DNA of 64,000 bases, from assembly GCA_947503035.1 (NCBI GenBank), contig CANNCD010000001.1, forward strand, positions 744,001 to 808,000, read 5' to 3'. The DNA comes from an uncultured Halocynthiibacter sp. GTDB lineage: Bacteria > Pseudomonadota > Alphaproteobacteria > Rhodobacterales > Rhodobacteraceae. The notes beneath the pieces are model-generated. The model saw only the letters and a program-made list of their open reading frames with translations. It did not search any database and had not been told where the DNA came from. A program made the position numbers and the translations under genes. Of this stretch, positions 1-64,000 are shown piece after piece (positions within the stretch are counted from its first letter, which is position 1; each line of letters opens with the position of its first letter).

Positions 1-313
1 CAGCCCGTTGAAACGCATCGTCACCGTGATGGCTCGGTTCATAGATAACATGGACCAACGGCGGTGCCACCCCATCTTGGCCCGCTGCATTCGCACCATG
101 ACAAACCGCGCAGTTGGCGTCAAAGCCACGCTTGCCGATCTGGGCGTCCGGCGACAGATCCTCGGGAACCAAGACGTGAGCAAGAGCCCCATCTTCGAGG
201 CTGATGCGTGCCTCAGTCGCAGCGGTTTGTGGTGGTGCGGGCCACAGTGCGTACCCCAAACCACCCGCAACCATAACGCAAATAAACACGGTGATCGATT
301 TTATTGAACCCAC
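1..313 (-). CDS. Cytochrome c, class I (partial, C-terminus outside window)
   Basis: The minus strand reads from a GTG at 313, preceded by an AGAAGGAG ribosome-binding site, into a short membrane or signal segment (about residues 5-24) and then a periplasmic domain with one haem-binding motif CAVCH near residue 75. The reading frame runs off the left edge, so the axial Met and C-terminus cannot be seen. It is expected to be a small exported or membrane-anchored monohaem cytochrome c in periplasmic electron transfer. It lies 61 bases downstream of a glutaredoxin-MauE gene on the same strand and may be co-transcribed with it. The redox partner is unknown. Family is clear from the haem motif; subclass is not. 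Confidence 0.8.
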   Translation of the reverse strand, partial: MGSIKSITVFICVMVAGGLGYALWPAPPQTAATEARISLEDGALAHVLVPEDLSPDAQIGKRGFDANCAVCHGANAAGQDGVAPPLVHVIYEPSHHGDDAFQRA

Positions 314-374
314 GGCTCCTTCTGTCTTTCAATTTTCACCACGCACCTCGCCCCCTGACGGATCAAACGCATTC

Positions 375-1127
375 TTACCATATCTTGGTCAGCATCCAGA
401 TCGCCATTCCCATCATCATCACGTTTTCCGTAAGCGAAACAAACCCCAGCGGAACTTTGCTGTCGCCACCAACACAGGCGCACTTAAGTTCGCGTTTATC
501 GATATAGACCGCTTTGAATACGCTGACGGCTCCGATGCTGGCGACGACCAGTGCAGCGGGCGCAGACAACCAGCTGAGGACACCCGCCATCATGAGCAGA
601 CCCGCGCCGGTCTCGACGAACGGATACACATATCCATAGCGCACCCACCGCTGGGCAAGCAGATCGTAGTTCAGGAACATCGTGGCAAAGCGTTCAACGT
701 CTTGCAGCTTTTGCAGGCCCAACAACACCATCGAGACCGAGATAAACCATTCCAAGGTTCGACCAACAAACATAGTCCCGTTTGTGAGCCATGTGACGGC
801 AATCGCCAGAAGGGCTGCGACTGTGAACAACGCGATCACCGGTTTATAGGTCTTGGCCTCCTTTGACTTGGTGGTTTTTCCAAAATATTCCCCCAAATCG
901 TCAAAGCCCCCAATGCGGTCTTCGCCAATGAACGTTTGCGGGGTCGTCTTGACGTTATGTTTGGCTTTGAACGCGTCGACCTCGTCTCGGCTGGTCAGAT
1001 GGCGGTCATCCACCTCAAAGCCCTGACGTTCAAGCAGGTCTTTCGATTTCAACCCATAGGGGCACATGTGGTCGCTCATCACCATCCGATACAGGGTGGC
1101 TGTTTTGATGGCGGTGTTCTTGGTCAT
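375..1127 (-). CDS. Glutaredoxin domain fused to MauE/DoxX-like membrane domain
   Basis: A 250-residue protein. Residues about 10-85 form a glutaredoxin-like domain with the active-site motif CPYG at about residue 22 and the TPQTF turn typical of glutaredoxins. From about residue 95 onward there are four hydrophobic segments resembling MauE/DoxX redox-associated membrane proteins, with a CAC motif near the C-terminus. Known members of these families handle thiol/disulfide redox in the membrane or periplasm, so electron transfer from cytosolic glutathione to a membrane thiol pair is inferred. The start at 1127 has AAGGA upstream; the longer in-frame extension to 1223 has no glutaredoxin similarity and was rejected. 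The substrate is unknown. Confidence 0.82.
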   Translation of the reverse strand: MTKNTAIKTATLYRMVMSDHMCPYGLKSKDLLERQGFEVDDRHLTSRDEVDAFKAKHNVKTTPQTFIGEDRIGGFDDLGEYFGKTTKSKEAKTYKPVIALFTVAALLAIAVTWLTNGTMFVGRTLEWFISVSMVLLGLQKLQDVERFATMFLNYDLLAQRWVRYGYVYPFVETGAGLLMMAGVLSWLSAPAALVVASIGAVSVFKAVYIDKRELKCACVGGDSKVPLGFVSLTENVMMMGMAIWMLTKIW

Positions 1128-1474
1128 GCATTTATTCCTTATGCAGGTGCGGACATCGATCAAGATGGCACACTTGAAACGTCTTCGCTCTCTACATAGT
1201 CCCTCCAGTAACTGGAAGGTCAAGGGTGGTTTTCACCAAAATCCCCATTGGATCATAGGCATCTGGCAGGCCGGTAAATCCAGCCGTCGTTCGCATCACG
1301 AACACCCAGTGGGTCACCCTTTCGAAGAAACGCGAACTGAGTGAATTCCTTGGGGCGCGCGAGATATGGGGGAGATGTATCCGACGGGAAAACCGGAAAT
1401 GGGTCACGTTTTCCGCGTGCTATGTCGCGGCAGATTTTGCGTGGTGTTTCTTCGATGATGACACCACGCACAGT
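1128..1474. other. 347-base intergenic stretch, no convincing gene
   Basis: Short open frames exist on the minus strand (for example ending near 1192 and 1253) but they lack ribosome-binding sites and recognisable domains. A stretch around 1195-1340 on the minus strand reads somewhat protein-like and could be a remnant. It should contain the promoter of the glutaredoxin-MauE gene and the end of the transcript from the PEBP gene. No clear terminator was seen. Confidence 0.4.
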
Positions 1475-2029
1475 CTAGTTTTCAAAGCTAAACTCGGCGC
1501 TGGCGATGACTTTGCCGTCCATTGCCGAGGTCAACGTTTGCCAATCGACGGCGATGTCATCCTGTTGTGGCAGATCGGTCAGGTCATCGTTCAGGGCATA
1601 CACCGAAATGGTATATTCATGCGCCGCACCGGGCGGCGAACATGGGGGCGTATAGCCCGTTGTCCGCGCGTCTTTGTCGGCGCCTTCATCGCCGATGGAC
1701 ATGGGGTTGCCCCGTGCGATTTCGCGCGTATCGGCTGGGATATTCCACAGCAACCAATATTGGCTGGGGGCATCGCGCCCTTCGACCGTGCCGCGCGGAT
1801 AGTGGTGCATGATCACCGCAAAGCCGTCGGTGCCGTCGGGCACCTGTGACCACGCAAGCGGCGGCGACACACCATCGCCCCCATCGCGCGTGCATTTAAG
1901 GGCGGCGGGCAATGTGCCCCCGTCGGTGATTTCGGGGCTGGTCAGGGTAAAGCCATCCTGCGCCGCGCTGGCGGTTGCGAGCGTCGCGAAGATCAACGCG
2001 ATGGCCGTTTGGGGCGCGCGTCGGATCAT
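1475..2029 (-). CDS. YbhB/YbcL family PEBP-like protein, exported
   Basis: A 184-residue protein with an N-terminal signal peptide (hydrophobic core about residues 8-20, ending near SAAQD). The mature part has PEBP (Raf-kinase-inhibitor-like) hallmarks: the GGDGVSPPLAW stretch and the CSPPG..HEYTISVYAL motif that lines the ligand pocket. Bacterial members bind small anions or phosphorylated ligands and their roles are poorly known. The ATG at 2029 overlaps the TGA of the upstream YHYH gene in an ATGA tetramer, indicating translational coupling. A TTG two codons upstream is possible but less likely. A periplasmic partner of the YHYH protein is inferred. Confidence 0.85.
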   Translation of the reverse strand: MIRRAPQTAIALIFATLATASAAQDGFTLTSPEITDGGTLPAALKCTRDGGDGVSPPLAWSQVPDGTDGFAVIMHHYPRGTVEGRDAPSQYWLLWNIPADTREIARGNPMSIGDEGADKDARTTGYTPPCSPPGAAHEYTISVYALNDDLTDLPQQDDIAVDWQTLTSAMDGKVIASAEFSFEN

Positions 2030-2988
2030 CGGCAAAACTCTCCCGTCATAAGTGCGCCGTCATTGGTCACAGTTTGCGTCGTAAAGGCATAACACCCCTC
2101 CGCATCCGCCGGCGCGTAGCGTATGAAATATGCATCCCCATCGTATGTGTAATCCATGCTGCGCGTGCCATCGTCGTTTTGCGTGAACACAAGGTTGTCG
2201 ACCCCGCCGCGCGGTGGGCGACCAGGTTCGGCACCGCCGCCCGTCGCAGTCTCGAGCGGGCGCACACGTGGGAGACGGTCAAAGTCTGGCACCTCGCCCA
2301 TCAGGCATTGCACGATATAGGGCGCGTCTGGCGAGGTGTGGTAACGATAGCCAAAGGTGGCGTCGGCCTGCCCATTACAAACGTCCAAGGTGCCCGCGGC
2401 GATCTCGGATCCATCGGGGTTGGCATCGCCATAAATCGGGAACCCGTCAAAGGCCCAACCGATGATGGCTGCATCGCCCGCATTGGCCATTTGTTCAATC
2501 ATACAAACGGGGGTGGTGTGATAATGATAATCATCCCCCCGCCCCGCGTGACCACCGCAAACATCAAGCTGTTGGGTGAGGATCGTATCATGCTGGGTTT
2601 GGTGATGGGCAAGATCGGCTTCGCTCATCTCGCCCCCACCAGTATAGTCGTAGATCGGCACGCCATTCACCGCGACGCCAAGTGCCGCATCCCGCGTCAA
2701 GGGCTCTCCGGTCAGGGTCGGCGTCAAAATGACAGGTGCCGCGTATTCGGCGGGCACGGGCACCTGTTCGTTTGTGCCAACGATGCCGGTCATCATGTCG
2801 TGGTCGGGATAGGTATCCGAGGTCAGGATTGCGTGGCTGTCGGTACAGGTCACGCGCACCGCGTCATCAAACCCCGCATCCGCAACCGAGGCCGCAACCG
2901 CGTCGCAATGGTCATCATGCGCGACGGCAAATGTTGGGAAAGAAACCACCGTCAGGGCGGCGATGGCGATAGGTTTTGAAAACGTCAT
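2026..2988 (-). CDS. YHYH-domain secreted protein
   Basis: About 320 residues, with a signal peptide (SKPIAIAALTVVSFPTFAVA) followed by a His/Asp-rich mature region. It carries the diagnostic DDYHYHTTP motif at mid-protein, a GWAFDGFPIYG motif and a second YRYHTSPDAPYI motif, all typical of YHYH-domain proteins. The family is periplasmic or extracellular; the histidine clusters suggest metal binding, though no enzymatic role is established. Two in-frame ATGs lie six bases apart (2994 and 2988). GGAG sits seven bases before the second but only one base before the first, so 2988 is preferred. It is the first gene of a two-gene operon with the PEBP protein. Confidence 0.82.
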   Translation of the reverse strand: MTFSKPIAIAALTVVSFPTFAVAHDDHCDAVAASVADAGFDDAVRVTCTDSHAILTSDTYPDHDMMTGIVGTNEQVPVPAEYAAPVILTPTLTGEPLTRDAALGVAVNGVPIYDYTGGGEMSEADLAHHQTQHDTILTQQLDVCGGHAGRGDDYHYHTTPVCMIEQMANAGDAAIIGWAFDGFPIYGDANPDGSEIAAGTLDVCNGQADATFGYRYHTSPDAPYIVQCLMGEVPDFDRLPRVRPLETATGGGAEPGRPPRGGVDNLVFTQNDDGTRSMDYTYDGDAYFIRYAPADAEGCYAFTTQTVTNDGALMTGEFCR

Positions 2989-3274
2989 GGTCATACTCCG
3001 GTATGAATGGGTGTGCGGCGGCCAGACTTTGATATGAGCAGAACCGTAAACGAAAATTGGCTCCATACCACGTCCTGTCTTGGGCATTAAACGTGATACG
3101 TCGCCCCCGGCATTTTCCGTCGCACAAATCTGATTTTGCAGATTATTTTAAAAGAAGTCGCGTGCCGGAAATCCCTTTCTTCGCATCCGACAAACGACCG
3201 TCAAACCGCGCGCCCATTATGTTAAGAGGGATTGTTGCGTCTCAACGGCGTTGAGGCGCGTTTCACCGTGGGTC

Positions 3275-3838
3275 TTATTCCAACGGTATGGTGCTGCGCG
3301 TCGCCGCCGCAAGAATGTCGCGTTGTAGATCATTGTCTGAAACGGACCGCGCCAAAATCAGTGCTCCGATCATTTGCGCCATCACCTGAATTGCAGCGTC
3401 TCGGGGGGCGTCATTTGCACCAAGCACCTCTGACAGATCATCGATCTGCCGCGCCACGGCTTGGCCAAACACGTTTTGCAGGGCGGGACGATCCCGCGCG
3501 GCCTCGGGGGCAAGCGTGGCATAGGTGCACCCCTGCGCGACGGCGCTCAGATGTTGTTCGGACAGATACCACGACTTTAACGCCGCAACAGGATCCTCGG
3601 CACCTTTGACAGCATCAGACCACATTGCGAAGTTTTCATCCAACGCCAATGCGGTCGCCTCAAGCGCAAGCGCCTCCTTGTTTTCAAACTGCTTGTAAAA
3701 CCCACCTTGGGTCAGGCCCGCAGCCTTCATCAGGCCAGAGATACCGATGCCGTCAAAACCATGCGTGCGGAATTGTTCGCTTGCGGTGCGCACTACTCTT
3801 TTGCGGTTCTTATCTGCGGTTTCGCGGCTAACTCTCAT
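3275..3838 (-). CDS. TetR/AcrR family transcriptional repressor
   Basis: 187 residues. The N-terminal 50 residues form a TetR helix-turn-helix (RVVRTASEQF...GISGLMKAAG...GGFYKQFENKEAL). The C-terminal part resembles TetR_C subfamilies of the AcrR/NemR type (LSEQHL...GCTYATLAPEAARD). It is transcribed divergently from an alpha/beta hydrolase across a 190-base gap that holds three near-identical inverted repeats, which are the expected operators. It very likely represses the hydrolase and itself. The conserved Cys in the GCTY segment occurs in family members that sense electrophiles, so that is a possible inducer class (inference). Confidence 0.9.
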   Translation of the reverse strand: MRVSRETADKNRKRVVRTASEQFRTHGFDGIGISGLMKAAGLTQGGFYKQFENKEALALEATALALDENFAMWSDAVKGAEDPVAALKSWYLSEQHLSAVAQGCTYATLAPEAARDRPALQNVFGQAVARQIDDLSEVLGANDAPRDAAIQVMAQMIGALILARSVSDNDLQRDILAAATRSTIPLE

Positions 3839-3897
3839 GTCGTTTCCAATCTTTGACCCGTATTTGTTTTATCCGAATTTGGCGCGCAGGTCGATCC

Positions 3898-3988
3898 GTT
3901 AGATGCCTTTCAACATCTAATTATTGCAGCGTTAGATTTCGATCAACATTTAATATTGACTTCATTTAGATTTCGCACAACATCTAAG
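3898..3988. promoter_or_regulatory. Three tandem TetR-type operators
   Basis: Three 24-base copies of one inverted-repeat motif lie at 3898-3921, 3931-3954 and 3965-3988. The first is a perfect palindrome, TTAGATG-N8-CATCTAA. The others match at the half-sites (TTAGAT...ACATTTAA and TTAGAT...CATCTAA). Centre-to-centre spacings are 33 and 34 bases, close to three helical turns. A TTGACT at 3956-3961 between copies two and three could be the -35 of the hydrolase promoter, with the third copy lying over the -10 region. Binding by the divergent TetR protein is inferred from position and symmetry. Confidence 0.8.
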
Positions 3989-4029
3989 AGAGGCCGACAT
4001 CATTCTCAAATCGAAAAAGGAACAACACC

Positions 4030-4881
4030 ATGGCATTTGACACAGACACGCCAAACACCACGAATTTTATTGAGGTCAACGGAACCCGAATTGCATGGCG
4101 CAGCACCGGAACGGGCCAACCTTTGTTGATGCTGAACCGGTTTCGCGCCTCTATGGATGATTGGGACCCAAGCTTGATCGACACCTTGGCCCAGACCCAC
4201 CGCGTCATTACCTTTGACAGCGCAGGTGTCGCCGCAAGCGAAGGAGAGGTTCCCGAAACCTTAGAGGGCGCGGCCGATGTCGCGATGGGGCTCGCAGAGG
4301 CGCTTGGATTAGAGAGCCCAAACATCCTTGGCTGGTCCATGGGCGGAATGACCGCGCAAATCCTTGCGGCGAAATACGGCGACAGGATCAACGGCGTCAT
4401 CCTTGCCGGTACAACGCCAAGCTTTGCGATTAAAGGAACCGTTCCGGTCGAACAGGACTGGTTGGGGATTGCCACCAAGTCGCAAAACACGCCCGAAGAT
4501 ATGATGTACCTATTTTATGCTGCGTCGCAATCAAGCAGAGCCGCAGGGCTGGCATCTCTTGCGCGGATCGGTGGCGGAAATGCCAAAAACGGCGCCGCGT
4601 CAAAGACGACCATGCAAACCATCGCCGCCCAAGGGGCCGCCACGCGCAAATTTTTCATGGGTGAGGACGGCGCCTTTAAAACGCTGGGGCACATCACCGT
4701 CCCTGTTTTGGTGGCCAATGGCGACCAAGACAGCGCGTTCTCGGTTGAAAATTCGGTTGCTCTTGCGCGGGAAATCCCAAATGCGCAACTTGCCATCTAT
4801 CCGAATGCGGGCCACGCGTTTCATTTCCAATATGCACGCCAATTTGCGCAGGATGTAACCACGTTTCTGTCGCAAATCTGA
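4030..4881 (+). CDS. Alpha/beta hydrolase
   Basis: 283 residues with the alpha/beta hydrolase fold throughout. The nucleophile elbow is GWSMGG with Ser103. The acid is in VLVANGDQDSAF (about residue 233) and the catalytic His in NAGHAFHFQY near the C-terminus. The usual HG oxyanion motif is replaced by LNRFRAS, so the oxyanion hole is not the textbook form. Length fits esterase/haloperoxidase-type members. Translation starts at an ATG after AAAAGGAACA. It is the only gene downstream of the triple TetR operators, so an inducible detoxification or degradation role is inferred; the substrate cannot be predicted. Confidence 0.88.
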   Translation: MAFDTDTPNTTNFIEVNGTRIAWRSTGTGQPLLMLNRFRASMDDWDPSLIDTLAQTHRVITFDSAGVAASEGEVPETLEGAADVAMGLAEALGLESPNILGWSMGGMTAQILAAKYGDRINGVILAGTTPSFAIKGTVPVEQDWLGIATKSQNTPEDMMYLFYAASQSSRAAGLASLARIGGGNAKNGAASKTTMQTIAAQGAATRKFFMGEDGAFKTLGHITVPVLVANGDQDSAFSVENSVALAREIPNAQLAIYPNAGHAFHFQYARQFAQDVTTFLSQI

Positions 4882-5052
4882 TCGGGATGGTCTGAAAATT
4901 GAACGAAAACAGATGCATTCGCCCCGACGGGCGGATGCAATCCCCAAACCGGTGTGGCGCCCCACGAAAATCAATTTGATCGCAAGAACCAGATAGCATT
5001 CAATGCATCATGTAGGGCCGGTTGGTCCTATTTTCACAATGGAGTGTCCCCT

Positions 5053-5673
5053 ATGATGGACCTGTTTTCCCAAACCGGTGATGCCTTGCCAAACTTGCTA
5101 CCTTGTGATGGCATCGTTGAATATCACGGCCCTATTCTTGGCCTTGCCGAGGCGGATACCTATTTGGAACGGCTGCGGCGCGACATCGCTTGGCGCCATG
5201 ATGAGGCGGTGATTTTCGGCAAACGTATCATCACCAAGCGCCAAGTCGCTTGGTACGCGGATGACGCATTTTCATACACCTATTCAAAGACAACCAAGAC
5301 GGCATTAAAGTGGCCCGCCCTTCTCTTGGACCTTAAACACCTCGTCGAAACCGCCTGTGGCGAGACGTTCAATTCCTGCCTGCTCAATCTCTATAGCGAC
5401 GGAAGCGAAGGCATGTCATGGCACAGCGATGCGGAGCGGGAGCTTGTGAAAAATGGCACGATTGGCTCCATGAGTTTCGGGGCCGAGCGCAAATTCGCAT
5501 TGAAACACAAAGTCACCAAAACGACGGTCGCGCAACGGCTCGAACATGGGAGTCTGCTTACCATGAAAGGCGAAACCCAAACCCATTGGCTCCATAGTAT
5601 TCCGAAAACCAAACAGGTGAACTCGGCCAGAATAAATTTGACCTTCCGCCAAATACGGCCCCCTGTGGCATGA
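5053..5673 (+). CDS. alkB: Alpha-ketoglutarate-dependent DNA dioxygenase AlkB
   Basis: About 206 residues from the ATG at 5053, preceded by GGAG. It belongs to the AlkB Fe(II)/2-oxoglutarate dioxygenases. The iron triad is visible as H124 and D126 in MSWHSDAE and H181 in the HSIPKTK motif, and the 2OG-binding arginines in RINLTFRQ near the C-terminus. The NSCLLNLYSDGSEGM stretch and overall length resemble the ABH2/ABH3-like branch. The family repairs 1-methyladenine and 3-methylcytosine by oxidative demethylation. The longer frame starting at 4954 adds residues without similarity. It sits upstream of ada with a degraded SDR gene between them, forming a small alkylation-repair neighbourhood. 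Confidence 0.92.
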   Translation: MMDLFSQTGDALPNLLPCDGIVEYHGPILGLAEADTYLERLRRDIAWRHDEAVIFGKRIITKRQVAWYADDAFSYTYSKTTKTALKWPALLLDLKHLVETACGETFNSCLLNLYSDGSEGMSWHSDAERELVKNGTIGSMSFGAERKFALKHKVTKTTVAQRLEHGSLLTMKGETQTHWLHSIPKTKQVNSARINLTFRQIRPPVA

Positions 5674-5778
5674 CATTTTGATGCCCTACGCGCAAAAAGG
5701 GTTCAACCACAAGAAGCGGATATTTGCGATCACAGGCACAGCATAGTCGTTCTCCTGACATCAATCAGGAGACATACG

Positions 5779-6226
5779 ATGCAACTCAAAAACGTTTAAG
5801 ACAAACCTAACAAGTGCCTTTTACGCGGCCAAACATCAAATTCCAGCGATGAAACGGGCCGGATCTGGTTCGATCATCTTCACCTCAAGCTTTGTGGGCT
5901 ATACGGCGGCGTTTCCGGGAATGGGGGCCTATGCCGCAAGCAAATCAGGTTTGATCGGATTGGCGCAGGTCTTGGCGACGGAACATGGGGCGGATGGCAT
6001 TCGGGCCAACACATTGTTGCCCAGCGGCACAAAAACCGCCATGGCCGGTGATCTTGAGGCGAACCCAGATCAAAAGGCATTCTACGATTCCATCCACGCC
6101 TTGAAACGCATGGCCGACCCAGAAGAAATCGCCAAAGCGGCTCTGTTCCTGGCCTCGGATAATTCGAGCTTTGTCACAGGCTGTGCAATGGTTGTGGACG
6201 GCGGGAACTCCATCAACAAGGTCTAG
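5779..6226 (+). pseudogene. Short-chain dehydrogenase (SDR) pseudogene with internal deletion
   Basis: An ATG at 5779 after GGAGA opens MQLKNV and then hits TAA, which matches the first residues of many SDRs. In another frame, from about 5795, the sequence continues as TNLTSAFYAAKHQIPAM, the alpha-4 region of an SDR, followed by the catalytic Ser/Tyr/Lys region (YAASKSG) and an intact C-terminus ending at 6226 (GCAMVVDGG). The whole Rossmann NAD-binding half, roughly 100 residues including the TGxxxGIG motif, is missing. The junction lies near 5793-5797. An open frame from 5849 remains, but without the cofactor site it cannot be a working dehydrogenase. Original substrate is unknown. Confidence 0.82.
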
Positions 6227-6342
6227 CGGGGTCGAATGCACATGAAACGGGCTGCCTTTTGGCCCGTTTCGCCCGAGACTGACCGAAGATGAATGATCTG
6301 TACGGATCGTGCAGGACCCAAATTAAACAAAGGACATCACCG

Positions 6343-7404
6343 ATGGAAAACGCCGATGCCATGTGGGACGCGGTTCTTGAAAGAGACCGGTATCCCGATC
6401 CCCCGTTTTTCTATGCCGTAAAAACGACCGGAATTTATTGCCGTCCCGATTGCCCATCCCGACGCCCAAAACGTGAAAACGTCGCATTTTACCCAACGCC
6501 CCTTTTGGCCGAGCGTGATGGGTTTCGCGCGTGCTTGCGATGCCGGCCAAACCAAAATTCACCACAACAAGAGGTCGCCTCCTTGATCGCTTTGGCCTGC
6601 CGTCACATCGAGACCGCAGAAGAAGAACCCAGCCTTGATGCCCTTGCCAAACTGAGCGGATTAAGCACCTTTCATTTCCAACGCACATTTAAGGCGGCCA
6701 TGGGGCTGTCCCCCAAATCCTATGCAAAGGCCCACCGTATGAAGCGGTTTCACGAAATTCTTGGGGCAGACGAGACATCCATTACATCCGCGATTTATGC
6801 GGCGGGGTACAATTCAAGCAGCCGCTTCTATGAAACCGCCACGCGTGCGCTTGGGATGACCCCGTCGGTGCTTCGCAAGGGCGCAAAAGGCGTGAGAATT
6901 CTGTTTGCAATCGGCGAATGTTCCCTTGGATCTGTTCTTGTCGCCAGCAGTGCCAAAGGCGTTTGCGCTTTGTTGCTTGGTGATACGCCCGAGGCCGTTT
7001 TGAACGACTTGCAGGACCGATTTCCCCATGCCGATCTGATCGGCAATGATCCCGATTACGAAACGCTTATCGCGGGGGTGATCCAATTCGTGGATGATCC
7101 GCGTTACGGATTTCATCTGCCCCTCGACATTCAAGGGACCGCATTTCAGCAACGGGTTTGGGACGCCTTGCGCGATATTCCCCTGGGCACAACCGCAAGC
7201 TATGGCGAAATCGCGATCAAAATCGGTGCGCCAAAATCATCCCGTGCCGTGGCCCAAGCCTGCGGAGCGAACAACATCGCTCTCGCCATTCCGTGCCATC
7301 GTGTGGTGCGCTCTGATGGTGGGATATCGGGGTATCGCTGGGGCGTTGCGCGCAAGAGCGCACGTCTTGATTTGGAACGAAACGCATCGGAGTTGATCGA
7401 CTAA
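6343..7404 (+). CDS. ada: Bifunctional Ada: alkylation-response activator and O6-methylguanine-DNA methyltransferase
   Basis: About 353 residues with all Ada modules in order. The N-terminal zinc/methyl-phosphotriester domain has its four cysteines at about C33, C37, C64 and C67. An AraC-type helix-turn-helix domain spans about 75-180 (LSTFHFQRTFKAAMG...GYNSSSRFYE). The C-terminal methyltransferase domain has the acceptor cysteine in PCHRV (about C318). The ATG at 6343 has AAAGGA upstream; an ATG at 6289 would add 18 unrelated residues. It repairs methylated bases and phosphates and, once methylated at the N-domain, activates adaptive-response genes; alkB just upstream is a plausible target. 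Confidence 0.95.
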   Translation: MENADAMWDAVLERDRYPDPPFFYAVKTTGIYCRPDCPSRRPKRENVAFYPTPLLAERDGFRACLRCRPNQNSPQQEVASLIALACRHIETAEEEPSLDALAKLSGLSTFHFQRTFKAAMGLSPKSYAKAHRMKRFHEILGADETSITSAIYAAGYNSSSRFYETATRALGMTPSVLRKGAKGVRILFAIGECSLGSVLVASSAKGVCALLLGDTPEAVLNDLQDRFPHADLIGNDPDYETLIAGVIQFVDDPRYGFHLPLDIQGTAFQQRVWDALRDIPLGTTASYGEIAIKIGAPKSSRAVAQACGANNIALAIPCHRVVRSDGGISGYRWGVARKSARLDLERNASELID

Positions 7405-7529
7405 TCACCGACCAAGGCACGTCGCGCCGCATCGTCGCGGCGCGCTCCAAAATATGGTGCAGGACCAATGTTTGACACTTGCGTAGGGGGCGCGCCGCGC
7501 AAAGGTGGCGTCGCCACGCACCGGGACGA

Positions 7530-8000
7530 CTATGTTGCAGTATGCGGGCTTGGTGTCTCGCCGCTTAGGAACGATTTCAGGCTGTTTTTGAAGAAATGGT
7601 TCCACCCATCAAGACAAATCCCCCAACAGTTCAGTGTCGGCGTTAACCCCTCATGGGTCATTTTGATCTCGGTCTTGTCCCCAACGGCTCGAAAGTCCCA
7701 AATGATCTTTGTGCCCAACCATTCTTGGTCGATTTCCTGTGGCTGGCCCTCGACTTTATGGTGGGCGTCAATACAAACCATCTCGATGCGATCCGGCCCT
7801 TCGAATAACGTCGCCTCAAACGTCCAAAATCCATAGTCAGGCGGGAACCGGGCGGTGACCATATCGCCAACCCCGTTCAGACCGCCTTGGATGGATTGGG
7901 TCCACCATTTGTCCATTTGTGTCGCAACCGCTTGGAAACACGCCCCTTGGGACGCAGGCACATGGATGATTTCCTGATAATTCTGGGGCAATTCGGTCAT
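7530..8000 (-). CDS. SRPBCC (START/AHSA1-like) domain protein
   Basis: 156 residues with the pattern of AHSA1/SRPBCC ligand-binding folds: I.VPAS...CF.AV......WW near the start, GDMVTARFPP in the middle, and a C-terminal helix GWNHFFKNSLKSFLSG. The family binds small hydrophobic ligands and has no fixed enzymatic role. The start at 8000 has a GGAG site; the ATG at 8015 lacks one. It is divergent from an HxlR-type regulator across a palindrome, so regulation by that protein is inferred. Confidence 0.8.
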   Translation of the reverse strand: MTELPQNYQEIIHVPASQGACFQAVATQMDKWWTQSIQGGLNGVGDMVTARFPPDYGFWTFEATLFEGPDRIEMVCIDAHHKVEGQPQEIDQEWLGTKIIWDFRAVGDKTEIKMTHEGLTPTLNCWGICLDGWNHFFKNSLKSFLSGETPSPHTAT

Positions 8001-8066
8001 GGGAAACTCCGTCATTGTGATTTAATGCGACCTTACCCGATACATGCGAATTGAAAAGTAGGCAGA

Positions 8067-8090
8067 ATTTCGATACCTAAGTATCAAAAT
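8067..8090. promoter_or_regulatory. Palindrome between SRPBCC and HxlR genes
   Basis: GATAC-CTAA-GTATC at 8072-8085, extended outward as ATTT...AAAT with one asymmetric base on each side. It lies 8-30 bases before the HxlR start and about 65-90 bases before the SRPBCC start, the usual place for an HxlR operator in a divergent promoter. Function is inferred from symmetry and position only. Confidence 0.6.
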
Positions 8091-8097
8091 CATACTA

Positions 8098-8436
8098 ATG
8101 GAGTTTCAGTTGAGCGATCACCCAAATTCGGACCTCTGTCCCGCACCTCTTGTCTTTGCGATGATTGGCGGAAAATGGAAGCTGTCCATCCTGCAGATAC
8201 TCATCTTTGATGGAACCAAAAGGTTCGGGGAGCTTCGAAAAGCGATCCCAGACATCACACAAACGATGCTGACCAAGCAACTTCGGGATCTCGAACGTGA
8301 TGGTCTTGTGAAAAGACAGGTCTATGCCGAAGTCCCCCCCAAAGTCGAATACAGCGCAACCGAGGACGGCGTCGGGCTGATGCCTGCATTTAAGGAAATG
8401 CACGCGTGGTGGGAAAAACGACAAGGGTCTGCCTAG
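8098..8436 (+). CDS. HxlR-family winged-helix regulator
   Basis: 112 residues with the HxlR core: C near the N-terminus followed by PLVFAMIGGKWKLSILQIL, the recognition region FGELRKAIPDITQTMLTKQLRDLERDGLV, and the beta wing VPPKVEYSATEDG. HxlR proteins are small dimeric activators or repressors, often with a redox- or electrophile-sensing Cys; here that residue is the Cys in DLCPAPL. The ATG at 8098 has no upstream Shine-Dalgarno, but GGAG at 8100-8103 is well placed for an in-frame TTG at 8110, which may be the real start. Target: the divergent SRPBCC gene (inference). Confidence 0.88.
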   Translation: MEFQLSDHPNSDLCPAPLVFAMIGGKWKLSILQILIFDGTKRFGELRKAIPDITQTMLTKQLRDLERDGLVKRQVYAEVPPKVEYSATEDGVGLMPAFKEMHAWWEKRQGSA

Positions 8437-8658
8437 GCCCCCTCGCCCCCATGGTGCCGCGCCATCTGGCCAAAACCAACGCGACCCTCGCCAAACGATG
8501 GCCTTGGTTGACGTACCAAACGGCGCCACGCGCCTTTTTCCTGCCCCCCTATTCACGTCCTTTGCGGGACCGCCCGCGACGTTTACCTTGGTGACACCGT
8601 AGGCGGCACAGACGCGTTCGGCGGACTGCGACCGGCTCTGAGGCTCGGGCATTTCGCA

Positions 8659-9540
8659 CTAGGTCTTAAATGCTGACTTTGCAAAATCGATGAACTTGGT
8701 CACCCGTTGCGGCCGATACCGATCACGATGGTAAATCAACGACATAGGCTGTTCGGGCAAATCCCAGTCAGGCAACAGCTGCACCAACTTGCCCTCTGAT
8801 ATGTCCTGCCGCACAAGGACCTCGGGCAACATGGCGACGCCCATACCGGCAAGGGCTGCGACGCGCACGGCCTGACCGGAATTCACAGAAATCTTTGTTT
8901 GCGGGGTCCAACTTTGTTCGTCTGCTCCCTGTTTGAACCGCCACGGTTTTCGTCCTGTCCGTGAAAACAGAATGGCACGACAGCGCTCAATGTCGGACGG
9001 CGTCTGTGGCGCAGGATGTTCACCAAGATAGTCGCCAGACGCACAGATCACCATCCTGTAAGGGCGGAGTTTCACATGGTGAAGGTCGCTGTCCTCCAAT
9101 TCTCCAATGCGAAACGCGGCATCGAACCGACCAGCGATCAAATCCTCGTTGGTATCAGACAGGGTCAGTTCGATGTCCACCTCTGGAGCGATTTCACCAA
9201 AATCCCTAAGGGCGGGCATCAGCGCCATTGTTCCAAAGCTCATGGGTGCCGCGATACGCAGCCGGCCCTGAACCTCTTGTTGTTGATCGCTTGCATTGCC
9301 CTCGGAAAAATCGACCAACTCCAATATGTCTTTGCATTGCTCAAGATAGCTTTCGCCGAATTCCGTGAGCTTTTGCTGTCGCGTGGTGCGATGAAGCAAC
9401 CGCGCCTGAAGATGGTCCTCAAGGCCAGCGATCCGTTGGCCGATCAAAGCGCCGCTCACATGAAGCCGCTGACCGGCGGCATTCATCGATCCGGCATGGG
9501 CCACTTCGACAAAGGTGCGCATCGCGGTGAATAGATCCAT
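8659..9540 (-). CDS. LysR-family transcriptional regulator
   Basis: 293 residues from the ATG at 9540. The N-terminal helix-turn-helix is MDLFTAMRTFVEVAHAGSMNAAGQRLHVSGALIGQRIAGLEDHL, unusual in having SGALIGQRI where most relatives have SxxAVSRxI. The effector domain carries typical segments (RLRIAAPMSFG, LIAGRFDAAFRIG, VNSGQAVRVAALAGMGVAMLPEVLV). It is divergent from the SDR/carboxymuconolactone-decarboxylase pair, its likely target. The upstream extension to 9783 overlaps the intergenic promoter region and was rejected. Confidence 0.88.
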   Translation of the reverse strand: MDLFTAMRTFVEVAHAGSMNAAGQRLHVSGALIGQRIAGLEDHLQARLLHRTTRQQKLTEFGESYLEQCKDILELVDFSEGNASDQQQEVQGRLRIAAPMSFGTMALMPALRDFGEIAPEVDIELTLSDTNEDLIAGRFDAAFRIGELEDSDLHHVKLRPYRMVICASGDYLGEHPAPQTPSDIERCRAILFSRTGRKPWRFKQGADEQSWTPQTKISVNSGQAVRVAALAGMGVAMLPEVLVRQDISEGKLVQLLPDWDLPEQPMSLIYHRDRYRPQRVTKFIDFAKSAFKT

Positions 9541-9638
9541 AGTAAAGAAAACCTTGTTTATTATCCAATTCATTGATCCATTATCACATTTTAACAGCCA
9601 ATGTAGTCTCTTCTTTGAACAACCAAGGAAAGACCGAA

Positions 9639-10397
9639 ATGGATAACCGATTTGAAAACCGCGCCGTTCTTGTAACGGGGGCTGGCACTGGCATGGGGCG
9701 CGCGGTGGCTCTTGCGCTTGCGAATGCTGGGGCATGTGTAACGCTTTGGGGCCGACGCGCGGCACCTCTTGACGCTGTCGCACGTGAAATCCATGCGGCG
9801 GGGGGGTCTGTTCTGGTTCAAACCTGCGACATCGCCAACCCCGACGACATTGCGGCGAACCTCAAGGCTTCTATTGATCACTTCGGTAAGCTCGACGCGG
9901 TTTTTGCGAATGCGGGGCATTTGGGTGATTTCAAACCTGTCAGGGATACACGGGCAGACGATTTTGCAGAGCTTATTCAAACGAACCTTATTGGGACCCA
10001 GCAAACGGTCGCGCACTGTCTTGCGCATATGGACCATGGTGTCGTGCTGATCAATGCGTCTTGGACCGCCAGCGCCGTCATGCCGGGGACCGGAGCATAT
10101 GCCGCAACCAAAGCCGCGCTTCTTGCGATGATGCGTGTGTTGGCCGTCGAGGAAGGTCCGCGTGGCAATCGCGTCAACGCGATCAGCCCTGGGATTATTC
10201 TGACACCGATGGCGGATGACGTATTGGACCCAGACATTTCTGCGCTCCTGTCGAACCACACACCTCTTCGGCGCAACGGCAAACCCGAGGACGTTACGGG
10301 GACGGCGCTTTGGCTTTTGTCTGACGACTCCGGCTTTGTGACGGGCCAAGATGTTGTCGTGGACGGCGGGTTCACGTTGGGAGGAGCGTTGCGATGA
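9639..10397 (+). CDS. SDR family oxidoreductase
   Basis: 252 residues, a classical SDR. The cofactor motif TGAGTGMG is at about residues 14-21, NAG at about 92, and a catalytic Ser/Tyr/Lys region with YAATKAA at about 157. The C-terminus FVTGQDVVVDGGFTLGG is typical. The ATG at 9639 follows AAGGAAAG. Its stop overlaps the next gene in an ATGA tetramer, so the two are coupled. The function is NAD(P)-dependent oxidation of an unidentified alcohol or ketone, probably induced through the divergent LysR protein. Confidence 0.88.
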   Translation: MDNRFENRAVLVTGAGTGMGRAVALALANAGACVTLWGRRAAPLDAVAREIHAAGGSVLVQTCDIANPDDIAANLKASIDHFGKLDAVFANAGHLGDFKPVRDTRADDFAELIQTNLIGTQQTVAHCLAHMDHGVVLINASWTASAVMPGTGAYAATKAALLAMMRVLAVEEGPRGNRVNAISPGIILTPMADDVLDPDISALLSNHTPLRRNGKPEDVTGTALWLLSDDSGFVTGQDVVVDGGFTLGGALR

Positions 10398-10759
10398 CAA
10401 AAACGAACGGCGCACAACTGGCGGATGATCTTAATCCCGGGGTACGGGACGTGCTCGAAAAACGCTATGGGCACCTGTTGCCGGGGATGGCGGACACCGT
10501 TGTCGACATGGCCTATGACGGGTTTTATGCACGTCCGGGCCTTGATCTCAAAAGCCGCTATATCGCGACGATCGCGGCGCTGGCTGCTATGGGGGCGCAA
10601 ACGGCGCCCCAGCTCCGGATCAATATCCAAGCAGGGTTGAAAGTGGGCCTGAGCGAGACAGAAATCGCCGAAGTCATTTGGCAAATGGCCCTCTATGGCG
10701 GCCTGCCGGCCGCCATTAATGCGCTGAATACGCTTCGGACCCTCAGCGACGAGAGCTGA
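10394..10759 (+). CDS. Carboxymuconolactone decarboxylase family protein
   Basis: 121 residues, all-helical CMD/AhpD-like fold, with the core pattern RYIATIAALAAMGAQTAPQLRINIQAGLKVGLSETEIAEVIWQMALYGGLPAAINAL. There is no CxxC pair, so it is of the PcaC-like type rather than an AhpD alkylhydroperoxidase. It overlaps the SDR by four bases. Known PcaC decarboxylates 4-carboxymuconolactone, but many members of this length have other or unknown activities. Pairing with an SDR suggests a short catabolic or detoxification module. Confidence 0.85.
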   Translation: MTKTNGAQLADDLNPGVRDVLEKRYGHLLPGMADTVVDMAYDGFYARPGLDLKSRYIATIAALAAMGAQTAPQLRINIQAGLKVGLSETEIAEVIWQMALYGGLPAAINALNTLRTLSDES

Positions 10760-10814
10760 CATGTGCGGCGTCACACACCAATGTCAGATCGGGCGACAAA
10801 ACTGCGATCTCCGA

Positions 10815-11243
10815 TCACAATTCGATCTGGAGCTGTGGCTGTCCGTTGCTGGTCCGTTCCGCGGAATATCCCTTGGGGCCCACTGTGCCGCGAATACGTT
10901 TTCGATAGTTCGAAAAGTGGTCAGAAGTCACAACATCAACGGCGGCATCCAGCTCTAGGTGTACGCGCGTCCACCCTGGGTCTTGCTCTTGGGCGCTGAT
11001 CACAACTGCGGTGAATGGCTGAGCGAGATAGGTTCCCTGCACTCTGTCGCCCGCAGCCCAGGGGTGGAGCGAACGTGTCTCGATGGCCGCGTGCATCGTA
11101 TTCCAGTCCCGAAACCCCCGTTGTTGCGCAAGCACTTCAAGAGATTGGCCATGACCGATCACCGTGCCGGACGCGACCAATTGGGCCCGCAAACGTTTGG
11201 CCTGTTCCTTGGCCTGTTGGACGGTTGAAAAGGTGTTTTTCAT
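10815..11243 (-). CDS. Glyoxalase-superfamily small protein
   Basis: 142 residues. The N-terminal half (STVQQAKEQAKRLRAQL, then LEVLAQQRGFRDWNTMHAAI) matches an N-terminal domain often annotated with the glyoxalase superfamily. The C-terminal half (DRVQGTYLAQPFTAVVISA...VDVVTSDHFSNYRKRIRGTV) looks like a small beta domain. No metal-binding glyoxalase residues are evident, so no enzymatic role is proposed. The ATG at 11243 forms an ATGA overlap with the stop of the upstream MATE gene, so it is co-translated with that exporter. Confidence 0.7.
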   Translation of the reverse strand: MKNTFSTVQQAKEQAKRLRAQLVASGTVIGHGQSLEVLAQQRGFRDWNTMHAAIETRSLHPWAAGDRVQGTYLAQPFTAVVISAQEQDPGWTRVHLELDAAVDVVTSDHFSNYRKRIRGTVGPKGYSAERTSNGQPQLQIEL

Positions 11244-12631
11244 ACTGACACCTCGGGCGTCGGATGAAAGAGCCCCCAGCGCAACGCATTTGTCCGTTTG
11301 GTCGCCGACAGCACCACCAAGGTCAGCCCCAGCAACAGAACCTCGGCCACTGGACCGGCATACCACACGCCAATTTCACCGAACCATACCGGCAAAACCA
11401 AGGTCAGCGGGATCGCAAAGGCATAGGGTTTGGACAGTCCAAGAATGGCGGCCTTGGTCGCGGCGCCGATGGCTTGGAAATACGTGGTCAGCATCATCAA
11501 CGGCCCCATCAGAAAGAACACACAGGTCATGACAGGCAAGATACGCGCCACCTCTGTGATGACGGCGGTGTCGTCGACAAAGGCCGCGGCGATCTGCGTC
11601 GGGAAACCCATCACAAGAGCCTGTACCACCACACAATACACGAATGCGATCCAAAGCGCGATCCGCAAGCCCGAGTCTGACCGATGCCAAAGCGCCGCGC
11701 CATAGTTGTTGCCCACAATCGTCTGCATGGCAAACGACAGCCCCAAGAGCGGCAAAAAGGTAAAGGTGATCACACGTGTGATGATGCCATACCCCGTCAC
11801 CGTGTCGGCGTAGGTTGGGCTTGCCACCCATTGAAGCGACGTCAGAATTGCGGCCGATCCAAGGGCCAGCCCGATGAAGTTCAAACTTGGCGGCGCGCCA
11901 AGAGCCAGCATTTGCCCCCAATACCCGCGCAGTGATTGACGCCCCAATGCCGAGGGGCGCAGCTCTGTATCGCCAAACGAGCGAAACGCCAGAATGATCC
12001 CGAAAGCAAGCGCTTGCGCCGCCGCGGTGCCATAGGCAGAGCCAGCAACACCCAGATCCAACACGGCAATCAGCACATAGTTGAACGCGATATTGGCAAT
12101 CGAGACAAGCAAGCTCATCGCGGCCATAAAGCCCACGCGGCCCTCATTCCGGAGGGCGTCGGAATTCACCGAGAGAACGAACAACAGCGGCGCGAAAAAC
12201 ACCGTGATCCGCAAATATATCAAACCCAATTCGGCAAGTTCGGTGGAGCCGCCCGCCGCAAGCGCGCTCATGGGGTGTCCCCAAAGCACAAAGAGCATGA
12301 TCAGCAGCCCCCCCAAAACAAGCGCCAGACCATGCGCACCCGCAAACACCGCGCGGGCAACGGTCATATCCCCCGCCCCAAGGTGACGCGCCAAGAGGCT
12401 CGACATGCCGTTGGACACCAATGTCGAAAGGGCCACGATCAACATGTAAATCGGAAACATAAGCGTCACAGCCGCCAGCGCATCAGGGCCAACATAGATG
12501 CCAAGGAACAGCGCGTCCGCGACAGACAACAGACCATTCATGCCCATCACGAAAATGATCGGCAGCGCGGTTTTCAAGTAGATGGCGCCAAGCGGCCCAT
12601 CGGTAAACGTATTTTTTGGGGTGTCAGACAT
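11240..12631 (-). CDS. MATE-family multidrug/toxin exporter
   Basis: 463 residues with about twelve membrane segments arranged as two six-helix halves. The N-terminal region includes PIIFVMGMNGLLSVADALFLGIYVGPDALAAVTLMFPI, typical of MATE transporters, and the second half begins near LALGAPPSLNFIGLALGSAAI. The family exports cationic or hydrophobic compounds using Na+ or H+ gradients across the inner membrane. Substrate is unknown. The downstream glyoxalase-superfamily gene is translationally coupled. There is an ATG start at 12631 and a 279-base gap upstream to the Lrp gene with no other gene. Confidence 0.9.
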   Translation of the reverse strand: MSDTPKNTFTDGPLGAIYLKTALPIIFVMGMNGLLSVADALFLGIYVGPDALAAVTLMFPIYMLIVALSTLVSNGMSSLLARHLGAGDMTVARAVFAGAHGLALVLGGLLIMLFVLWGHPMSALAAGGSTELAELGLIYLRITVFFAPLLFVLSVNSDALRNEGRVGFMAAMSLLVSIANIAFNYVLIAVLDLGVAGSAYGTAAAQALAFGIILAFRSFGDTELRPSALGRQSLRGYWGQMLALGAPPSLNFIGLALGSAAILTSLQWVASPTYADTVTGYGIITRVITFTFLPLLGLSFAMQTIVGNNYGAALWHRSDSGLRIALWIAFVYCVVVQALVMGFPTQIAAAFVDDTAVITEVARILPVMTCVFFLMGPLMMLTTYFQAIGAATKAAILGLSKPYAFAIPLTLVLPVWFGEIGVWYAGPVAEVLLLGLTLVVLSATKRTNALRWGLFHPTPEVSV

Positions 12632-12896
12632 ATCTCATATCCCTCGAACCAAATCGCGCAATTGGACATGGGACCCGCATTGCCATCCGCGCGATGTGCG
12701 AAAAGACGTCAAAAGAGATAAAAGTCGCAGAACTTTACCAAGACAGATGTCAGCGGGAGGCAGGCGTCTACGGCCTTTCTCTTGGGTAGGCGCAAAAATC
12801 AAAGAGGTCAACTGTTTGGTGAAATATGGGCTGACATGCGAAACCGCCGTTGTGATTAAACAACGAAAAGGTCTGCTTTGTTTCGATCAATGCCCG

Positions 12897-12910
12897 CCCC
12901 CGTGCGGGGG
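12897..12910 (-). terminator. Hairpin after lrp-type gene
   Basis: CCCCC-gtgc-GGGGG directly after the stop codon of the Lrp gene on the minus strand. The stem is strong but no T-tract follows, so it may be an imperfect terminator or an mRNA-stabilising end. Confidence 0.4.
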
Positions 12911-13372
12911 TCACAGATCAATCGGCAATGCGCCCGCCACCTTCATTTGCCGCAAAATGAAGGTTGTCGTCGTGGCGCGCACCACCCCAAGCCGGAGAAT
13001 TTTATGCATGATGAATTGCTCCAACGCCTCGGGGTCTGTGGCAGCGATTTTCAGGGTGAAATCGAAATCACCCGTGATCGAGGAACATTCAAGCACCTGA
13101 TCCTCCTGCTCGATAAAGGATTGGAACGTGTCGATCGACGCCTCGCGGTGATCAATCAGCGACACTTGGACATGGGCAAAGGCATTGAGGCCCAGCTTTT
13201 TGCGATCCAAAATCGCCGCATAGCGCAGAATATACCCGTCATCCTCTAACCGCTTAACCCGCCGCCAACAGGGCGACGGCGACAACCCCACCGCATCCGA
13301 TAGCTCTTGGGTGCTGGCGCGGCCATTGCGTTGCAACACCTTAAGGATCAGCTTTTCGAATGCATCAAGCAA
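12911..13372 (-). CDS. Lrp/AsnC-family regulator of phenylalanine catabolism
   Basis: 153 residues. The N-terminal helix-turn-helix (LLKVLQRNGRASTQELSDAVGLSPSPCWRRVKRLEDDGYI) is followed by a C-terminal RAM ligand-binding domain (LECSSITGDFDFTLKIAATD). Translation starts at a TTG at 13372: no in-frame ATG exists nearby and a strong GGAGGT lies five bases upstream of the TTG. It is divergent from phhA-phhB, and by analogy with other proteobacteria it probably responds to aromatic amino acids and controls that operon. Confidence 0.88.
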   Translation of the reverse strand: MLDAFEKLILKVLQRNGRASTQELSDAVGLSPSPCWRRVKRLEDDGYILRYAAILDRKKLGLNAFAHVQVSLIDHREASIDTFQSFIEQEDQVLECSSITGDFDFTLKIAATDPEALEQFIMHKILRLGVVRATTTTFILRQMKVAGALPIDL

Positions 13373-13493
13373 ATTTCACCTCCGGACCGGTAAACTCCGG
13401 TAAATTCTATCCAATTCTAGGCAATATTCATCAGTTGAGGCAAGATTTTTCCCAGAATGAGACGCAAACTCTTCTTAGGAAGAGGAGGAAAAC

Positions 13494-14291
13494 ATGCCAA
13501 AGGATACGAAATACGTCGCCAAACAACCGGACGACAACGGCTGGATTGACTATTCATCGTCGGAAAATGAGGTCTGGCGCGATCTGGTCGCGCAACAACA
13601 ACCAAGCGTCGAGCGCCTCGCGGCGCGCCCGTTTTTGGAGGGTCAGAAGAAACTGAACCTGCCAACGGATCGCGTGCCCCAGTGCGTCGAGGTATCGGAA
13701 ACACTGTTGGATTTGACCGGATGGCAGGTCGCGCCGGTGCCTGCCTTGATCGGGTTCTCAAAGTTCTTCGATATGCTGTCGAAATCCACCTTTCCGGCCG
13801 CGTCATTCATTCGCGACCGTGAGAGTTTCGACTATATCGAAGAGCCCGACATTTTCCACGAAATCTATGGCCACACGCCCCTGTTGACGGACCCGCGGTT
13901 CGCCAAGTTTTCGCAGGTCATCGGCGAAACCGGCACGCAATGTGACCCGTCGGATTATGCCTGGTTGATCCGCCTGTATTGGTTCACGGTGGAGTTCGGA
14001 TTGATCCGCGAAGACGGCCAGATCAAGGCCTTGGGCTCGGGGTTGGCATCATCGCCGGGGGAATTGGATCATTCGATATATGAATTAACAGTCGAACGTA
14101 AGCCATTTGATATCATTGACATTTTACGCACCCCCTATCGTATTGATATCAATCAACCGATCTACTTTGTTCTCGACAATGTGGATCAGCTGCTTGAGGC
14201 TACGCAACGTGATTTGATTGCCGATATCCAAGAGGCCAAGGCGCTTGGATTGTTCGCCCCGACCTACCCTCCTAAGGACAAGAGGACTTGA
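13494..14291 (+). CDS. phhA: Phenylalanine 4-monooxygenase
   Basis: 265 residues, the usual length of bacterial monomeric phenylalanine hydroxylases. The non-haem iron ligands are visible: two His in the HEIYGHTPLL motif (about residues 121 and 126) and a Glu in WFTVEFGL. It hydroxylates phenylalanine to tyrosine using O2 and tetrahydropterin. The ATG follows GGAGGAAAAC. It is followed four bases later by phhB, which recycles the pterin cofactor, and is divergent from an Lrp-type regulator. Confidence 0.95.
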   Translation: MPKDTKYVAKQPDDNGWIDYSSSENEVWRDLVAQQQPSVERLAARPFLEGQKKLNLPTDRVPQCVEVSETLLDLTGWQVAPVPALIGFSKFFDMLSKSTFPAASFIRDRESFDYIEEPDIFHEIYGHTPLLTDPRFAKFSQVIGETGTQCDPSDYAWLIRLYWFTVEFGLIREDGQIKALGSGLASSPGELDHSIYELTVERKPFDIIDILRTPYRIDINQPIYFVLDNVDQLLEATQRDLIADIQEAKALGLFAPTYPPKDKRT

Positions 14292-14295
14292 AACC

Positions 14296-14631
14296 ATGAC
14301 TGACTTAAACTCCAAATCATGCGCCGCCTGCGAGGGCTGGGTGCCGCCCCTGACGGATGCCCAAATCACCGAAATGAAAGCCCAGCTTGATCCGAACTGG
14401 GAGATCGACGACGAGGGAAAATCCCTGTCACGCAAGTTCACATTTAAGGGCTATGCCAAGGCGGTGTACCACGCCAATTTGGTGGCGTTTCTCAGCGACA
14501 AAGAAGGGCATCACGCGGATGTGGCGTTTGGCTGGGGCTATTGCCATGTCACCTATACGTCCCATGAATTGGGGCGCCTGTCGGAAAACGACTTCATCTG
14601 CGCGTCGAAACTGGATGCGGCGGTGGCCTAG
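14296..14631 (+). CDS. phhB: 4a-hydroxytetrahydrobiopterin dehydratase
   Basis: 111 residues. The pterin-4a-carbinolamine dehydratase core is present: W..D..G.SLSRKFTFKGYAKA, the active-site GHHADVAFGWGY motif, and VTYTSHELGRLSENDF. It dehydrates the 4a-hydroxypterin formed by PhhA so that tetrahydropterin can be regenerated. The ATG at 14296 is preceded by AGAGGA. An N-terminal Cys pair (CAAC) is a small extra feature. Confidence 0.95.
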   Translation: MTDLNSKSCAACEGWVPPLTDAQITEMKAQLDPNWEIDDEGKSLSRKFTFKGYAKAVYHANLVAFLSDKEGHHADVAFGWGYCHVTYTSHELGRLSENDFICASKLDAAVA

Positions 14632-14645
14632 TGCCCGCGTCATTT

Positions 14646-14673
14646 CTGTGCCCCCAAGGGACTGGGGGCACAG
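14646..14673 (+). terminator. Hairpin downstream of phhB
   Basis: Perfect 10-base inverted repeat CTGTGCCCCC / GGGGGCACAG with an 8-base loop, 14 bases after the phhB stop. There is no run of T afterwards (TCAAATTTGG), so termination is probable but not textbook. The rest of the 299-base gap to the OmpA gene shows no gene. Confidence 0.6.
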
Positions 14674-14930
14674 TCAAATTTGGCAAATTACGCCAAACGA
14701 ATAATCCCGAGATAGAGCCGCCCCCGACGGGATCGCATCGTAGATAAAGCGCGCCTCGGCACCCTCCTTACCCAAAGCCGCCACGCCAGAGTTGGTCGAA
14801 ATTTGATCAGTTCGCGCCCGCACGCACAAAATCCCACGTTAAGGGGGAAAACTTGGGGATATTCCCAGTGGAATGGCATATGAATGCCCTAAGGTACCTA
14901 TACAAATTTTAACCAATAGGAGGCACATCC

Positions 14931-16412
14931 GTGCGAACATTGTTAGGGGGGCTGGTCCTTGCTGCGGGGGTCGGTGGTGTTGGCTGGTATGGCGCGACAC
15001 ATCACGCCAAAACCATGCAGGCCGAAGTGACCCAAGGCGCAACAGCCGCGGCACAGAACACAATTCATGGCGTTACAACCGCCGTGTCGGGACGTGATAT
15101 CACCGTCACCGGCATTGCAAATGACGACGCCGAACGCGATATGATCTTGGACGCGATGGGCGACGTTAACGGGCGGCGCGTTGTGCGCGACGAATTGCGG
15201 GTTCTTGAAACCGCAAGCCCCTTTGCCCTGAATGCGGTCAAGAACGCGGATGGCATGTCCTTTACCGGCATGGTTCCAACCGAAGCCGTACGTGCGGCCT
15301 TGGCCGACCGGATTGGCCCTGCGGTTGATGAGTTTGACCTGATGGCGGGTGTGCCCGCTGGCGATTGGGCCGGTGTTGTGAACACGGGTCTTGATGGTCT
15401 TGCGCCACTCGAAGAAGGCACGCTTGCGATTGTCGACACTGACATCACCATCACCGGCGTTGCCCGCACCCCAACAGAAGAAGCCGCCGCGCGTGATACG
15501 CTGGCCGCCCTGCCCGACGGGTATAATGCGGATTTTGACATAACCCTTTTGGACGACGGCACGCCGCCGGCCTTTGATCTGGCCTATGGCGCCGGTACTG
15601 GTGCGACCCTGTCTGGAAAACTTCCGGCGGATACCTCTGCGGATGATATCGCGGGCGCCCTTGGCCTGACCTCGGTGTCAGGCGATGCCTATCAGGGCTT
15701 GATCGGCGAAGGTTTGGACGTGACCACGCCCCTGACGGCGATCTCCGAATGGCTCCCTGAAATCGAGAGCATGGAGTACACGTCAAACGACGGTGTCGTG
15801 TCCATTGACGCGACCGTGCGTCGCGGCGTTGACGGGGCCCTGATCAAAGACGCGCTTGCATCGGGCCCGCTTGGGGATGCAAACATTACGTTCACGACCA
15901 CCGACGCCACCTATGACGAAGGTGCGGAACGCATGAACATCGCAACCGGCCAGTCCGAGGTCTTCTCGGGTCAGTATTGGCTCCCTGTGGTGAATTTCGA
16001 CGCCTCTGCCGAAAGCTGTGCCCAGTTTTCAACCGACGCGCTTGCGGCGAACAAGGTGAACTTCTTGTCCGGCTCCGCGACACTTGACGCAAAATCAATC
16101 CGCGCGATCAACGCGGTTGCCTCGGTTGTGCGCACCTGTGTTGCCGACACCGATCTGAGCGTTGAGGTCGGCGGCCACACCGATAGCCAAGGCGGCACCG
16201 ACGCCAATGTGATCCTGTCACAGAACCGCGCCGACACCGTGCGTCTTGCCCTGATTGATCGGGGTGTCGATGGCGCACATATCACTGCACGCGGCTATGG
16301 ATCCGTTGATCCAATTGCCACCAATGAAACCGAAGACGGGCGCGCCCAAAACCGCCGCACAACCATTTCATGGTTTGAACCCGTCGCACCAACAACACCC
16401 GTAGGAGAGTAA
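14931..16412 (+). CDS. OmpA-family peptidoglycan-associated protein with BON-like repeats
   Basis: 493 residues starting at GTG with a strong AATAGGAGG site. A hydrophobic N-terminal segment (residues 3-20) anchors or exports the protein. It is followed by several beta-alpha repeat units resembling BON domains (GRDITVTGIANDDAERDMILDAM; DITITGVARTPTEEAAARDTL). The C-terminal 120 residues form an OmpA domain with the peptidoglycan-contact motif GGHTDSQGGTDANVILSQNRA and the Asp/Arg pair expected for diaminopimelate binding. It likely links the envelope to the cell wall. A partner gene starts two bases downstream. Confidence 0.88.
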   Translation: MRTLLGGLVLAAGVGGVGWYGATHHAKTMQAEVTQGATAAAQNTIHGVTTAVSGRDITVTGIANDDAERDMILDAMGDVNGRRVVRDELRVLETASPFALNAVKNADGMSFTGMVPTEAVRAALADRIGPAVDEFDLMAGVPAGDWAGVVNTGLDGLAPLEEGTLAIVDTDITITGVARTPTEEAAARDTLAALPDGYNADFDITLLDDGTPPAFDLAYGAGTGATLSGKLPADTSADDIAGALGLTSVSGDAYQGLIGEGLDVTTPLTAISEWLPEIESMEYTSNDGVVSIDATVRRGVDGALIKDALASGPLGDANITFTTTDATYDEGAERMNIATGQSEVFSGQYWLPVVNFDASAESCAQFSTDALAANKVNFLSGSATLDAKSIRAINAVASVVRTCVADTDLSVEVGGHTDSQGGTDANVILSQNRADTVRLALIDRGVDGAHITARGYGSVDPIATNETEDGRAQNRRTTISWFEPVAPTTPVGE

Positions 16413-16413
16413 T

Positions 16414-17103
16414 ATGTTTCGCGAATGGGGATTTCTACTAACTGAACTTTGGTTCCTTATCATCTTGGCCGCATTGATTGGTCTTTTGGCGGGGTGGATC
16501 ATTTGGGGCCGTCGCTCCGAGGTGAATATCGATACCTCCGAGGTGGATGCGCTTCGGGCCGATCTGGATGCATGTCGCGCGAAACACGCCGACAAAGACG
16601 CCGAAATCGAAAACCTGCGTCAGGCACGCGAAGCGGCCCTTGCCGCCGAGACCCGCGCCAAAAACGCCGAGTCCGAAGCGCTTGCCGCCGCCGTGGCAGC
16701 GACCGCCGCAGCAGATGCCGCCGCAATGGCAGCCGTACCGGCACCGGCGCCAGCGGCCCCTGTCGAAAACCTCGACTTTGACGGTGACGGCGTGGTCGAA
16801 GGCGAAAACGAAGGCGTGAAACCAACCACACTCGATGCGCCCCGTGACGGTGCCGCCGATGATCTGAAACAGATCAAAGGGGTTGGGCCAAAGATGGAGA
16901 AACTCTGTAACTCGCTTGGCTTCTGGCACTTTGACCAAATCGCCAACTGGACACCGGATGAGGTCGCATGGGTCGACGCCAACCTCAAAGGGTTCAAAGG
17001 CCGCGTGAGCCGCGACAACTGGGTCGAACAGGCGGGCGTTTTGGCCGCTGGCGGAGAAACCGAGTTCTCGAAAAAGGTCGAAAAGGGCGGCGTCTACGAC
17101 TGA
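16414..17103 (+). CDS. Membrane-anchored coiled-coil protein with C-terminal helix-hairpin-helix domain
   Basis: 229 residues. One N-terminal membrane helix (about 9-31, WFLIILAALIGLLAGWIIW) is followed by an Ala/Glu-rich coiled coil (about 42-105), a Pro/Ala linker, and a C-terminal domain beginning DDLKQIKGVGPKMEKLCNSLGFWHFDQIANW. This is the helix-hairpin-helix signature seen in DUF4332-like and ribosomal L21-tail-like modules. Such domains can bind DNA or protein; here it is tethered to the membrane. It starts two bases after the OmpA-family gene, so the two are one operon. The function is not known. Confidence 0.8.
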   Translation: MFREWGFLLTELWFLIILAALIGLLAGWIIWGRRSEVNIDTSEVDALRADLDACRAKHADKDAEIENLRQAREAALAAETRAKNAESEALAAAVAATAAADAAAMAAVPAPAPAAPVENLDFDGDGVVEGENEGVKPTTLDAPRDGAADDLKQIKGVGPKMEKLCNSLGFWHFDQIANWTPDEVAWVDANLKGFKGRVSRDNWVEQAGVLAAGGETEFSKKVEKGGVYD

Positions 17104-17121
17104 TCCCGAAACTGACCGACG

Positions 17122-17150
17122 AAGGGCCCCGCATCTGTGGGGCCTTTTGC
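17122..17150 (+). terminator. Rho-independent terminator
   Basis: GGCCCC at 17125-17130 pairs with GGGGCC at 17139-17144 around an 8-base loop, flanked by AA/TT and followed by TTTTGCGTTTTT. It ends the OmpA/coiled-coil operon and lies next to the convergent Lrp gene. Confidence 0.85.
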
Positions 17151-17158
17151 GTTTTTCC

Positions 17159-17626
17159 CTAGGGGACGACCGACAATTTGGTGCTGTCCTTGATGTCATC
17201 CATCACGAAACTGGCCGAGACCTCGGACAGGGGCACCCGCGCGATCAGCCGTTGATAAAACCGATCATAGCCCGCCACATCCGCCACCCGTACCCGCAAC
17301 ACATAGTCCAAATCGCCGCTCATCCGGTGGGCCCCGATGATCTCAGGCAGGGACTTCACCGCGCTCTCGAACTGGGCCAACCAATCGGCGCTGTGTTCCT
17401 TGGTGCGGATCATCACAAACACGGACAAGCCAAGGCCGAGCGCATTTGGATCCACAAGCACCACATGCCCACGGATCACGCCCGCCTCTTCCATCTGTTT
17501 GACCCGGCGCCAACAGGCATTGCGCGACAGATGCACACGGTCGGACAGGGCCTCCATGCTGATGGTGGAATCGTCCTGAAGCACGTCCAGAATGCGAAAA
17601 TCGATTTCGTCCAATGTTTTATCCAT
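17159..17626 (-). CDS. Lrp/AsnC-family regulator
   Basis: 155 residues: helix-turn-helix (LDVLQDDSTISMEALSDRVHLSRNACWRRVKQMEEAGVI) and RAM domain (IIGAHRMSGDLDYVLRVRVADVAGYDRFYQ). The ATG at 17626 matches family length; the longer frame to 17755 crosses the promoter region. It is divergent from the DUF6356/glutamine-amidotransferase pair, with TTGGGAT-type half-sites between, which makes that pair the probable target. The ligand is likely an amino acid but cannot be specified. Confidence 0.88.
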   Translation of the reverse strand: MDKTLDEIDFRILDVLQDDSTISMEALSDRVHLSRNACWRRVKQMEEAGVIRGHVVLVDPNALGLGLSVFVMIRTKEHSADWLAQFESAVKSLPEIIGAHRMSGDLDYVLRVRVADVAGYDRFYQRLIARVPLSEVSASFVMDDIKDSTKLSVVP

Positions 17627-17628
17627 TC

Positions 17629-17676
17629 TTGGGACTGTATCCCAATATTTGGCGTGATCAATATAAATTTTGGGAT
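17629..17676. promoter_or_regulatory. Cluster of TTGGGA/ATCCCAA half-sites (putative Lrp operator)
   Basis: ATCCCAATATTT at 17639-17650 and AAATTTTGGGAT at 17665-17676 form a 12-base inverted repeat with a single mismatch. A third half-site, TTGGGA at 17629-17634, pairs with the same TCCCAA over a 5-base gap and lies against the lrp start codon. The arrangement fits autorepression plus control of the divergent pair by the adjacent Lrp protein. Confidence 0.65.
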
Positions 17677-17726
17677 CATTTTGGCAAATCCACCGCCTAT
17701 ACCGGTGGAAACCAAGGAGAGACCAG

Positions 17727-17966
17727 ATGGACAAAACCACCGCCCCCCGCCCCACGATTTTGCGTTCCTTTACCGAACATCCCGCCAGCGTCGGCGAAAC
17801 CTATGGCCAACATTTCCTGTTTGCGCTGCGGTTTTCGATGCGTCTGTTTCTGGCCGCCGGTGCCGCATTCATTCACGCACTGATCCCTGCCCTGTTCGAA
17901 AAAACCGCCAGCGAGCGGATCAAGGCCATGCACCATGATCTGACCCACCGAAACGACGACGCATAA
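17727..17966 (+). CDS. DUF6356-family small membrane protein
   Basis: 79 residues. It contains FTEHPASVGETYGQHFLFALRFSMRLFLAAGAAFIHALIPALF, with a hydrophobic segment about residues 38-58; the HPASVGETYxxH motif and following helix fit the DUF6356 family. Nothing is known of its activity; the conserved His residues could ligate a metal. A good AAGGAGA site precedes the ATG, and only one base separates it from the glutamine amidotransferase gene. Confidence 0.75.
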   Translation: MDKTTAPRPTILRSFTEHPASVGETYGQHFLFALRFSMRLFLAAGAAFIHALIPALFEKTASERIKAMHHDLTHRNDDA

Positions 17967-17967
17967 C

Positions 17968-18729
17968 ATGTGCAGATTTGCCGCCTATGTCGGGCCTGAA
18001 ATCCCGCTCGAACGGATTGTGACGTTACCGGATCATTCGCTTTTGGAGCAAAGTCAGAACGCCACCGAGGCCAAGATGTCCGTCAACGGTGACGGTTTTG
18101 GCTTGGCGTGGTACGGCGACCAGATGGCGCCGGGTCTGTACCGCGATGTCCTGCCGGCGTGGTCCGACGGGAACCTGCCCGATCTGTGCCGGATGATGCG
18201 ATCAGGGTTGTTTTTGGCCCATGTGCGCGCCTCGACGACCGGTGCGACGTCGCGCCAGAATTGTCACCCGTTTCGCTGGGGACGCTGGGCCTTTATGCAT
18301 AACGGGCAAATCGGCGGCTACCCCGCACGGCGCCGCGCGCTTGAGGCAAGGCTCTCCGATGATCTGTTCAACGCCCGTCAGGGGACGACGGATTCCGAAT
18401 TGCTGTTTCTATTGATGATCCAAAACGGGTTGGAGGACGATGTTATGGGGGCGATTTCGGCCACGCTGGCCCAGATCAGCGCGGTCAAAACCGACACGCC
18501 CCATCGCATCACCTGTGCCCTGTCAGACGGGGCGACTTTGTTCGCGTTCCGGTTCTCGTCCGATGGCCGAAGCCCGACGCTTTATATTGGCAAGGACATG
18601 GATTCAGGCGGCTGCGTTTTGGCATCAGAGCCGCTTGAAACCAACGGGGCGCGCTGGACGTCGGTGCCGGACCGCACGGTGGTCGCCCTGTCGCGTCATG
18701 CCATGGATTTCAACGATATCATCCTATGA
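17968..18729 (+). CDS. Class II glutamine amidotransferase (YafJ/EgtC-like)
   Basis: 253 residues. It starts MCRFAAYVG, placing the catalytic Cys at position 2 once Met is removed, as in Ntn-type class II amidotransferases. Other family motifs are NGDGFGLAWYG, AHVRASTTGATSRQNCHPF and FMHNGQIGG. It is a stand-alone glutaminase domain related to YafJ and EgtC; the acceptor of ammonia or gamma-glutamyl is unknown. It overlaps the convergent DUF2177 gene by 11 bases. Confidence 0.88.
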   Translation: MCRFAAYVGPEIPLERIVTLPDHSLLEQSQNATEAKMSVNGDGFGLAWYGDQMAPGLYRDVLPAWSDGNLPDLCRMMRSGLFLAHVRASTTGATSRQNCHPFRWGRWAFMHNGQIGGYPARRRALEARLSDDLFNARQGTTDSELLFLLMIQNGLEDDVMGAISATLAQISAVKTDTPHRITCALSDGATLFAFRFSSDGRSPTLYIGKDMDSGGCVLASEPLETNGARWTSVPDRTVVALSRHAMDFNDIIL

Positions 18730-19120
18730 TCATCGGGGTCAGGGCAACCCCTGCCCCCGCCACCACGGCCGTCAATACGCCGCCCCAGATCGTGTCATAG
18801 ACCACCTGTTCCCGCGTCCAATCCCGCAGGGTCGCCATGTTGGTGAATTCATATGTGCCATAGGTCAGCACGCCCAAAATGAACCCGTTGCCCATCGCGG
18901 CGAGCGGCGCCCCCGCGGCCAAGGCGGGTACCGACACAAACCACAACACCCCCGCCACATAGCCAAAATAAAACACCGCCGCCGGAACCATGCGAAACGG
19001 ATCGGCGAACAGATGGCCGACATTGCGTTCGAACACCGGCTTGATCACAAACCGAAGCCCGATGATATCCACCAGAAGGAACATCACTGCACTCACTAGA
19101 TAAAGCGTCACAATCGTCAT
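18719..19120 (-). CDS. DUF2177-family membrane protein
   Basis: 133 residues with four hydrophobic helices and the DUF2177 pattern (YLVSAVMFLLVDIIGL near the N-terminus; NGFILGVLTYGTYEFTNMATLRDW in the third quarter; DTIWGGVLTA near the end). Members sit in the inner membrane and have no assigned activity. It is the last gene of the sigma-E-type operon starting at 23065, 16 bases after the SDR. A structural role in the membrane-lipid stress response is inferred from this linkage. Confidence 0.82.
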   Translation of the reverse strand: MTIVTLYLVSAVMFLLVDIIGLRFVIKPVFERNVGHLFADPFRMVPAAVFYFGYVAGVLWFVSVPALAAGAPLAAMGNGFILGVLTYGTYEFTNMATLRDWTREQVVYDTIWGGVLTAVVAGAGVALTPMIIG

Positions 19121-19136
19121 GGCGTATCTCCCAATG

Positions 19137-19874
19137 TCATTGCACCAACCGGCGCAAAAGCGGCAGCGACGCCCAATACGGCAGGCTGCGGATGAGTTTC
19201 AGAACAAGGGTCAGACGGCGCGGAAAATGGATTTCGAACCGCCGCCCATTCAGCCCTTTGATGATCGCCTGTGCGGCCCCGTCGGGTGTCATCAATCCCG
19301 GCATGGTGAATGCGTTTCGTTGCGTCAAACGCGTGTCCACAAACCCCGGATTGATCAGACGCACATCGACGCGCCCATGCAGTTCCGAACGAAGGGTCTG
19401 CGCCAAATTGATCACCCCCGCCTTGGTCGCGGAATAGATCTGCCCCTGTGGCAAGCCGATATAACCGGCCACCGAGCCACAGAGGGCAAGCTGTCCACCC
19501 GCGCGCAACACATCCGGCGCGATCTGCGCAATATGGAACGTGCCAGTTAGGTTCACGGTGACGATCTGGGCGGCCATCACGGGATCGATATCGGCGACCT
19601 TACCGGGGTCATAAAGCGCGGCCAGATGGATCACCCGATCAATCAGCCCGTGCGCCATAACGGTGGTCGCTGCGGCCTCGACGGACGCGCGGTCGCCCAC
19701 ATCCATCGACACCACAACATGCCCAGCCCCCAAATCATCGGCCAGCTGTTGCAGCCGATCTTCGGAGCGCGCGGATAGGATCAACGTCGCGCCGGACGCC
19801 GCAAAGGCCCGCGCCACCGCGGCGCCGATCCCGTCGCTTGCGCCGATGATCCAAATGCGTTCGCCACTATGCAT
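19137..19874 (-). CDS. SDR-family dehydrogenase in RpoE-linked operon
   Basis: 245 residues. The N-terminal cofactor motif IIGASDGIGAAVARAF, catalytic region (CGSVAGYIGLPQGQIYSATKAGV) and C-terminal extension PRRLTLVLKLIRSLPYWASLPLLRRLV, which looks amphipathic, suggest a lipid-facing SDR. It overlaps the upstream methyltransferase gene by eight bases. The substrate is probably a lipid or fatty-acyl derivative, judged only from the neighbouring genes. Confidence 0.87.
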   Translation of the reverse strand: MHSGERIWIIGASDGIGAAVARAFAASGATLILSARSEDRLQQLADDLGAGHVVVSMDVGDRASVEAAATTVMAHGLIDRVIHLAALYDPGKVADIDPVMAAQIVTVNLTGTFHIAQIAPDVLRAGGQLALCGSVAGYIGLPQGQIYSATKAGVINLAQTLRSELHGRVDVRLINPGFVDTRLTQRNAFTMPGLMTPDGAAQAIIKGLNGRRFEIHFPRRLTLVLKLIRSLPYWASLPLLRRLVQ

Positions 19875-21024
19875 GGGTCAACTCCACCTGCACCACATCG
19901 GTTTGCCCTGCGGCAAAGGACGCGGTGCAAATGCCCAGATAAAACCGCCAGCTGCGCAGGAATGTATCGTCATAGCCAAGCCGGTTGATCCGGTCGCGTT
20001 TCTCCATCATGCGGCCATGCCACATGTCACAGGTCCGCGCGTAATCGGCCCCGAAGGCATGGGTATTCTCTGCGACCAATCCGGCCTTTTGCGCCTGTTC
20101 GGCGATCACCGCATTCGACAACAACATCCCGCCCGGGAACGTGTGATGCCGGATGTAATCCGACGTTTTGCGATAGGTTTCAAAGTAATCATCCTCGACC
20201 GTGATTGCCTGAATGACGGCCCGCCCACCCCGCGACAGGCGGGATTTCAGCATGGAAAAATAGGTCGGCCAATAGGCCTCGCCCACGGCCTCGATCATCT
20301 CAATCGACACGATGCCATCGAAGGTGCCAGTGGTTTTGCGGTAATCCTCAAGACGGATATCGGCGCGCCCATCCAGCCGCGCATCGGCGTACCCCTTTTG
20401 ACTGGGCGAAATCGTCAGGCCGGTGACATGGCGCCCCTGATCGGCGGCCCGTTCGGCGAACCCGCCCCAGCCACAGCCCACCTCAAGCACCCGCTCCGCC
20501 CCATCGATCCGGTCCAGAATGCGGTCATATTTGCGGTTCTGCGCACGCACCAAATCGCCGTCCTCGGGCGTGAACATCGCGGACGAATAGGTCATCGTGT
20601 CATCAAGCCAGAGCTGATAAAACTCATTCCCCACATCATAATGGGCGCGGATATTACGCGATGCGCCCTTCTGCGAATTCTTGCGTAGCAGACGGTTGAC
20701 GGTGGTGTATTTCAGGCTGCTCCAAAACCCCGCAAAGGCGTAATTTTGGAACTGGTCAAAATTGCGCAGCGCGACCTCGGTCAAATCGGAAATCGACGCC
20801 GTATCCCACAGACCCGCGACATAGGTTTCACCGAGCCCAATGTCCCCCTTGGCCGCCATCGACGTGACGACGGACCAATCGTGGATCTGCATCTCGGCGC
20901 TGGGGCTGCCGTCGCCAAAATCGTACCTCTCGCCCTCGGGCGTGGTCAAACGCAGGCTCCCGACGGTAATATTTTCGCAGGTCGCGAGGAAATCGCGTTT
21001 GATCTGTTTGGTCAGGAATAGCAT
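19867..21024 (-). CDS. Cyclopropane-fatty-acyl-phospholipid-synthase-family methyltransferase
   Basis: 385 residues. The SAM-binding motif VLEVGCGWGGFAERAA and the CFAS signatures HYDVGNEFYQLWLDDTMTYSSA and SIEMIEAVGEAYWPTYF are all present, as is RHHTFPGGMLLS. The family adds a methylene or methyl group from SAM to the double bond of membrane phospholipid acyl chains. Its start forms a TGATG overlap with the DUF1365 stop. The operon is led by a TGATCC-type promoter, consistent with induction by membrane oxidants. Confidence 0.9.
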   Translation of the reverse strand: MLFLTKQIKRDFLATCENITVGSLRLTTPEGERYDFGDGSPSAEMQIHDWSVVTSMAAKGDIGLGETYVAGLWDTASISDLTEVALRNFDQFQNYAFAGFWSSLKYTTVNRLLRKNSQKGASRNIRAHYDVGNEFYQLWLDDTMTYSSAMFTPEDGDLVRAQNRKYDRILDRIDGAERVLEVGCGWGGFAERAADQGRHVTGLTISPSQKGYADARLDGRADIRLEDYRKTTGTFDGIVSIEMIEAVGEAYWPTYFSMLKSRLSRGGRAVIQAITVEDDYFETYRKTSDYIRHHTFPGGMLLSNAVIAEQAQKAGLVAENTHAFGADYARTCDMWHGRMMEKRDRINRLGYDDTFLRSWRFYLGICTASFAAGQTDVVQVELTHA

Positions 21025-21776
21025 CAGGTCACCTCGTTCTGTGGGGGTGTTGGGCGCGTCCGATACGTCGCACCTTTGAGTTTCAGGCGAAGCGCCTGCC
21101 AGTAGATAAGCGCAAGCGTGCGTAGCCCGCCAAGGGGGCGACGGATTGCGCCCGCGATGATATGGCCATTGGTCAGCGGCATCCGCGCACCGGTCAGGGT
21201 TGCGATCACGCCATCGTCGCCATTGGTGTGGGTAATGCGGATCGCGATGCGGTCATGGGTTAGGTTAAAGGCGAATTCATAGCCGCCTTTGATTTCCTGA
21301 AACGGCGACACATGAAGCGATTTTGGCGTCTTGATCCGCGTGTCCTTGGTAATGGGCGCGAAATCGGGCGTGTGACACAGGTACGAATGACGGTCTCCAA
21401 ATGGGGTCGAAACCTCGGCGATGACGGCGCGGATATCGTCGCCCGTTTTGGCCAACCAGAAACTGACGGGGTTAAAGACCCGACCGAAATGGCGCGGCTG
21501 GGTCAAGAGGCCGATTTGGATGTCGTCGGTCAACCCCGCGTCGACAAACACGTCCCGCGCCCAAGACGCCCCGCGTCCATCGCGCAGCGCACCGCCGTGG
21601 TCGCGGTCGGCCACGGAAAACACGTTGAACCGATTGCGCGAGAACAACGCGGGGCCTGTGTCGTCGGCCTCGGGATCGATCAACACGAAATCGACGCCAT
21701 AGGTGAACCCGTGTGAAATCGCGCCGCGTCGGGTGTGGGTCGTGCTGCCACGCAGATATTCGGGGGCATGGGTCAT
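21024..21776 (-). CDS. DUF1365 domain-containing protein
   Basis: 250 residues. Family motifs include GSTTHTRRGAISHGFTYGVDFVLID at the N-terminus, ARDVF, a central GRVFNPVSFWLA, EVSTPFGDRHSYL and LHVSPFQEIKGGYEF. DUF1365 proteins nearly always accompany a flavin amine-oxidase-like protein and a CFAS-like methyltransferase, exactly as here. In Rhodobacter sphaeroides, genes of comparable clusters have been linked to oxygen-dependent modification of methylated acyl chains. It is coupled to the upstream FAD gene by an ATGA overlap at 21773-21776. Confidence 0.88.
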   Translation of the reverse strand: MTHAPEYLRGSTTHTRRGAISHGFTYGVDFVLIDPEADDTGPALFSRNRFNVFSVADRDHGGALRDGRGASWARDVFVDAGLTDDIQIGLLTQPRHFGRVFNPVSFWLAKTGDDIRAVIAEVSTPFGDRHSYLCHTPDFAPITKDTRIKTPKSLHVSPFQEIKGGYEFAFNLTHDRIAIRITHTNGDDGVIATLTGARMPLTNGHIIAGAIRRPLGGLRTLALIYWQALRLKLKGATYRTRPTPPQNEVT

Positions 21777-23065
21777 GCGGGTTGGGTCTCCATCAGGCGG
21801 GCGATGCGCATGGCGCTGGCAAAGCCGTCCTCGTGGAATCCATGGCGGGTATAGGCGCCGGCGAACCACGTGTTGTTCTGGCCTTGGATATCCATCAGGC
21901 GACGTTGCGCGTCCAAGGCGGGGCCGTCAAACACGGGATGACGGAATGTGACCTCGTCATACACGGCATCTTCGCGCACGGATTTCAGCGGGTTCAGCGA
22001 CACAAACAGAGGGTCCGTTTCGGGAATATTCTGCAAGCGGTTCATCCAGTATGTCACGCCGATGCTGGTCTCGGGTTTGGTGGTGTCGGTGGTGTAAACC
22101 CAGCTGGACCAGACGCCTTTTCGCTTGGGCATCAGGTCCGCATCACGATGCAGGATCACCCGATTATCCTGATACCGGATATCGGATAAAATCATTTGTT
22201 CTTGGGGTGTTGCGCGCGACAGTAAACGTAACGCCTGATCCGGATGACAGGCAAAAATCACGTGATCAAAGGCCGAGGTTACGGGCCCCGTTTCATCATT
22301 TTTGGTGGTGACGGTTGATGTCACGCCGGTGCGATCCACGGCGGCGACGGGGGTGTTTTTGCGGATCACGACATTATTGGTGACCAGATGTGCCTCAAGA
22401 CGGTGAACATATTCGCGGCTGCCGCCATCGACGGTCCACCATTGATGTTGGCCGGACGTAGACAAGAGCGCGTGGTTGCGGAAAAACTGCACCACAGGAC
22501 GCGCGGGGAAATCGCGAATGGCGGCGGCGGGTGTGGACCAGATCGCGCCACAAAGCGGCAGAAGGTAATAATTCTGAAACCACGATCCAAGCCGCAGATG
22601 ATCCATCACATCCCCAAGCGTCAGATCATCACTGGTGGCGAGCCGTTCGGCGTGTTTGTTAAACGTCAGAATATCGCGCACCATCCGCGCAAATCCGGGG
22701 CGCAGAAGGTTGCGTTTCTGGGTCATCAAGGCCCGCACATCCCGCAGACCATATTCGATCCGACCGTCATCGATCGACGCGCCAAAACTCATGTCGCTTT
22801 TGACGACGGGCACATCAAGGTCGTTAAACATCCGCGTCAAATGCGGGTAGTTGGCATAGTTAAAGACGATGAACCCCGTATCCACCGGCTGATCGCCATT
22901 TTTGCCCGCAATCACCGTGCGCGCATGGCCGCCAAGACGCGGTGCGGCCTCAAACAGGGTGACATCATGGTCGCGCCCCAACCGATAGGCAGAGGCAAGC
23001 CCCGAAATGCCACCACCAATCACGGCGATGCGTTGCGGGCGTAAGGGTCGGACATCAAAGGGCAT
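21773..23065 (-). CDS. FAD-dependent amine-oxidase-like oxidoreductase
   Basis: 430 residues. The Rossmann FAD motif RIAVIGGGISGLASAYRL lies at the N-terminus, followed by LFEAAPRLGGHARTV. The C-terminus NNTWFAGAYTRHGFHEDGFASA is the flavin-closing region of this family. It starts at 23065, where AGGAG is correctly spaced; the ATG at 23086 has no such site. It is the first gene of a five-gene operon. Desaturation or oxidation of a membrane acyl chain is inferred from the partners. Confidence 0.88.
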   Translation of the reverse strand: MPFDVRPLRPQRIAVIGGGISGLASAYRLGRDHDVTLFEAAPRLGGHARTVIAGKNGDQPVDTGFIVFNYANYPHLTRMFNDLDVPVVKSDMSFGASIDDGRIEYGLRDVRALMTQKRNLLRPGFARMVRDILTFNKHAERLATSDDLTLGDVMDHLRLGSWFQNYYLLPLCGAIWSTPAAAIRDFPARPVVQFFRNHALLSTSGQHQWWTVDGGSREYVHRLEAHLVTNNVVIRKNTPVAAVDRTGVTSTVTTKNDETGPVTSAFDHVIFACHPDQALRLLSRATPQEQMILSDIRYQDNRVILHRDADLMPKRKGVWSSWVYTTDTTKPETSIGVTYWMNRLQNIPETDPLFVSLNPLKSVREDAVYDEVTFRHPVFDGPALDAQRRLMDIQGQNNTWFAGAYTRHGFHEDGFASAMRIARLMETQPA

Positions 23066-23098
23066 TTGCGCTCCTGCTTGGGTCATGCATTTGTATTA

Positions 23099-23128
23099 AG
23101 GCTACGCCATGTTTCCCAATTTGGATCA
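23099..23128 (-). promoter_or_regulatory. RpoE-type promoter of the FAD/DUF1365/CFAS operon
   Basis: On the minus strand TGATCC (23128-23123) is followed after 18 bases by TAGCCT (23104-23099). TGATCC is the -35 recognised by RpoE of Rhodobacter sphaeroides. It lies 34 bases upstream of the chosen start. Confidence 0.75.
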
Positions 23129-23151
23129 TAAAATAATTTCACAGATTAATA

Positions 23152-23181
23152 TGATCCGGATTTTGTTTTGCGCCGTAACAG
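23152..23181 (+). promoter_or_regulatory. RpoE-type autoregulatory promoter
   Basis: TGATCC at 23152-23157, an 18-base spacer, then TAACAG at 23176-23181. The same -35 and the same spacing occur in the divergent promoter 24 bases away, supporting both. Transcription would start near 23188, so an in-frame ATG at 23186 cannot be an ordinary start. Confidence 0.75.
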
Positions 23182-23260
23182 GTGTATGTTGATAGAAACG
23201 CAGAAATCAAAGACCTCCGAGACGCCCAATCGGGCGCCTTCGCGAAAGGACACCGCCCGC

Positions 23261-23830
23261 GTGACGCAATCGGCCGCCCCATCGACGCCCAAAATTTCGC
23301 AGCAGACCATATGTATGTTGGCCGTGCGTGACAGGCGTGACAAGGCGGCCTTTGCCGAGCTGTTCGACCATTTCGCGCCACGCCTGAAGGGGTTCATCAT
23401 GCGGTCGGGCACGTCCAATGCGCAGGCCGAGGAGATCGTCCAAGACGTCATGTTGACCGTCTGGCGAAAATCGGACCAGTTCGACCCAAAACGCGCGCAG
23501 GTCTCGGCGTGGATCTATCAAATTGCCCGCAATCGCCAGATTGATGTGTTTCGCAAAAACGCGCGCCCCCTGCCCGAAGAGCTTCGACATGAACCGGACG
23601 CGGAACCCGACGCCAGCGCCATGTTGGCCGTGGACCAAGAGGCGACCCTGTTAAAACGCGCAATTGGACGATTAAAACCCGAACAACGCGCCATGATCGA
23701 AAAGGCCTATCTGGGCGATCTCACCCACCAAGAGATCAGCACCGAAACCGGCCTTCCGCTTGGAACGATCAAATCACGTATTCGACTGGCCCTTGAACGG
23801 CTGCGTCATGAACTGAGGGATATTCGATAA
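23261..23830 (+). CDS. rpoE: ECF sigma factor RpoE
   Basis: About 189 residues from a GTG at 23261 with AAAGGA ten bases upstream. Region 2 (AFAELFDHFAPRLKGFIMRSG...AEEIVQDVMLTVWRKSDQF...AWIYQIARNRQIDVFRK) and region 4 (LKPEQRAMIEKAYLGDLTHQEISTETGLPLGTIKSRIRLALERLR) match ECF sigma factors paired with ChrR. The family directs the response to singlet oxygen and related oxidants. In-frame ATG at 23186 is too close to the predicted transcription start. Its stop overlaps chrR in TAATG. Confidence 0.92.
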   Translation: MTQSAAPSTPKISQQTICMLAVRDRRDKAAFAELFDHFAPRLKGFIMRSGTSNAQAEEIVQDVMLTVWRKSDQFDPKRAQVSAWIYQIARNRQIDVFRKNARPLPEELRHEPDAEPDASAMLAVDQEATLLKRAIGRLKPEQRAMIEKAYLGDLTHQEISTETGLPLGTIKSRIRLALERLRHELRDIR

Positions 23831-24465
23831 TGTCCGCAATCAAACACCACACCCCCGACCCATTAATGGCGGCCTATGCGGCGGGCACATTGCCCCATCC
23901 GTTTGCCATGGTTGTTGCCGCGCAGATTTCCATGGACGACACCGCCCGCGCCAGCTTTGAGGCGCACAAGGTCGCCGGCGGCGTTTTGTTGGACGACACC
24001 GAAACCGCGCCCGTGTCCGAGGATTTGAAATCCAACGTGATGGATCAACTGGACGCGACCTATGTGGAAAAACCCCGCAAAAAGGCCCAAGGCGTTTACC
24101 CCGCCCCCGTGATGGAGGCCCTTAAGGGGCGCCCGCCGCGGTGGAAATCGCTGGGACTTGGGGTGCGTCAAGATATCATTTGGTCCGGCCCCGAGGGGTC
24201 CGTGCGTCTTTTGTATATTCCCCCCAATCAGGCGGTGCCCGATCACAGCCACGGCGGGCTTGAACTGACGCTTGTTCTTCAAGGCAGCTTTTCGGATGAG
24301 ACCGGCGAATTCGGTGTCGGTGATCTTGAGGTGGCCAACGAGAACGTGGAACACACGCCCTTTGCCGGTGGCGATCAGGCCTGTATTTGTTTGGCCGCGA
24401 CCGATGCGCCGCTTCGGTTCCGCTCATTCATGCCGCGCCTTCTTCAGCCGCTGTTTCGGATTTAA
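23830..24465 (+). CDS. chrR: ChrR-family anti-sigma factor lacking the N-terminal zinc ligands
   Basis: 211 residues. The N-terminal anti-sigma domain (HHTPDPLMAAYAAGTL...) and C-terminal cupin-like domain are both present. The cupin metal ligands look intact: H139, H141, E145 and H175. In the Rhodobacter protein the anti-sigma domain holds zinc through one His plus an HxxxCxxC motif. Here the corresponding stretch is QISMDDTA, so the three later ligands are replaced (about Q32, D36, A39), while the early His (6/7) remains. It should still pair with RpoE by operon logic, but zinc-independently. Confidence 0.9.
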   Translation: MSAIKHHTPDPLMAAYAAGTLPHPFAMVVAAQISMDDTARASFEAHKVAGGVLLDDTETAPVSEDLKSNVMDQLDATYVEKPRKKAQGVYPAPVMEALKGRPPRWKSLGLGVRQDIIWSGPEGSVRLLYIPPNQAVPDHSHGGLELTLVLQGSFSDETGEFGVGDLEVANENVEHTPFAGGDQACICLAATDAPLRFRSFMPRLLQPLFRI

Positions 24466-24488
24466 CCGCAGGCCGACGGCTGATCCAT

Positions 24489-24509
24489 CGTCTATATCAA
24501 AAGTTTATG
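24489..24509 (+). repeat. 21-base direct repeat, copy 1
   Basis: CGTCTATATCAAAAGTTTATG, identical to 24903-24923 except for one base (T/C at position 9). It lies 23 bases after chrR and precedes a hairpin. The pair could be shared promoter or operator elements of the two downstream transcripts. Confidence 0.55.
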
Positions 24510-24518
24510 TTCATGCTG

Positions 24519-24536
24519 CGGGGGCTATGGCCCCCG
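24519..24536 (+). terminator. Hairpin after rpoE-chrR
   Basis: CGGGGGC-tatg-GCCCCCG, a 7-base GC stem with a 4-base loop, 53 bases after the chrR stop. It is followed by TTGTGC rather than a T-run, so it is a plausible but weak terminator. Confidence 0.5.
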
Positions 24537-24626
24537 TTGTGCAACCTTTGATGGATGGAGCGCCGCGCGTGAATACCGCTAGATGGCAAGACCCCCCAAC
24601 TCCCCTTGCCACAGTCAGGACCGAAC

Positions 24627-24878
24627 ATGACACGCATCGTAGAAATTCTTGCCACCACGCTTTTGGACACAGAACTGCGGGCGCTCGAATTGCTAAGCCG
24701 CGATGAGCAACGCGATGATATTGTTCAAAAACAAAGCGAAACCTTGGTTGAATTGCGTGCCGCAGAATATCGCCCAGGCCCCGACGGGCCCCGTTTGATT
24801 CTTACACGATTGGGCGCACGCCTGTTGTTGGAATGTCAGGCCCGAAAAACCGAGCCATTGAACCGGCACGCCGCCTAG
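24627..24878 (+). CDS. Small hypothetical protein
   Basis: 83 residues. MTRIVEILATTLLDTELRA begins a predicted all-helical protein with a charged middle (LLSRDEQRDDIVQKQSETLVEL) and a short C-terminal tail. AGGA lies seven bases before the ATG. No domain was recognised and no membrane segment is seen. It stands alone between the chrR hairpin and the PepSY-like operon. Coding is plausible from start context, but the possibility of a chance frame remains. Confidence 0.45.
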   Translation: MTRIVEILATTLLDTELRALELLSRDEQRDDIVQKQSETLVELRAAEYRPGPDGPRLILTRLGARLLLECQARKTEPLNRHAA

Positions 24879-24902
24879 GACCACGCGCAGATGCCCGAAA
24901 AA

Positions 24903-24923
24903 CGTCTATACCAAAAGTTTATG
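24903..24923 (+). repeat. 21-base direct repeat, copy 2
   Basis: CGTCTATACCAAAAGTTTATG, 414 bases after copy 1 and differing at one position. It lies upstream of the structured leader of the PepSY-like gene. Confidence 0.55.
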
Positions 24924-25022
24924 ACAGGGTTTTCAACGATAGAATGATGCAAAAAACGGAAAATCCATGATAGATATTGGTCATTGCCCAAAGGTTTCCC
25001 CAAACCGTTATACGGGTCATAT

Positions 25023-25067
25023 GCGGGGCGATGGGCGCCACTCACGGATTTAAACCCGTCGCCCCGC
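25023..25067 (+). promoter_or_regulatory. Long GC-rich stem-loop in leader of PepSY-like gene
   Basis: GCGGGGCGATGGG at 25023-25035 pairs with CCCGTCGCCCCGC at 25055-25067: 13 pairs with a single G-U, and a 19-base loop. It ends 67 bases before the ATG at 25135 with no T-tract after it, so it looks more like a structured 5' leader than a terminator. Confidence 0.6.
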
Positions 25068-25134
25068 AGTTGATAAACGCACCATCCAAATGATAGATTT
25101 TGGCAACAGAACCAGACGTATTCTAAGGGCCGCA

Positions 25135-25530
25135 ATGACATTTATTCGACCTCTCACTCTCTTTTGTTTTCTGGGCTTTGCCAGTGCAACCCAGGCCCAA
25201 GATATCCCAGACGCCTTGGAAACGATTTTGGCCGAGCAAGGCTATGAGGTCACATCGACCCGTTTCACGTGGTTGGGGCGGATCTATGTCGAGGCATCGA
25301 ATGGGGATCAAACCCGTTCCATTCTGATCGCCCGCCAAACCGGTCGTATTCTTCAGGACGATGTGATTGCGGGCAAATCACGCGCCACGCACGGGGGCGA
25401 CGCCGGCGATGATCGCCGCATCGATGGCCCTGATCAAACGGGCGCACCAAAAGACCGGCCATCCCGCGGCACAGATAAGAAAGATCGCCCATCCCGCTCT
25501 GAGCGCGCAGACAAGGGCCCTCGGTCTTGA
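25135..25530 (+). CDS. Secreted PepSY-like protein with charged C-terminal tail
   Basis: 131 residues. A signal peptide (FIRPLTLFCFLGFASATQAQ) precedes a ~55-residue PepSY-like module (LETILAEQGYEVTSTRFTWLGRIYVEAS...RSILIARQTGRILQDDV). The last 45 residues are low-complexity Asp/Arg/Lys-rich with repeated KDRPSR and DRPSRS. PepSY modules often inhibit proteases or sense envelope state. It overlaps the downstream membrane LuxR gene by four bases (TTGA), so the two are probably a sensing pair. Confidence 0.75.
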   Translation: MTFIRPLTLFCFLGFASATQAQDIPDALETILAEQGYEVTSTRFTWLGRIYVEASNGDQTRSILIARQTGRILQDDVIAGKSRATHGGDAGDDRRIDGPDQTGAPKDRPSRGTDKKDRPSRSERADKGPRS

Positions 25531-26024
25531 CCTCATCCCTTCGGCTCCTTTGGGGGTTTGTCATTATTCAATGTTTATGCGCCGTGGCCGTGGTCGCGAA
25601 CCTTGTGGTGTCTGTGCTTGGGCATGATGGCGCGGCGGGAAACTGGCGTCTGCGCGAGGCGTTGGAAATCTCGGCTGCGCTGGGATTGATCATCGGAACC
25701 GTGCTGGGCATTCGCGCGGTAATGAGCGCGCACCGCAATCAAAAAACGGCCGAAACTGCGTTACGCGCCGCCTCGGGGGCCTTTGCCGCGGCGGTGGATG
25801 ATCGGTTCAAACAGGCGAAACTGACCCGCGCCGAACACGAGGTCGCATGGTTCATTGTCAAAGGGTTTTCGATCAAAGAGGCCGCCGATCTGCGCGGCAC
25901 ATCCGAGGGCACGATCAAATCGCAATGCAACGCGATCTATCGCAAATTGGACGTAACGGGGCGCGCACAGCTTTTGTCGGTCTTGGTCGAGGACATCTTA
26001 CTGGGGCACGACGACCAGATGTGA
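25527..26024 (+). CDS. Membrane-anchored LuxR-type HTH protein
   Basis: 165 residues. Two N-terminal membrane helices (about 7-31 and 46-66) are followed by a linker and a C-terminal LuxR/GerE helix-turn-helix (LTRAEHEVAWFIVKGFSIKEAADLRGTSEGTIKSQCNAIYRKLDVTGR). There is no receiver or autoinducer domain, so sensing is likely through the membrane part or through the upstream secreted partner. It starts at a TTG that overlaps the previous stop codon. Such small membrane-tethered transcription factors are uncommon. Confidence 0.78.
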   Translation: MTSSLRLLWGFVIIQCLCAVAVVANLVVSVLGHDGAAGNWRLREALEISAALGLIIGTVLGIRAVMSAHRNQKTAETALRAASGAFAAAVDDRFKQAKLTRAEHEVAWFIVKGFSIKEAADLRGTSEGTIKSQCNAIYRKLDVTGRAQLLSVLVEDILLGHDDQM

Positions 26025-26026
26025 AA

Positions 26027-26048
26027 CGGGGCGCCCATCGACGCCCCG
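26027..26048. terminator. Hairpin between convergent luxR-type gene and katG
   Basis: CGGGGCG-cccatcga-CGCCCCG, a 7-base stem lying in the 33-base gap between two convergent genes, so it can serve both strands. There is no strong T-run on the plus side. Confidence 0.6.
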
Positions 26049-26057
26049 CCCCATATA

Positions 26058-28350
<2,293 letters not shown>

Positions 28351-29247
28351 ATGATAAACATTTCCCTAAAACAGCTCAGATATTTTGAGGCCTTGGCCCG
28401 TCACAAACACTTTGGTCGCGCCGCCGAGGATTGCGCGATTTCGCAGCCTGCCCTGTCCGTTCAGATCAAAGATCTTGAGGACATGCTTGGCGCGCCATTG
28501 GTGGAACGCGGCGCGCGCATGGTCCGTGTGACGGAGCTTGGCCAAGAGGTTGCGGATCGCGCGCGCGATATTCTGCGGTCGGTCGATGACTTGGGCGATA
28601 TGGCGCGGGCCTCGCACAACCCGTTGATCGGGCGGCTGCGGATTGGGGTGATCCCGACCATCGCGCCCTATTATCTGCCACGGGTGATCCAGACGTTGAA
28701 CACCCATTTTCCGGCGCTTGATATTCTCCCGCGCGAGGCAGTGACGGAACAGTTGATCAAGGACCTGACGGCCGGCAATTTGGACGCGGCGATCATGGCA
28801 TTGCCGGTGTCAGAACCCAACCTGTTTGAGGCACCCCTGTTTGATGAAGATTTCGTATTGGTGCGCCACGAAAATGATGCCGACGCCGCCGTGCCAAGCA
28901 CCGACATGTTGCGGGATATGCGGTTGTTATTGCTTCAAGAAGGGCACTGTTTCCGCGATCAGGCCCTGTCGTTTTGCAACATATCGCCCACGGATACGCG
29001 CGAATTGATGGAGGGCAGTTCCCTGTCCACATTGGTGCAAATGGTGGGGGCCGGTGTGGGGGTCACATTGGTGCCGGAAATGGCGGTCAAAATTGACACG
29101 CCTTCGGCGCCTGTGTCAGTGGCCCGCCTGCCTGCGCCGCGGCCCACCCGTCGGATTGGGATGGTGTGGCGCAAGACCAATCCACTTGCGGGTCGTTTGA
29201 CCCATATGGTGGATGTCCTGCGCCAAATTGATCCGCCCCGCGCCTAG
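28351..29247 (+). CDS. oxyR: OxyR, peroxide-sensing LysR-family regulator
   Basis: 298 residues. N-terminal LysR helix-turn-helix ([38 protein letters not shown]). The effector domain carries the peroxide-sensing pair C200 and C209 in [12 protein letters not shown], with the same 8-residue spacing as C199/C208 of E. coli OxyR. The ATG at 28351 is at better distance from AGGAA than the ATG at 28345. It activates katG upon disulfide formation. Its stop shares a CTAG with the convergent LLM gene. Confidence 0.95.
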
Positions 29248-30263
29248 GCGGCGGCGACGGCATCCGTTTTCGTATCAACCAAATCGCGAAGCGCCTCGGC
29301 GGCGATATCAAAGGAACGCACGCGCGCCTCGTGGTTGTGGATCATACCGGTGACCATCAATTCATCCGGTTGATATTTCGCAACAATTTCTGCCAATTGT
29401 TCGCGCACCATCTCGGGGGACCCATTCGCCGAAAGCGCCTGTGTCTGTTTGACCTGCGCGGCGATGGGGGCGGACAATTGCGACCAGACGTCCTTGACCG
29501 GATAGGGCAACGGAACCGAATTCCCCGTCACATAGCCCGCAAATGCCAAGATGATAGAAGAGCGTAGAAATTCCGCCTCTTCCGCGGTGTCAGCGGCGCA
29601 AACCCCTGCCCCGATCATCACATATGGCGCATCAAGATGGGCGGATGGCTTGAACGTGCTGCGATAGATATCAATCGCCTGTTCGATCAACGCGGGCGCG
29701 AAATGGGACGCAAACGCATAAGGTAGACCAAGATGCGCGGCCAATTGCGCGCCGTAGGTGCTTGACCCTAGCATCCAGACCGGCACGTTGGTGCCCGCCC
29801 CAGGGATCGCGCGCACAGGGGCGTTTTCATTGGCCTCTTGGAAATAGCCGATCAATTCTTGGACATCATTCGGGAAATTGTCCCGTTCATTGGCCACACG
29901 ACGCAGCGCCCGCATGGTCGCCCCATCGGTGCCAGGGGCGCGGCCCACGCCCAGATCAATGCGATCCGGATACAGGGTCGCAAGCGTGCCGAAATGCTCG
30001 GCGACCATCAATGGCGCGTGGTTCGGTAGCATAATACCGCCAGCCCCCACGCGGATCGTCTTGGTCGCACCAGCAACATGGCCAACCACAACAGAGGTCG
30101 CCGCACTTGCGATGCCCTTCATGTTGTGATGTTCAGCCATCCAATAGCGATGATACCCCGCCTTTTCGGCCGCTTGGGCCAAGCCAACGGAATTCGCAAT
30201 AGCCTCTTTTGGTCCTGCCCCTTCTGGAATTGGGGAAAGGTCGAGCAATGAAAATTTCTGCAT
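29244..30263 (-). CDS. LLM-class flavin-dependent oxidoreductase
   Basis: 339 residues, luciferase-like monooxygenase TIM barrel: LSLLDLSPI-type N-terminus, [61 protein letters not shown]. This is the YhbW/MsnO8-like branch. It uses FMNH2 and O2 on an unknown substrate. An AAGGAGATA site precedes the ATG. It is convergent with oxyR and shares the CTAG stop tetramer. Confidence 0.88.
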
Positions 30264-30385
30264 AAATATCTCCTTGCCCTAGCCATAAATAGAGTCGCGT
30301 AAATCGCCAATACCTAAAATAGAAGTTTGTGAATATTTATCAATCAGAGGTTGTTAATCAAATATTAACACTTTTCCGGTCCACC

Positions 30386-31555
30386 CTAAAACACCTCAAA
30401 AGGCGCGAGTGTTCCAACCCCCGCCAAACGGGCAAAGCGGTTGAGTTCAGACAACAATTTCGCCCTGCGCCCCTTGGTCCAGCGGACATTTGGCTCGGCC
30501 CAGAGGTTCATGACCGTCAACACACCGGCCTTACGATCTGCCTTGGCTTCGATCCGGCCAATGAACCGATCCCCTTCTAATATTGGGTAAACGTAATAGC
30601 CCCACTTGCGTTTCGCGGCGGGCACGAACATCTCGACGGTATAGTCAAAGCCGAACAGACGTTTCAGGCGGGCGCGATCACGAATGGCCGGATCAAACGG
30701 GTTCAGAATGCGCAAACGCGACGTGGACGGCGTCAACGCGGCCAAACGGGTTTCGACATCGGCGGGCGCGACGGCCTTGGTCCAGGTGCCATCGGCCCCT
30801 TGGATTTCAACCTGAAGGAGATCACGACCGTGCGTCTTGGCCCATGCGGCGGTCTCTTTTGCATCCGTCGCGTCCCAAAATTTCCGGATTTCGGTCAGGG
30901 TCCCGACGCCGATCCGATCAAGCGCGGCGCGGGATAATGCGTCGATTTGATCGGCGTCCTCCATGGTCTGTTCGGTCATTACAGGCGGGAACACTCGTTC
31001 CGCCAGATCATAGAATTTCGTGAAACCCTCGCGGTGGCTGGTGGCCAGTTCACCGGCGTACCACAGAAAATCCAACGCCTTTTTATGGGGCGGTCGTTGC
31101 CAGACCCCACGGGGGCCGTCGATCTTGGTGTCGAAATCGCGGGTCGACAGCGGCCCCTCGGCGCGGATGCGGGATTTCACATCCTCCAGCAACCCCTGTT
31201 CCACCGCGCCATACCACGACGCGCCGCTGACCTTGGCCTGCATCCGGCGGAATTGCCGGTTCCACATGGGCAGAAATTCGACGGGAATAACCGAGGCATC
31301 ATGGGTGAAATGTTCAAACACCACGCGGTCATCGCCCAGCATCTGATCCATCATCGGTTCGCGATAGGTCTGATCGCGGCTCCATAATATATGGTGATGG
31401 GCGCGCGACACGATCTGGATGGTGTCCAATTGCACAAAGCCCAAACGTCGCACAATATCAATTGGCGACATTGCCCCAACCGGCGCGACCCCCAACATAT
31501 TCGTCGTCAGCCAAAGCCGACGCGCATCAATATTTGAAATCCGAAGTGCCGTCAC
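30386..31555 (-). CDS. YcaQ/AlkZ-like winged-helix DNA glycosylase family protein
   Basis: 389 residues starting at GTG. HTH_42-type winged-helix repeats and the catalytic-site sequence LGFVQLDTIQIVSRAHHHILWSR contain the QxD motif of the YcaQ/AlkZ family, followed by FEHFTHDASVIPVE. Characterised relatives unhook alkylated bases and interstrand crosslinks by glycosylase action. With alkB and ada in the same window, it is a third alkylation-repair candidate, but it is 23 kb away and not in an operon with them. Confidence 0.85.
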   Translation of the reverse strand: MTALRISNIDARRLWLTTNMLGVAPVGAMSPIDIVRRLGFVQLDTIQIVSRAHHHILWSRDQTYREPMMDQMLGDDRVVFEHFTHDASVIPVEFLPMWNRQFRRMQAKVSGASWYGAVEQGLLEDVKSRIRAEGPLSTRDFDTKIDGPRGVWQRPPHKKALDFLWYAGELATSHREGFTKFYDLAERVFPPVMTEQTMEDADQIDALSRAALDRIGVGTLTEIRKFWDATDAKETAAWAKTHGRDLLQVEIQGADGTWTKAVAPADVETRLAALTPSTSRLRILNPFDPAIRDRARLKRLFGFDYTVEMFVPAAKRKWGYYVYPILEGDRFIGRIEAKADRKAGVLTVMNLWAEPNVRWTKGRRAKLLSELNRFARLAGVGTLAPFEVF

Positions 31556-31730
31556 AATCCCATCCCATTATTCGCCCCCACAATAGGCACAGATCACCGC
31601 CCCACCCTAGCACAAATACCGCGCTCATTGATCTTTTTGCGCGCGACATGTGGGTCACCCAAAGGCACCCATAGACAACGTGATATTTTTCATCCAAACA
31701 GTCAAAAACCAACAACCCAAGGTCCGCCCC

Positions 31731-31934
31731 ATGTCCCTTGATCCGATCAAAGACGACGCAAAACCCGACGCCCTCAAACACCGGTTCGAACTGATCGGCT
31801 GGGCTATCTTTGTGCTGTCGGCGATTTGTTTTATTGTCTCAAGCGTCGGGAACCCATGGGCGATGGCCGGTAGTCTGTTGTTTTTATTCGCCTGTATCCT
31901 ATTCCTCATCCCCTATTTCGCGCGCCGACGCTAG
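31731..31934 (+). CDS. Small two-helix membrane protein
   Basis: 67 residues. A charged N-terminus (SLDPIKDDAKPDALKHR) is followed by two hydrophobic helices (about 19-40 and 43-62) and an RRR end. AAGG lies upstream of the ATG. No family was recognised. Its stop shares CTAG with the convergent LysR gene. Confidence 0.6.
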   Translation: MSLDPIKDDAKPDALKHRFELIGWAIFVLSAICFIVSSVGNPWAMAGSLLFLFACILFLIPYFARRR

Positions 31935-32815
31935 GCGATCTTGGCCTCGGCAAAGGCCGTCCGAAGCCAGTCGCGCACCTGTTTGACCTCGGCACGTTGG
32001 GGGCGTTTGGTTTTGCCTTGGACCAGATAATGGGACTGGGCAATCGGCACGGGATCGCCAGCGATGGCAATCGCCGCCCCGTCGGTTATGGCGCATTGGG
32101 CAAATCGAGTTTGGATCGCCGCGCACCCCGCCCCTGCGGCGACCATGGAAATCGCCACCGCCGTTGTGTCGACGGAGACCGCGGGGACCCTATCGCGCGC
32201 GGCGATGCCCTGTGCGGTGACATAACGATCCCAGAGATCCTCAAGTCCCAAGACATGCACCACGGGGGTGGTTAGATCGGCAAGGTTCGGCGCGACCTGC
32301 CCCGTCGCGTGGATCAGGACGACGGACTCGGTCGATATCTGTTCCGCCTCATATTCCGGCCAATGTCCCGCGCCGTACCTGATATCGATGTCGATGTTTT
32401 CATCCCGCGCCGCCGCCTCCCAGATGGTCGAGACGACGCGCAGGTGGATATGCGGGTGGTCTTGGGCAAAGGCGGCCATGCGCGGCGCAAGCCAAAGCGC
32501 CGCCGTCGAGATCGGCACCCGCAACGTCACCACCGCCCGTTCGGACGGCGCAAAAAGCCGTTCAGTCGCGCGGTCAATATTGGACAGGGAATCCCCAACC
32601 GCATCAAAATAGGCCACGCCAAGCGCGCTCAGCGTCAGGTGCCGCGCATTGCGGACAAACAGTTTTTCGCCCAAATGCGCCTCAAGCGACTTGATATGAA
32701 GGCTCACCGCGGTGGGTGTCAGGCCCAATTCCCCCGCCGCCAGCGTGAAATTCAACACCCGCGCTGCCGCCTCAAAGCTGCGCAGCCATGTCAGGTTCGG
32801 TGTGCCGCTGGCCAT
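31931..32815 (-). CDS. LysR-family regulator (GcvA-like)
   Basis: 294 residues: HTH at PNLTWLRSFEAAARVLNFTLAAGELGLTPTAVSLHIKSLEAHLG, effector domain with VTLRVPISTAALWLAPRMAAFAQDHPHIHLRV and DIDIRYGAGHWP, the latter typical of GcvA-like proteins. It is divergent from the hydroxyisobutyrate-dehydrogenase-like gene, its probable target. It resembles the LysR at 33959 more than the one at 39294. Confidence 0.88.
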   Translation of the reverse strand: MASGTPNLTWLRSFEAAARVLNFTLAAGELGLTPTAVSLHIKSLEAHLGEKLFVRNARHLTLSALGVAYFDAVGDSLSNIDRATERLFAPSERAVVTLRVPISTAALWLAPRMAAFAQDHPHIHLRVVSTIWEAAARDENIDIDIRYGAGHWPEYEAEQISTESVVLIHATGQVAPNLADLTTPVVHVLGLEDLWDRYVTAQGIAARDRVPAVSVDTTAVAISMVAAGAGCAAIQTRFAQCAITDGAAIAIAGDPVPIAQSHYLVQGKTKRPQRAEVKQVRDWLRTAFAEAKIA

Positions 32816-32938
32816 GTTATCCCCAAAAATATTTATACATAGATATCGTTATTATTCGTTTTTCTTTCACAGACAATCCCCCGATGATCTGCGCAACCAA
32901 ATTCGGCCCCCTTGGGCCAAGATATCAAAGGAAAACAC

Positions 32939-33898
32939 ATGAAAGTTGGATTTATCGGCCTTGGTAATGTTGGCGGCAAACTGGCGGGGTCGATCCTGCG
33001 CAATGGGTTTGACCTGACGGTGCGCGACTTGAACCCTGAATTCGTCGCGAATTTCGTCGCGCGCGGCGCAAGCTCGGCGGAGACGCCCAAGGAATTGGCC
33101 GAAACCTGTGATGTGGTCATCACCTGCCTGCCGTCGCCCAAAGCCTGTTCACAGGTGATGGAGGCCGAGGACGGCGTTCTGGCCGGCCTCAGCGAGGGCA
33201 AGATCTGGGCCGAAATGTCCACCACCGACGAGGGCGAAATCAAACGTATCGCCGACCTCGTGCGTGCCAAGGGTGCCGCCCCCATCGAATGCCCTGTATC
33301 GGGTGGCTGTCACCGTGCGGCGACGGGCAATATCTCGATCTTTGCGGGCTGTGATCGCGAAACGTTCGACCGGATGCTGCCCATGCTCACCACGCTTGGT
33401 CGTCGCGTGTTGCATACTGGCGAAATCGGCACGGCGTCGGTGTTGAAGGTGATGACCAACTATCTGGCGACCGCGAACCTGTTGACGGTCTCCGAGGCCA
33501 TGGTCACCATGAAGGCCGCCGGCATCGATCTGGCCACAACTTATGAGGCGATCACGATTTCCTCGGGCAACTCCTTCGTTGCGGAAACCGAGGGTCAGGT
33601 GATCCTCAATGGGGGGCGCGATATTTCCTTTACGATGGACCTTGTGAAAAAGGACATCGGCCTGTTCCAAAAGATCGCATCCGACAACAATGTGCCGCTC
33701 GAAATCAGCCCGCTGATGGTGGATATCTTTGACGACGGCATCGCGCGGTACGGCGAACGGGAACTGTCCCCGAACATCATTCGTCGCCTCGAAGACGCCA
33801 CCGGCCTGTCGATCACGGCCCCCGGTTTCCCAGATGAATTGTTCGACGATGAACCCGAAGAACCAGGCTATGAGGTTGTCCCAACCTCCAAAGCCTAG
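32939..33898 (+). CDS. 3-Hydroxyisobutyrate-dehydrogenase-family oxidoreductase
   Basis: 319 residues. The NAD(P) motif MKVGFIGLGNVGGKLA is followed by the substrate motif CPVSGGCHRAATGNISIFAGC and the catalytic Lys in TASVLKVMTNYLATAN. The family reduces or oxidises beta-hydroxy acids (hydroxyisobutyrate, tartronate semialdehyde, threonate and others). The C-terminus is extended with an acidic tail (DELFDDEPEEPG). The ATG at 32939 follows AAAGGA. It is a single gene between LysR genes and ends at a strong hairpin. Exact substrate is not determinable. Confidence 0.87.
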   Translation: MKVGFIGLGNVGGKLAGSILRNGFDLTVRDLNPEFVANFVARGASSAETPKELAETCDVVITCLPSPKACSQVMEAEDGVLAGLSEGKIWAEMSTTDEGEIKRIADLVRAKGAAPIECPVSGGCHRAATGNISIFAGCDRETFDRMLPMLTTLGRRVLHTGEIGTASVLKVMTNYLATANLLTVSEAMVTMKAAGIDLATTYEAITISSGNSFVAETEGQVILNGGRDISFTMDLVKKDIGLFQKIASDNNVPLEISPLMVDIFDDGIARYGERELSPNIIRRLEDATGLSITAPGFPDELFDDEPEEPGYEVVPTSKA

Positions 33899-33906
33899 CG
33901 CAACCG

Positions 33907-33929
33907 CCGCGCGCCCATCGGGCGCGCGG
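33907..33929. terminator. Bidirectional hairpin terminator
   Basis: CCGCGCGCCC-atc-GGGCGCGCGG, a 10-base perfect stem between convergent genes (hydroxyisobutyrate-dehydrogenase-like and LysR), followed by CCCCCTTTG. Confidence 0.7.
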
Positions 33930-33958
33930 CCCCCTTTGCCCCTTGGGGCGCCGCGGGT

Positions 33959-34834
33959 TTAATAGAGTGACAGAACCCAGTCGCTGAACACGCGCAAATC
34001 ATCCGCCGACGCCGCCCCGTCCCGCTCGACCAGAAAATGTGACGGGCGCACTGGCAACCGATAATCCGTCGGCGCCACCAAAAGCCCCTGCCGGATATAT
34101 TCGCGGGCAAAACTCTCCAAAACCATCACCGATCCACGCCCCGCAATAACCGCCTGAAGCGCCACAAGCGACGAATCCACATGCACCACATTCGACGGCG
34201 ACCCAAGCGTCAGCCCCGCGTGTTCCGCCAGCCGCACCCAGTCGGTTTCCGACCCCGCGATATGGACCACTTCGCCCGCCGCCATGGTCTCAATCGACAG
34301 ATCCGCGCCCAGCGAGGCATAATCCGGATGGCACACAGGCACCGCGAATTCATGGCCCAGATGCGTCACCCGCCCGTCGGTCCAATCCCCATGGCCGAAC
34401 CGAATATCGATATGCACGTCATCATCGGCAAACCGATCCGCCCAGACAAAGGTCGACAATCGCACCTCAATATCGGGATGCAGGGTCTGAAACTCCGCCA
34501 ATTTCGGCGCAATCACCAAGGCCGCACAGGAAATCGAGGCGCGCAGCTGGATCACCCGTTTTTGCGACACCCCAAAGAGCCCCTGCGTCGCGCGTTCCAT
34601 ATCCAACAGGGCCTTGCGGATCGGTTGCGCATAGGCCGCCCCGCGATCCGTCAACGCCACCCCCCGCGCCAGCCGTTCAAAGAGCGACACATCAAGATGT
34701 TGTTCCAACGCGCGAATTTGTTGGCTGATCGCGGCGGGGGTCAGGCACAACTCATCCGCAGCGGCAGAGAAACTGCCGTGGCGCGCGGCCGCCTCAAAGG
34801 CGCGCAGCCAGATGACGTGGGGGATTTCGACCAT
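33959..34834 (-). CDS. LysR-family regulator (GcvA-like)
   Basis: 291 residues. HTH: VIWLRAFEAAARHGSFSAAADELCLTPAAISQQIRALEQHL. Effector domain with VHIDIRFGHGDWTDGRV, again GcvA-like. It is divergent from the GMC/enolase/ALDH operon across a clear LysR-type palindrome. The ligand is likely the substrate or an intermediate of that operon. Confidence 0.88.
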   Translation of the reverse strand: MVEIPHVIWLRAFEAAARHGSFSAAADELCLTPAAISQQIRALEQHLDVSLFERLARGVALTDRGAAYAQPIRKALLDMERATQGLFGVSQKRVIQLRASISCAALVIAPKLAEFQTLHPDIEVRLSTFVWADRFADDDVHIDIRFGHGDWTDGRVTHLGHEFAVPVCHPDYASLGADLSIETMAAGEVVHIAGSETDWVRLAEHAGLTLGSPSNVVHVDSSLVALQAVIAGRGSVMVLESFAREYIRQGLLVAPTDYRLPVRPSHFLVERDGAASADDLRVFSDWVLSLY

Positions 34835-34874
34835 GGGTAACCCTTAAATGAAATGATGCCTTAGGTGTAAATTA

Positions 34875-34894
34875 CATTGTTTGAATTAACAATG
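34875..34894. promoter_or_regulatory. LysR-type palindromic operator before GMC operon
   Basis: CATTGTT-TGAATT-AACAATG: perfect 7-base arms around 6 bases, with an internal T-N11-A core typical of LysR binding. It is centred 50 bases from the LysR start and 57 bases from the GMC start. Confidence 0.7.
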
Positions 34895-34941
34895 CCTCGC
34901 ATGTGATCATGGCCCGAACACGCAAACCACAGGGCCCCGCC

Positions 34942-36582
34942 ATGACCTCTGAAACCTATGACTACATCATTGTTGGTGCGGGCTCGGCGGGCTGTGTTTT
35001 GGCGGATCAATTGACCGCATGTGGCCGCCACAAGGTCTTGATCCTCGAGGCCGGTGGCAGCGATCGTAAATTCTGGATCAAAACCCCGCTTGGCTATGGC
35101 AAGACCTTTGACGACCCATCGGTGAACTGGTGTTACGAGGCGGAACCGGATGCGGGTCTGAACGGTCGGCGTGCGTTCTGGCCACGGGGCAAGGTGATTG
35201 GTGGGTCCAGCTCAATCAACGCCATGGCCTATCTGCGTGGCCTGCCCCATGATTTCGACGATTGGGAACTGGCGGGGGCGCGTGGTTGGGGCTGGGACGT
35301 GGTGCGCCGCACCTATGAGGCCATCGAGACACAGACCCATGTCACCAGCGACGGCAGCCGTAACCGATGCGGCACCGGTCCGCTTTGGGTCAACGATCTG
35401 CGCGACCAAATGCATCCGTTTCGCCGTCATTTCATGGATGCCGCAACCGATATGGGTTGGCCCGTGCGCGGCACCTTGAACGGCGATGACTCCGACGGTA
35501 TCACCCACATGCAAAGCACGGTGCGCGGCGGCAAACGTTGGTCTGCGGCGGATGCGTTTTTGCGCCCTGCGTTGAAACGGACCAACCTTCGGCTGATGTC
35601 GGGTGTCATGGTGGAGCGGGTTGATGTCGTGGACGGGCGCGCCGCCGGCGTGACCTTCGTGCGCGGCGATCGGCGCATCACCGCCCATGCGCGGGGCGAG
35701 GTCATCCTAAGCGCGGGCGCGATCAATTCCCCCCAGCTGTTACAGCTCTCGGGGATCGGCGCGCCGGACCATTTGGCCCGCCTTGGCATCAACGTTACCG
35801 CCGCTGTCCCCGAGGTCGGGCGCGGCCTTCAGGATCATCTGGGTGTGTCGCATTTCTTTCATGCGACCGAACCCACGTTGAACACGGTTCTGGGACGCGG
35901 GATCGGTCAGATGATTGCGGGTATACGTTATGTCATGACACGGCGCGGCCCCCTTGCGGTCCCTGTGAACCAAGTGAGCGGCTTTGTCCGTTCCACCCCC
36001 GATTCGCCTGTCGCGGACATACAAATCTACTGTAACCCCATGTCGTATAAGACTGATAATAATGGAAAAGTCGGGATCGATCCCACGGCCGGATTTCTTC
36101 TCTGTGCGCAGCCATGCCGCCCCACAAGCCGGGGTGAGATCATGACGAAAACCGCCAATCCCATTGACGCACCCGCCATTCGCCCGAATTCATTATCGAC
36201 CAATCACGACTGTGCCATGGCGATCCGCGCGGGGCGCATTTTGCAACAGCTGGCCGAAACCCCGACCCTCGCATCGGTCACGAAAACCCGTCTGTCGCCC
36301 GATGTTACGGTGATGGATGACGACGCGATACTCGAAAATTTCCGCGCCACGGCGGGCACGATTTTCCACCCGACCAGCACCTGTCGCATGGGGCGCGACG
36401 TGACGGATTCCGTGCTTGATCACCGGTTGCGGGTGCATGGGGTGCGCGGGCTTCGGGTGGTGGATGCCTCGGCCTTTCCGAATGTGACCTCGGGCAATAC
36501 GAACGCCCCCGTTATGATGTTGGCAGCGCGCGGTGCTGCGCTTATTCTCGAAGATGCACGCCATGCCGGCGCAAAAGGATAG
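34942..36582 (+). CDS. GMC-family FAD oxidoreductase
   Basis: About 546 residues. The FAD motif YDYIIVGAGSAGCVLADQL and the GMC signatures WPRGKVIGGSSSINAMAYLRG and SAGAINSPQLLQLSGIGAP are clear. The C-terminal catalytic His is in GTIFHPTSTCRMG, and the closing motif is VVDASAFPNVTSGNTNAP. The family includes choline dehydrogenase and various alcohol/polyol dehydrogenases. In-frame ATGs at 34903, 34909 and 34942 exist, none with a strong ribosome site; the last fits family length. It is followed three bases later by the enolase-family gene. Confidence 0.88.
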   Translation: MTSETYDYIIVGAGSAGCVLADQLTACGRHKVLILEAGGSDRKFWIKTPLGYGKTFDDPSVNWCYEAEPDAGLNGRRAFWPRGKVIGGSSSINAMAYLRGLPHDFDDWELAGARGWGWDVVRRTYEAIETQTHVTSDGSRNRCGTGPLWVNDLRDQMHPFRRHFMDAATDMGWPVRGTLNGDDSDGITHMQSTVRGGKRWSAADAFLRPALKRTNLRLMSGVMVERVDVVDGRAAGVTFVRGDRRITAHARGEVILSAGAINSPQLLQLSGIGAPDHLARLGINVTAAVPEVGRGLQDHLGVSHFFHATEPTLNTVLGRGIGQMIAGIRYVMTRRGPLAVPVNQVSGFVRSTPDSPVADIQIYCNPMSYKTDNNGKVGIDPTAGFLLCAQPCRPTSRGEIMTKTANPIDAPAIRPNSLSTNHDCAMAIRAGRILQQLAETPTLASVTKTRLSPDVTVMDDDAILENFRATAGTIFHPTSTCRMGRDVTDSVLDHRLRVHGVRGLRVVDASAFPNVTSGNTNAPVMMLAARGAALILEDARHAGAKG

Positions 36583-36585
36583 ACC

Positions 36586-37794
36586 ATGAAACTCGACAAA
36601 ATCGAAACCTTTGTGGTCGGCAATCCGCCCCCGCGCCACGGCGGGCGGTATTTCATATTCCTGCGCCTGACGACCGCCTGCGGCATCACCGGTGTCGGCG
36701 AGATTTACAACGCGACCTTTGGGCCCGATCTGTGTGCGGCCATGGCGCATGACGTGTTCGAACGGCAATTCGCGGGCCAAGACCCGCATCACATCGAAAA
36801 ACTCTGGCGGCGCACCTACGGCGCGGGCTTCACCATGCGCCCCGACGTGACCGTCATGGGGGTGTTGAGCGGCCTTGAAATGGCGTGCTGGGACATCATC
36901 GGCAAGGCTGCGGATCAGCCGGTGTATCAACTGCTGGGCGGTAAGGTGAACGAACGCCTGCGCAGCTATACGTACCTGTACCCCGAGGCGGGTGACGTGT
37001 ACCCAGACCCCGATGCGCCGAATGTCTATAACGATCCGGACATGGCCGCCGAGGTCGCCGTAAAGGCCGTCGAGGATGGCTTTACCGCCGTGAAATTCGA
37101 CCCCGCCGGCCCCTATACGATCTATGATGGGCACCAACCACGGCTTGAGGATCTGGACCGTTCGGAACAGTTCTGCAAACGCATCCGCGAGGCCGTGGGC
37201 ACCCGCGCCGATCTTTTGTTCGGCACCCATGGGCAGTTCACCGTGTCAGGCGCAAAACGCATGGCAAGACGCCTTGAGGCCTATGATCCTCTGTGGTTCG
37301 AGGAACCCCTGCCCCCCGAAAACCCCGCCGATATGGCCGAGGTCGCGCGGTTCACGTCGATCCCCGTCGCCGCCGGTGAACGGCTCTGTACGAAACACGA
37401 ATTCGCGCGGATGCTTGAGGCGGGCGCGGCATCCATCCTTCAGATGAATTTGGGACGTGTCGGCGGCCTGCTTGAGGCCAAGAAAATCGCCGCATTGGCC
37501 GAAACACGATCTGCACAAATCGCACCACATTTGTACTGTGGCCCCGTTGTGGCGGCTGCGAATATACAAATTGCAACATGTAGCCCCAATTTCCTGATCC
37601 TTGAATCCATCGGCAAATTTGACGGCCCCTTCATGGATTTCCTGACCACGCCAATCACCTGGGAGGACGGATATATCATCCCGCCAACCGCCCCAGGATT
37701 GGGAATTGAGCTGAACGACGCGGTGATCGCCGCCACCCCATATGAGGGCACGGAATTGCACCTGACCCTCGAAACCGAACCCTGTGTGCCCTAG
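36586..37794 (+). CDS. Enolase-superfamily (mandelate racemase/muconate lactonizing type) enzyme
   Basis: 402 residues. N-terminal capping domain and C-terminal barrel with FGTHGQFTVSGAKRMA, LWFEEPLPPENPADMAEV, AAGERLCTKHEFARML and QIAPHLYCGPVVAAANIQIA. These resemble sugar-acid dehydratases of the galactonate/mannonate branch. They abstract the proton alpha to a carboxylate with Mg2+. It has a sugar-acid or hydroxy-acid substrate by family, but the specific one cannot be read. Start is three bases from the GMC gene, with AAAAGGA upstream. Confidence 0.87.
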   Translation: MKLDKIETFVVGNPPPRHGGRYFIFLRLTTACGITGVGEIYNATFGPDLCAAMAHDVFERQFAGQDPHHIEKLWRRTYGAGFTMRPDVTVMGVLSGLEMACWDIIGKAADQPVYQLLGGKVNERLRSYTYLYPEAGDVYPDPDAPNVYNDPDMAAEVAVKAVEDGFTAVKFDPAGPYTIYDGHQPRLEDLDRSEQFCKRIREAVGTRADLLFGTHGQFTVSGAKRMARRLEAYDPLWFEEPLPPENPADMAEVARFTSIPVAAGERLCTKHEFARMLEAGAASILQMNLGRVGGLLEAKKIAALAETRSAQIAPHLYCGPVVAAANIQIATCSPNFLILESIGKFDGPFMDFLTTPITWEDGYIIPPTAPGLGIELNDAVIAATPYEGTELHLTLETEPCVP

Positions 37795-37818
37795 GGCCAA
37801 ATGACAAAGAGAAACAAC

Positions 37819-39252
37819 ATGACAAACACTCAACAATTCTACATCGACGGCGCATGGGTTGACCCGATTTCCGCCACCGATTTCCCGATCAAAAACCCCG
37901 CGACCAACGATGTTGTCGGTGTTGTCGCGCTTGGTTCAAGCGACGATGTGGACGTGGCCGTGGACGCGGCGGCGCGTGCGTTCGAAACCTATTCCCAAAC
38001 CTCTAAGGCCGAGCGTCTGGCGCTTTTGAAAAACCTTGAAGAGGTCTTCACCCGCCGTTTGGACGAAATGGGCGTCGCGATCACCACCGAAATGGGCGCG
38101 CCAAAAACCATGTCCCGCGACGTTCAGGCCGCCTGTGGCATCGGGATCATCAAAGATTTCTATCGCACCCTTTCGGCACAAGAAGAACAAGAAACCCTTG
38201 CCAGCGGCGACGTTGTGATGCGCGAACCGATCGGGGTGTGTGGCCTTGTGACGCCGTGGAACTGGCCGATCAACCAGATCGCGCAAAAGGTGGTCCCTGC
38301 CCTTGCGTCCGGTTCGACCTGCGTGTTGAAACCGTCCGAGCATACGCCGCTGTCCGCCACCTTGTTTGCGGAATTCATCGACGAAGCGGGCTTTCCTGCG
38401 GGGACGTTTAACCTTGTGCATGGGGACGGCCCGACGGTGGGGTCGGCCATGTCGCGTCACCCGAAAGTCGACATGATGTCGTTCACCGGATCAACCCGCG
38501 CGGGCATCATGGTGTCCAAGGACGCCGCCGACACCGTGAAACGCGTAGCACTTGAACTGGGCGGGAAATCCCCGAACCTTGTCTTTGCCGATTGCGATTT
38601 GACCGCGCGCGTCGAGGCATCGATCTCCGAGTGTTTCTATAACACTGGCCAATCCTGTAACGCGCCGACCCGCATGTTGGTGGAACGCGCCTGTTACGAC
38701 GAAGTGCTTGAAATCGCAGCGCGTTTTGGCGCGACACAGGCCGTGGATGATCCATCCGTTGAGGGCGACCACATCGGCCCGCTGTTTGATCAAATCCAAT
38801 ATGACCGTGTCCAGACCCTGATCGGTGTTGGCATCGAAGAAGGCGCCAAGGTTCTGTGTGGTGGTCTGGGCAAACCCGAGGGTCTGGAACAGGGTTGGTT
38901 CGTGAAACCGACGATTTTCGCCGATGTGAACAACGATATGCGTATCGCCCGCGAAGAGATCTTTGGCCCTGTGTTGGTGATCATCCCCTTCGACACCGAA
39001 GACGAGGCGATCCAGATCGCCAATGACACGGAATATGGTTTGGCGGCGTATTTGCAGACGGGTGATGCGGCGCGGGCCGAACGTGTCTGTGCGCGTCTGC
39101 GTGCGGGCACCGTCACGATCAACGGCAATGGCACCAATTATGGGTCACCGTTTGGCGGTTATAAACAGTCCGGAAATGGCCGCGAAGGTGGGATTTTCGG
39201 TCTGGAAGATTTCCAAGAAATCAAGGTGCGCGGCGCGTTCTTTGCCGCCTAA
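37819..39252 (+). CDS. Aldehyde dehydrogenase family protein
   Basis: 477 residues. Cofactor and catalytic motifs: TPWNWPINQIAQKVVPALA, FTGSTRAGIMV, the general base Glu in ALELGGKSPN, the nucleophile Cys in NTGQSCNAPTRM, and EEIFGPVLVI. The C-terminus has PFGGYKQSGNGREGG. It oxidises an aldehyde to an acid with NAD(P)+. It is the last gene of the GMC/enolase/ALDH operon, so it probably finishes oxidation of an alcohol made aldehyde by the GMC enzyme. AGAGAAA precedes the ATG at 37819; an ATG at 37801 is also in frame. Confidence 0.92.
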   Translation: MTNTQQFYIDGAWVDPISATDFPIKNPATNDVVGVVALGSSDDVDVAVDAAARAFETYSQTSKAERLALLKNLEEVFTRRLDEMGVAITTEMGAPKTMSRDVQAACGIGIIKDFYRTLSAQEEQETLASGDVVMREPIGVCGLVTPWNWPINQIAQKVVPALASGSTCVLKPSEHTPLSATLFAEFIDEAGFPAGTFNLVHGDGPTVGSAMSRHPKVDMMSFTGSTRAGIMVSKDAADTVKRVALELGGKSPNLVFADCDLTARVEASISECFYNTGQSCNAPTRMLVERACYDEVLEIAARFGATQAVDDPSVEGDHIGPLFDQIQYDRVQTLIGVGIEEGAKVLCGGLGKPEGLEQGWFVKPTIFADVNNDMRIAREEIFGPVLVIIPFDTEDEAIQIANDTEYGLAAYLQTGDAARAERVCARLRAGTVTINGNGTNYGSPFGGYKQSGNGREGGIFGLEDFQEIKVRGAFFAA

Positions 39253-39293
39253 CCCGTTGAAAACATGTGCCACCCATCCGTGGGTGGCACGAC

Positions 39294-40187
39294 TTACATG
39301 TCCTTGGTGACGTCAATCAACCATTGCAAAAACCGCTGGGTGGCGTCCTTGGATTGGCTGGCGGGCGCGATGGAGGCGAAATATCCGGTGCCAAAATCGA
39401 TCTCGCCCTCGGGCCATTTGGTCAGGGTGCCGTCCTCGACAAAGGGTTCCGTCACCGACCGCCAGCCCAGCATCAAACCGCGTCCCGCCACGGCGGCCTG
39501 CGCGGCCTGAACATAGTTATCAAACGTGTGCAGCGAATGGACCCGCCGCGCGATGCCACGTTTGCGAAAATAATCCGGCCAGCTGTGCCATTTATTCCCG
39601 TAACTCGTACGCACTTCGATCAAGGGCGCGTCCAACAGCCCCCCAGCGGACAGCGCGCGCGCCACCACATCCGGCGTGCCAATGGGACAGACCCGTTCGT
39701 CAAACAACCGCACGGTTTCGCAATCCGTCCACTCCCCACGCCCATAGCGCAGCGCGACATCCGTGCCCTGTGACAAAACGGGGCGATCCGACGGCGGCGC
39801 CTGCACGTTCACGGTGACATCGGGGCATTCCGCGTAAAACGACGACAGACGCGGCATCAACCAATGGGTCGCCATCCCGATGGTACAGGTCAGGGTCACC
39901 TGATGTTCGAGCAATCCGGCCTCGTCCCTGATTTCGGTGATGGTATTTTCAATCGAGGCCAGCCCCGCGCGCACAGCCCAAGCCAGACGTTCGCCCGCTT
40001 CGGTCGGTACGGCCGGTTTGCTTGACCGATCCATCAAGGGCGCTCCGATTTCATCCTCGAGCAGGCGAATGGCCTTGGTCACGGCGGGGGGTGTGACGTT
40101 CAAAACCTGCGCGGCACGTTGCATAGATCCAAGACGGGCGACCGTATCAAAGGTCACCAATAGTCGAAGAGAAGGAAGATGATCCAT
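39294..40187 (-). CDS. LysR-family regulator
   Basis: 297 residues. HTH: LPSLRLLVTFDTVARLGSMQRAAQVLNVTPPAVTKAIRLLEDEIG. Effector domain contains VTLTCTIGMATHWLMPRLSSFYAECPDVTVNVQAP and GTDVALRYGRGEWTDCETV. It is divergent from the dioxygenase/aldolase pair with an inverted repeat between them, so that pair is its likely target. Confidence 0.88.
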   Translation of the reverse strand: MDHLPSLRLLVTFDTVARLGSMQRAAQVLNVTPPAVTKAIRLLEDEIGAPLMDRSSKPAVPTEAGERLAWAVRAGLASIENTITEIRDEAGLLEHQVTLTCTIGMATHWLMPRLSSFYAECPDVTVNVQAPPSDRPVLSQGTDVALRYGRGEWTDCETVRLFDERVCPIGTPDVVARALSAGGLLDAPLIEVRTSYGNKWHSWPDYFRKRGIARRVHSLHTFDNYVQAAQAAVAGRGLMLGWRSVTEPFVEDGTLTKWPEGEIDFGTGYFASIAPASQSKDATQRFLQWLIDVTKDM

Positions 40188-40200
40188 AAGTTGCCTTTCA

Positions 40201-40225
40201 GGTTAAGTTATATTCACTTTTAACC
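40201..40225. promoter_or_regulatory. Inverted repeat in LysR/dioxygenase promoter region
   Basis: GGTTAA (40201-40206) and TTAACC (40220-40225) around 13 bases, in an AT-rich region between divergent genes. It is a candidate LysR-binding site. Confidence 0.5.
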
Positions 40226-40293
40226 CTCTTTTTCAATTTCTATTTTTCAGCGAATTTATCAGGGACACCTTCGCCCCTTTAGGAGAGCATCCC

Positions 40294-41433
40294 ATGAACC
40301 GGATTACCCCAATGCCCGCCGAAATCACCGCAACCGAAACCGGTCTCTATGTGCCGATGAAATCGGGGGTTCCGGCCTATTTCAATTTCTACTGGCTGCG
40401 CGACAATTGCCCGACGTCGTTCAATACAACCACACGGGAACGCACCTTTGATATTTTCGAACTGGACGCGGAACCCGTTGCGAAAAGGGCGGATGTCGTT
40501 GGGGATGAACTGATCATCGAATGGGTTTCAGAGGATCACGTGACGCACCTACCTCTCGCGACATTAGAGGCCTATGCAAATGGCGCGCGGCGGTCTGATC
40601 CTGCCGATCTTGCGCGGGTCGCGTGGTACGGCGACCATTATCCCGACGTCACACGGTTCACATTTGACGCGCTTGTGGATGACAAGGCCAACCAAGAAGC
40701 ATGGCTTCGGGCGATGCTGATCGAGGGGATTTCCGTTATCCAAGAGATGCCGGACAACGATCAGGCGTTGACAGATCTTGTTAACTTAATGGGGGTCGTT
40801 CGCCCCACGTTTTTCGGCAACTATTTCGATGTGCGCACCCATATCAACCCGACAAACACGGCCTTTACCGCCGCTGCGCTTGAACTTCATACCGATGTCC
40901 CCGCCGAGGAATTCGCCCCGGGTATTCAGTTCCTTCATATGCGTCAAAACAGCGTCAAAGGCGGGTTGAACCTGTTTGGTGACGGGGTTGCGGCGGCCAA
41001 TGATTTCCGCGCGGCCCACCCCGAAGATTTCCGCCTGTTGGCCGAGACCGAGATCCCGTTTTACTGTGAACACGACGATTACGACATGCGGTCCTATCAG
41101 CGGGTGATCGAACTGGACCACCACGGCGAAGTCGCGGGTCTGACCATCAGCCAGCACATGTTGGATATGATCGACCTGCCGCAGGCGGAACTGGATGCCT
41201 ATTACCCCGCGTTTTGCCGGTTTGGGCGGTTCCTTCAGTCGGACAAATACATCATGAAGTTTACGTTGCAGGCCGGTGAATGTATCGTGTTTGACAACCA
41301 CCGGATCGTGCATGGGCGCGCGGCCTATTCGGCCACAAGCGGCGAACGGTACCTGCGCGGCACCTATGCGGATCGGGCGGAAATGCGGTCGTCCTACCGT
41401 GCGCTTGTTTCAGAAGGTCGTTTTAAATCATGA
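40294..41433 (+). CDS. TauD/TfdA-family 2-oxoglutarate dioxygenase, gamma-butyrobetaine-hydroxylase-like
   Basis: 379 residues. The N-terminal domain with FNFYWLRDNCPTS, whose Cys contributes to a zinc site in gamma-butyrobetaine and trimethyllysine hydroxylases, precedes the catalytic domain. The Fe(II) ligands are H199 and D201 in LELHTDVPAEE and the distal His in FDNHRIVHGRAAY (about H340); the 2OG Arg is in RYLRGTYADR. The family hydroxylates quaternary-ammonium or amino-acid compounds. It is translationally coupled to a class II aldolase, an unusual partner, so the usual carnitine assignment is not assumed. Confidence 0.87.
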   Translation: MNRITPMPAEITATETGLYVPMKSGVPAYFNFYWLRDNCPTSFNTTTRERTFDIFELDAEPVAKRADVVGDELIIEWVSEDHVTHLPLATLEAYANGARRSDPADLARVAWYGDHYPDVTRFTFDALVDDKANQEAWLRAMLIEGISVIQEMPDNDQALTDLVNLMGVVRPTFFGNYFDVRTHINPTNTAFTAAALELHTDVPAEEFAPGIQFLHMRQNSVKGGLNLFGDGVAAANDFRAAHPEDFRLLAETEIPFYCEHDDYDMRSYQRVIELDHHGEVAGLTISQHMLDMIDLPQAELDAYYPAFCRFGRFLQSDKYIMKFTLQAGECIVFDNHRIVHGRAAYSATSGERYLRGTYADRAEMRSSYRALVSEGRFKS

Positions 41434-42173
41434 ACATAGCAACCACACCTGATATCACCACCCTGCGACAGGATTTGGCTGCCGCGTTCCGTCTGTGCCA
41501 TAAATTCGGTTGGAGCGAGTCCGTCGGCAACCATTTCAGCGCCGCCGTATCCGCCGATGGGAAACAGTTCCTGCTGAACCCGAAATGGCAACATTTCGCG
41601 TCAATCAAGGCGAGCGATCTGCTTCTTTTGGATGCGGATGACGATAGCGTGATGGATGGCCCAAACGCCCCCGATGCATCGGCCTGGACGGTGCATGGAA
41701 CGTTACATCGGCGCAATCCGGCGGCGCGGGTGATCCTGCATTGCCATTCGCCCTATGCGACGGCGCTGGCCTGTTTGGCGGACCCGACCTTGCATCCGAT
41801 CGACAATAACACGGCGCGGTTCTTTGGGCGCGTGGCCTATGACCGCCATTTTGGCGGAATTTCCGATAGCGACGCCGAGGGCGCTCATTTGGCCGATGCC
41901 ATGGGCGGCAAATCCGTTTTGGTCATGGCCAACCACGGGGTGTCCATCGCGGGGGAAACCGTGGCCGACGCGTTCGAGGACCTCTATTTCTTTGAAAAGG
42001 CGGCACAAACCCAGATCTTGGCCATGTCATCGGGCGCGCCATTGGCCATTTTGTCGGACGAGATCGCACAGGCCACCTGCGACGGCTGGCACGGCTATCG
42101 CGGCATGGCACCGGCGCATTTCGAGCACCTCAAATCCGAACTGGATGCGGTCGATCCGAGCTGGCGGGACTAG
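41430..42173 (+). CDS. Class II aldolase/adducin family protein
   Basis: 247 residues. Zinc-binding His motifs are visible as HCHSPYATALACL and VLVMANHGVSIAGETVADAFEDLYFFEKA, with KWQHFASIKASDLLLLDADD in the N-terminal half. The family splits phosphorylated or hydroxy-substituted keto compounds by retro-aldol cleavage. It overlaps the dioxygenase gene by four bases (ATGA), implying it acts on the hydroxylated product. Its stop shares a CTAG with the convergent GlxA-type gene. Confidence 0.88.
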   Translation: MNIATTPDITTLRQDLAAAFRLCHKFGWSESVGNHFSAAVSADGKQFLLNPKWQHFASIKASDLLLLDADDDSVMDGPNAPDASAWTVHGTLHRRNPAARVILHCHSPYATALACLADPTLHPIDNNTARFFGRVAYDRHFGGISDSDAEGAHLADAMGGKSVLVMANHGVSIAGETVADAFEDLYFFEKAAQTQILAMSSGAPLAILSDEIAQATCDGWHGYRGMAPAHFEHLKSELDAVDPSWRD

Positions 42174-43180
42174 GACGCGCGCGTCGATAGATCATCCGCA
42201 GACAAAAACCGTTTGCGATATTCGGCGGGGCCAAGTTCAAGCCCCCGCCGGAAATGGTATCGCATGGTTTCGGCGGTGCCAAACCCTACCTCTGCTGCGA
42301 TATCATCCATCCCCATATCGGTCGTTTCCAATAAGGTACAGGCGCGCGCGATCCGTTCCTTGGTCAGCCATTGCACCGCGGGCATCCCGACCAGCGAAAT
42401 GAATTGCCGTTGAAAGGTGCGCGGCGACATGCCCGCGAGCGTCGCCATCGACGCAATCGTGTGCGGCGCGGTAAGGGACGCGCGCAGGTCATCCATCAGC
42501 TGTGACAACCGATGCCCCGCCCCGCCCTTGGGAACAGGCTGTTTGATGAACTGGGCTTGGCTGCCTTGTCGGTGGGAATGGATCACCAAACGACGGGCGA
42601 CGGTGTTGGCGATTTTGCTGCCGTAATCGGTGCGAATGACGTGTAAACAGGCGTCAATTCCGGCGGAACTGCCTGCGGATGTGATAATGTCCCCCTCGTC
42701 CACATAAAGCGCGCCGGCCTCCATGCTTATATCGGGGAATTGGGAGTTAAAGGCATCCTCATAGCGCCAATGGGTCGTGGCGCGCCGATCCGCCAGCACA
42801 CCAGAGGACGCCAAAACAAAGGCACCAGAACAGATCGAGATGAGCCGCGCGCCGCGATCGTGCCCCGCGCGAATGGCGGCGATCACGTCATCGGGGACCG
42901 GAACATCGACCCCGCGCCAGCCGGGCACAACGATGATATCCGCCGCCGCCAAATCGTCGGGCGTCCCCGTCGCCGTGACCATCAACCCACCGGCGGCGCG
43001 CACCGGTTGGGGTTCCAGACAGACGGATTTGAAATCATACAGATGTCCACCGACCTCGGGACGATGCAGCCCGAAGACCTCGCTCACTATGCCGAATTCA
43101 AAGGTGCAGAGCCCGTCATAGACAAGCGCAACGACACGAGGTTTGGCGCGGTTTTCATCCTGTGGCACGATTTTTGTCAT
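42170..43180 (-). CDS. GlxA-family AraC-type regulator with DJ-1/PfpI domain
   Basis: About 336 residues. The N-terminal half is a DJ-1/PfpI-like domain (VVALVYDGLCTFEFGIVSEVFGL...LISICSGAFVLASSGVLADRRATTHW) with a Cys at the nucleophile elbow. The C-terminal half is an AraC double helix-turn-helix (IASMATLAGMSPRTFQRQFISLVG...AAEVGFGTAETMRYHFRRGLELGPAEYRKRF). The ATG at 43180 follows GGAGATAAA. It is divergent from the NTF2-like gene. The family senses small amines or amino-acid derivatives through the DJ-1 pocket. Confidence 0.9.
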   Translation of the reverse strand: MTKIVPQDENRAKPRVVALVYDGLCTFEFGIVSEVFGLHRPEVGGHLYDFKSVCLEPQPVRAAGGLMVTATGTPDDLAAADIIVVPGWRGVDVPVPDDVIAAIRAGHDRGARLISICSGAFVLASSGVLADRRATTHWRYEDAFNSQFPDISMEAGALYVDEGDIITSAGSSAGIDACLHVIRTDYGSKIANTVARRLVIHSHRQGSQAQFIKQPVPKGGAGHRLSQLMDDLRASLTAPHTIASMATLAGMSPRTFQRQFISLVGMPAVQWLTKERIARACTLLETTDMGMDDIAAEVGFGTAETMRYHFRRGLELGPAEYRKRFLSADDLSTRAS

Positions 43181-43209
43181 TTTATCTCCGGCAAATGGCA
43201 CGACCTAAT

Positions 43210-43245
43210 GTGTCACTATCTGATGGTTTGTGTAAATAATGACAC
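43210..43245. promoter_or_regulatory. GTGTCA...TGACAC inverted repeat
   Basis: GTGTCA (43210-43215) and TGACAC (43240-43245) with 24 bases between, in the promoter region between the GlxA-type regulator and the NTF2-like gene. The distance between half-sites is about three helical turns. Confidence 0.5.
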
Positions 43246-43264
43246 CATACACAGGAGACATACC

Positions 43265-43639
43265 ATGAGCAACACCAACGATCTTATTGCCGCCGTAAAC
43301 GTTTATTTCGAAGCCATCCACGAATGTGACGTGGAAAAATTGAACGCGGTGTTCCACGAAACCTCGAGCCTGTTTGACGCAGACGAGGGCAAGATATTCG
43401 TCGAACCCATTGATAGTTTTAGCAAAGATGTCGCCGGCCGCACATCGCCCGCAAGCGTGGGACAAGCGCTTGAGGCAGAGATCCTGATGGTCGATTACCT
43501 TTCGCCGATCAGTGCCACGGTGAAAATCCGCATCCGCGCCCATAAGAACGTCTTCCTTGACCACCTTGGCTTTGTGAAAACCGAAAACGGTTGGAAGATC
43601 GTGTCCAAGATCTGGCATCTTGAACGTACCCTCGATTGA
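43265..43639 (+). CDS. NTF2/lumazine-binding-like protein
   Basis: 124 residues. The SnoaL/NTF2-like fold is suggested by NDLIAAVNVYFEAIHECDVEKLNAVFHETSSLF, followed by beta strands AEILMVDYLSPISATVKIRIRAH and GFVKTENGWKIVSKIWHLE. A cone-shaped pocket is expected; the role is unknown. It follows GGAGA and precedes a secreted amidohydrolase by 71 bases, probably as one transcript. Confidence 0.78.
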   Translation: MSNTNDLIAAVNVYFEAIHECDVEKLNAVFHETSSLFDADEGKIFVEPIDSFSKDVAGRTSPASVGQALEAEILMVDYLSPISATVKIRIRAHKNVFLDHLGFVKTENGWKIVSKIWHLERTLD

Positions 43640-43710
43640 CGCCGTGCAGGGGGTTGACCGAGGCGGGCGTGGCTTTCACAGTCAGATGACCCAACCTGCG
43701 GAGGCCCCCA

Positions 43711-44604
43711 ATGACCCGAACGCCATTTTTGACACCCCTTTTGGGCGCGGCCCTTGCGCTGGCGCCCGTTTTGGCCGCCGCCGATCATGGCGGAGAACCC
43801 ATCGGCGACGCGATCAAAGACGTGCCGATTTTCGATGCCCATATCCATTACAAAGAACCCGCATGGGAGGAATATCCCGTGTCCCAGATCATCCGCTTTA
43901 TGGATGAAACCGGCGTGGCGATGGGCCTTGTGTCGTCGTCGCCCGACGAGGGCACGATCATGATGTATGACTATGCACCGAACCGCGTGGTGCCGGAATT
44001 GCGCCCCTACCGCGAGGGCGCGACGTCATCGACATGGACCAAAGATCCCGACATGGAGGCCTATTTGAAACAGCGTCTTCATGACCACCCGCACGAGGGC
44101 ATCGGCGAATTTCACATCCGCAATCGCACCATGTGGGACGAGGATTTGTTCCGTGAAATCATCGACATGGCCAAGGCAGATGATCTGTTCCTGCACGTCC
44201 ATTCGGGGGCCGACCCGATCCGGTGGCTCTATGATTTGGACCCTGATGTGAAAATCATCTGGGCGCATGCGGGGTTGGGCGAACCCGCACGCGAAGTGCA
44301 TAAATTGATGTCCGAATTCCCGACCCTGATGGCGGATACGTCATTGCGCGAATATACGATTTTGGGCTGGGACAATGAGATCGATCCCGAATGGGAAGAG
44401 ATCATTTTGGATTTCCAAGATCGCTTGATGGTCGGCAGCGACACATGGATTAACGAACAGTGGGACGCCTATCACGGGATCATCCACCGGAATCGCGTGT
44501 GGCTGTCCTATTTCCCGCGCGACGTGGCGGAAAAGATCGCCTATCGCAATGCCGAACGTCTGTTTGGACGGACCATATCGATGGACCAAATCGGTACGAG
44601 ATAA
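43711..44604 (+). CDS. Secreted amidohydrolase-family (TIM-barrel) protein
   Basis: 297 residues with a signal peptide (TPFLTPLLGAALALAPVLAA). The mature part is an amidohydrolase_2-type barrel: VPIFDAHIHYKEPAW with the HxH metal pair, LFLHVHSGADPIRWL, KIIWAHAGLGEPA and DRLMVGSDTWINEQW. A metal-dependent hydrolase or decarboxylase acting in the periplasm is inferred; most relatives are cytosolic, so export is notable. GGAGG lies before the ATG. Confidence 0.87.
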   Translation: MTRTPFLTPLLGAALALAPVLAAADHGGEPIGDAIKDVPIFDAHIHYKEPAWEEYPVSQIIRFMDETGVAMGLVSSSPDEGTIMMYDYAPNRVVPELRPYREGATSSTWTKDPDMEAYLKQRLHDHPHEGIGEFHIRNRTMWDEDLFREIIDMAKADDLFLHVHSGADPIRWLYDLDPDVKIIWAHAGLGEPAREVHKLMSEFPTLMADTSLREYTILGWDNEIDPEWEEIILDFQDRLMVGSDTWINEQWDAYHGIIHRNRVWLSYFPRDVAEKIAYRNAERLFGRTISMDQIGTR

Positions 44605-44971
44605 CGCAAGGCGCGGCCACGTTGGCCGCCCAAACATCGGGATAACCTATCACTCTGAAGCGCGAAAATCGGCTCGGCGATGCCGGCACACGACCCCGTC
44701 GTGACTTTGGTTGACGTCGCCCCTGGCGAATGTGACGGCAGTTTCCGGACCAATCCAAGGTATCAGCCTCGGAATACGACGCCATTTGGATTGACGGGAA
44801 TAATCCTAGGCCACGAGCATCGTTAATGATGCGGGTGGTGACACTGTCAAAGGTAGGAGGATTTTCCAATTTTCCCGATTTTTTGACAGTGTCTTTCCCT
44901 CGCCTCACAGATAACGACAAAAAAGCGCAGCTTAGTCATGGAATGTTTTTCTTTGTTAAAGGAGTACATTT
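44605..44971. other. 367-base gap with hairpin and long inverted repeat
   Basis: GCGGCC-acgtt-GGCCGC at 44613-44629 is a terminator-like hairpin after the amidohydrolase. GACACTGTCAAA at 44840-44851 and TTTGACAGTGTC at 44882-44893 form a perfect 12-base inverted repeat with a 30-base spacer just before the MmgE/PrpD gene; each arm itself contains a TGACA-N-TGTC palindrome. No gene was recognised in the gap. Confidence 0.6.
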
Positions 44972-46384
44972 ATGACAAGTCTGTCTCGCCAATTGGTTCG
45001 AGAAATCCGCACATTCCCCAGCTGCGCTTTGCATGTACAAGCCGTTGAAAAATCAAAGTATTTACTCCTCGATACCCTTGGGGTATCGCTTGCCGCGACG
45101 CACATGCCCGAAGCCGAAAAGATGCAAGCAGCGTTGCGCGCAGAGGGTGCGCTGGACACGCCCTCAGGGTCGTTTTTGCTTGGACTTAATAACACCGCAA
45201 AAGCCTCTGATGCCGCGCTTTACAATGGGACCTTGGCCCATGCGCTGGAACTCGACGATTTTGGCGGCGCGGATCACTCTGGTGCTGTGGTCTTTCCTGC
45301 GGCATTGGCCGTGGCGGGATTGAAGACGTCCGTCACGGGCGGCGATTTCCTGAACTCTTGCGTGGCTGGATACGAAGTGGCGCGCCGAACCCTCGAAGCT
45401 GCGGGCGCCTATCGCGCGCACAACGCCGATGGAGGCTGGCATTTCACGGCCACTTGCGGCGCAGCGGGTGCTGCTATGACTGCTGGATTGATCCTGGACC
45501 TGACCGAAGACCAGTTGGTTTCGGCGCTTGGATTTGCGTTGACGATGACCGGCGGGACATGGGCGTTCAACACAGACGGCGCAATGAGCAAGCGATTGCA
45601 CCCCAGTTGGGCGGCAAGCTTGGGCGTCAAGGCCGCTCTGTGGGCGCAGGCAGACATCAGCGGACCAGAATATGCATTTGAGGCGGAATGGGGCGGTTTC
45701 CTCACCACCTATGCCAAAGACGGGGCGGACCCCGACGCACTGCTCGTTGATATGTGGGACTGGCCGCGCATTTTGCGGTCTGGGGTGAAACCCTATCCGT
45801 GCTGCCGCGACAATCACAGCGCCGTTGATGTGATGATTGAACTGCATCAGATTGTCGGCGGCGATGTCAACAAGATCAACACAATCGACATTCGCTGTAT
45901 TCCAGAAATGTACAAAACGTTGGCCAATGCCGCGCCCAAAAATATGGTCGAAGCCCAGCTTTCGATGCCATTTTGTGCGGCTGTTGCGCTCTTGGATGGT
46001 CGGGTCGACTTGCCACACTTTTCTGGTGAGTTTCACATTTCAACGGATATCCAAGACGCCATAAACCTGATTACGTTGCGCTCAGATGCGTCACTTGGAC
46101 ATGATGCCGAACCCGTTATCCGCGCCGAACTGCGGAATGGTGAGATTTTTGAAGCCACGGTGCCGTTTGCCAAAGGCGACCATAAAAACCCTCTGAGTTA
46201 CGACGAGCTTTTTGCCAACTTCGAAGCGATGTGTGAAATGGGGGACATGTCGCATAGGGCGGCGTCCATTGCCGCCGAAATTCGCACACTTGAGCAGGCA
46301 TCGTCTCTCGATGCGTTGCTGGGCCTATTGCGCGCGCCCATGACAGATACGTCGGTGATCGACGGAGGTCTGGCCTGTGCCTAG
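44972..46384 (+). CDS. MmgE/PrpD-family protein
   Basis: 470 residues. Family hallmarks: FPSCALHVQAVEKSKYLLLDTLGVSLAA, NGTLAHALELDDFGG, FNTDGAMSKRLHPSWAASLGVKAALWAQ, and SGVKPYPCCRDNHSAVDVM. The family contains 2-methylcitrate dehydratase, cis-aconitate decarboxylase and iminodisuccinate epimerase, i.e. enzymes acting on multi-carboxylate compounds. No propionate genes lie nearby, so methylcitrate dehydratase is unlikely. A downstream argininosuccinate-lyase-like gene and amino-acid ABC transporter favour a role with N-linked dicarboxylates. GGAGT precedes the ATG. Confidence 0.87.
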   Translation: MTSLSRQLVREIRTFPSCALHVQAVEKSKYLLLDTLGVSLAATHMPEAEKMQAALRAEGALDTPSGSFLLGLNNTAKASDAALYNGTLAHALELDDFGGADHSGAVVFPAALAVAGLKTSVTGGDFLNSCVAGYEVARRTLEAAGAYRAHNADGGWHFTATCGAAGAAMTAGLILDLTEDQLVSALGFALTMTGGTWAFNTDGAMSKRLHPSWAASLGVKAALWAQADISGPEYAFEAEWGGFLTTYAKDGADPDALLVDMWDWPRILRSGVKPYPCCRDNHSAVDVMIELHQIVGGDVNKINTIDIRCIPEMYKTLANAAPKNMVEAQLSMPFCAAVALLDGRVDLPHFSGEFHISTDIQDAINLITLRSDASLGHDAEPVIRAELRNGEIFEATVPFAKGDHKNPLSYDELFANFEAMCEMGDMSHRAASIAAEIRTLEQASSLDALLGLLRAPMTDTSVIDGGLACA

Positions 46385-47006
46385 TCCAGAGCAAAACGCA
46401 CAGCCCTATGACAGCTTTGACTTTGCGGGGCTCGGCGCGCAACAGGCCTATAAACTTCTCAGCGGCGCCATCGTCCCGCGACCAATCGCTTGGGTAACAA
46501 CGGTGGACTTGGACGGCGCGACAAATGCAGCCCCCTATAGTTTTTTCAATTGCCTATCCGCGGATCCTCCTATTTTGGCGCTTGGCGTGGAAAATCATGA
46601 CGATATGCGCCTTAAGGATACCGCCGCCAACATACGCATGACCGAAGAATTCACGGTGAATATCGTCGACTTCGGAGCAGCACTGCCCATGACAAAAACG
46701 GCAACGGATTATCCCCCAGAGGTGTGCGAACTCAAGATGGCTGGGATCGAAACCCTACCAGGTGTGCACAACAAAGCCCCCCAGATCGCTGCCTCTCCTG
46801 TGCGTTTTGAGTGCCGTCGCTACATTGGGCTGAATATCGGAAAATCGCGTGAAATTATCCTTGGCGAGGTGCTGGCGATGCATGCGCGCCCCGGCGTTAT
46901 TGGCGAAAACCTCCGCGTCGATCACGGGCAATTGGATGCCATTGGTCGGCTTGCTGGGACATTTTACTGTCGGACCAATGAACCGCTATCGATCGATGAC
47001 GCCTAG
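46377..47006 (+). CDS. Flavin reductase family protein
   Basis: 209 residues, FMN-binding split-barrel fold: LLSGAIVPRPIAWVTTVDLDGATNAAPYSFFNCLSADPPILALGV and FTVNIVDFGAALPMTKTATDYP. Members supply reduced flavin to a monooxygenase or bind FMN directly. It begins at a GTG with a strong GGAGGT and overlaps the MmgE/PrpD gene by eight bases. No monooxygenase is present beside it. Confidence 0.85.
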   Translation: MPSPEQNAQPYDSFDFAGLGAQQAYKLLSGAIVPRPIAWVTTVDLDGATNAAPYSFFNCLSADPPILALGVENHDDMRLKDTAANIRMTEEFTVNIVDFGAALPMTKTATDYPPEVCELKMAGIETLPGVHNKAPQIAASPVRFECRRYIGLNIGKSREIILGEVLAMHARPGVIGENLRVDHGQLDAIGRLAGTFYCRTNEPLSIDDA

Positions 47007-47488
47007 GTCTCTAAATCAAGAAGATGGCCGAGGGGATAACCCGAGAACTTTTTAACCTTTGACATCACACAATGGCTTTGAATGTTGGAGATTGGGAGTT
47101 GTTCGGTCAAACGTTCTGTGACGCCTCGATACCCCGCGACATCGCGGCAGATGAAGCGCGCAAAGTAGTCGTATGGGCCTGAGACCTGATAACACTCCAC
47201 CATGGCCTGCTCTTTGCCGACGGCCTCGTCAAATTTGCGAAACGAGTAAGGGTTGTGCTCTTTTAGAGTAACTTCTGTCAATAAAGTGACACTGTCACAA
47301 ATTTTCGTAATATCGAAGTTCGCCACCTAGCCCAAAATGACATTGGACTTCTCCATCGCTCTAATTCTCTTGTGGCACGGGCTGGTAGACAGCCCAGCGA
47401 CATGCGCTACTTCTGCAATACTTTTTCGCGCATCATTTTGAATAGAAACAAGAATTTTTCTGTCTATTTGGTCGAGATCGTTTTTCAT
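47003..47488 (-). pseudogene. Lrp/AsnC-family regulator, broken by a single amber codon
   Basis: The minus strand from the ATG at 47488 reads an Lrp helix-turn-helix (IDRKILVSIQNDARKSIAEVAHVAGLSTSPCHKRIRAMEKSNVILG), then TAG at 47327-47329. In the same frame it continues without interruption into the RAM domain (VANFDITKICDSVTLLTEVTLKEH...) to 47003. Lrp relatives have Tyr after that Gly, so TAC or TAT mutating to TAG would explain it. The C-terminal part alone, from a GTG at 47326, cannot bind DNA. It presumably once controlled the adjacent transport and catabolic genes. Confidence 0.85.
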
Positions 47489-47673
47489 TCCATATATTTC
47501 CTGATTGCGGCTGCACAGACTTCCGTCTCATATTGATGTGCCCTTATCCGTGACAAATTATTCCACCTGCCCATCGAAAAGCAGTATAATTGATCAAAAA
47601 TGACGACAAATTCGAGAGAAAATATCCAACTACACCTTCCAAACTCTTACCACAAACAACCGTGGAGAATAAA

Positions 47674-48324
47674 ATGTCACAAATAAAAAATGAAAGCCGG
47701 TGTAGCCCTAACCACCATTGCAGTCGGCGCAATGACCGCACCTGTCGCAGCTGATACGCTTGACGATGTGCTTGAGCGCGGCCACTTGGACCCTGCCCCG
47801 CGACGTTGGCTTGGCTTTCGATTTCGCAGCGGTAAACTTCTATGACGGACAAGGCTTTATCAGCTGGTCGTTGTGATGCCTTCAGCTCGGATGCGTCATG
47901 GATCGCAGGCCTGCGCCTTCAAGCGGAGAACCCAGATGACTATGCAGTTCTGCCAGAAATCATCTCAAAAGAGCCGTTGGGCATCGTAGTACGCCACGGC
48001 GATAGCCGCTGGAAAGACGTTGTGGCATGGGCATATTATGCAGCCGTCGAAGCAGAAGAGCTCGGCATTACGTCTGAAAACATCGACCAGGTGCTTGCAG
48101 ACAACAAGAACCCTGCCATCGCTCGTTTCCTTGGCCAAGAAGGTGACCTAGGTGAACAGCTCGGCGTGCCTGCCGATTACGCGTATCAGGTGATCAAAAA
48201 TGTCGGCAACTTCGGCGAAATGTTTGAACGCACAGTTGGCAAAGAGTCCCCATTGAACCTTGAGCGCGGCATGAACGCACTTTGGAGCGATGGTGGCATG
48301 CAATACGCTCCACCCGCCCGCTAA
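47674..48324 (+). pseudogene. aapJ: General L-amino-acid ABC transporter binding protein (AapJ-like), pseudogene
   Basis: GTGGAG precedes an ATG at 47674. One frameshift in the A-run at 47681-47690 leads into a signal peptide (AGVALTTIAVGAMTAPVAA) and DTLDDVLERGHL. Near 47783-47790 the frame jumps to WTLPRDVGLAFDFAAVNFYDGQGF, and near 47855-47865 it jumps again to SAGRCDAFSSDASWIAGL, after which the C-terminus (LPEIISKEPLGIVVRHGD...) is intact to 48324. Compared with a normal AapJ of about 340 residues, some 120 residues are lost in two internal deletions. The protein cannot be functional. Confidence 0.88.
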
Positions 48325-48384
48325 TCCTTCGAACTCTCACGATCAGCGCAGTTTTTACTGCGCTGATTAACTTTGGAGCGACAG

Positions 48385-49518
48385 ATGAACAGACGGCAAT
48401 TCAGTATTCTGGTGCAAATCTCAACGATCGTTGGACTTTGCCTATTTTCTTGGTTTCTTATCTTTACGACCAAAACCAACCTCGCGGCTGCTGGCATGTC
48501 CAGCGGGCTGGGGTTTCTTGATGAAAAGGCAGGCTTTGACGTCGCTTTTTCGCTTATCGACTATTCGGGAGACAACACGTATTGGCGTGTGTTTCTTGTT
48601 GGCATCACCAATACCTTATTGGCGTCGATCATCGCCATCATTGGATGTACGGTCATTGGCTTTCTCGTTGGGGTTTCGCTTATGTCGCGCAACCCTCTTA
48701 CGGCGGGCGTGGCGCGCGTTTATGTTGAAACCTTCCGCAATGTACCGCTTCTGCTGAACATTTTGTTTTGGTACTTCGTCATTTTCAACATTTTCCCGCG
48801 GGTGGCAGATAGCTTTGATCTCTTTGGGGTCGGCTACTTAAACCAGCGCGGTTTGTATATGCCATTGATCGAAGCACCCCCTCTGGGCCGTGTGATCATG
48901 TTGGCCATTGTCGCGATCACATCGGTTGGTGTTTTCAAATACTCAAAGCGTCAAACTGAAACGACGGGTTTTGGTATTTTCCGCACTGGTTGGATTGCAT
49001 TGATTTCATGCAGCGTCATTGCCGTTCTGCTTTGGGTCGGCGTGATCGGTGCCGAGATCGAGATGCCTGAAAAATCAAGATTTAACATCACTGGCGGGAT
49101 TTCAATCATCCCTGAACGCGTCGCGCTTATTGTGGGTTTGTCGATCTATCACGGCGCATTCGTTGCCGAATATGTCCGCGGCGGTTTGGAATCTGTGGCA
49201 AAGGGCCAATCAGAAGCCGCCCTCTCGACAGGTTTGACAGATTGGCAATCGATGCGTCTTGTCATTTTGCCGCAAGCGATGTGCGTCATCATCCCGCCCT
49301 ACATCAGCAACACCTTGAACGTGGTGAAAAACTCGTCTCTCGGCGCGGCCATCGCGTGCCCAGAACTGGTGAACATCTTCGCCGGTACATCGTTGAACCA
49401 AACCGGTCGTGCGATCGAAATCGTTCTGATGGTCATGGCATTCTACTTCACGATGTCGATGCTGATTTCATTCGTCCTCAACATCTACAACAAGAAGGTC
49501 CAGTTCAATGAACGTTAA
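48385..49518 (+). CDS. aapQ: Amino-acid ABC transporter permease (AapQ-like)
   Basis: 377 residues. About eight membrane helices with the N-terminal helix VGLCLFSWFLIF and the characteristic EAA loop AFVAEYVRGGLESVAKGQSEAALSTGLTDWQSMRLVILPQA. It matches the AapQ/BztB type, which forms a heteromer with AapM/BztC. TTGGAG precedes the ATG. The gene appears intact although its partner permease and binding protein are broken, so it has little use unless complemented by another copy. Confidence 0.9.
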   Translation: MNRRQFSILVQISTIVGLCLFSWFLIFTTKTNLAAAGMSSGLGFLDEKAGFDVAFSLIDYSGDNTYWRVFLVGITNTLLASIIAIIGCTVIGFLVGVSLMSRNPLTAGVARVYVETFRNVPLLLNILFWYFVIFNIFPRVADSFDLFGVGYLNQRGLYMPLIEAPPLGRVIMLAIVAITSVGVFKYSKRQTETTGFGIFRTGWIALISCSVIAVLLWVGVIGAEIEMPEKSRFNITGGISIIPERVALIVGLSIYHGAFVAEYVRGGLESVAKGQSEAALSTGLTDWQSMRLVILPQAMCVIIPPYISNTLNVVKNSSLGAAIACPELVNIFAGTSLNQTGRAIEIVLMVMAFYFTMSMLISFVLNIYNKKVQFNER

Positions 49519-50550
49519 ATCCATGTCCTTCCTCCGAAACCTCTATGCCTCTCCCTTTAGCATCGCGATGACATTGTTTTGGGCTTTCATTGCCTTCAAA
49601 ACGATCCCTCCCCTCATCAACTGGGCTCTTATCAACGCGGTTTTCGTCGCCGAAGACGGCACCGGCTGTTCCCGAAGCGGCGCATGCTGGGCCTTCATCA
49701 TCGCGCGCTTTGACGATTTCGTCTTTGGTCGCTAGCCCGAGGCCGAACGCTGGCGCATTATTGTGGCCTTTGGCCTGCCCCTTCTTATGGCACTAAGCTC
49801 TTGGATCATGCCCGTATAACAACGCGGTAAGATCCTGTTTGGAGCGGTCCTTTCATTCCCCTTTTCCATCCTTTTGTTTATGTTTGGTGGCATTTTGGGC
49901 ATGGAGGTCGTCGAAACACGGCTGTGGGGCGGCTTTGCTCTCACGCTGGTTATCGCCATCGGCTCAATCGCTTCGGCCTGCCCATTGGCATTCTATTGGC
50001 CCTTGGACGCCGGTCCGAGATGGTCGTGATCGCCTTCCTTTCAACGGCCTTCATCGAAGTGGCACGTTCTGTTCCGATGATCACAGTGTTGTTTGTGGCG
50101 TCGATCATGTTCCCCTTCTTTGTGCCCGAAGGTGTCGAAGTGGACAAACTTTTGCGCACGATCATCGCCGTTTCCCTGTTTGCTGGGGCCTATATGGCCG
50201 AGGTGATCCGAGGGGGTCTTCAGGCGGTTGAACCTGGCCAATACGAGGCCTCAGCCGCGATGGGGCATGGGTACTGGCAAAGCATGCGCTTTATCATTCT
50301 TCCCCAGGCGTTGCGCATCTCCATTCCGGCGATCGTGAACCTGTTCATCGGTTTTTTCAAAGACACAACGCTTGTTCTGGTTATCGGTCTGTTCGACCTG
50401 TTGAACATGGTTCTGTCCGCCACATCCGATCCCAAATGGCTTGGCTTTGAGGTCGAAGGCTATGTCTTCGCCGCCGCCGTCTACTTCATCTTCTGCTTCA
50501 GCATGGGACACTATTCCCGCCGCCTCGAAGCAAAACAAAAGCAAAGATAG
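49508..50550 (+). pseudogene. aapM: Amino-acid ABC transporter permease (AapM-like), pseudogene
   Basis: From 49508 the frame reads the AapM N-terminus (FLRNLYASPFSIAMTLFWAF...CWAFIIARFDDFVFGR), then TAG at 49733-49735, continues PEAERWRIIVAFGLPLL..., then TAA at about 49816, continues to about 49965, where a one-base shift moves to the frame carrying GLPIGILLALGRRSEMVV and an intact C-terminal half with its EAA loop (AEVIRGGLQAVEPGQYEASAAMG) to 50550. It overlaps aapQ by 11 bases. With two nonsense codons and one frameshift the gene is dead. Confidence 0.88.
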
Positions 50551-50559
50551 GAAGCTGTT

Positions 50560-51318
50560 ATGCAAACTCAAAACACAGCACAGTCGAACGATGTCCTTTT
50601 GGAAGCGCGCAACCTAAACAAATTCTACGGCCCGTTTCACGCCCTCGAAGACGTTTCAATGGAACTTAAAAAGGGTGACATCAAAGTCATCTGTGGCCCC
50701 TCTGGTTCGGGCAAATCAACCTTGATCAGATGCATGAATTTTCTGGAAATCCCAGAACAAGGCGATGTGATCTTTAAGGGCGAAAAGGTCGAAGATTCCG
50801 CCAAGAGCCTGCGCGCCCTGCGCAGCCAAATGTGCATGGTATTCCAAAGCTTTAACCTCTACCCGCACCTGACCATTCTCGAGAACTGCACCTTGGCGCC
50901 GATCTGGGTCAACAAGACCCCGCGCAAAGAGGCCGAGGAACAGGCGATGCATCATCTCGAACGCGTTAAGATCGCCAATCAAGCGAACAAATATCCAAGC
51001 CAGCTTTCTGGTGGTCAACAACAACGCGTCGCGATTGCCCGCGGTTTGACCATGAACCCCGAGGTGATTTTGTTTGACGAACCGACCTCTGCGCTTGATC
51101 CTGAAATGATCAAAGAGGTTCTTGATGTCATGATCTCACTTGGCAACTCGGGTCAAAGCATGGTCTGCGTAACCCATGAAATGGGCTTTGCCCGCGAAGT
51201 GGCAGATAGCGTGACCTTCATGGCCGACGGCCAGATCATCGAAACCGGCAATCCGGATGAATTTTTCACCAACCCAAAAACCGACCGCGCAAAGGACTTC
51301 CTGTCGCATGTACTCTGA
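50560..51318 (+). CDS. aapP: Amino-acid ABC transporter ATP-binding protein (AapP-like)
   Basis: 252 residues, complete. Walker A is [10 protein letters not shown]-loop [12 protein letters not shown], signature LSGGQQQR, Walker [13 protein letters not shown], and H-loop VTHEMGF. It is the polar amino-acid type (GlnQ/AapP/BztD). It follows the dead aapM gene by nine bases and is coupled in position to the lyase gene downstream. It is intact, which points to recent decay of the locus. Confidence 0.92.
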
Positions 51319-51344
51319 CTCAAAAAATCAAGACAGCCAACAAA

Positions 51345-52727
51345 ATGTGGGGCGGCCGCTTTGAACAAGGCCCCGCAGAAACAATGGAAGAGATCAACGC
51401 TTCCATCGACTTCGACAAACGGCTCTATAAACAAGATATCCTTGCCTCACAGGTCCATGCGCAAATGCTGGGCCGACAGGGGATTATCTCGGACGATGAT
51501 GCCAAGGCGATTGTCGGCGGTCTGGACACCATTCGTGCGGAAATCGACGCCGGTGCGTTTGAATTCAAACGCTCGCTTGAAGACATCCACATGAACGTCG
51601 AGGCGCGCCTGTCGGACCTGATTGGCGCCCCTGCGGGACGGCTTCATACCGCCCGCAGCCGCAATGATCAAAGCGTGACAGATGTGAAACTGTGGCTGCG
51701 CGATAAGATCGATGAAATCGACGGGTAATTGTTGATGCTGATCGATGCCTTGATCACCAAGGCCGAGGCAAATGCCGACACACCTATGCCGGGTTTTACC
51801 CATTTGCAGGTGGCGCAACCGGTATCCTTTGGCCACCATCTTCTTGCCTATGTGGAAATGATGGGCCGCGATCTTGATCGTCTGCGCGATACACGACGGC
51901 GCCTGAACGAAAGTCCACTGGGTGCGGCGGCGCTTGCTGGCTCGCCCTAGCCGATTGACCGGCATTGGACCTCGGACGAGCTCGGGTTTGACCGACCAAC
52001 CGAAAACTCGATGGATTCCGTTTCCGCACGCGATCACGTGACCGAATTTTTGTTCTTTGCCTCAATGAATGCTGTGCATTTGTCCCGTCTGGCAGAAGAA
52101 GTGGTCAACTGGAATTCAGATGGCTTTAAATTCGTGAACCTGACGGATGCCTTTACGTCCGGCTCGTCGATCATGCCGCAAAAGAAAAACCCCGATGCCG
52201 CCGAACTGTTACGCGCGAAACCGGGTCGGATCATTGGGTCGCTCAACGCCTTGTTGATCGTCATGAAGGGTCTTCCTTTGTCGTTCATGAAAGACATGCA
52301 AGAAGACAAAGAACCCATGTTTGACGCGGCGGACAATATTTCCCTGTGCATTCGGGTGGCGTCTGGGCTTATCGATGATCTTGAACCCTACAAAGACAAC
52401 ATGCTGGCCTTTCTTGACCGTGGCTTTGCGACCGCGACGGATCTTGCCGATTGGCTCGTGGTGGCGTTGGATATTCCCTTCCGCGAAGCCCATCACATCA
52501 CAGGCGAACTTGTGGCGTTGGGGATCAAAACGGGGCGTGGCTTGGCGCAAATCCCGCTCAGTGAACTTCAATCCGTTGAGCCGAGGATCACCAATGATAT
52601 TTTCGATGCGATCTCCAACGAAACCTCGCTTGCGGCGCGAAAATGTTTCGGCGGTACCGCTCCCGACAATGTAAAAGCGGCCTGCGTCCGTGCGCGCGAG
52701 CGTTTTCTTTCGCCAAGCAAAGGCTGA
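51345..52727 (+). pseudogene. Argininosuccinate-lyase-like (fumarase/aspartase superfamily) enzyme, two nonsense codons
   Basis: One continuous frame encodes an ArgH-type enzyme: [54 protein letters not shown], and the signature loop GSSIMPQKKNP. It is cut by TAA at 51726-51728 (after KIDEIDG) and TAG at 51948-51950 (within LAGSP*PIDRH). No frameshift is needed. An in-frame leader from CTG at 51315 (TQKIKTANK) resembles the usual N-terminus, so the original ATG may be mutated. In this location a C-N lyase for an aminopolycarboxylate is as likely as a second ArgH. Confidence 0.87.
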
Positions 52728-52730
52728 CCT

Positions 52731-53424
52731 ATGAACTACGAAGACATCCCCTTTTCCCCGAAAAACTTGGCCACGGTGAACGAGACCATGACGTGGCCAG
52801 AGGGGCACGTTCTTTACGCCAGGTTGGGCGGTGAAAACACATACGGGTATTTGTGAACGGCTGCTCAAGGCTGGCCACGAAATCGGGCACCACGGCATGT
52901 ATCACCTCAAGCCGTCATTGGCCGAGCGTGAACGCTCACTCGATGAAATCGATATGGGCTTTGGGGCGATGAAGTCCGAATTGGGCGTCACGCCAACGGG
53001 GTATCGTGCGCCTTTGGGCGAAAACTGCGGCGCCTTCTTGGCCTATCTCCAAGAGCGCAGTATCACCTATTCAAGCTCATGGCGCGATGACGTGATGCCT
53101 TATCGTCATGTCCTTGAGGGTGGCGTGGCTGGCCCGATTGAGCTCCCTGCGAACTATTTCTTTGATGACTGGATGCACAGCATGATCAAAGGCAGCGGGC
53201 GTAATTTCACGGCACCTGAACTGGTTCAATCCATCTGGCGCACCGAGCTTGAGGAAACCCATGATTGGGGGGCACTCACAACGACTGTGTTCCACCCTCA
53301 GGTCTCTGGCCGCCCGTCCCCCTATCGAACCCTGCGGGAGTTTTAGACCTTTGCCAAATCAAAAGACGACCTTTGGATCGCCACCGGCAATGAGATCGCA
53401 AATGCTGTGAACGCGCAGGTGTAA
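52731..53424 (+). pseudogene. Polysaccharide-deacetylase/PuuE-family pseudogene
   Basis: An ATG at 52731 opens about 33 residues (NYEDIPFSPKNLATVNETM...), then the frame is lost near 52830. From there another frame gives THTGICERLLKAGHEIGHHGMYHLKP, the metal-binding HH region of NodB-like deacetylases, running to TAG at 53344-53346 and on to 53424 (TFAKSKDDLWIATGNEIANA). The N-terminal catalytic Asp region, some 60-80 residues, is deleted. Relatives of this type include allantoinase PuuE and cyclic-imide hydrolases. Confidence 0.82.
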
Positions 53425-53853
53425 TAACCGTAGGGCCGCACATACCTGCCGCGCCCCGCACGACCATAAATTCAGCCAAGCCCCGGTCAACAGATCGGGG
53501 TTTGGGGACGTTCAATTTCGGGTGGTTTTCGGTAACCAACCCCAAAAACATTCACAGTTTTCCGAACGAAAAACGTTTCACTGACTGCCATTTTCAATAT
53601 TGGTTTTCTATGTGCGGGCGACGTCGCCCCAAAGAAAAAGCAAGCCAAGACTGCGCGCAAGTCCTTGACGCCAATCAACTCGCTTCCCAAGAAGTGCGTT
53701 GTTAATCAAACACTTATAGCCGTTTCCAAGGGGAAGACCTGTCAACCTCGCAACAGGTTTTCTGCCGGTCTGACACTCAATCGCCCTTGAACGACTGTTG
53801 CTGCAAAACCTGCGAAGGTCTGGTTTTGAAAAACTCTGATAACTTCAAAAAAA
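53425..53853. other. Non-coding stretch after the decaying island
   Basis: About 430 bases with no recognisable gene. A short inverted repeat ACCTGT/ACAGGT occurs at 53737-53758. The base composition looks less GC-rich than the flanks. It may hold further degraded sequence, but nothing was identified. Confidence 0.45.
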
Positions 53854-53879
53854 CCTTGACCCTGACGTTAGTGTCAAGG
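53854..53879 (+). promoter_or_regulatory. MerR-type operator/promoter of SDR gene
   Basis: CCTTGAC-N12-GTCAAGG, a 7-base palindrome. TTGACC (53856-53861) can act as a -35 with the palindrome filling an over-long spacer to a -10 near CTAGGC (53882-53887), the classical MerR-family arrangement. It lies 57 bases before the SDR start; a MerR-family gene is immediately downstream of the SDR. Confidence 0.75.
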
Positions 53880-53935
53880 CGCTAGGCAAGCCTCGTATCG
53901 ACACCAAAAGATTCGCAGATAGGAGACTGAGCGAG

Positions 53936-54700
53936 ATGAAAAATAGAGATGAATGGCAGGGAAAAGTAGCGATCATTACAGGGGGCAGCTCTGGGATTGG
54001 CAAAGCGACCGCAACCGCGCTTGCGGACTTGGGTGCACATGTCCTGATCACCGGCCGCAATGGGGATAAGCTGGCTGAGGTTGCCGGCATGAGCAACAAT
54101 ATCGAAGCCTTGCAGGTGGACAGTGCGGACGCGAAAAGCGGTGAGAAAATCGTTGATGCGACAATGTCGCTTTGGCGTCGCATTGATTTGGTCGTCAACA
54201 ATTCCGGCGCAGGACAACCAGCCCCAATAGATGCCTATGACGCAGATATCATTGCCAATATGTCGGCGGTGAACATCATGGCCCCATCTGTTCTGGTGAA
54301 CGCGGCCCGCCCTGCCCTCAGCGCGCAAAACGGGTCAATCGTGAACATCAGCACCGCCGTTTCTCGGAACGCAGCCCCCATGCTGTCGCACTATGGCGCG
54401 ACCAAAGCCGCCCTAGAACATCTGACCCAATCATGGGCCATCGAATTGGCGGGTGACGGCATTCGGGTCAACGCCATTGCCCCCGGGCCTGTTAAGACAG
54501 GGGCGCTGACGGGAATGATGGGCCTCCCAGAAGCGATGGCGGAACAAATCGAAGCACAAGAGGCGGCGCAAGTCCCGTTGGGCCGCCGCGGTGTGACGGC
54601 CGACATCGTACCGTGGATCTTACGCCTTGGAAGCGCGGAAAACGAATGGCTAACAGGCCAAGTTTTGACCATCGATGGCGGCTGGTCACTGCGCGCTTGA
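53936..54700 (+). CDS. SDR family oxidoreductase
   Basis: 254 residues, classical SDR: TGGSSGIGKATATAL at the N-terminus, VVNNSGAG, catalytic region INISTAVSRNAAPMLSHYGATKAALEHL and C-terminal GQVLTIDGGWSLRA. TAGGAG lies upstream. It is placed between a MerR-type operator and the merR-like gene, and so is probably the induced target of that regulator. Substrate unknown. Confidence 0.9.
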   Translation: MKNRDEWQGKVAIITGGSSGIGKATATALADLGAHVLITGRNGDKLAEVAGMSNNIEALQVDSADAKSGEKIVDATMSLWRRIDLVVNNSGAGQPAPIDAYDADIIANMSAVNIMAPSVLVNAARPALSAQNGSIVNISTAVSRNAAPMLSHYGATKAALEHLTQSWAIELAGDGIRVNAIAPGPVKTGALTGMMGLPEAMAEQIEAQEAAQVPLGRRGVTADIVPWILRLGSAENEWLTGQVLTIDGGWSLRA

Positions 54701-54712
54701 TGGGACGGGGCT

Positions 54713-54736
54713 CCGGTGGCGCAAACAAGCCACCGG
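54713..54736 (+). terminator. Hairpin after SDR gene
   Basis: CCGGTGGC-gcaaacaa-GCCACCGG, an 8-base perfect stem 12 bases after the SDR stop. No T-run follows. It separates SDR and MerR-family genes and may only attenuate transcription. Confidence 0.55.
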
Positions 54737-54799
54737 GGTCACCTTGATAAACAGCCTGAAAATGAACATGTAAGTCGGGCTTTGTAGGAGATATCTGAG

Positions 54800-55168
54800 A
54801 TGCAAGCGAAAGAAGCAGCCGAAAAGTTGGAGATCACGCAACGCATGTTGCGCCACTACGAAAAAGAAGGGTTGATAGAGGTTGGGCGAACACTCAACGG
54901 CTATCGCAGTTACACAGAAGCCGATTTGAGGCGCGCAGGTCGCATCCGCGATTTTATCGCAGCGGGATTTTCAACCCGCGAAGTCCGCGCGATGAGCGCG
55001 TGCCTGTCGGACGAAGGGTCTGGCCCCTGCGAAGGCGGGGTGGAGAAACTGCGAGAAAAGCTTGAGCATATCGATAGGCTTCGGGCGGAACTTGAGGACA
55101 AGAGAACCGTTGTAATTGATCGGCTCGCTGCCCTGCAAAACCGGCTCGCCCGAATAAGCAGCCGTTGA
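54800..55168 (+). CDS. MerR-family transcriptional regulator
   Basis: 122 residues. N-terminal winged helix (EAAEKLEITQRMLRHYEKEGLIEVGRTLNGYRSYTEADLRRAGRIRDFIAAGFSTREVR) and a C-terminal coiled coil (LREKLEHIDRLRAELEDKRTVVIDRLAALQNRL). There is one Cys-containing segment (GSGPCEGG) that could sense thiol-reactive compounds. It is downstream of the SDR gene, and GTAGGAGATA precedes the ATG. Confidence 0.88.
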   Translation: MQAKEAAEKLEITQRMLRHYEKEGLIEVGRTLNGYRSYTEADLRRAGRIRDFIAAGFSTREVRAMSACLSDEGSGPCEGGVEKLREKLEHIDRLRAELEDKRTVVIDRLAALQNRLARISSR

Positions 55169-55469
55169 CCAATAGATTGGCAAGGCGACCTTGTCCCGCA
55201 GTGAAGACATTGGACCGCCACCATTGAAGGTCAGGTCGAACATATTAACCGATACTCACCGGCACACCGTGGGTAATTTGGAAAACAACGGTATGCAACT
55301 AACCTGCAAAGCAGGCCTTGGAACAAATTGCAGCGAACAACCGCTTTGCGCCCAAAGTGCATGATGCTGCGTTTTACATAAAGGTTCGCAGTCAGGATTT
55401 TCGTGAACCTGCGACGGGAATCTAATCGCTTAACGTATAAGGATTATATCGGCCGCGAAGGGACCCAAA
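55169..55469. other. Non-coding gap before duplicated-domain cytochrome c
   Basis: 301 bases with no gene. It contains copy 1 of an ~80-base diverged repeat (55311-55391) and, after it, the promoter and AAGGGA ribosome site of the cytochrome c gene. Confidence 0.5.
55311..55391 (+). repeat. Diverged ~80-base repeat, copy 1
   Basis: It shares the ordered blocks GCAGRCCTTG, AAATYGCAGCGAA, GCTTxGxGCCCA, GATGCTGC and a final G/TCTGC-like end with the sequence at 56922-57000. The pair flanks the cytochrome c gene in direct orientation. Similar GCAGCGAA...GATGCTGC elements recur in intergenic regions of Rhodobacteraceae, as far as I recall. Confidence 0.6.
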
Positions 55470-56912
55470 ATGCCAATGATAAAACAACTACCCGTCATTC
55501 TTTGTTTGTCTTTGCTACCCGCATCAGTGGTAAGCTCCGTTAGCGCACAGACCGCCCCCACCTCACTTCGTGATCTCTCTGGGCATGAGGTTGATGAACC
55601 ACAACTCCGGGACGCGGTTGCGTCAAGAACGCTCACTTGGCTGACGGGAACCTCTGCCAACAATGACTATATGTCGGTTGGTAGAATGGCCAACTTCTTT
55701 GGCTTCGTGGCACTCCGCGTGTCCAGCAACCAAAGCTTAACGCGGGCGCATGTTGCGCGCGACACATTGGCAGTTCTTGATCCAGCGGAGTTGGAACACC
55801 TTGTGGCCCTGTTGGACGAACAAATCCCAGCACATGAACAGACGCAAACAGCCCGTGTTCAAATGAACCGTGCACTTGAGATGCTTCTTGTAGGAGAAAC
55901 AGTAGTTGAGGCTGAGTTTCTAGCAATTGGTCGTACATATGGTGCGTCCGAGGCTGAACTTGGGCGCGTCATTGCGCAGACGTTTGGGGAGATCGCCCAA
56001 ACCCTGACACCTAACCAACAAGAAGCGCTTGCCCAGATTCGAACGGCTCATGCCTCGGGCCTTTCAGACACAGTTCCAGTCTCGGACAATCGCGTGAGAT
56101 TACCAGATGTCGATCGTCAGGAACTTGTTAATGTTGCGGCGCGTTTTCTAAGTTGGACAACAGGATCGCCGGAATTCAACGACTTTGAAGTTGTCGGAAA
56201 GCCAAGCCAACATTTCGGATTTGTGAGCCTAAGACTTGCTTCTGGACATGGCGTACGTCGTGGGGCAGTTGCCCGAGAAGTTCTTGATCTACTTACGCCC
56301 CAACAGCAGAAAATGCTTGATGTTGCCGTTCAGCAGAACGTCGAGGCGTTCGGCGACTTTCTCGTGAAACGCGCAGAGCTGATGCGTGTGTTGGAAGTCG
56401 CACTTACGGGCGATATCATTGACACAGAGGCCGTCATGCAATTGGGGGCCGACGTTGGCGAAATCGAAGCCAAGATGACTTGGGCGCAGGCAATGGCCAT
56501 GCTGAACGTGAGGGACGCGCTGTCTGAAGCGCAACTATCAGCCTTGATCGAGATGAGAGCGAAATACACCTTCGCCGCTGATGCAGAAGACGTGCAACAT
56601 GACCCTGTCGAGCTTGGCCGTCAGCTGTTTGCCCAATGTGCTCTGTGCCACGCATCATCAAGGGAAAGCGCCGCTGCCCCAAGTCTCACTGGCGTCATCG
56701 GTCGCGAGATCGCTGCAGACCACGACTTTGATCTGTATTCGCCCGCGCTTTTGGACTTCGGGCAATCTCAAGGCAATTGGACAAATGACCTCTTGAATGA
56801 TTTTCTGAGATCCCCCCGATCCCTTGTACCAGGTACGACAATGGGTTTCGACGGATTTGAGGCCGAGCATGAGCGCGCAGCAATTCTGGCCTATATCGCA
56901 ACACTTAAATGA
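55470..56912 (+). CDS. Secreted cytochrome c with duplicated N-terminal helical domain
   Basis: 480 residues. A signal peptide (residues 6-26) precedes two copies of a ~145-residue domain (about 51-195 and 223-367) that align without gaps at an offset of 172. Compare LTWLTGTSANNDYMSVGRM with LSWTTGSPEFNDFEVVGKP, then FFGFVALRVSS with HFGFVSLRLAS. Each copy has LTxxQ-like motifs (LTPNQQEAL at 179, LTPQQQKML at 275) reminiscent of Spy/CpxP-type periplasmic proteins. The C-terminal ~90 residues are a class I cytochrome c with CALCH at 390-394 and a likely axial Met at 458. I know no named family with this architecture. Confidence 0.8.
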   Translation: MPMIKQLPVILCLSLLPASVVSSVSAQTAPTSLRDLSGHEVDEPQLRDAVASRTLTWLTGTSANNDYMSVGRMANFFGFVALRVSSNQSLTRAHVARDTLAVLDPAELEHLVALLDEQIPAHEQTQTARVQMNRALEMLLVGETVVEAEFLAIGRTYGASEAELGRVIAQTFGEIAQTLTPNQQEALAQIRTAHASGLSDTVPVSDNRVRLPDVDRQELVNVAARFLSWTTGSPEFNDFEVVGKPSQHFGFVSLRLASGHGVRRGAVAREVLDLLTPQQQKMLDVAVQQNVEAFGDFLVKRAELMRVLEVALTGDIIDTEAVMQLGADVGEIEAKMTWAQAMAMLNVRDALSEAQLSALIEMRAKYTFAADAEDVQHDPVELGRQLFAQCALCHASSRESAAAPSLTGVIGREIAADHDFDLYSPALLDFGQSQGNWTNDLLNDFLRSPRSLVPGTTMGFDGFEAEHERAAILAYIATLK

Positions 56913-56921
56913 GGAACCAAA

Positions 56922-57000
56922 GCAGACCTTGGCGCAAATCGCAGCGAATGGCGGCTTAGAGCCCATTTTGACCGATGCTGCAAGATGAATAAATGTCTGC
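56922..57000 (+). repeat. Diverged ~80-base repeat, copy 2
   Basis: Direct-orientation partner of 55311-55391, starting ten bases after the cytochrome c stop codon. It is the better conserved-looking copy, running from GCAGACCTTGG to AAATGTCTGC. Confidence 0.6.
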
Positions 57001-57057
57001 TCTGGCGCCAGAAATCCAATGGTCCGGTCTTCGGGTGACGGCGTGAGCACGCCATTC

Positions 57058-57948
57058 TCAGCCATTCAATGATATGCAACTCTCACTCAGGGCATCAATC
57101 ATTGCCCTCATACGTTTGTTGAGACTGCGCTTGCTGCTGTGAACGACGTAAATGCCGTAATCGGCGTGTTTGAGATGCGGCAGTACCGGCACCAAGTTAC
57201 CCTTTTGGACCTCGCTATCAACGACGAAAAGTGGCAACCGAATGATCCCGTCATCATTCAAAGCGGCATCAAGCAGAAACGTCCCATAGTTGGATCTCAA
57301 GGCGGGGCGAAACTTCACTGTTCTTCGTTTCCCGTCGTGCTCAAAGGCCCACGTCGCACGGCGTTCGGCGCCGTAGTGTAGGAGTGGGTGTCCCGTAAGC
57401 TCTTCGATGTTTTTCGGCAGCGGGTGGCTTTCCGCGTACCCTTGGCTTGCAAATAGACCGTGCTGTGTGGTGCCAAGCCGATGGCAGTGTAGCCCTTGCA
57501 GTTCAGTCGCAGTCACGCGCACTGCGAGGTCGTAGTTTTCGCTATCCAGATCAACGGTGCGGTCAGCGAAGTCTATGGTCAGGTCGATGTTCGGGTGATC
57601 TTGGGCAAATTTGAACAGCGTCGGTTTGAGGTATGCGAGGCCAAACTCACGCGCGATGGTGATGGACAGCGGCCCCTTGAGCGTATGGCCCACTTGCAAG
57701 AAGTCGGCGTCCAGCTCATCCACCTCGGCCACCATGTGGCTGGCACGTTGGTAAAGCTCTTGCCCGGCGCTCGTGACTTCCCACACGCGGGGTTGGCGGT
57801 CGATCAAGCGGACAGAGTAGCGGTCTTCAAGTTGGGCCAACCTGCGACTTACGGCTGATTTGGCGATGTTCATCTCTTCCGCCGCACGGGCGATCCCGCC
57901 GCTGTCCACGACTTTCACGAAAAGGCGGAGGTCTTCGATCTGGCCCAT
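57058..57948 (-). CDS. LysR-family regulator of the thiol/electrophile operon
   Basis: About 296 residues from the ATG at 57948. HTH: IEDLRLFVKVVDSGGIARAAEEMNIAKSAVSRRLAQLEDRYSV. Effector domain includes LSITIAREFGLAYLKPTLFKFAQDHPNIDLTIDF and ENYDLAVRVTATELQGL. An ATG at 57972 with a better ribosome site (GAAGG) gives eight more residues and is a real alternative. It is divergent from the large redox operon starting at 58140, its probable target. Confidence 0.87.
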   Translation of the reverse strand: MGQIEDLRLFVKVVDSGGIARAAEEMNIAKSAVSRRLAQLEDRYSVRLIDRQPRVWEVTSAGQELYQRASHMVAEVDELDADFLQVGHTLKGPLSITIAREFGLAYLKPTLFKFAQDHPNIDLTIDFADRTVDLDSENYDLAVRVTATELQGLHCHRLGTTQHGLFASQGYAESHPLPKNIEELTGHPLLHYGAERRATWAFEHDGKRRTVKFRPALRSNYGTFLLDAALNDDGIIRLPLFVVDSEVQKGNLVPVLPHLKHADYGIYVVHSSKRSLNKRMRAMIDALSESCISLNG

Positions 57949-58139
57949 GGTTGAGTTTCCGTTCGCTAACATGTGTGTGCCTTCGGCCTGAAGGTCCTGT
58001 TTAATACTACGGGTCAGCCAAAACAGGAAGCTTGTTAGTGTTCTCATTTTGCGGCCCTTGGGGTCACTTTTTTCTGGCTAGAGAGATTTTTGGCACCTCG
58101 TAGTCTGCGATCAATCTATTCGCAAAAACGGGAATCCTC

Positions 58140-59357
58140 ATGAAACTGACAAAATCTATTTTGACCGCGAGTGCTTTGGCGCTGGCCGCGGGCGGTGTAG
58201 TTCAAGCACAATCACTGTCTTCGGCAGGCGCGCTGGCTTTTGATAATGCCGACACCCTTTTTGTGGGCGATGCCAAGGCCGGTCTGGTCCATGCCTTTGA
58301 TCTTGGTGACGCTCTTGCCGATCAATCTAGCTATCAACTTGGCCGCGCTCAGACCTTTGAGGGGCGCACGATCTTCAACAACCTTGATGTGGAGATTGCA
58401 GCTATCCTGGGTGTTGAGCCTGAGCAGGTCATGATCAACGACATGGTAGTCCATAAACCCAGCAAGCAGATTTTCCTTTCGGTGCATCGTGGGCATGGGC
58501 CAGACGCCGAAGCAGTCATCGTGTCGGTCAACAACGGTGCGCTTGAACTGGTTGATTTGGCTGCCGCTGATCATTCGTCAATGTCTGTCGGGCCTGTGCC
58601 AACCTCTGCCACGCTCGAATTCGGGCAGCCACTCAATACGCTGGCAATTACGGACATCGATTACTACCAAGGCGAATTGCTGGTGGCTGGTGTGTCGAAC
58701 GAAGAGTTCAGTTCCAAGCTGCGGCGGATGCCATTCCCGTTCACCGACGAGATCAGCACATCCTCCATCGAGATTTGGCATGCTGTTCACGCGCAATACG
58801 AGACCCGCGCGCCGATCATCTCGCAGACAGTGGCTGAATTGGACGGTGTTGCGACCTTGATCGCGATCTACGCTTGTACGCCTATCGTGAAGATCCCGTT
58901 GTCTGAGTTGACGGACGGTGCCGAGGTGAAAGGCACGATGATCGGAGAGATGGGCTTTGGCAACACACCACTGGACATCGTGCCCTACGTCAACGCGTGG
59001 GACGGCAGCAGTAATGTTGTGGTGACTAATACCAACCGGTCGGCGGCATCATTGAGCATTGCAGGTCTGACCGCCGCCGAAGCGATGCCAGAGGGTGAAG
59101 GTGTCCAACCCGTATTCTCTGTCGCGGGTGTTGATCAGTTTCCGCTGCCGATGAGCGGAACGCTGCATCTGGATACCTTGGACGAGAACTACGCGGTGGT
59201 CGTACGCACCAGCCCCGAGGACCCGCGCAACATCCAGCTTCACACCATCCCTCTGCCGTTCTTCTTTGATCGGGCGGATCACGTGGTGGAAATGAACTTT
59301 GAAGGCAGCCCTGATCCATTCGGCTACAAGGCAGCGCCTCCGCTTGAGTTCAACTGA
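58140..59357 (+). CDS. Secreted protein, probably beta-propeller, unknown function
   Basis: 405 residues. A signal peptide (LTKSILTASALALAAGGVVQAQ) is followed by repeats of the kind AGALAFDNADTLFVGDAKAGLVHAFDL, SKQIFLSVHRG, ITDIDYYQGELLVAGVSNEEF and TLIAIYACTPIVKIPLSEL, which suggest four-stranded blades of a propeller. No haem motif or catalytic residues were identified. It is the first gene of the operon, and the next gene overlaps it by one base (TGATG). Confidence 0.75.
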   Translation: MKLTKSILTASALALAAGGVVQAQSLSSAGALAFDNADTLFVGDAKAGLVHAFDLGDALADQSSYQLGRAQTFEGRTIFNNLDVEIAAILGVEPEQVMINDMVVHKPSKQIFLSVHRGHGPDAEAVIVSVNNGALELVDLAAADHSSMSVGPVPTSATLEFGQPLNTLAITDIDYYQGELLVAGVSNEEFSSKLRRMPFPFTDEISTSSIEIWHAVHAQYETRAPIISQTVAELDGVATLIAIYACTPIVKIPLSELTDGAEVKGTMIGEMGFGNTPLDIVPYVNAWDGSSNVVVTNTNRSAASLSIAGLTAAEAMPEGEGVQPVFSVAGVDQFPLPMSGTLHLDTLDENYAVVVRTSPEDPRNIQLHTIPLPFFFDRADHVVEMNFEGSPDPFGYKAAPPLEFN

Positions 59358-60427
59358 TGCGGGCGGTGAAACATCTGGTGCGGCAGGCTTTGCTTGCCGC
59401 ACTCATCGTGCTGCCTCTGCCAGCTTTGACAGAGGTTGCTGCACGCATTGATCATGTGTCCGGAGCCATCATGGTGACAGGCCTTGAGGGTGCAGATCGC
59501 GCCGCATTGCTGGCAACCCCCGAGCTGCTGCGCCTGCAAGTCGCGCGCTTGGACAGCACGCGCGGCATGCCAGTCACCCTTCAAGATCAAGGCGCTGTTC
59601 TGAGTATTCAGCCGCGTTTCAATCTTAAACCAGGGACGGCATATGTGCTCGACCTGAATGGTACGGTGTTAGAAATCTTGCCCCCTGCAGCAGAGACGAC
59701 GGTCCCACGTTTGGTTGGCTTTGCACCGTCTCAGGCGGTTATTCCGGCAAATACGTTGCGGCTTTACTTGCATTTCTCGGAACCAATGGCGCGCGGGCAA
59801 CTCCGTGACGCTGTGGCCTTGCTTGGCCGGGATGGCACAGCGGTACGAAGCCCGTTCCTCAACCTTGAAGCGGAACTTTGGGACCCCAGCCAAACCCGTG
59901 CGACGCTGCTGCTCGACCCTGGACGAATTAAGCAAGGCGTGGGGCCAAATACGCAAGCTGGCGCACCATTGGTGGCGGGCGAAACCTATCGGCTTGTCTT
60001 CTCGGACGCGATGCAAAGTGCGGCGGGCGCCCCTCTTGGGCAAGAAGCCTCGGTTGCGTTTCGGATCGGTGACGCAGAACGGCGCGCGCTTGTCCCTGAA
60101 GACTGGCAAATCCTTGCACCGTCGGCGGGCAGCTACGCACCAGTGACTGTTGCCTTTGACAGGATCATCGATAGCGGAGCCGTCTTGCGGCTGCTCACCG
60201 TGAAAGATCCGCAAGGGGACCCCGTTCGCGGTCAGATCGAAACCGACGGCGGTGGGTGGAGCTTGATCCCGAACCAACCGTGGCAGGGAGGAACGTACAA
60301 GCTGATCGTCGATCCTGAGCTCGAGGATGTTTCCGGCAATACGATTGGGGCAGCTTTTGACGCAGTGACGGGTACCATCGGGGCCAAACAAGAGCCGATC
60401 ACCCTTACTTTCAACATCACGCAATAG
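59357..60427 (+). CDS. Secreted protein with Ig-like domains, unknown function
   Basis: 356 residues. A signal peptide (LVRQALLAALIVLPLPALTEV) is followed by three or so beta-sandwich segments typical of bacterial Ig-like folds: RLVGFAPSQAVIPANTLRLYLHFSEPMARGQL, TYRLVFSDAMQSAAGAPLG and GGTYKLIVDPELEDVSGNTIG. These are the patterns of SbsA-type Ig-like domains (an opposing 'FSEPM...' and 'EDVSGN' pair). It is translationally coupled to the propeller protein, so the two may form an envelope complex. Confidence 0.72.
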   Translation: MRAVKHLVRQALLAALIVLPLPALTEVAARIDHVSGAIMVTGLEGADRAALLATPELLRLQVARLDSTRGMPVTLQDQGAVLSIQPRFNLKPGTAYVLDLNGTVLEILPPAAETTVPRLVGFAPSQAVIPANTLRLYLHFSEPMARGQLRDAVALLGRDGTAVRSPFLNLEAELWDPSQTRATLLLDPGRIKQGVGPNTQAGAPLVAGETYRLVFSDAMQSAAGAPLGQEASVAFRIGDAERRALVPEDWQILAPSAGSYAPVTVAFDRIIDSGAVLRLLTVKDPQGDPVRGQIETDGGGWSLIPNQPWQGGTYKLIVDPELEDVSGNTIGAAFDAVTGTIGAKQEPITLTFNITQ

Positions 60428-60445
60428 ACACGTAGGAGGCATATC

Positions 60446-61435
60446 ATGGGATTGCTGCAGAACGGCCAGTGGGTCGACAAATGGTACGATACGAAGTCAA
60501 CAGACGGACGCTATGTGCGCAAGCCGTCCGCCTTTCGTAACTGGGTCACCGCCGATGGCAGCGCAGGACCGTCCGGAGTGAGCGGTTTCAAGGCGGAAGC
60601 CGGGCGCTATCATCTATATGTATCGCTGGCCTGTCCTTGGGCGCATCGCACCTTGATCTTCCGGGCGCTGAAGGGTCTTGAAGACATGATCGATATCTCG
60701 ATTGTGCATTGGTTCATGGGACCAGATGGCTGGACCTTTACACCCGGCGATGGATCAACGCCCGACCCGATCAACAATGCCGCGTTCTTGCATCAGGTCT
60801 ACACAGCAGCAAAACCAGATTTCACGGGGCGGGTGACCGTGCCGGTCCTGTGGGACAAACAACAAGGCACAATCGTCTCAAATGAGTCCGCTGATATTAT
60901 CCGCATGTTCAATACAGCCTTCGACGATGTTGGTGCGGCCCCTGGAGACTATTACCCAGAAGTCGAACGTCCAGAGATCGACGCTCTCAACACGCGCATT
61001 TATGATACGGTCAACAACGGGGTCTACAAGGCTGGTTTTGCGACCACACAGGCAGCCTATGAGGACGCATTTGATCCTCTGTTTGAAACACTCAATTGGT
61101 TAGAAGACCGCTTGTCTGAACGCCGGTATCTGATGGGGGATCACCTGACCGAGGCGGACTGGCGTTTGTTCACGACGCTGCTGCGATTTGATCCGGTTTA
61201 TGTCGGGCACTTTAAATGCAACCTCCGTCGTATTGCCGATTATCCTAACCTCTCGGGATATGTCCGCGATCTGTACCAACACCCGGGCGTCGCCGCGACC
61301 GTCGACATCGCCCACATTAAAAACCACTATTACGGCAGCCATGACACGGTGAACCCGACCCGCGTTGTCCCGAAAGGGCCGGTTGTTGACTATGCCGCTC
61401 CACACAAGCCCGCCGCACTGAACAAGGAAGCTTAA
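60446..61435 (+). CDS. Glutathionyl-hydroquinone-reductase-like glutathione transferase
   Basis: 329 residues, xi-class/YqjG/ECM4-like: FRNWVTADG near the N-terminus, catalytic Cys63 in LACPWAHRTLI, VPVLWDKQQGTIVSNESADIIRMFN, and the C-terminal helical domain LEDRLSERRYLMGDHLTEADWRLFTTLLRFDPVYVGHFKCNLRRI. The family removes glutathione from glutathionyl-hydroquinones. GTAGGAGG precedes the ATG. Its stop is one base before the CDGSH/glutamate-synthase gene. Confidence 0.92.
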   Translation: MGLLQNGQWVDKWYDTKSTDGRYVRKPSAFRNWVTADGSAGPSGVSGFKAEAGRYHLYVSLACPWAHRTLIFRALKGLEDMIDISIVHWFMGPDGWTFTPGDGSTPDPINNAAFLHQVYTAAKPDFTGRVTVPVLWDKQQGTIVSNESADIIRMFNTAFDDVGAAPGDYYPEVERPEIDALNTRIYDTVNNGVYKAGFATTQAAYEDAFDPLFETLNWLEDRLSERRYLMGDHLTEADWRLFTTLLRFDPVYVGHFKCNLRRIADYPNLSGYVRDLYQHPGVAATVDIAHIKNHYYGSHDTVNPTRVVPKGPVVDYAAPHKPAALNKEA

Positions 61436-61436
61436 C

Positions 61437-62966
61437 ATGACCAAATCTGTTCCCATCATCGCCGCCAAGGCCCCTGCAAAAGTCGATCTGGAGGCTGGCA
61501 AAGACTATTTCTGGTGCCGCTGTGGAAGATCAAAGAGTCAGCCGTTTTGCGACGGATCCCACGCGGGGACCGGGATTGAGCCGCAGAAATTTACCGCTGA
61601 CAAGGATGGCACTGCGGCCTTGTGCCAATGTAAATCCAGCGCCAATGCGCCGTTTTGCGATGGATCGCATGCCCGCCTTGGCGAGGCGGCAGTAGGGGAT
61701 GCTGCCCCTGCACCGAAGTCCGATATCCCACAGGCGACGCCAACCCCCGAAGAACCCACCGTGGCGCGCATCCATGCGCTAGCGAAAGACGGTCTGTCCA
61801 AGCTGGGCCACCATGGCGAAATGGGCGCAATGGGCGTGCCGCGCAAGGACCTGCCCCATTGGGACGACATTCAGGTTTTGCCTGCGCAGATGGCGCGCAA
61901 ACCCCTTTTGGATGACGCGCCAGTGGCGACATCAGTTATCATCGGTCCGCGCGCAGCTAAGCCTTTGCAGCTCGATATCCCACTCTTTGTCTCAGACATG
62001 AGCTATGGCGCTCTGTCAGAAGAGGCCAAAACCGCATTGTCCCGTGGGGCGCAGATGGCTGGGACTGGCATTTGTTCCGGCGAAGGCGGGATGCTGCCCG
62101 AAGAGCAAGCCGAGAACAGCCGCTATTTCTACGAGCTTGCCTCTGCTGGCTTTGGGTGGTCCCTCGATCACGTCGAAAAGGTTCAGGCCTTCCACTTCAA
62201 GGGCGGCCAAGGGGCCAAAACCGGCACCGGTGGGCATCTGCCCGGCGATAAGGTGCAAGGTAAAATCGCAGACGTGCGCGGGCTGGAGCCAGGGCAATCT
62301 GCGATCTCGCCTTCGACCTTTCCGGACCTGCACACGCCGGAGGACTTTAAACGCATAGCGGATCAGGTGCGCGAGCGCTCCGGCGGCATTCCAATCGGGT
62401 TCAAACTGTCCGCGAACCACATTGAGGATGACATCGACTTCGCGTTGAAGGCCAGCGCGGACTACATTATTTTGGATGGACGCGGCGGAGGCACAGGGGC
62501 GGCCCCGCTCATTTTCCGCGATCATATCTCGGTGCCGACGATCCCTGCCTTGGCGCGCGCTCGCAAGCATTTGGATGCGCGGACGGGCCGCGAGGTGACG
62601 TTGGTGATTACTGGCGGTCTGCGCGTCGCAGAAGACTTCGCCAAGGCGATAGCCTTGGGCGCAGACGCAGTCGCTGTCAGCAATTCTGCAATGCAAGCCG
62701 TCGGCTGTATCGCGGCGCGGATGTGCAATTCCAACAACTGTCCTGTCGGTGTGGCCACCCAGAAACCGGAACTACGTAAACGGCTGGACGTGCAGATCGG
62801 TGCGGAACGTTTGTCACGCTATTTTGGGGCAAGTGTGGAACTGATGCAGGTTCTGGCACGCGCCTGTGGCCACGACAGCCTGTCGGGCTTTACCCAGCGC
62901 GACATCACATCGTGGAAACGCGAGGTCGCTGACCTGAGCGGTATTCGCTTTGCGGGCGTGTCCTAG
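61437..62966 (+). CDS. Two CDGSH iron-sulfur domains fused to a glutamate-synthase-type FMN domain
   Basis: 509 residues. Two CDGSH motifs lie at the N-terminus: CRCGRSKSQPFCDGSH (ligands C27, C29, C38, H42) and CQCKSSANAPFCDGSH (C63, C65, C74, H78), each expected to bind a [2Fe-2S] cluster. From about residue 125 the protein is a glutamate-synthase-like FMN barrel (LFVSDMSYGALSEEAKTALSRGAQ, ICSGEGGMLPEEQ, IILDGRGGGTGAAP, ITGGLRVAEDFAKAIALGADAVAVSN). The [3Fe-4S] ligands C424, C430 and C435 are in GCIAARMCNSNNCPVG. No glutaminase domain is present. A flavin/Fe-S redox function is inferred; the substrate is unknown. Confidence 0.9.
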   Translation: MTKSVPIIAAKAPAKVDLEAGKDYFWCRCGRSKSQPFCDGSHAGTGIEPQKFTADKDGTAALCQCKSSANAPFCDGSHARLGEAAVGDAAPAPKSDIPQATPTPEEPTVARIHALAKDGLSKLGHHGEMGAMGVPRKDLPHWDDIQVLPAQMARKPLLDDAPVATSVIIGPRAAKPLQLDIPLFVSDMSYGALSEEAKTALSRGAQMAGTGICSGEGGMLPEEQAENSRYFYELASAGFGWSLDHVEKVQAFHFKGGQGAKTGTGGHLPGDKVQGKIADVRGLEPGQSAISPSTFPDLHTPEDFKRIADQVRERSGGIPIGFKLSANHIEDDIDFALKASADYIILDGRGGGTGAAPLIFRDHISVPTIPALARARKHLDARTGREVTLVITGGLRVAEDFAKAIALGADAVAVSNSAMQAVGCIAARMCNSNNCPVGVATQKPELRKRLDVQIGAERLSRYFGASVELMQVLARACGHDSLSGFTQRDITSWKREVADLSGIRFAGVS

Positions 62967-62989
62967 GCGCAAACCCGACCTGTCAAAGT

Positions 62990-63026
62990 CCCATCTGGTG
63001 CATGCCGCATGGCACCCCCAGATGGG
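62990..63026 (+). promoter_or_regulatory. Intercistronic stem-loop before hemerythrin gene
   Basis: CCCATCTGG at 62990-62998 pairs perfectly with CCAGATGGG at 63018-63026; TGC/GCA inside can extend the stem after a small bulge. It lies in the 79-base gap of the operon and ends seven bases before AGGAAAGGAG. It may adjust expression or process the mRNA. Confidence 0.6.
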
Positions 63027-63045
63027 ATAGGAAAGGAGAAATCAA

Positions 63046-63612
63046 ATGCTTGATATTTACACAATTCGCCAAGACGAGATGCCCCAAGAGATGCGGTTTC
63101 TCTTGGATCAATACCCGCGCGACGCATGGGACGCGCATCCCGGTTTCAAAGAGAAAACCCGCCACTGGCTTGGCGCGCATCAGATGTTCCGCCGGGTCTC
63201 TGAGAGGGTCCGGCTGGATGCAGAGGCCCTGTTGAACAAGGATATGGCTCTCGACGATTATGCTGGGCGGCTATCCTACTATGGTGGTAATCTGGTCGGG
63301 AACTTGCATGGCCATCATGGCTGGGAAGATCACAGCTATTTTCCAGAATTATCCGCCGCCGACCCGCGTTTCGATGCGGGGTTGGAGGTGTTGGAAAAGG
63401 ACCACGCCGATCTGGATCGCGTGCTGGATGACTTCACCCGGCAGGCCAACCGAGTCATCAAACTGGCGCATCTGGACGAGGTGCAGGCGCGTGAAGAGGC
63501 GGCAAAAGTGCATCAGACCAGCGCGGTGATCGAAGCCTTTCTGAAACGCCATCTTGGGGACGAGGAAGAACTGGCGGTGCCAATCATCTTGCATCATCGG
63601 TTGAGAGGGTGA
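63046..63612 (+). CDS. Hemerythrin-domain protein
   Basis: 188 residues. The metal-binding pattern of hemerythrin-like four-helix bundles is seen: HQMFRR, LVGNLHGHHGWEDHSYFPEL, EKDHADLDRVLDDF and FLKRHLGDEEELAVPIILHH. It binds a di-iron site and O2, NO or peroxide. The ATG follows a strong GGAAAGGAG site. Located in the glutathione/flavin operon, it probably senses or carries an oxidant. Confidence 0.9.
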   Translation: MLDIYTIRQDEMPQEMRFLLDQYPRDAWDAHPGFKEKTRHWLGAHQMFRRVSERVRLDAEALLNKDMALDDYAGRLSYYGGNLVGNLHGHHGWEDHSYFPELSAADPRFDAGLEVLEKDHADLDRVLDDFTRQANRVIKLAHLDEVQAREEAAKVHQTSAVIEAFLKRHLGDEEELAVPIILHHRLRG

Positions 63613-63622
63613 ATGGTCGCAC

Positions 63623-64000
63623 ATGACCAAAGAAATCTCGACCGAAGAAGATCAGACCAAAGCCATAGAGCGCCGCGCACAAGGTGAATTCGTGCGCGGC
63701 CTTAGTGGCTTTCGTCACGCAATCGGCGAGCCGGATTTCCCGCCAGAGCCAGGGCGTTATCATCTATTCGTGGCGTTGAATTGCCCCTGGTGCCACCGCG
63801 TGACCTTGGCGCGTGCCGTACTGGGCCTTCAGGCCAGTATCACAATGGATGTGGCCTTTCCCAATCGCACGAGCGAGGCCGATCCAACAGGCCCTAACCT
63901 GTGGGAATTTGCTCCTCACCGTATTGCATCTCTGACGAGTGCAATTCTGCCGGAATGCACTTTGGAAACTGGCACGAGCGAAGGTTTGCGCTTGGCCAAG
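63623..64000 (+). CDS. Glutathione-transferase-like enzyme, partial (C-terminus outside window)
   Basis: 126 codons to the window edge. FVRGLSGFRHAIGEPDFPPEPGRYHLFVALNCPWCHRVTLARAVLGL resembles the gene at 60446, but the active site is CPWCHR (C54 and C57) instead of CPWAHR. So this is a two-Cys relative of glutathionyl-hydroquinone reductases. It starts ten bases after the hemerythrin gene and belongs to the same operon. Activity cannot be confirmed without the missing part. Confidence 0.8.
   Translation, partial: MTKEISTEEDQTKAIERRAQGEFVRGLSGFRHAIGEPDFPPEPGRYHLFVALNCPWCHRVTLARAVLGLQASITMDVAFPNRTSEADPTGPNLWEFAPHRIASLTSAILPECTLETGTSEGLRLAK

Follow-up and report, generated by a model that had tools for sequence, protein, structure and literature searches.

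Which protein would recognize three inverted repeats that stand in register between a divergent tetR-family gene and an alpha/beta hydrolase gene, and what fixes the distance between tandem repressor sites of this kind? We addressed both questions for a locus of an uncultured Halocynthiibacter sp. contained in a window (the whole 64,000-nucleotide stretch of DNA that was analysed), for which a sequence-only reading had proposed cooperative repression by phased TetR dimers. The locus belongs to one TetR group in which the spacing is constant within a clade despite saturated flanks and a first target gene that varies, and which provides an evolution-replicated test case for what fixes the spacing between such sites.

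Repeats and flanking genes

The three repeats have the form TTAGAT-N10-ATCTAA and lie in register within the tetR/hydrolase intergenic region (Table 1), with starts 33 and 34 bp apart, gaps of 11 and 12 bp, and half-site steps across the array of 16/17/16/18/16 bp. Register and start spacing can be seen directly in the letters of the window, as the sequence-only reading had reported. Inverted repeats are likewise present, but the length of 24 bases assigned to them was slightly generous, because by eye there is no pairing at base pair 24 and each repeat comprises 22 bp. The array had also been placed in front of one hydrolase; the hydrolase gene does adjoin it, but the divergent tetR promoter was omitted from that description. 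The repeats lie in the 191-bp region (3839-4029) between two divergent genes and therefore face both. By eye, a ribosome-site-like AAGGAA stands at 4017-4022, ahead of the hydrolase gene.

Table 1. Coordinates of the operators, gaps and genes within the window
Feature	Position	Strand	Remarks
PBP/YbhB-like ORF	1475-2035	-	Beside YHYH-domain gene; named by eye
YHYH-domain protein	2026-3087	-	PF14240
tetR-family repressor gene (187 aa)	3275..3838	-	ORF and Pfam TetR_N, E 1.1e-9; presumed autoregulator
Operator 1, tetR-proximal	3899..3920	no strand	TTAGAT-N10-ATCTAA, 0 mismatches
Gap between operators 1 and 2, 11 bp	3921..3931	no strand	Weak or absent -35-like element, tetR strand
Operator 2, middle	3932..3953	no strand	1 mismatch
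Gap between operators 2 and 3, 12 bp	3954..3965	+	Holds hydrolase-strand -35-like TTGACT, 3956-3961
Operator 3, hydrolase-proximal	3966..3987	no strand	0 mismatches; would cover spacer and -10 of hydrolase promoter
Alpha/beta hydrolase gene (283 aa)	4030..4881	+	ORF and Pfam Abhydrolase_1, E 3.5e-24

When the 191-bp region was shuffled 20,000 times with its dinucleotide composition preserved, 24 of the shuffles contained one site with at most one mismatch and none contained two or three. A motif-free measure of similarity among the three copies gave 53/66 in the observed sequence, whereas the highest value among 300 shuffles was 39. Across the whole 3.09-Mb genome the only sites with at most one mismatch are the three repeats of the window, so that at this threshold no additional copy points to a regulon beyond the array; with up to two mismatches allowed, 34 sites were found versus 25 for a reversed control pattern, which is near background. 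An isolated, well-formed palindrome two mismatches away from the operator, ATAGATGTATGTAAACATCTAT, is present in this genome at C6:31617-31638 (L127 1018-1039), flanked by two ORFs that by eye resemble a cell-wall hydrolase gene and folB.

The protein encoded by the tetR gene scores 38.3 bits against the N-terminal TetR_N helix-turn-helix profile (PF00440, cut-off 24). Its AF2 model (pLDDT 92.7) displays an all-helical, two-domain TetR fold, and the top PDB matches in a fold search are all TetR-family regulators, with TMq values of 0.79-0.81 among the first five. Similarity to the LmrA/YxaF (QdoR) subfamily is weak: the LmrA/YxaF-like C-terminal domain TetR_C_13_2 reached 20.5 bits in this protein, below the Pfam cut-off of 27. 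A Gly-Cys pair at residues 103-104 is invariant in all 33 aligned TetRs and is a possible ligand or redox site. NemR has a cysteine switch, and a similar switch at the invariant C104 was considered as a candidate from the alignment. For the hydrolase, the NCBIfam hits shown all fall far under their cut-offs (e.g. PcaD, 82 of 255.85 bits).

Conservation of the site among TetR relatives

To assign the repeats to a protein, relatives of the window TetR were gathered by protein similarity alone (80 named loci) and sites with at most three of 12 mismatches were counted within 300 bp upstream of each tetR gene. At least one site was present in 80 of the 81 loci (the window and the 80 relatives) and two or more in 64 of the 81; of 1,620 shuffled upstream regions, 107 had one site and one had two. 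The order was represented by 390 further genomes, of which 23 matched with an E value no higher than 1e-30. These 23 genomes contributed 27 loci; three duplicated loci already collected and were left out, and the other 24 were added. When 105 loci were scanned with a matrix built from the sites, neighbouring copies were found in 81, a single copy in 11 and none in 13, the last group comprising mostly the remotest TetR proteins. By name and coordinates, three genomes had been seen twice (L006/L009, L007/L012 and L008/L022), and the tree includes two sets of identical proteins (L036/L097 and L016/L017).

The counts in relatives and in shuffles, together with the matrix result, place the motif with this TetR group. 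Because relatives chosen by protein similarity carry the same motif ahead of their own genes, the earlier assignment is borne out: at the level of sequence, the three repeats are well supported as predicted operators of the TetR encoded beside them. Tandem pairs were also sought without reference to any protein, in 385 genomes of the class; the outcome was mostly uninformative, with four single hits besides the pairs of the window, and the reversed control also hit.

Spacing between operators

The commonest spacings between neighbouring copies are 29 bp, the only spacing at 45 loci, and 33 bp; spacings of 26, 27, 30, 31, 32 and 34 bp are rarer. Every locus with a 32-34 bp spacing, including the window, falls in one 18-row clade (SH-aLRT 96) in which 17 of 18 rows have such a pair; a single site is found at L010, within this clade. 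The spacing is mostly 29 bp in a Rhizobiales-rich clade, and 26 bp is used elsewhere. The tree is a quick maximum-likelihood estimate made without bootstrap and with a long-branch warning (L016, L019, L035 and L012 among the rows concerned), and we are unsure of the deeper branching order within the 33-bp clade.

Comparison of 13 loci of the 33-bp clade (78 pairs; the window and L017 were left out) gave mean identities of 72 and 66% for the operators and 44% for the gap, whereas the 30-bp flanks are 31 and 30% identical, near chance. Since the operators have stayed alike beside flanks that are saturated, the spacing has been kept while the surrounding DNA was randomised.

Arrays of three copies were found at three loci: that of the window (34/33), L009 of Phaeobacter sp. 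B1627 (the same as L006; 33/33) and L091 of another genus (33/33). These three loci form one clade (SH-aLRT 99) that spans three genera. Operator 1 might be a spare copy of little function that arose by a 33-bp tandem duplication, as operators 1 and 2 share 80% identity across 25 bp and two copies suffice in most relatives. However, three copies at 33-bp steps persist in the three genera, with half-sites in operator 1 that are perfect or near-perfect, and we consider this origin quite improbable. Four operators were observed in three Bradyrhizobium loci (L065, L074 and L080; 300 bp upstream of position 3001), arranged as two 29-30 bp pairs with one pair near each divergent gene.

A spacing of about three helical turns, with dimers aligned on one face, had been proposed for this array and is not supported. 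With the phase computed at 10.5 bp per turn, a 33-bp step departs from one face by 51 degrees and a 34-bp step by 86 degrees; for operators 1 and 3 of the window, 67 bp apart, the departure is 137 degrees. In related loci, 29 bp corresponds to -86 degrees and 26 bp to 171 degrees. Given the range of spacings and these angles, helical phasing was rejected as the conserved quantity.

The related proposal, that phased dimers touch on one face and bind cooperatively for tight, switch-like repression, with the spacing set by dimer-dimer contact, could explain why 32-34 bp is held in 17 of 18 clade loci despite saturated flanks, and why operators 1 and 2 are exactly 33 bp apart in all three three-copy loci, including the window, where the gap between them is without a good -35 element. 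Against it stand the angles given above and the 29, 31, 27 and 26 bp used in other clades, and the operators of Tn10, 11 bp apart, are reported to give 'no indication of cooperativity' (PMC3037858). The cooperative one-face model is not supported as stated, and we regard it, including a spacing set by contact between dimers, as unlikely. The locus warns against taking 'about three turns' as evidence of cooperativity.

Promoter elements within the arrays

In the 33-bp clade, TTGAC is present on the gene strand of the target-side gap in 15 of 15 pairs counted, versus 1.4% of shuffled gaps; the count covers 15 loci of the 18-row clade, with L035 (34 bp), L038 (32 bp) and L010 (single site) left out, and the gaps of L035 and L038 also contain TTGAC. 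Seven two-copy loci (L011, L014, L018, L019, L021, L022 and L027) carry in addition a tetR-strand promoter resembling TTGTCA-16-TATAAT at 10-11 of 12 positions, with its -35 in the same gap as TTGAC and its -10 inside an operator.

The elements of the 29-bp clade are placed differently, with TTGC in the upstream operator (43/49) and, 17 bp on, the TAT of the TATAGA that starts the downstream operator (41/49). This pattern is not just a consequence of the palindrome, because the mirror images of TTGC and TAT are much rarer (18/49 and 14/49). The sequence TTGCG(A/T)-17-TATAGA is found on the gene strand in the gene-side pair of the four-site Bradyrhizobium loci, and by sequence these loci have one operator pair per predicted promoter; three of the six multi-site loci inspected (L043, L063 and L067) are without a clean TTGC-17-TATAGA pair on the gene side.

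Within the window, the best gene-strand candidate is TTGACT-16-CAACAT, matching 8 of 12 positions, and a scan of the window for sigma-70 consensus promoters found none. Nothing convincing was found for a tetR-strand promoter in the gap between operators 1 and 2, where L009 and L091 have ATGACA on the tetR strand. The weakness of the window promoters by consensus is the main soft spot of an account based on promoter occlusion.

Across the group, promoter geometry as read from these elements seems to account for the spacing better than helical phase does, and the constant appears to be the position of the promoter hexamers. The best account, and in our judgement a probable one, is that TetR occludes both divergent promoters through operators interleaved with them, with binding and repression themselves inferred. 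TetR dimers on operators 2 and 3 would stand on either side of the -35-like TTGACT, and the -10 zone of the hydrolase promoter would lie under operator 3, so that RNA polymerase would be kept off. Operators 1 and 2 would lie over or just upstream of the putative divergent tetR promoter and provide autoregulation, and thus the middle operator would serve both promoters, which allows the three-site array to be read as two operator pairs with the middle site in common. The 33-bp register would be kept because operators and promoter hexamers interleave, rather than by dimers needing one face. The repressor may be released by a small ligand, for which an acyl-CoA or an ester from the thiolase/thioesterase/hydrolase pathway is a candidate.

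Comparison with known TetR systems

The Tn10 tetR/tetA system contains two operators 11 bp apart that overlap the promoters (PMC9210681), and like the window it has divergent repressor and target genes with operators between them. As regards an overlap of operators with the promoters of both genes, the window has the -35-like TTGACT within the hydrolase-side gap and promoters that are weak; the overlap is clear in the seven two-copy relatives. Unlike Tn10, with two operators of another sequence and tetracycline efflux as the target, the window has three operators and a hydrolase.

Precedent by analogy for three operators of one TetR-family protein is given by MbdR of Azoarcus sp. CIB, for which PMC4424350 describes three predicted operators at its own P3R promoter, several retarded bands and an acyl-CoA inducer. 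MbdR also recognizes an N10 palindrome (ATAC-N10-GTAT), which differs from the motif of the window, and is associated with an aromatic pathway. QdoR/LmrA of Bacillus subtilis, with two operators at the qdoI promoter and one at qdoR (PMC8481877), is comparable through the weak C-terminal similarity noted above, but its targets are other than those of the window. Some Bradyrhizobium TetRs of the 29-bp clade stand divergent to a gene that belongs to a 43-member cluster and by eye encodes an RND efflux adaptor. A possible counterpart is FrrA of Bradyrhizobium, a TetR that responds to flavonoids and lies next to freCAB, the genes of an RND pump (PMC4070704).

The operators of the window also fit the half-site geometry TAGA(C/T)-N10-(G/A)TCTA of QacR, whose IR1 site reads TAGAC-N10-GTCTA within CTTATAGACCGATCGATCGGTCTATAAG (PMC9210681) and is bound by a pair of dimers (PMC3022030). 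If two dimers sat on each 22-bp site in the manner of QacR at IR1, the array could hold up to six, and the site matrix, with its conserved outer block (positions 1-6) and weaker inner block (positions 7-10), is compatible with this arrangement. However, QacR differs in binding a single 28-bp site and in controlling Gram-positive efflux; a QacR structure is absent among the 50 fold matches listed, a conserved 22-bp palindrome equally fits one dimer, and the available text on MbdR, with its own N10 palindrome, names no dimer pair (PMC4424350). A pair of dimers per site is accordingly improbable in our estimation. An extension of this idea, which we hold to be just as doubtful, is that dimer pairs nucleate an ordered assembly, as many as six dimers long, that extends across both promoters, each clade having fixed its own register (33, 29 or 26 bp) by weaving -35/-10 hexamers into the repeat, such that spacing would be a heritable trait outliving replacement of the target gene.

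Given the precedents of Tn10, QacR, MbdR and QdoR, we view the array, by analogy, as a variation on the established divergent TetR layout with autoregulation, from which it differs in having a third copy and a register of unusual clarity. Literature searches on three-operator TetRs, two-operator divergent promoters, FrrA and TTAGAT/ATCTAA gave no account of the array among the papers listed; its absence from print is not thereby shown, because the search by letters returned mostly irrelevant papers.

Target genes and potential use

First target genes across the group comprise thiolase, thioesterase and hydrolase, with an efflux adaptor in the 29-bp clade. In most loci of the 33-bp clade, the divergent genes encode a thiolase and a thioesterase of PaaI type (family names by eye). 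In Phaeobacter sp. B1627 (L125 2982-5570) the thioesterase and thiolase are followed by a hydrolase 78-79% identical to that of the window, and in Yoonia (L035 795-2899) a thiolase precedes a hydrolase of 68% identity. In the window the hydrolase stands alone behind the operators. It looks, from sequence comparison, like the remainder of a longer operon, because the genome of the window gave no match to the thioesterase (in a search run without a positive control) and its best thiolase is 54% identical. These target genes and the apparent loss of operon partners lead us to guess at a ligand from acyl-CoA or ester chemistry. With two to four operators and one or two promoters, the arrays of this group represent compact parts for reporter use.

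Elsewhere in the window, a short-chain dehydrogenase remnant was observed at 5780-6226, in which the match of ORF 5849-6226 to adh_short_C2 does not start until profile position 121. Upstream of this ORF, an ATG at about 5780 meets a stop after six codons (by eye), and the whole looks like a truncated gene.

Follow-up and report, generated by a model that had tools for sequence, protein, structure and literature searches.

A protein with two Spy/CpxP-like repeats and a class I cytochrome c domain, recurrent in Alphaproteobacteria and in a genome of another order

Within the window (the whole stretch of 64,000 nucleotides analysed here) we focus on an open reading frame with an ATG start, at 55470-56912 on the forward strand, which encodes a protein of 480 residues. 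Its anatomy can be given with high confidence: an extra segment followed by a Spy/CpxP-like four-helix domain, this unit being present twice, and then a class I cytochrome c domain (Table 1). Beyond the signal peptide no further membrane-spanning stretch was seen by eye, so the protein should be periplasmic. A literature search of open-access papers found no description of LTXXQ combined with cytochrome c, or of LTXXQ in tandem; the natural association of a Spy/CpxP-like tandem with cytochrome c reported here is real, recurrent and, according to the open-access literature, undescribed.

Table 1 Coordinates of the parts of the 480-residue protein and of the YbhB/PEBP loci of its relatives
Feature	Residues	Position	Strand	Basis
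Signal peptide	1-26	55470..55547	+	Direct reading: basic start, hydrophobic core, SVSAQ end
Copy A, unnamed N-terminal segment (WLTG..NND..VG..FFGFVALRVSS)	50-92	55617..55745	+	70% invariant (5 orthologues); outside significant Pfam matches
Copy A, Spy/CpxP-like helical part	93-194	55746..56051	+	LTXXQ in orthologues, HMM, AF2 helices, Foldseek
Copy B, unnamed N-terminal segment (LSWTTG..FND..VVGKPSQHFGFVSLR)	218-264	56121..56261	+	77% invariant (5 orthologues)
Copy B, Spy/CpxP-like helical part	265-366	56262..56567	+	Profile as copy A; helices in low-confidence full-length model
Class I cytochrome c domain	382-480	56613..56909	+	Pfam Cytochrom_C above cut-off; PDB cytochromes c552, E 2.5e-13
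Haem attachment motif CALCH	390-394	56637..56651	+	C..CH in 5/5 fused orthologues, 0/7 unfused relatives
Met458, probable distal haem ligand (PGTTMGF)	458	56841..56843	+	Invariant in 5/5; position as in class I cytochromes c
YbhB/PEBP locus		L058 493-3027		
YbhB/PEBP locus		L059 4270-5307		
YbhB/PEBP locus		L036 9495-10085		
YbhB/PEBP locus		L060 6155-6766		

The original prediction had proposed a gap-free internal duplication at an offset of 172 residues, and self-comparison confirms it. The best ungapped self-match pairs residues 50-194 with 222-366 at this offset, with a BLOSUM62 score of 187 (next best offset, 36), and the copies, A and B, are identical at 42 of 145 residues without gaps. 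The two halves match each other by BLASTP at 1e-21; with gaps allowed they score 189, which is 28 standard deviations above 1000 shuffles. The motifs quoted in that prediction are found, WLTG..NND..VG and FFGFVALR in one copy and WTTG..FND..VG and HFGFVSLR in the other, and the LTxxQ-like motifs that it had noticed could be located, two per copy: LDPAE (103-107) and LTPNQ (179-183) in copy A, LTPQQ (275-279) and LSEAQ (351-355) in copy B. The first of these lacks its Q in the window protein, while the orthologues have it. The L and Q positions L103, Q183, Q279, L351 and Q355 are invariant in all 12 proteins of both subfamilies, cytochrome-fused and unfused. The tree of the repeats is compatible with one duplication before these two forms split, or with two duplications.

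Spy and CpxP, small proteins of a single domain, function as dimers. A divergent four-helix domain of this type (LTXXQ, PF07813) accounts for ~100 residues at the C-terminal end of each copy. With a curated Pfam cut-off of 24.3 bits, two orthologues score above it (G136 27.1, G823 25.8) and two below (L001 21.2, L002 21.6), and the window protein, at 11.3 bits, is also below. Furthermore, a repeat profile built from 10 copies, those of five cytochrome-fused proteins, matches CpxP-like proteins of two genomes, G932 (31 bits, model positions 62-148) and G1148 (19 bits, positions 47-151), so that the matches are limited to the last ~90-105 positions; both genes adjoin an OmpR-type response regulator. 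For the G932 protein, hhalign with a 16-copy alignment gave a probability of 95.8 and an E-value of 7e-9.

An AlphaFold model of one repeat, from an alignment of six rows, has helices at local positions 46-54, 59-94, 101-130 and 135-149, a short-long-long-short pattern, with a pLDDT of about 70-88 in the helical part and mostly below 50 in the N-terminal segment. Searching with this model, Foldseek returned CnrX as the top match; CnrX and CpxP (3itf, 3qzc) made up about half of the first 27 PDB matches and ZraP appeared at rank 50, with E-values of 0.3-1.9 that are weak, as is usual for small helical bundles. The repeat profile searched directly against the PDB retrieved only designed or unrelated helical proteins and no Spy, so the structural kinship is drawn from Foldseek and from the profile matches to CpxP-like proteins. 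The full-length AlphaFold model, made from three sequences, had a pLDDT of 45 and was unusable.

Sequence and fold thus indicate descent of the window protein from the Spy/CpxP superfamily, which it resembles. The kinship suggested in the original prediction holds for the ~100 C-terminal residues of each copy, and what was called there an unnamed domain is, over about two thirds of its length, a divergent form of a named one; the description stands for the N-terminal ~45 residues. Shared with Spy/CpxP are the four-helix pattern, long helices with LTxxQ-like positions at their two ends, export, and the profile and fold matches. The window protein differs in having two copies per chain, an extra conserved segment of ~45 residues before each and a terminal cytochrome c, and its divergence puts it below the Pfam cut-off. 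For that reason, and because its most conserved part lies outside the LTXXQ domain, we do not file it as an ordinary LTXXQ member. A search of the whole window genome with PF07813 returned no protein, the window protein included; an ordinary Spy/CpxP was therefore not detected in this genome.

The Foldseek results also place the repeats in one structural superfamily with CnrX and ZraP (PF13801, Metal_resist), by weak E-values. A protein that senses or binds metal like CnrX/ZraP and has gained a haem domain would fit the best Foldseek match and a set of Metal_resist matches, all sub-threshold. We regard this as very improbable, as the family members reach at most 22.7 bits with Metal_resist against a cut-off of 29.2, and no conserved set of metal ligands is present. 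Indeed, the Spy-like parts of the 12 members contain no invariant His, Cys or Met; the only invariant His of the five fused forms are H194, H248, H260 and the haem residue H394. Moreover, no metal-resistance genes were noticed around the fused genes.

No Pfam family was matched by the N-terminal ~45 residues of each copy (W.TG...ND..VG...FGFV.LR), and neither NCBIfam nor PADLOC had a family covering the doubled module. These segments are the best conserved parts of the five fused orthologues, with 70% (A) and 77% (B) of residues invariant, compared with 38% and 39% in the Spy-like parts and 34% in the cytochrome. The pattern indicates that the N-terminal segments perform something specific, and it is unlike that of a generic holdase or of a generic electron carrier. 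Since conservation is highest in the extra segment and not in the Spy-like fold, the protein may have a main function other than simple Spy-style holdase action. The unnamed segment, conserved above both the Spy-like fold and the cytochrome, marks a putative binding function that seems undescribed.

The same observation bears on the possibility that the protein is purely a holdase serving haem or cytochrome proteins in the periplasm; the Spy-like pair would then shield cytochromes that are unfolded, and the fused domain would be a tethered client or a maturation sensor. Spy-type chaperones do bind unfolded clients (PMC8144458), and the module is physically fused to a cytochrome. Against this, Spy action does not require extra conserved segments, and cytochrome-maturation genes are found in none of the neighbourhoods; we find this reading distinctly unlikely.

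The class I cytochrome c predicted to follow both copies is confirmed by Pfam Cytochrom_C (PF00034, E 4e-5, 25.3 bits against a cut-off of 21.3), by CALCH and by the candidate ligand M458, both invariant in 5/5 fused orthologues. By its sequence it is an ordinary class I domain. It shares CxxCH, the distal Met and the PF00034 match with the cytochromes c552/c550, of which c552 are its nearest PDB relatives; it differs from them in lying at the C-terminus of a multidomain protein of 480 residues.

Four full-length fused orthologues of the window protein were found: two in metagenome-assembled alphaproteobacteria (L001, L002), one in the family of the window genome (G136) and one in another order of the same phylum (G823). 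Over the two-repeat region the five fused proteins are 55-79% identical in pairs. Fusion to cytochrome c is thus recurrent, in five genomes and at least two lineages, as the original prediction had asked to be checked. The module is rare, being present in 2 of the 293 genomes from the window's order (G000, G136) and in 1 of 337 of the class sample; in the phylum sample 4 of 398 genomes matched, two of them through short or CpxP-like matches. G676 and G1485 contain partial or degenerate remnants, which were left out. A search of IMG/VR with alignment A1 gave no relatives, and in the plasmid collection relatives occurred in Chlorohelix only.

Third-position GC is 0.505 in the window gene and 0.59-0.64 in its neighbours, a low value as would be expected for horizontal transfer. 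This value, and the rarity of the gene in the order, would suit an accessory gene that was acquired recently and does little in the window strain. Such an origin without much function is scarcely credible, given that the frame is intact in 5/5 orthologues and that residues are strongly conserved across lineages.

No neighbour gene is common to the five fused loci. At the window locus a MerR gene lies upstream (Pfam match), together with what we take by eye to be an SDR gene, and downstream is a presumed LysR gene. Also by eye, the neighbours appear to be methyltransferases in L001, a SnoaL-like protein and a LacI regulator in L002, WYL- and TetR-type regulators in G136, and in G823 an MMPL transporter and a phosphatase/kinase adjoining a formate/nitrite transporter. 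The fused gene is a solitary unit, and its partner therefore cannot be read from the context.

The fused gene of G823 is preceded, at ~88 bases, by an exact GTAAA-N5-GTAAA (CpxR-type) box, GTAAAATTATGTAAA (L041 9369-9383). About 0.001 such boxes are expected per 300-base upstream region, an estimate from 15 sites in 3.6 Mb that is to be read knowing that several patterns and genes were examined; the genome as a whole shows no enrichment of the box, with 15 sites compared with 24 of the reversed control pattern. It may be taken as a hint of Cpx control, suggestive only. The upstream regions of the five fused genes have no regulatory site in common, the CpxR-type box being found in G823 only.

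The doubled module also occurs without cytochrome, in seven relatives from Gammaproteobacteria-type genomes and Chloroflexota. Fused and unfused forms are ~20% identical and split with full support in the two-repeat tree, where the cytochrome-fused proteins form one clade, consistent with a single fusion event. By tblastn we found, in Candidatus Chlorohelix allophototropha (Chloroflexota), a hypothetical protein that contains both copies and lacks a haem motif. The Chlorohelix pair (WP_341471924.1 and WP_341471887.1, annotated as hypothetical) is recognisably homologous over both copies, including the PGK..DFFGF and FCPER..YFGGF segments; it differs from the window protein in lacking the haem motif and in its links to two-component systems and YbhB/PEBP domains. 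The first gene directly follows genes for a response regulator and a HAMP histidine kinase and precedes a YbhB/PEBP gene; the second is followed by a YbhB gene. The export signals of the unfused relatives are lipoprotein-like (LITAC, NLFGC) or other.

Profile searches added the remaining loci. The order is doubled gene, secreted protein of ~100 residues, kinase and regulator in G1132 and G1115; regulator, kinase and doubled gene in G1346; and doubled gene with an N-terminal PKD-like part, kinase and regulator in G1459. In G1267 the double copy is fused to a PEBP domain (844 residues), and G1346 also holds a partial PEBP-fused copy. A histidine kinase and response regulator thus adjoin five of the seven unfused relatives (Chlorohelix, G1132, G1115, G1346, G1459), whereas a two-component system lies beside none of the five fused genes. 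As G1132/G1115 and G1346/G1459 are close pairs, these amount to about three independent linkages. Nearness to such pairs is a further trait that these five unfused relatives share with Spy/CpxP. At four loci a YbhB/PEBP domain (PF01161) is fused to the doubled module or encoded directly downstream of it (Table 1); this link recurs in Gammaproteobacteria-type genomes and Chloroflexota. The small protein that G1132/G1115 encode between the doubled gene and the kinase gene (L049 8031-8342, counterpart in L046/L050) is secreted, has ~103 residues with several cysteines, and has no significant Pfam match.

For the fused protein, the main rival explanation is a dedicated electron carrier, whose doubled Spy-like module would serve as a docking arm to one oxidoreductase or terminal oxidase, with no chaperone or sensing role. 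Its cytochrome is closest to the c552/c550 electron donors, its N-terminal segments are conserved as a specific interface would be, and no stress genes lie near the fused gene. The cytochrome is, on the other hand, among the least conserved parts, no oxidoreductase gene is common to the five neighbourhoods, and the unfused relatives retain the whole module without haem. We judge it unlikely, more so than the reading below.

The best explanation, which we favour at somewhat less than even confidence, is a Spy/CpxP pseudo-dimer formed by a single periplasmic chain that also carries a redox domain, acting in envelope or oxidative stress. E. coli Spy is a four-helix cradle dimer that binds unfolded clients and is induced via CpxAR and BaeSR (PMC8144458), and the duplication makes an internal pseudo-dimer plausible. 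The mechanism in its particulars, like the redox-linked sensor or chaperone role put forward in the original prediction, is more tentative still. By analogy with separate chains of Spy or CpxP, the copies probably pack against each other as a single-chain pseudo-dimer, and the two conserved N-terminal segments would form a face that binds a partner or ligand specifically. Through the haem domain this module is probably coupled to the periplasmic electron-transfer chain, so that electrons could be fed to or drained from the bound partner, or the module could be made responsive to the redox state; the protein would then be part of envelope or oxidative-stress handling. Spy is itself a target of methionine oxidation in chlorite stress, which impairs it and is repaired by MsrPQ (PMC12503329), a precedent for redox relevance.

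A wider proposal covers the unfused relatives: a tandem Spy/CpxP-like family in which the duplicated 'FGF' segments would be a dedicated site and the effectors interchangeable (a neighbouring two-component kinase, YbhB/PEBP or cytochrome c), the cytochrome branch being a soluble, redox-responsive, haem-bearing Spy in envelope stress. As a whole it is doubtful, about as much as the electron carrier. DbfQ of Vibrio cholerae, a small periplasmic protein encoded beside the DbfRS two-component system, directly binds its histidine kinase (PMC12714742); its likeness to the unfused relatives is an analogy only, and Spy, CpxP and LTXXQ do not figure in that paper. The partners (two-component systems, PEBP, cytochrome) point to signalling. 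A natural single-chain double Spy/CpxP would offer a ready test case for the dimer-cradle model, and the haem on the doubled module a direct handle on whether periplasmic proteostasis could be wired to electron transfer.

Other features of the window were noted. A frame of 461 codons (51345-52727, forward strand), which we take by eye to be argininosuccinate-lyase-like (argH), is interrupted by two stop codons in frame, TAA (codon 128) and TAG (codon 202), and looks like a pseudogene; it is adjoined by a polysaccharide-deacetylase-like frame (52831-53346) that is apparently cut N-terminally. On the same strand, 58140-59357 encodes a secreted protein of 405 residues with no significant Pfam, NCBIfam or PADLOC match, and overlaps the start of a gene for a Big_5 Ig-like protein (59357-60427, forward strand), with which it may form a two-gene unit.
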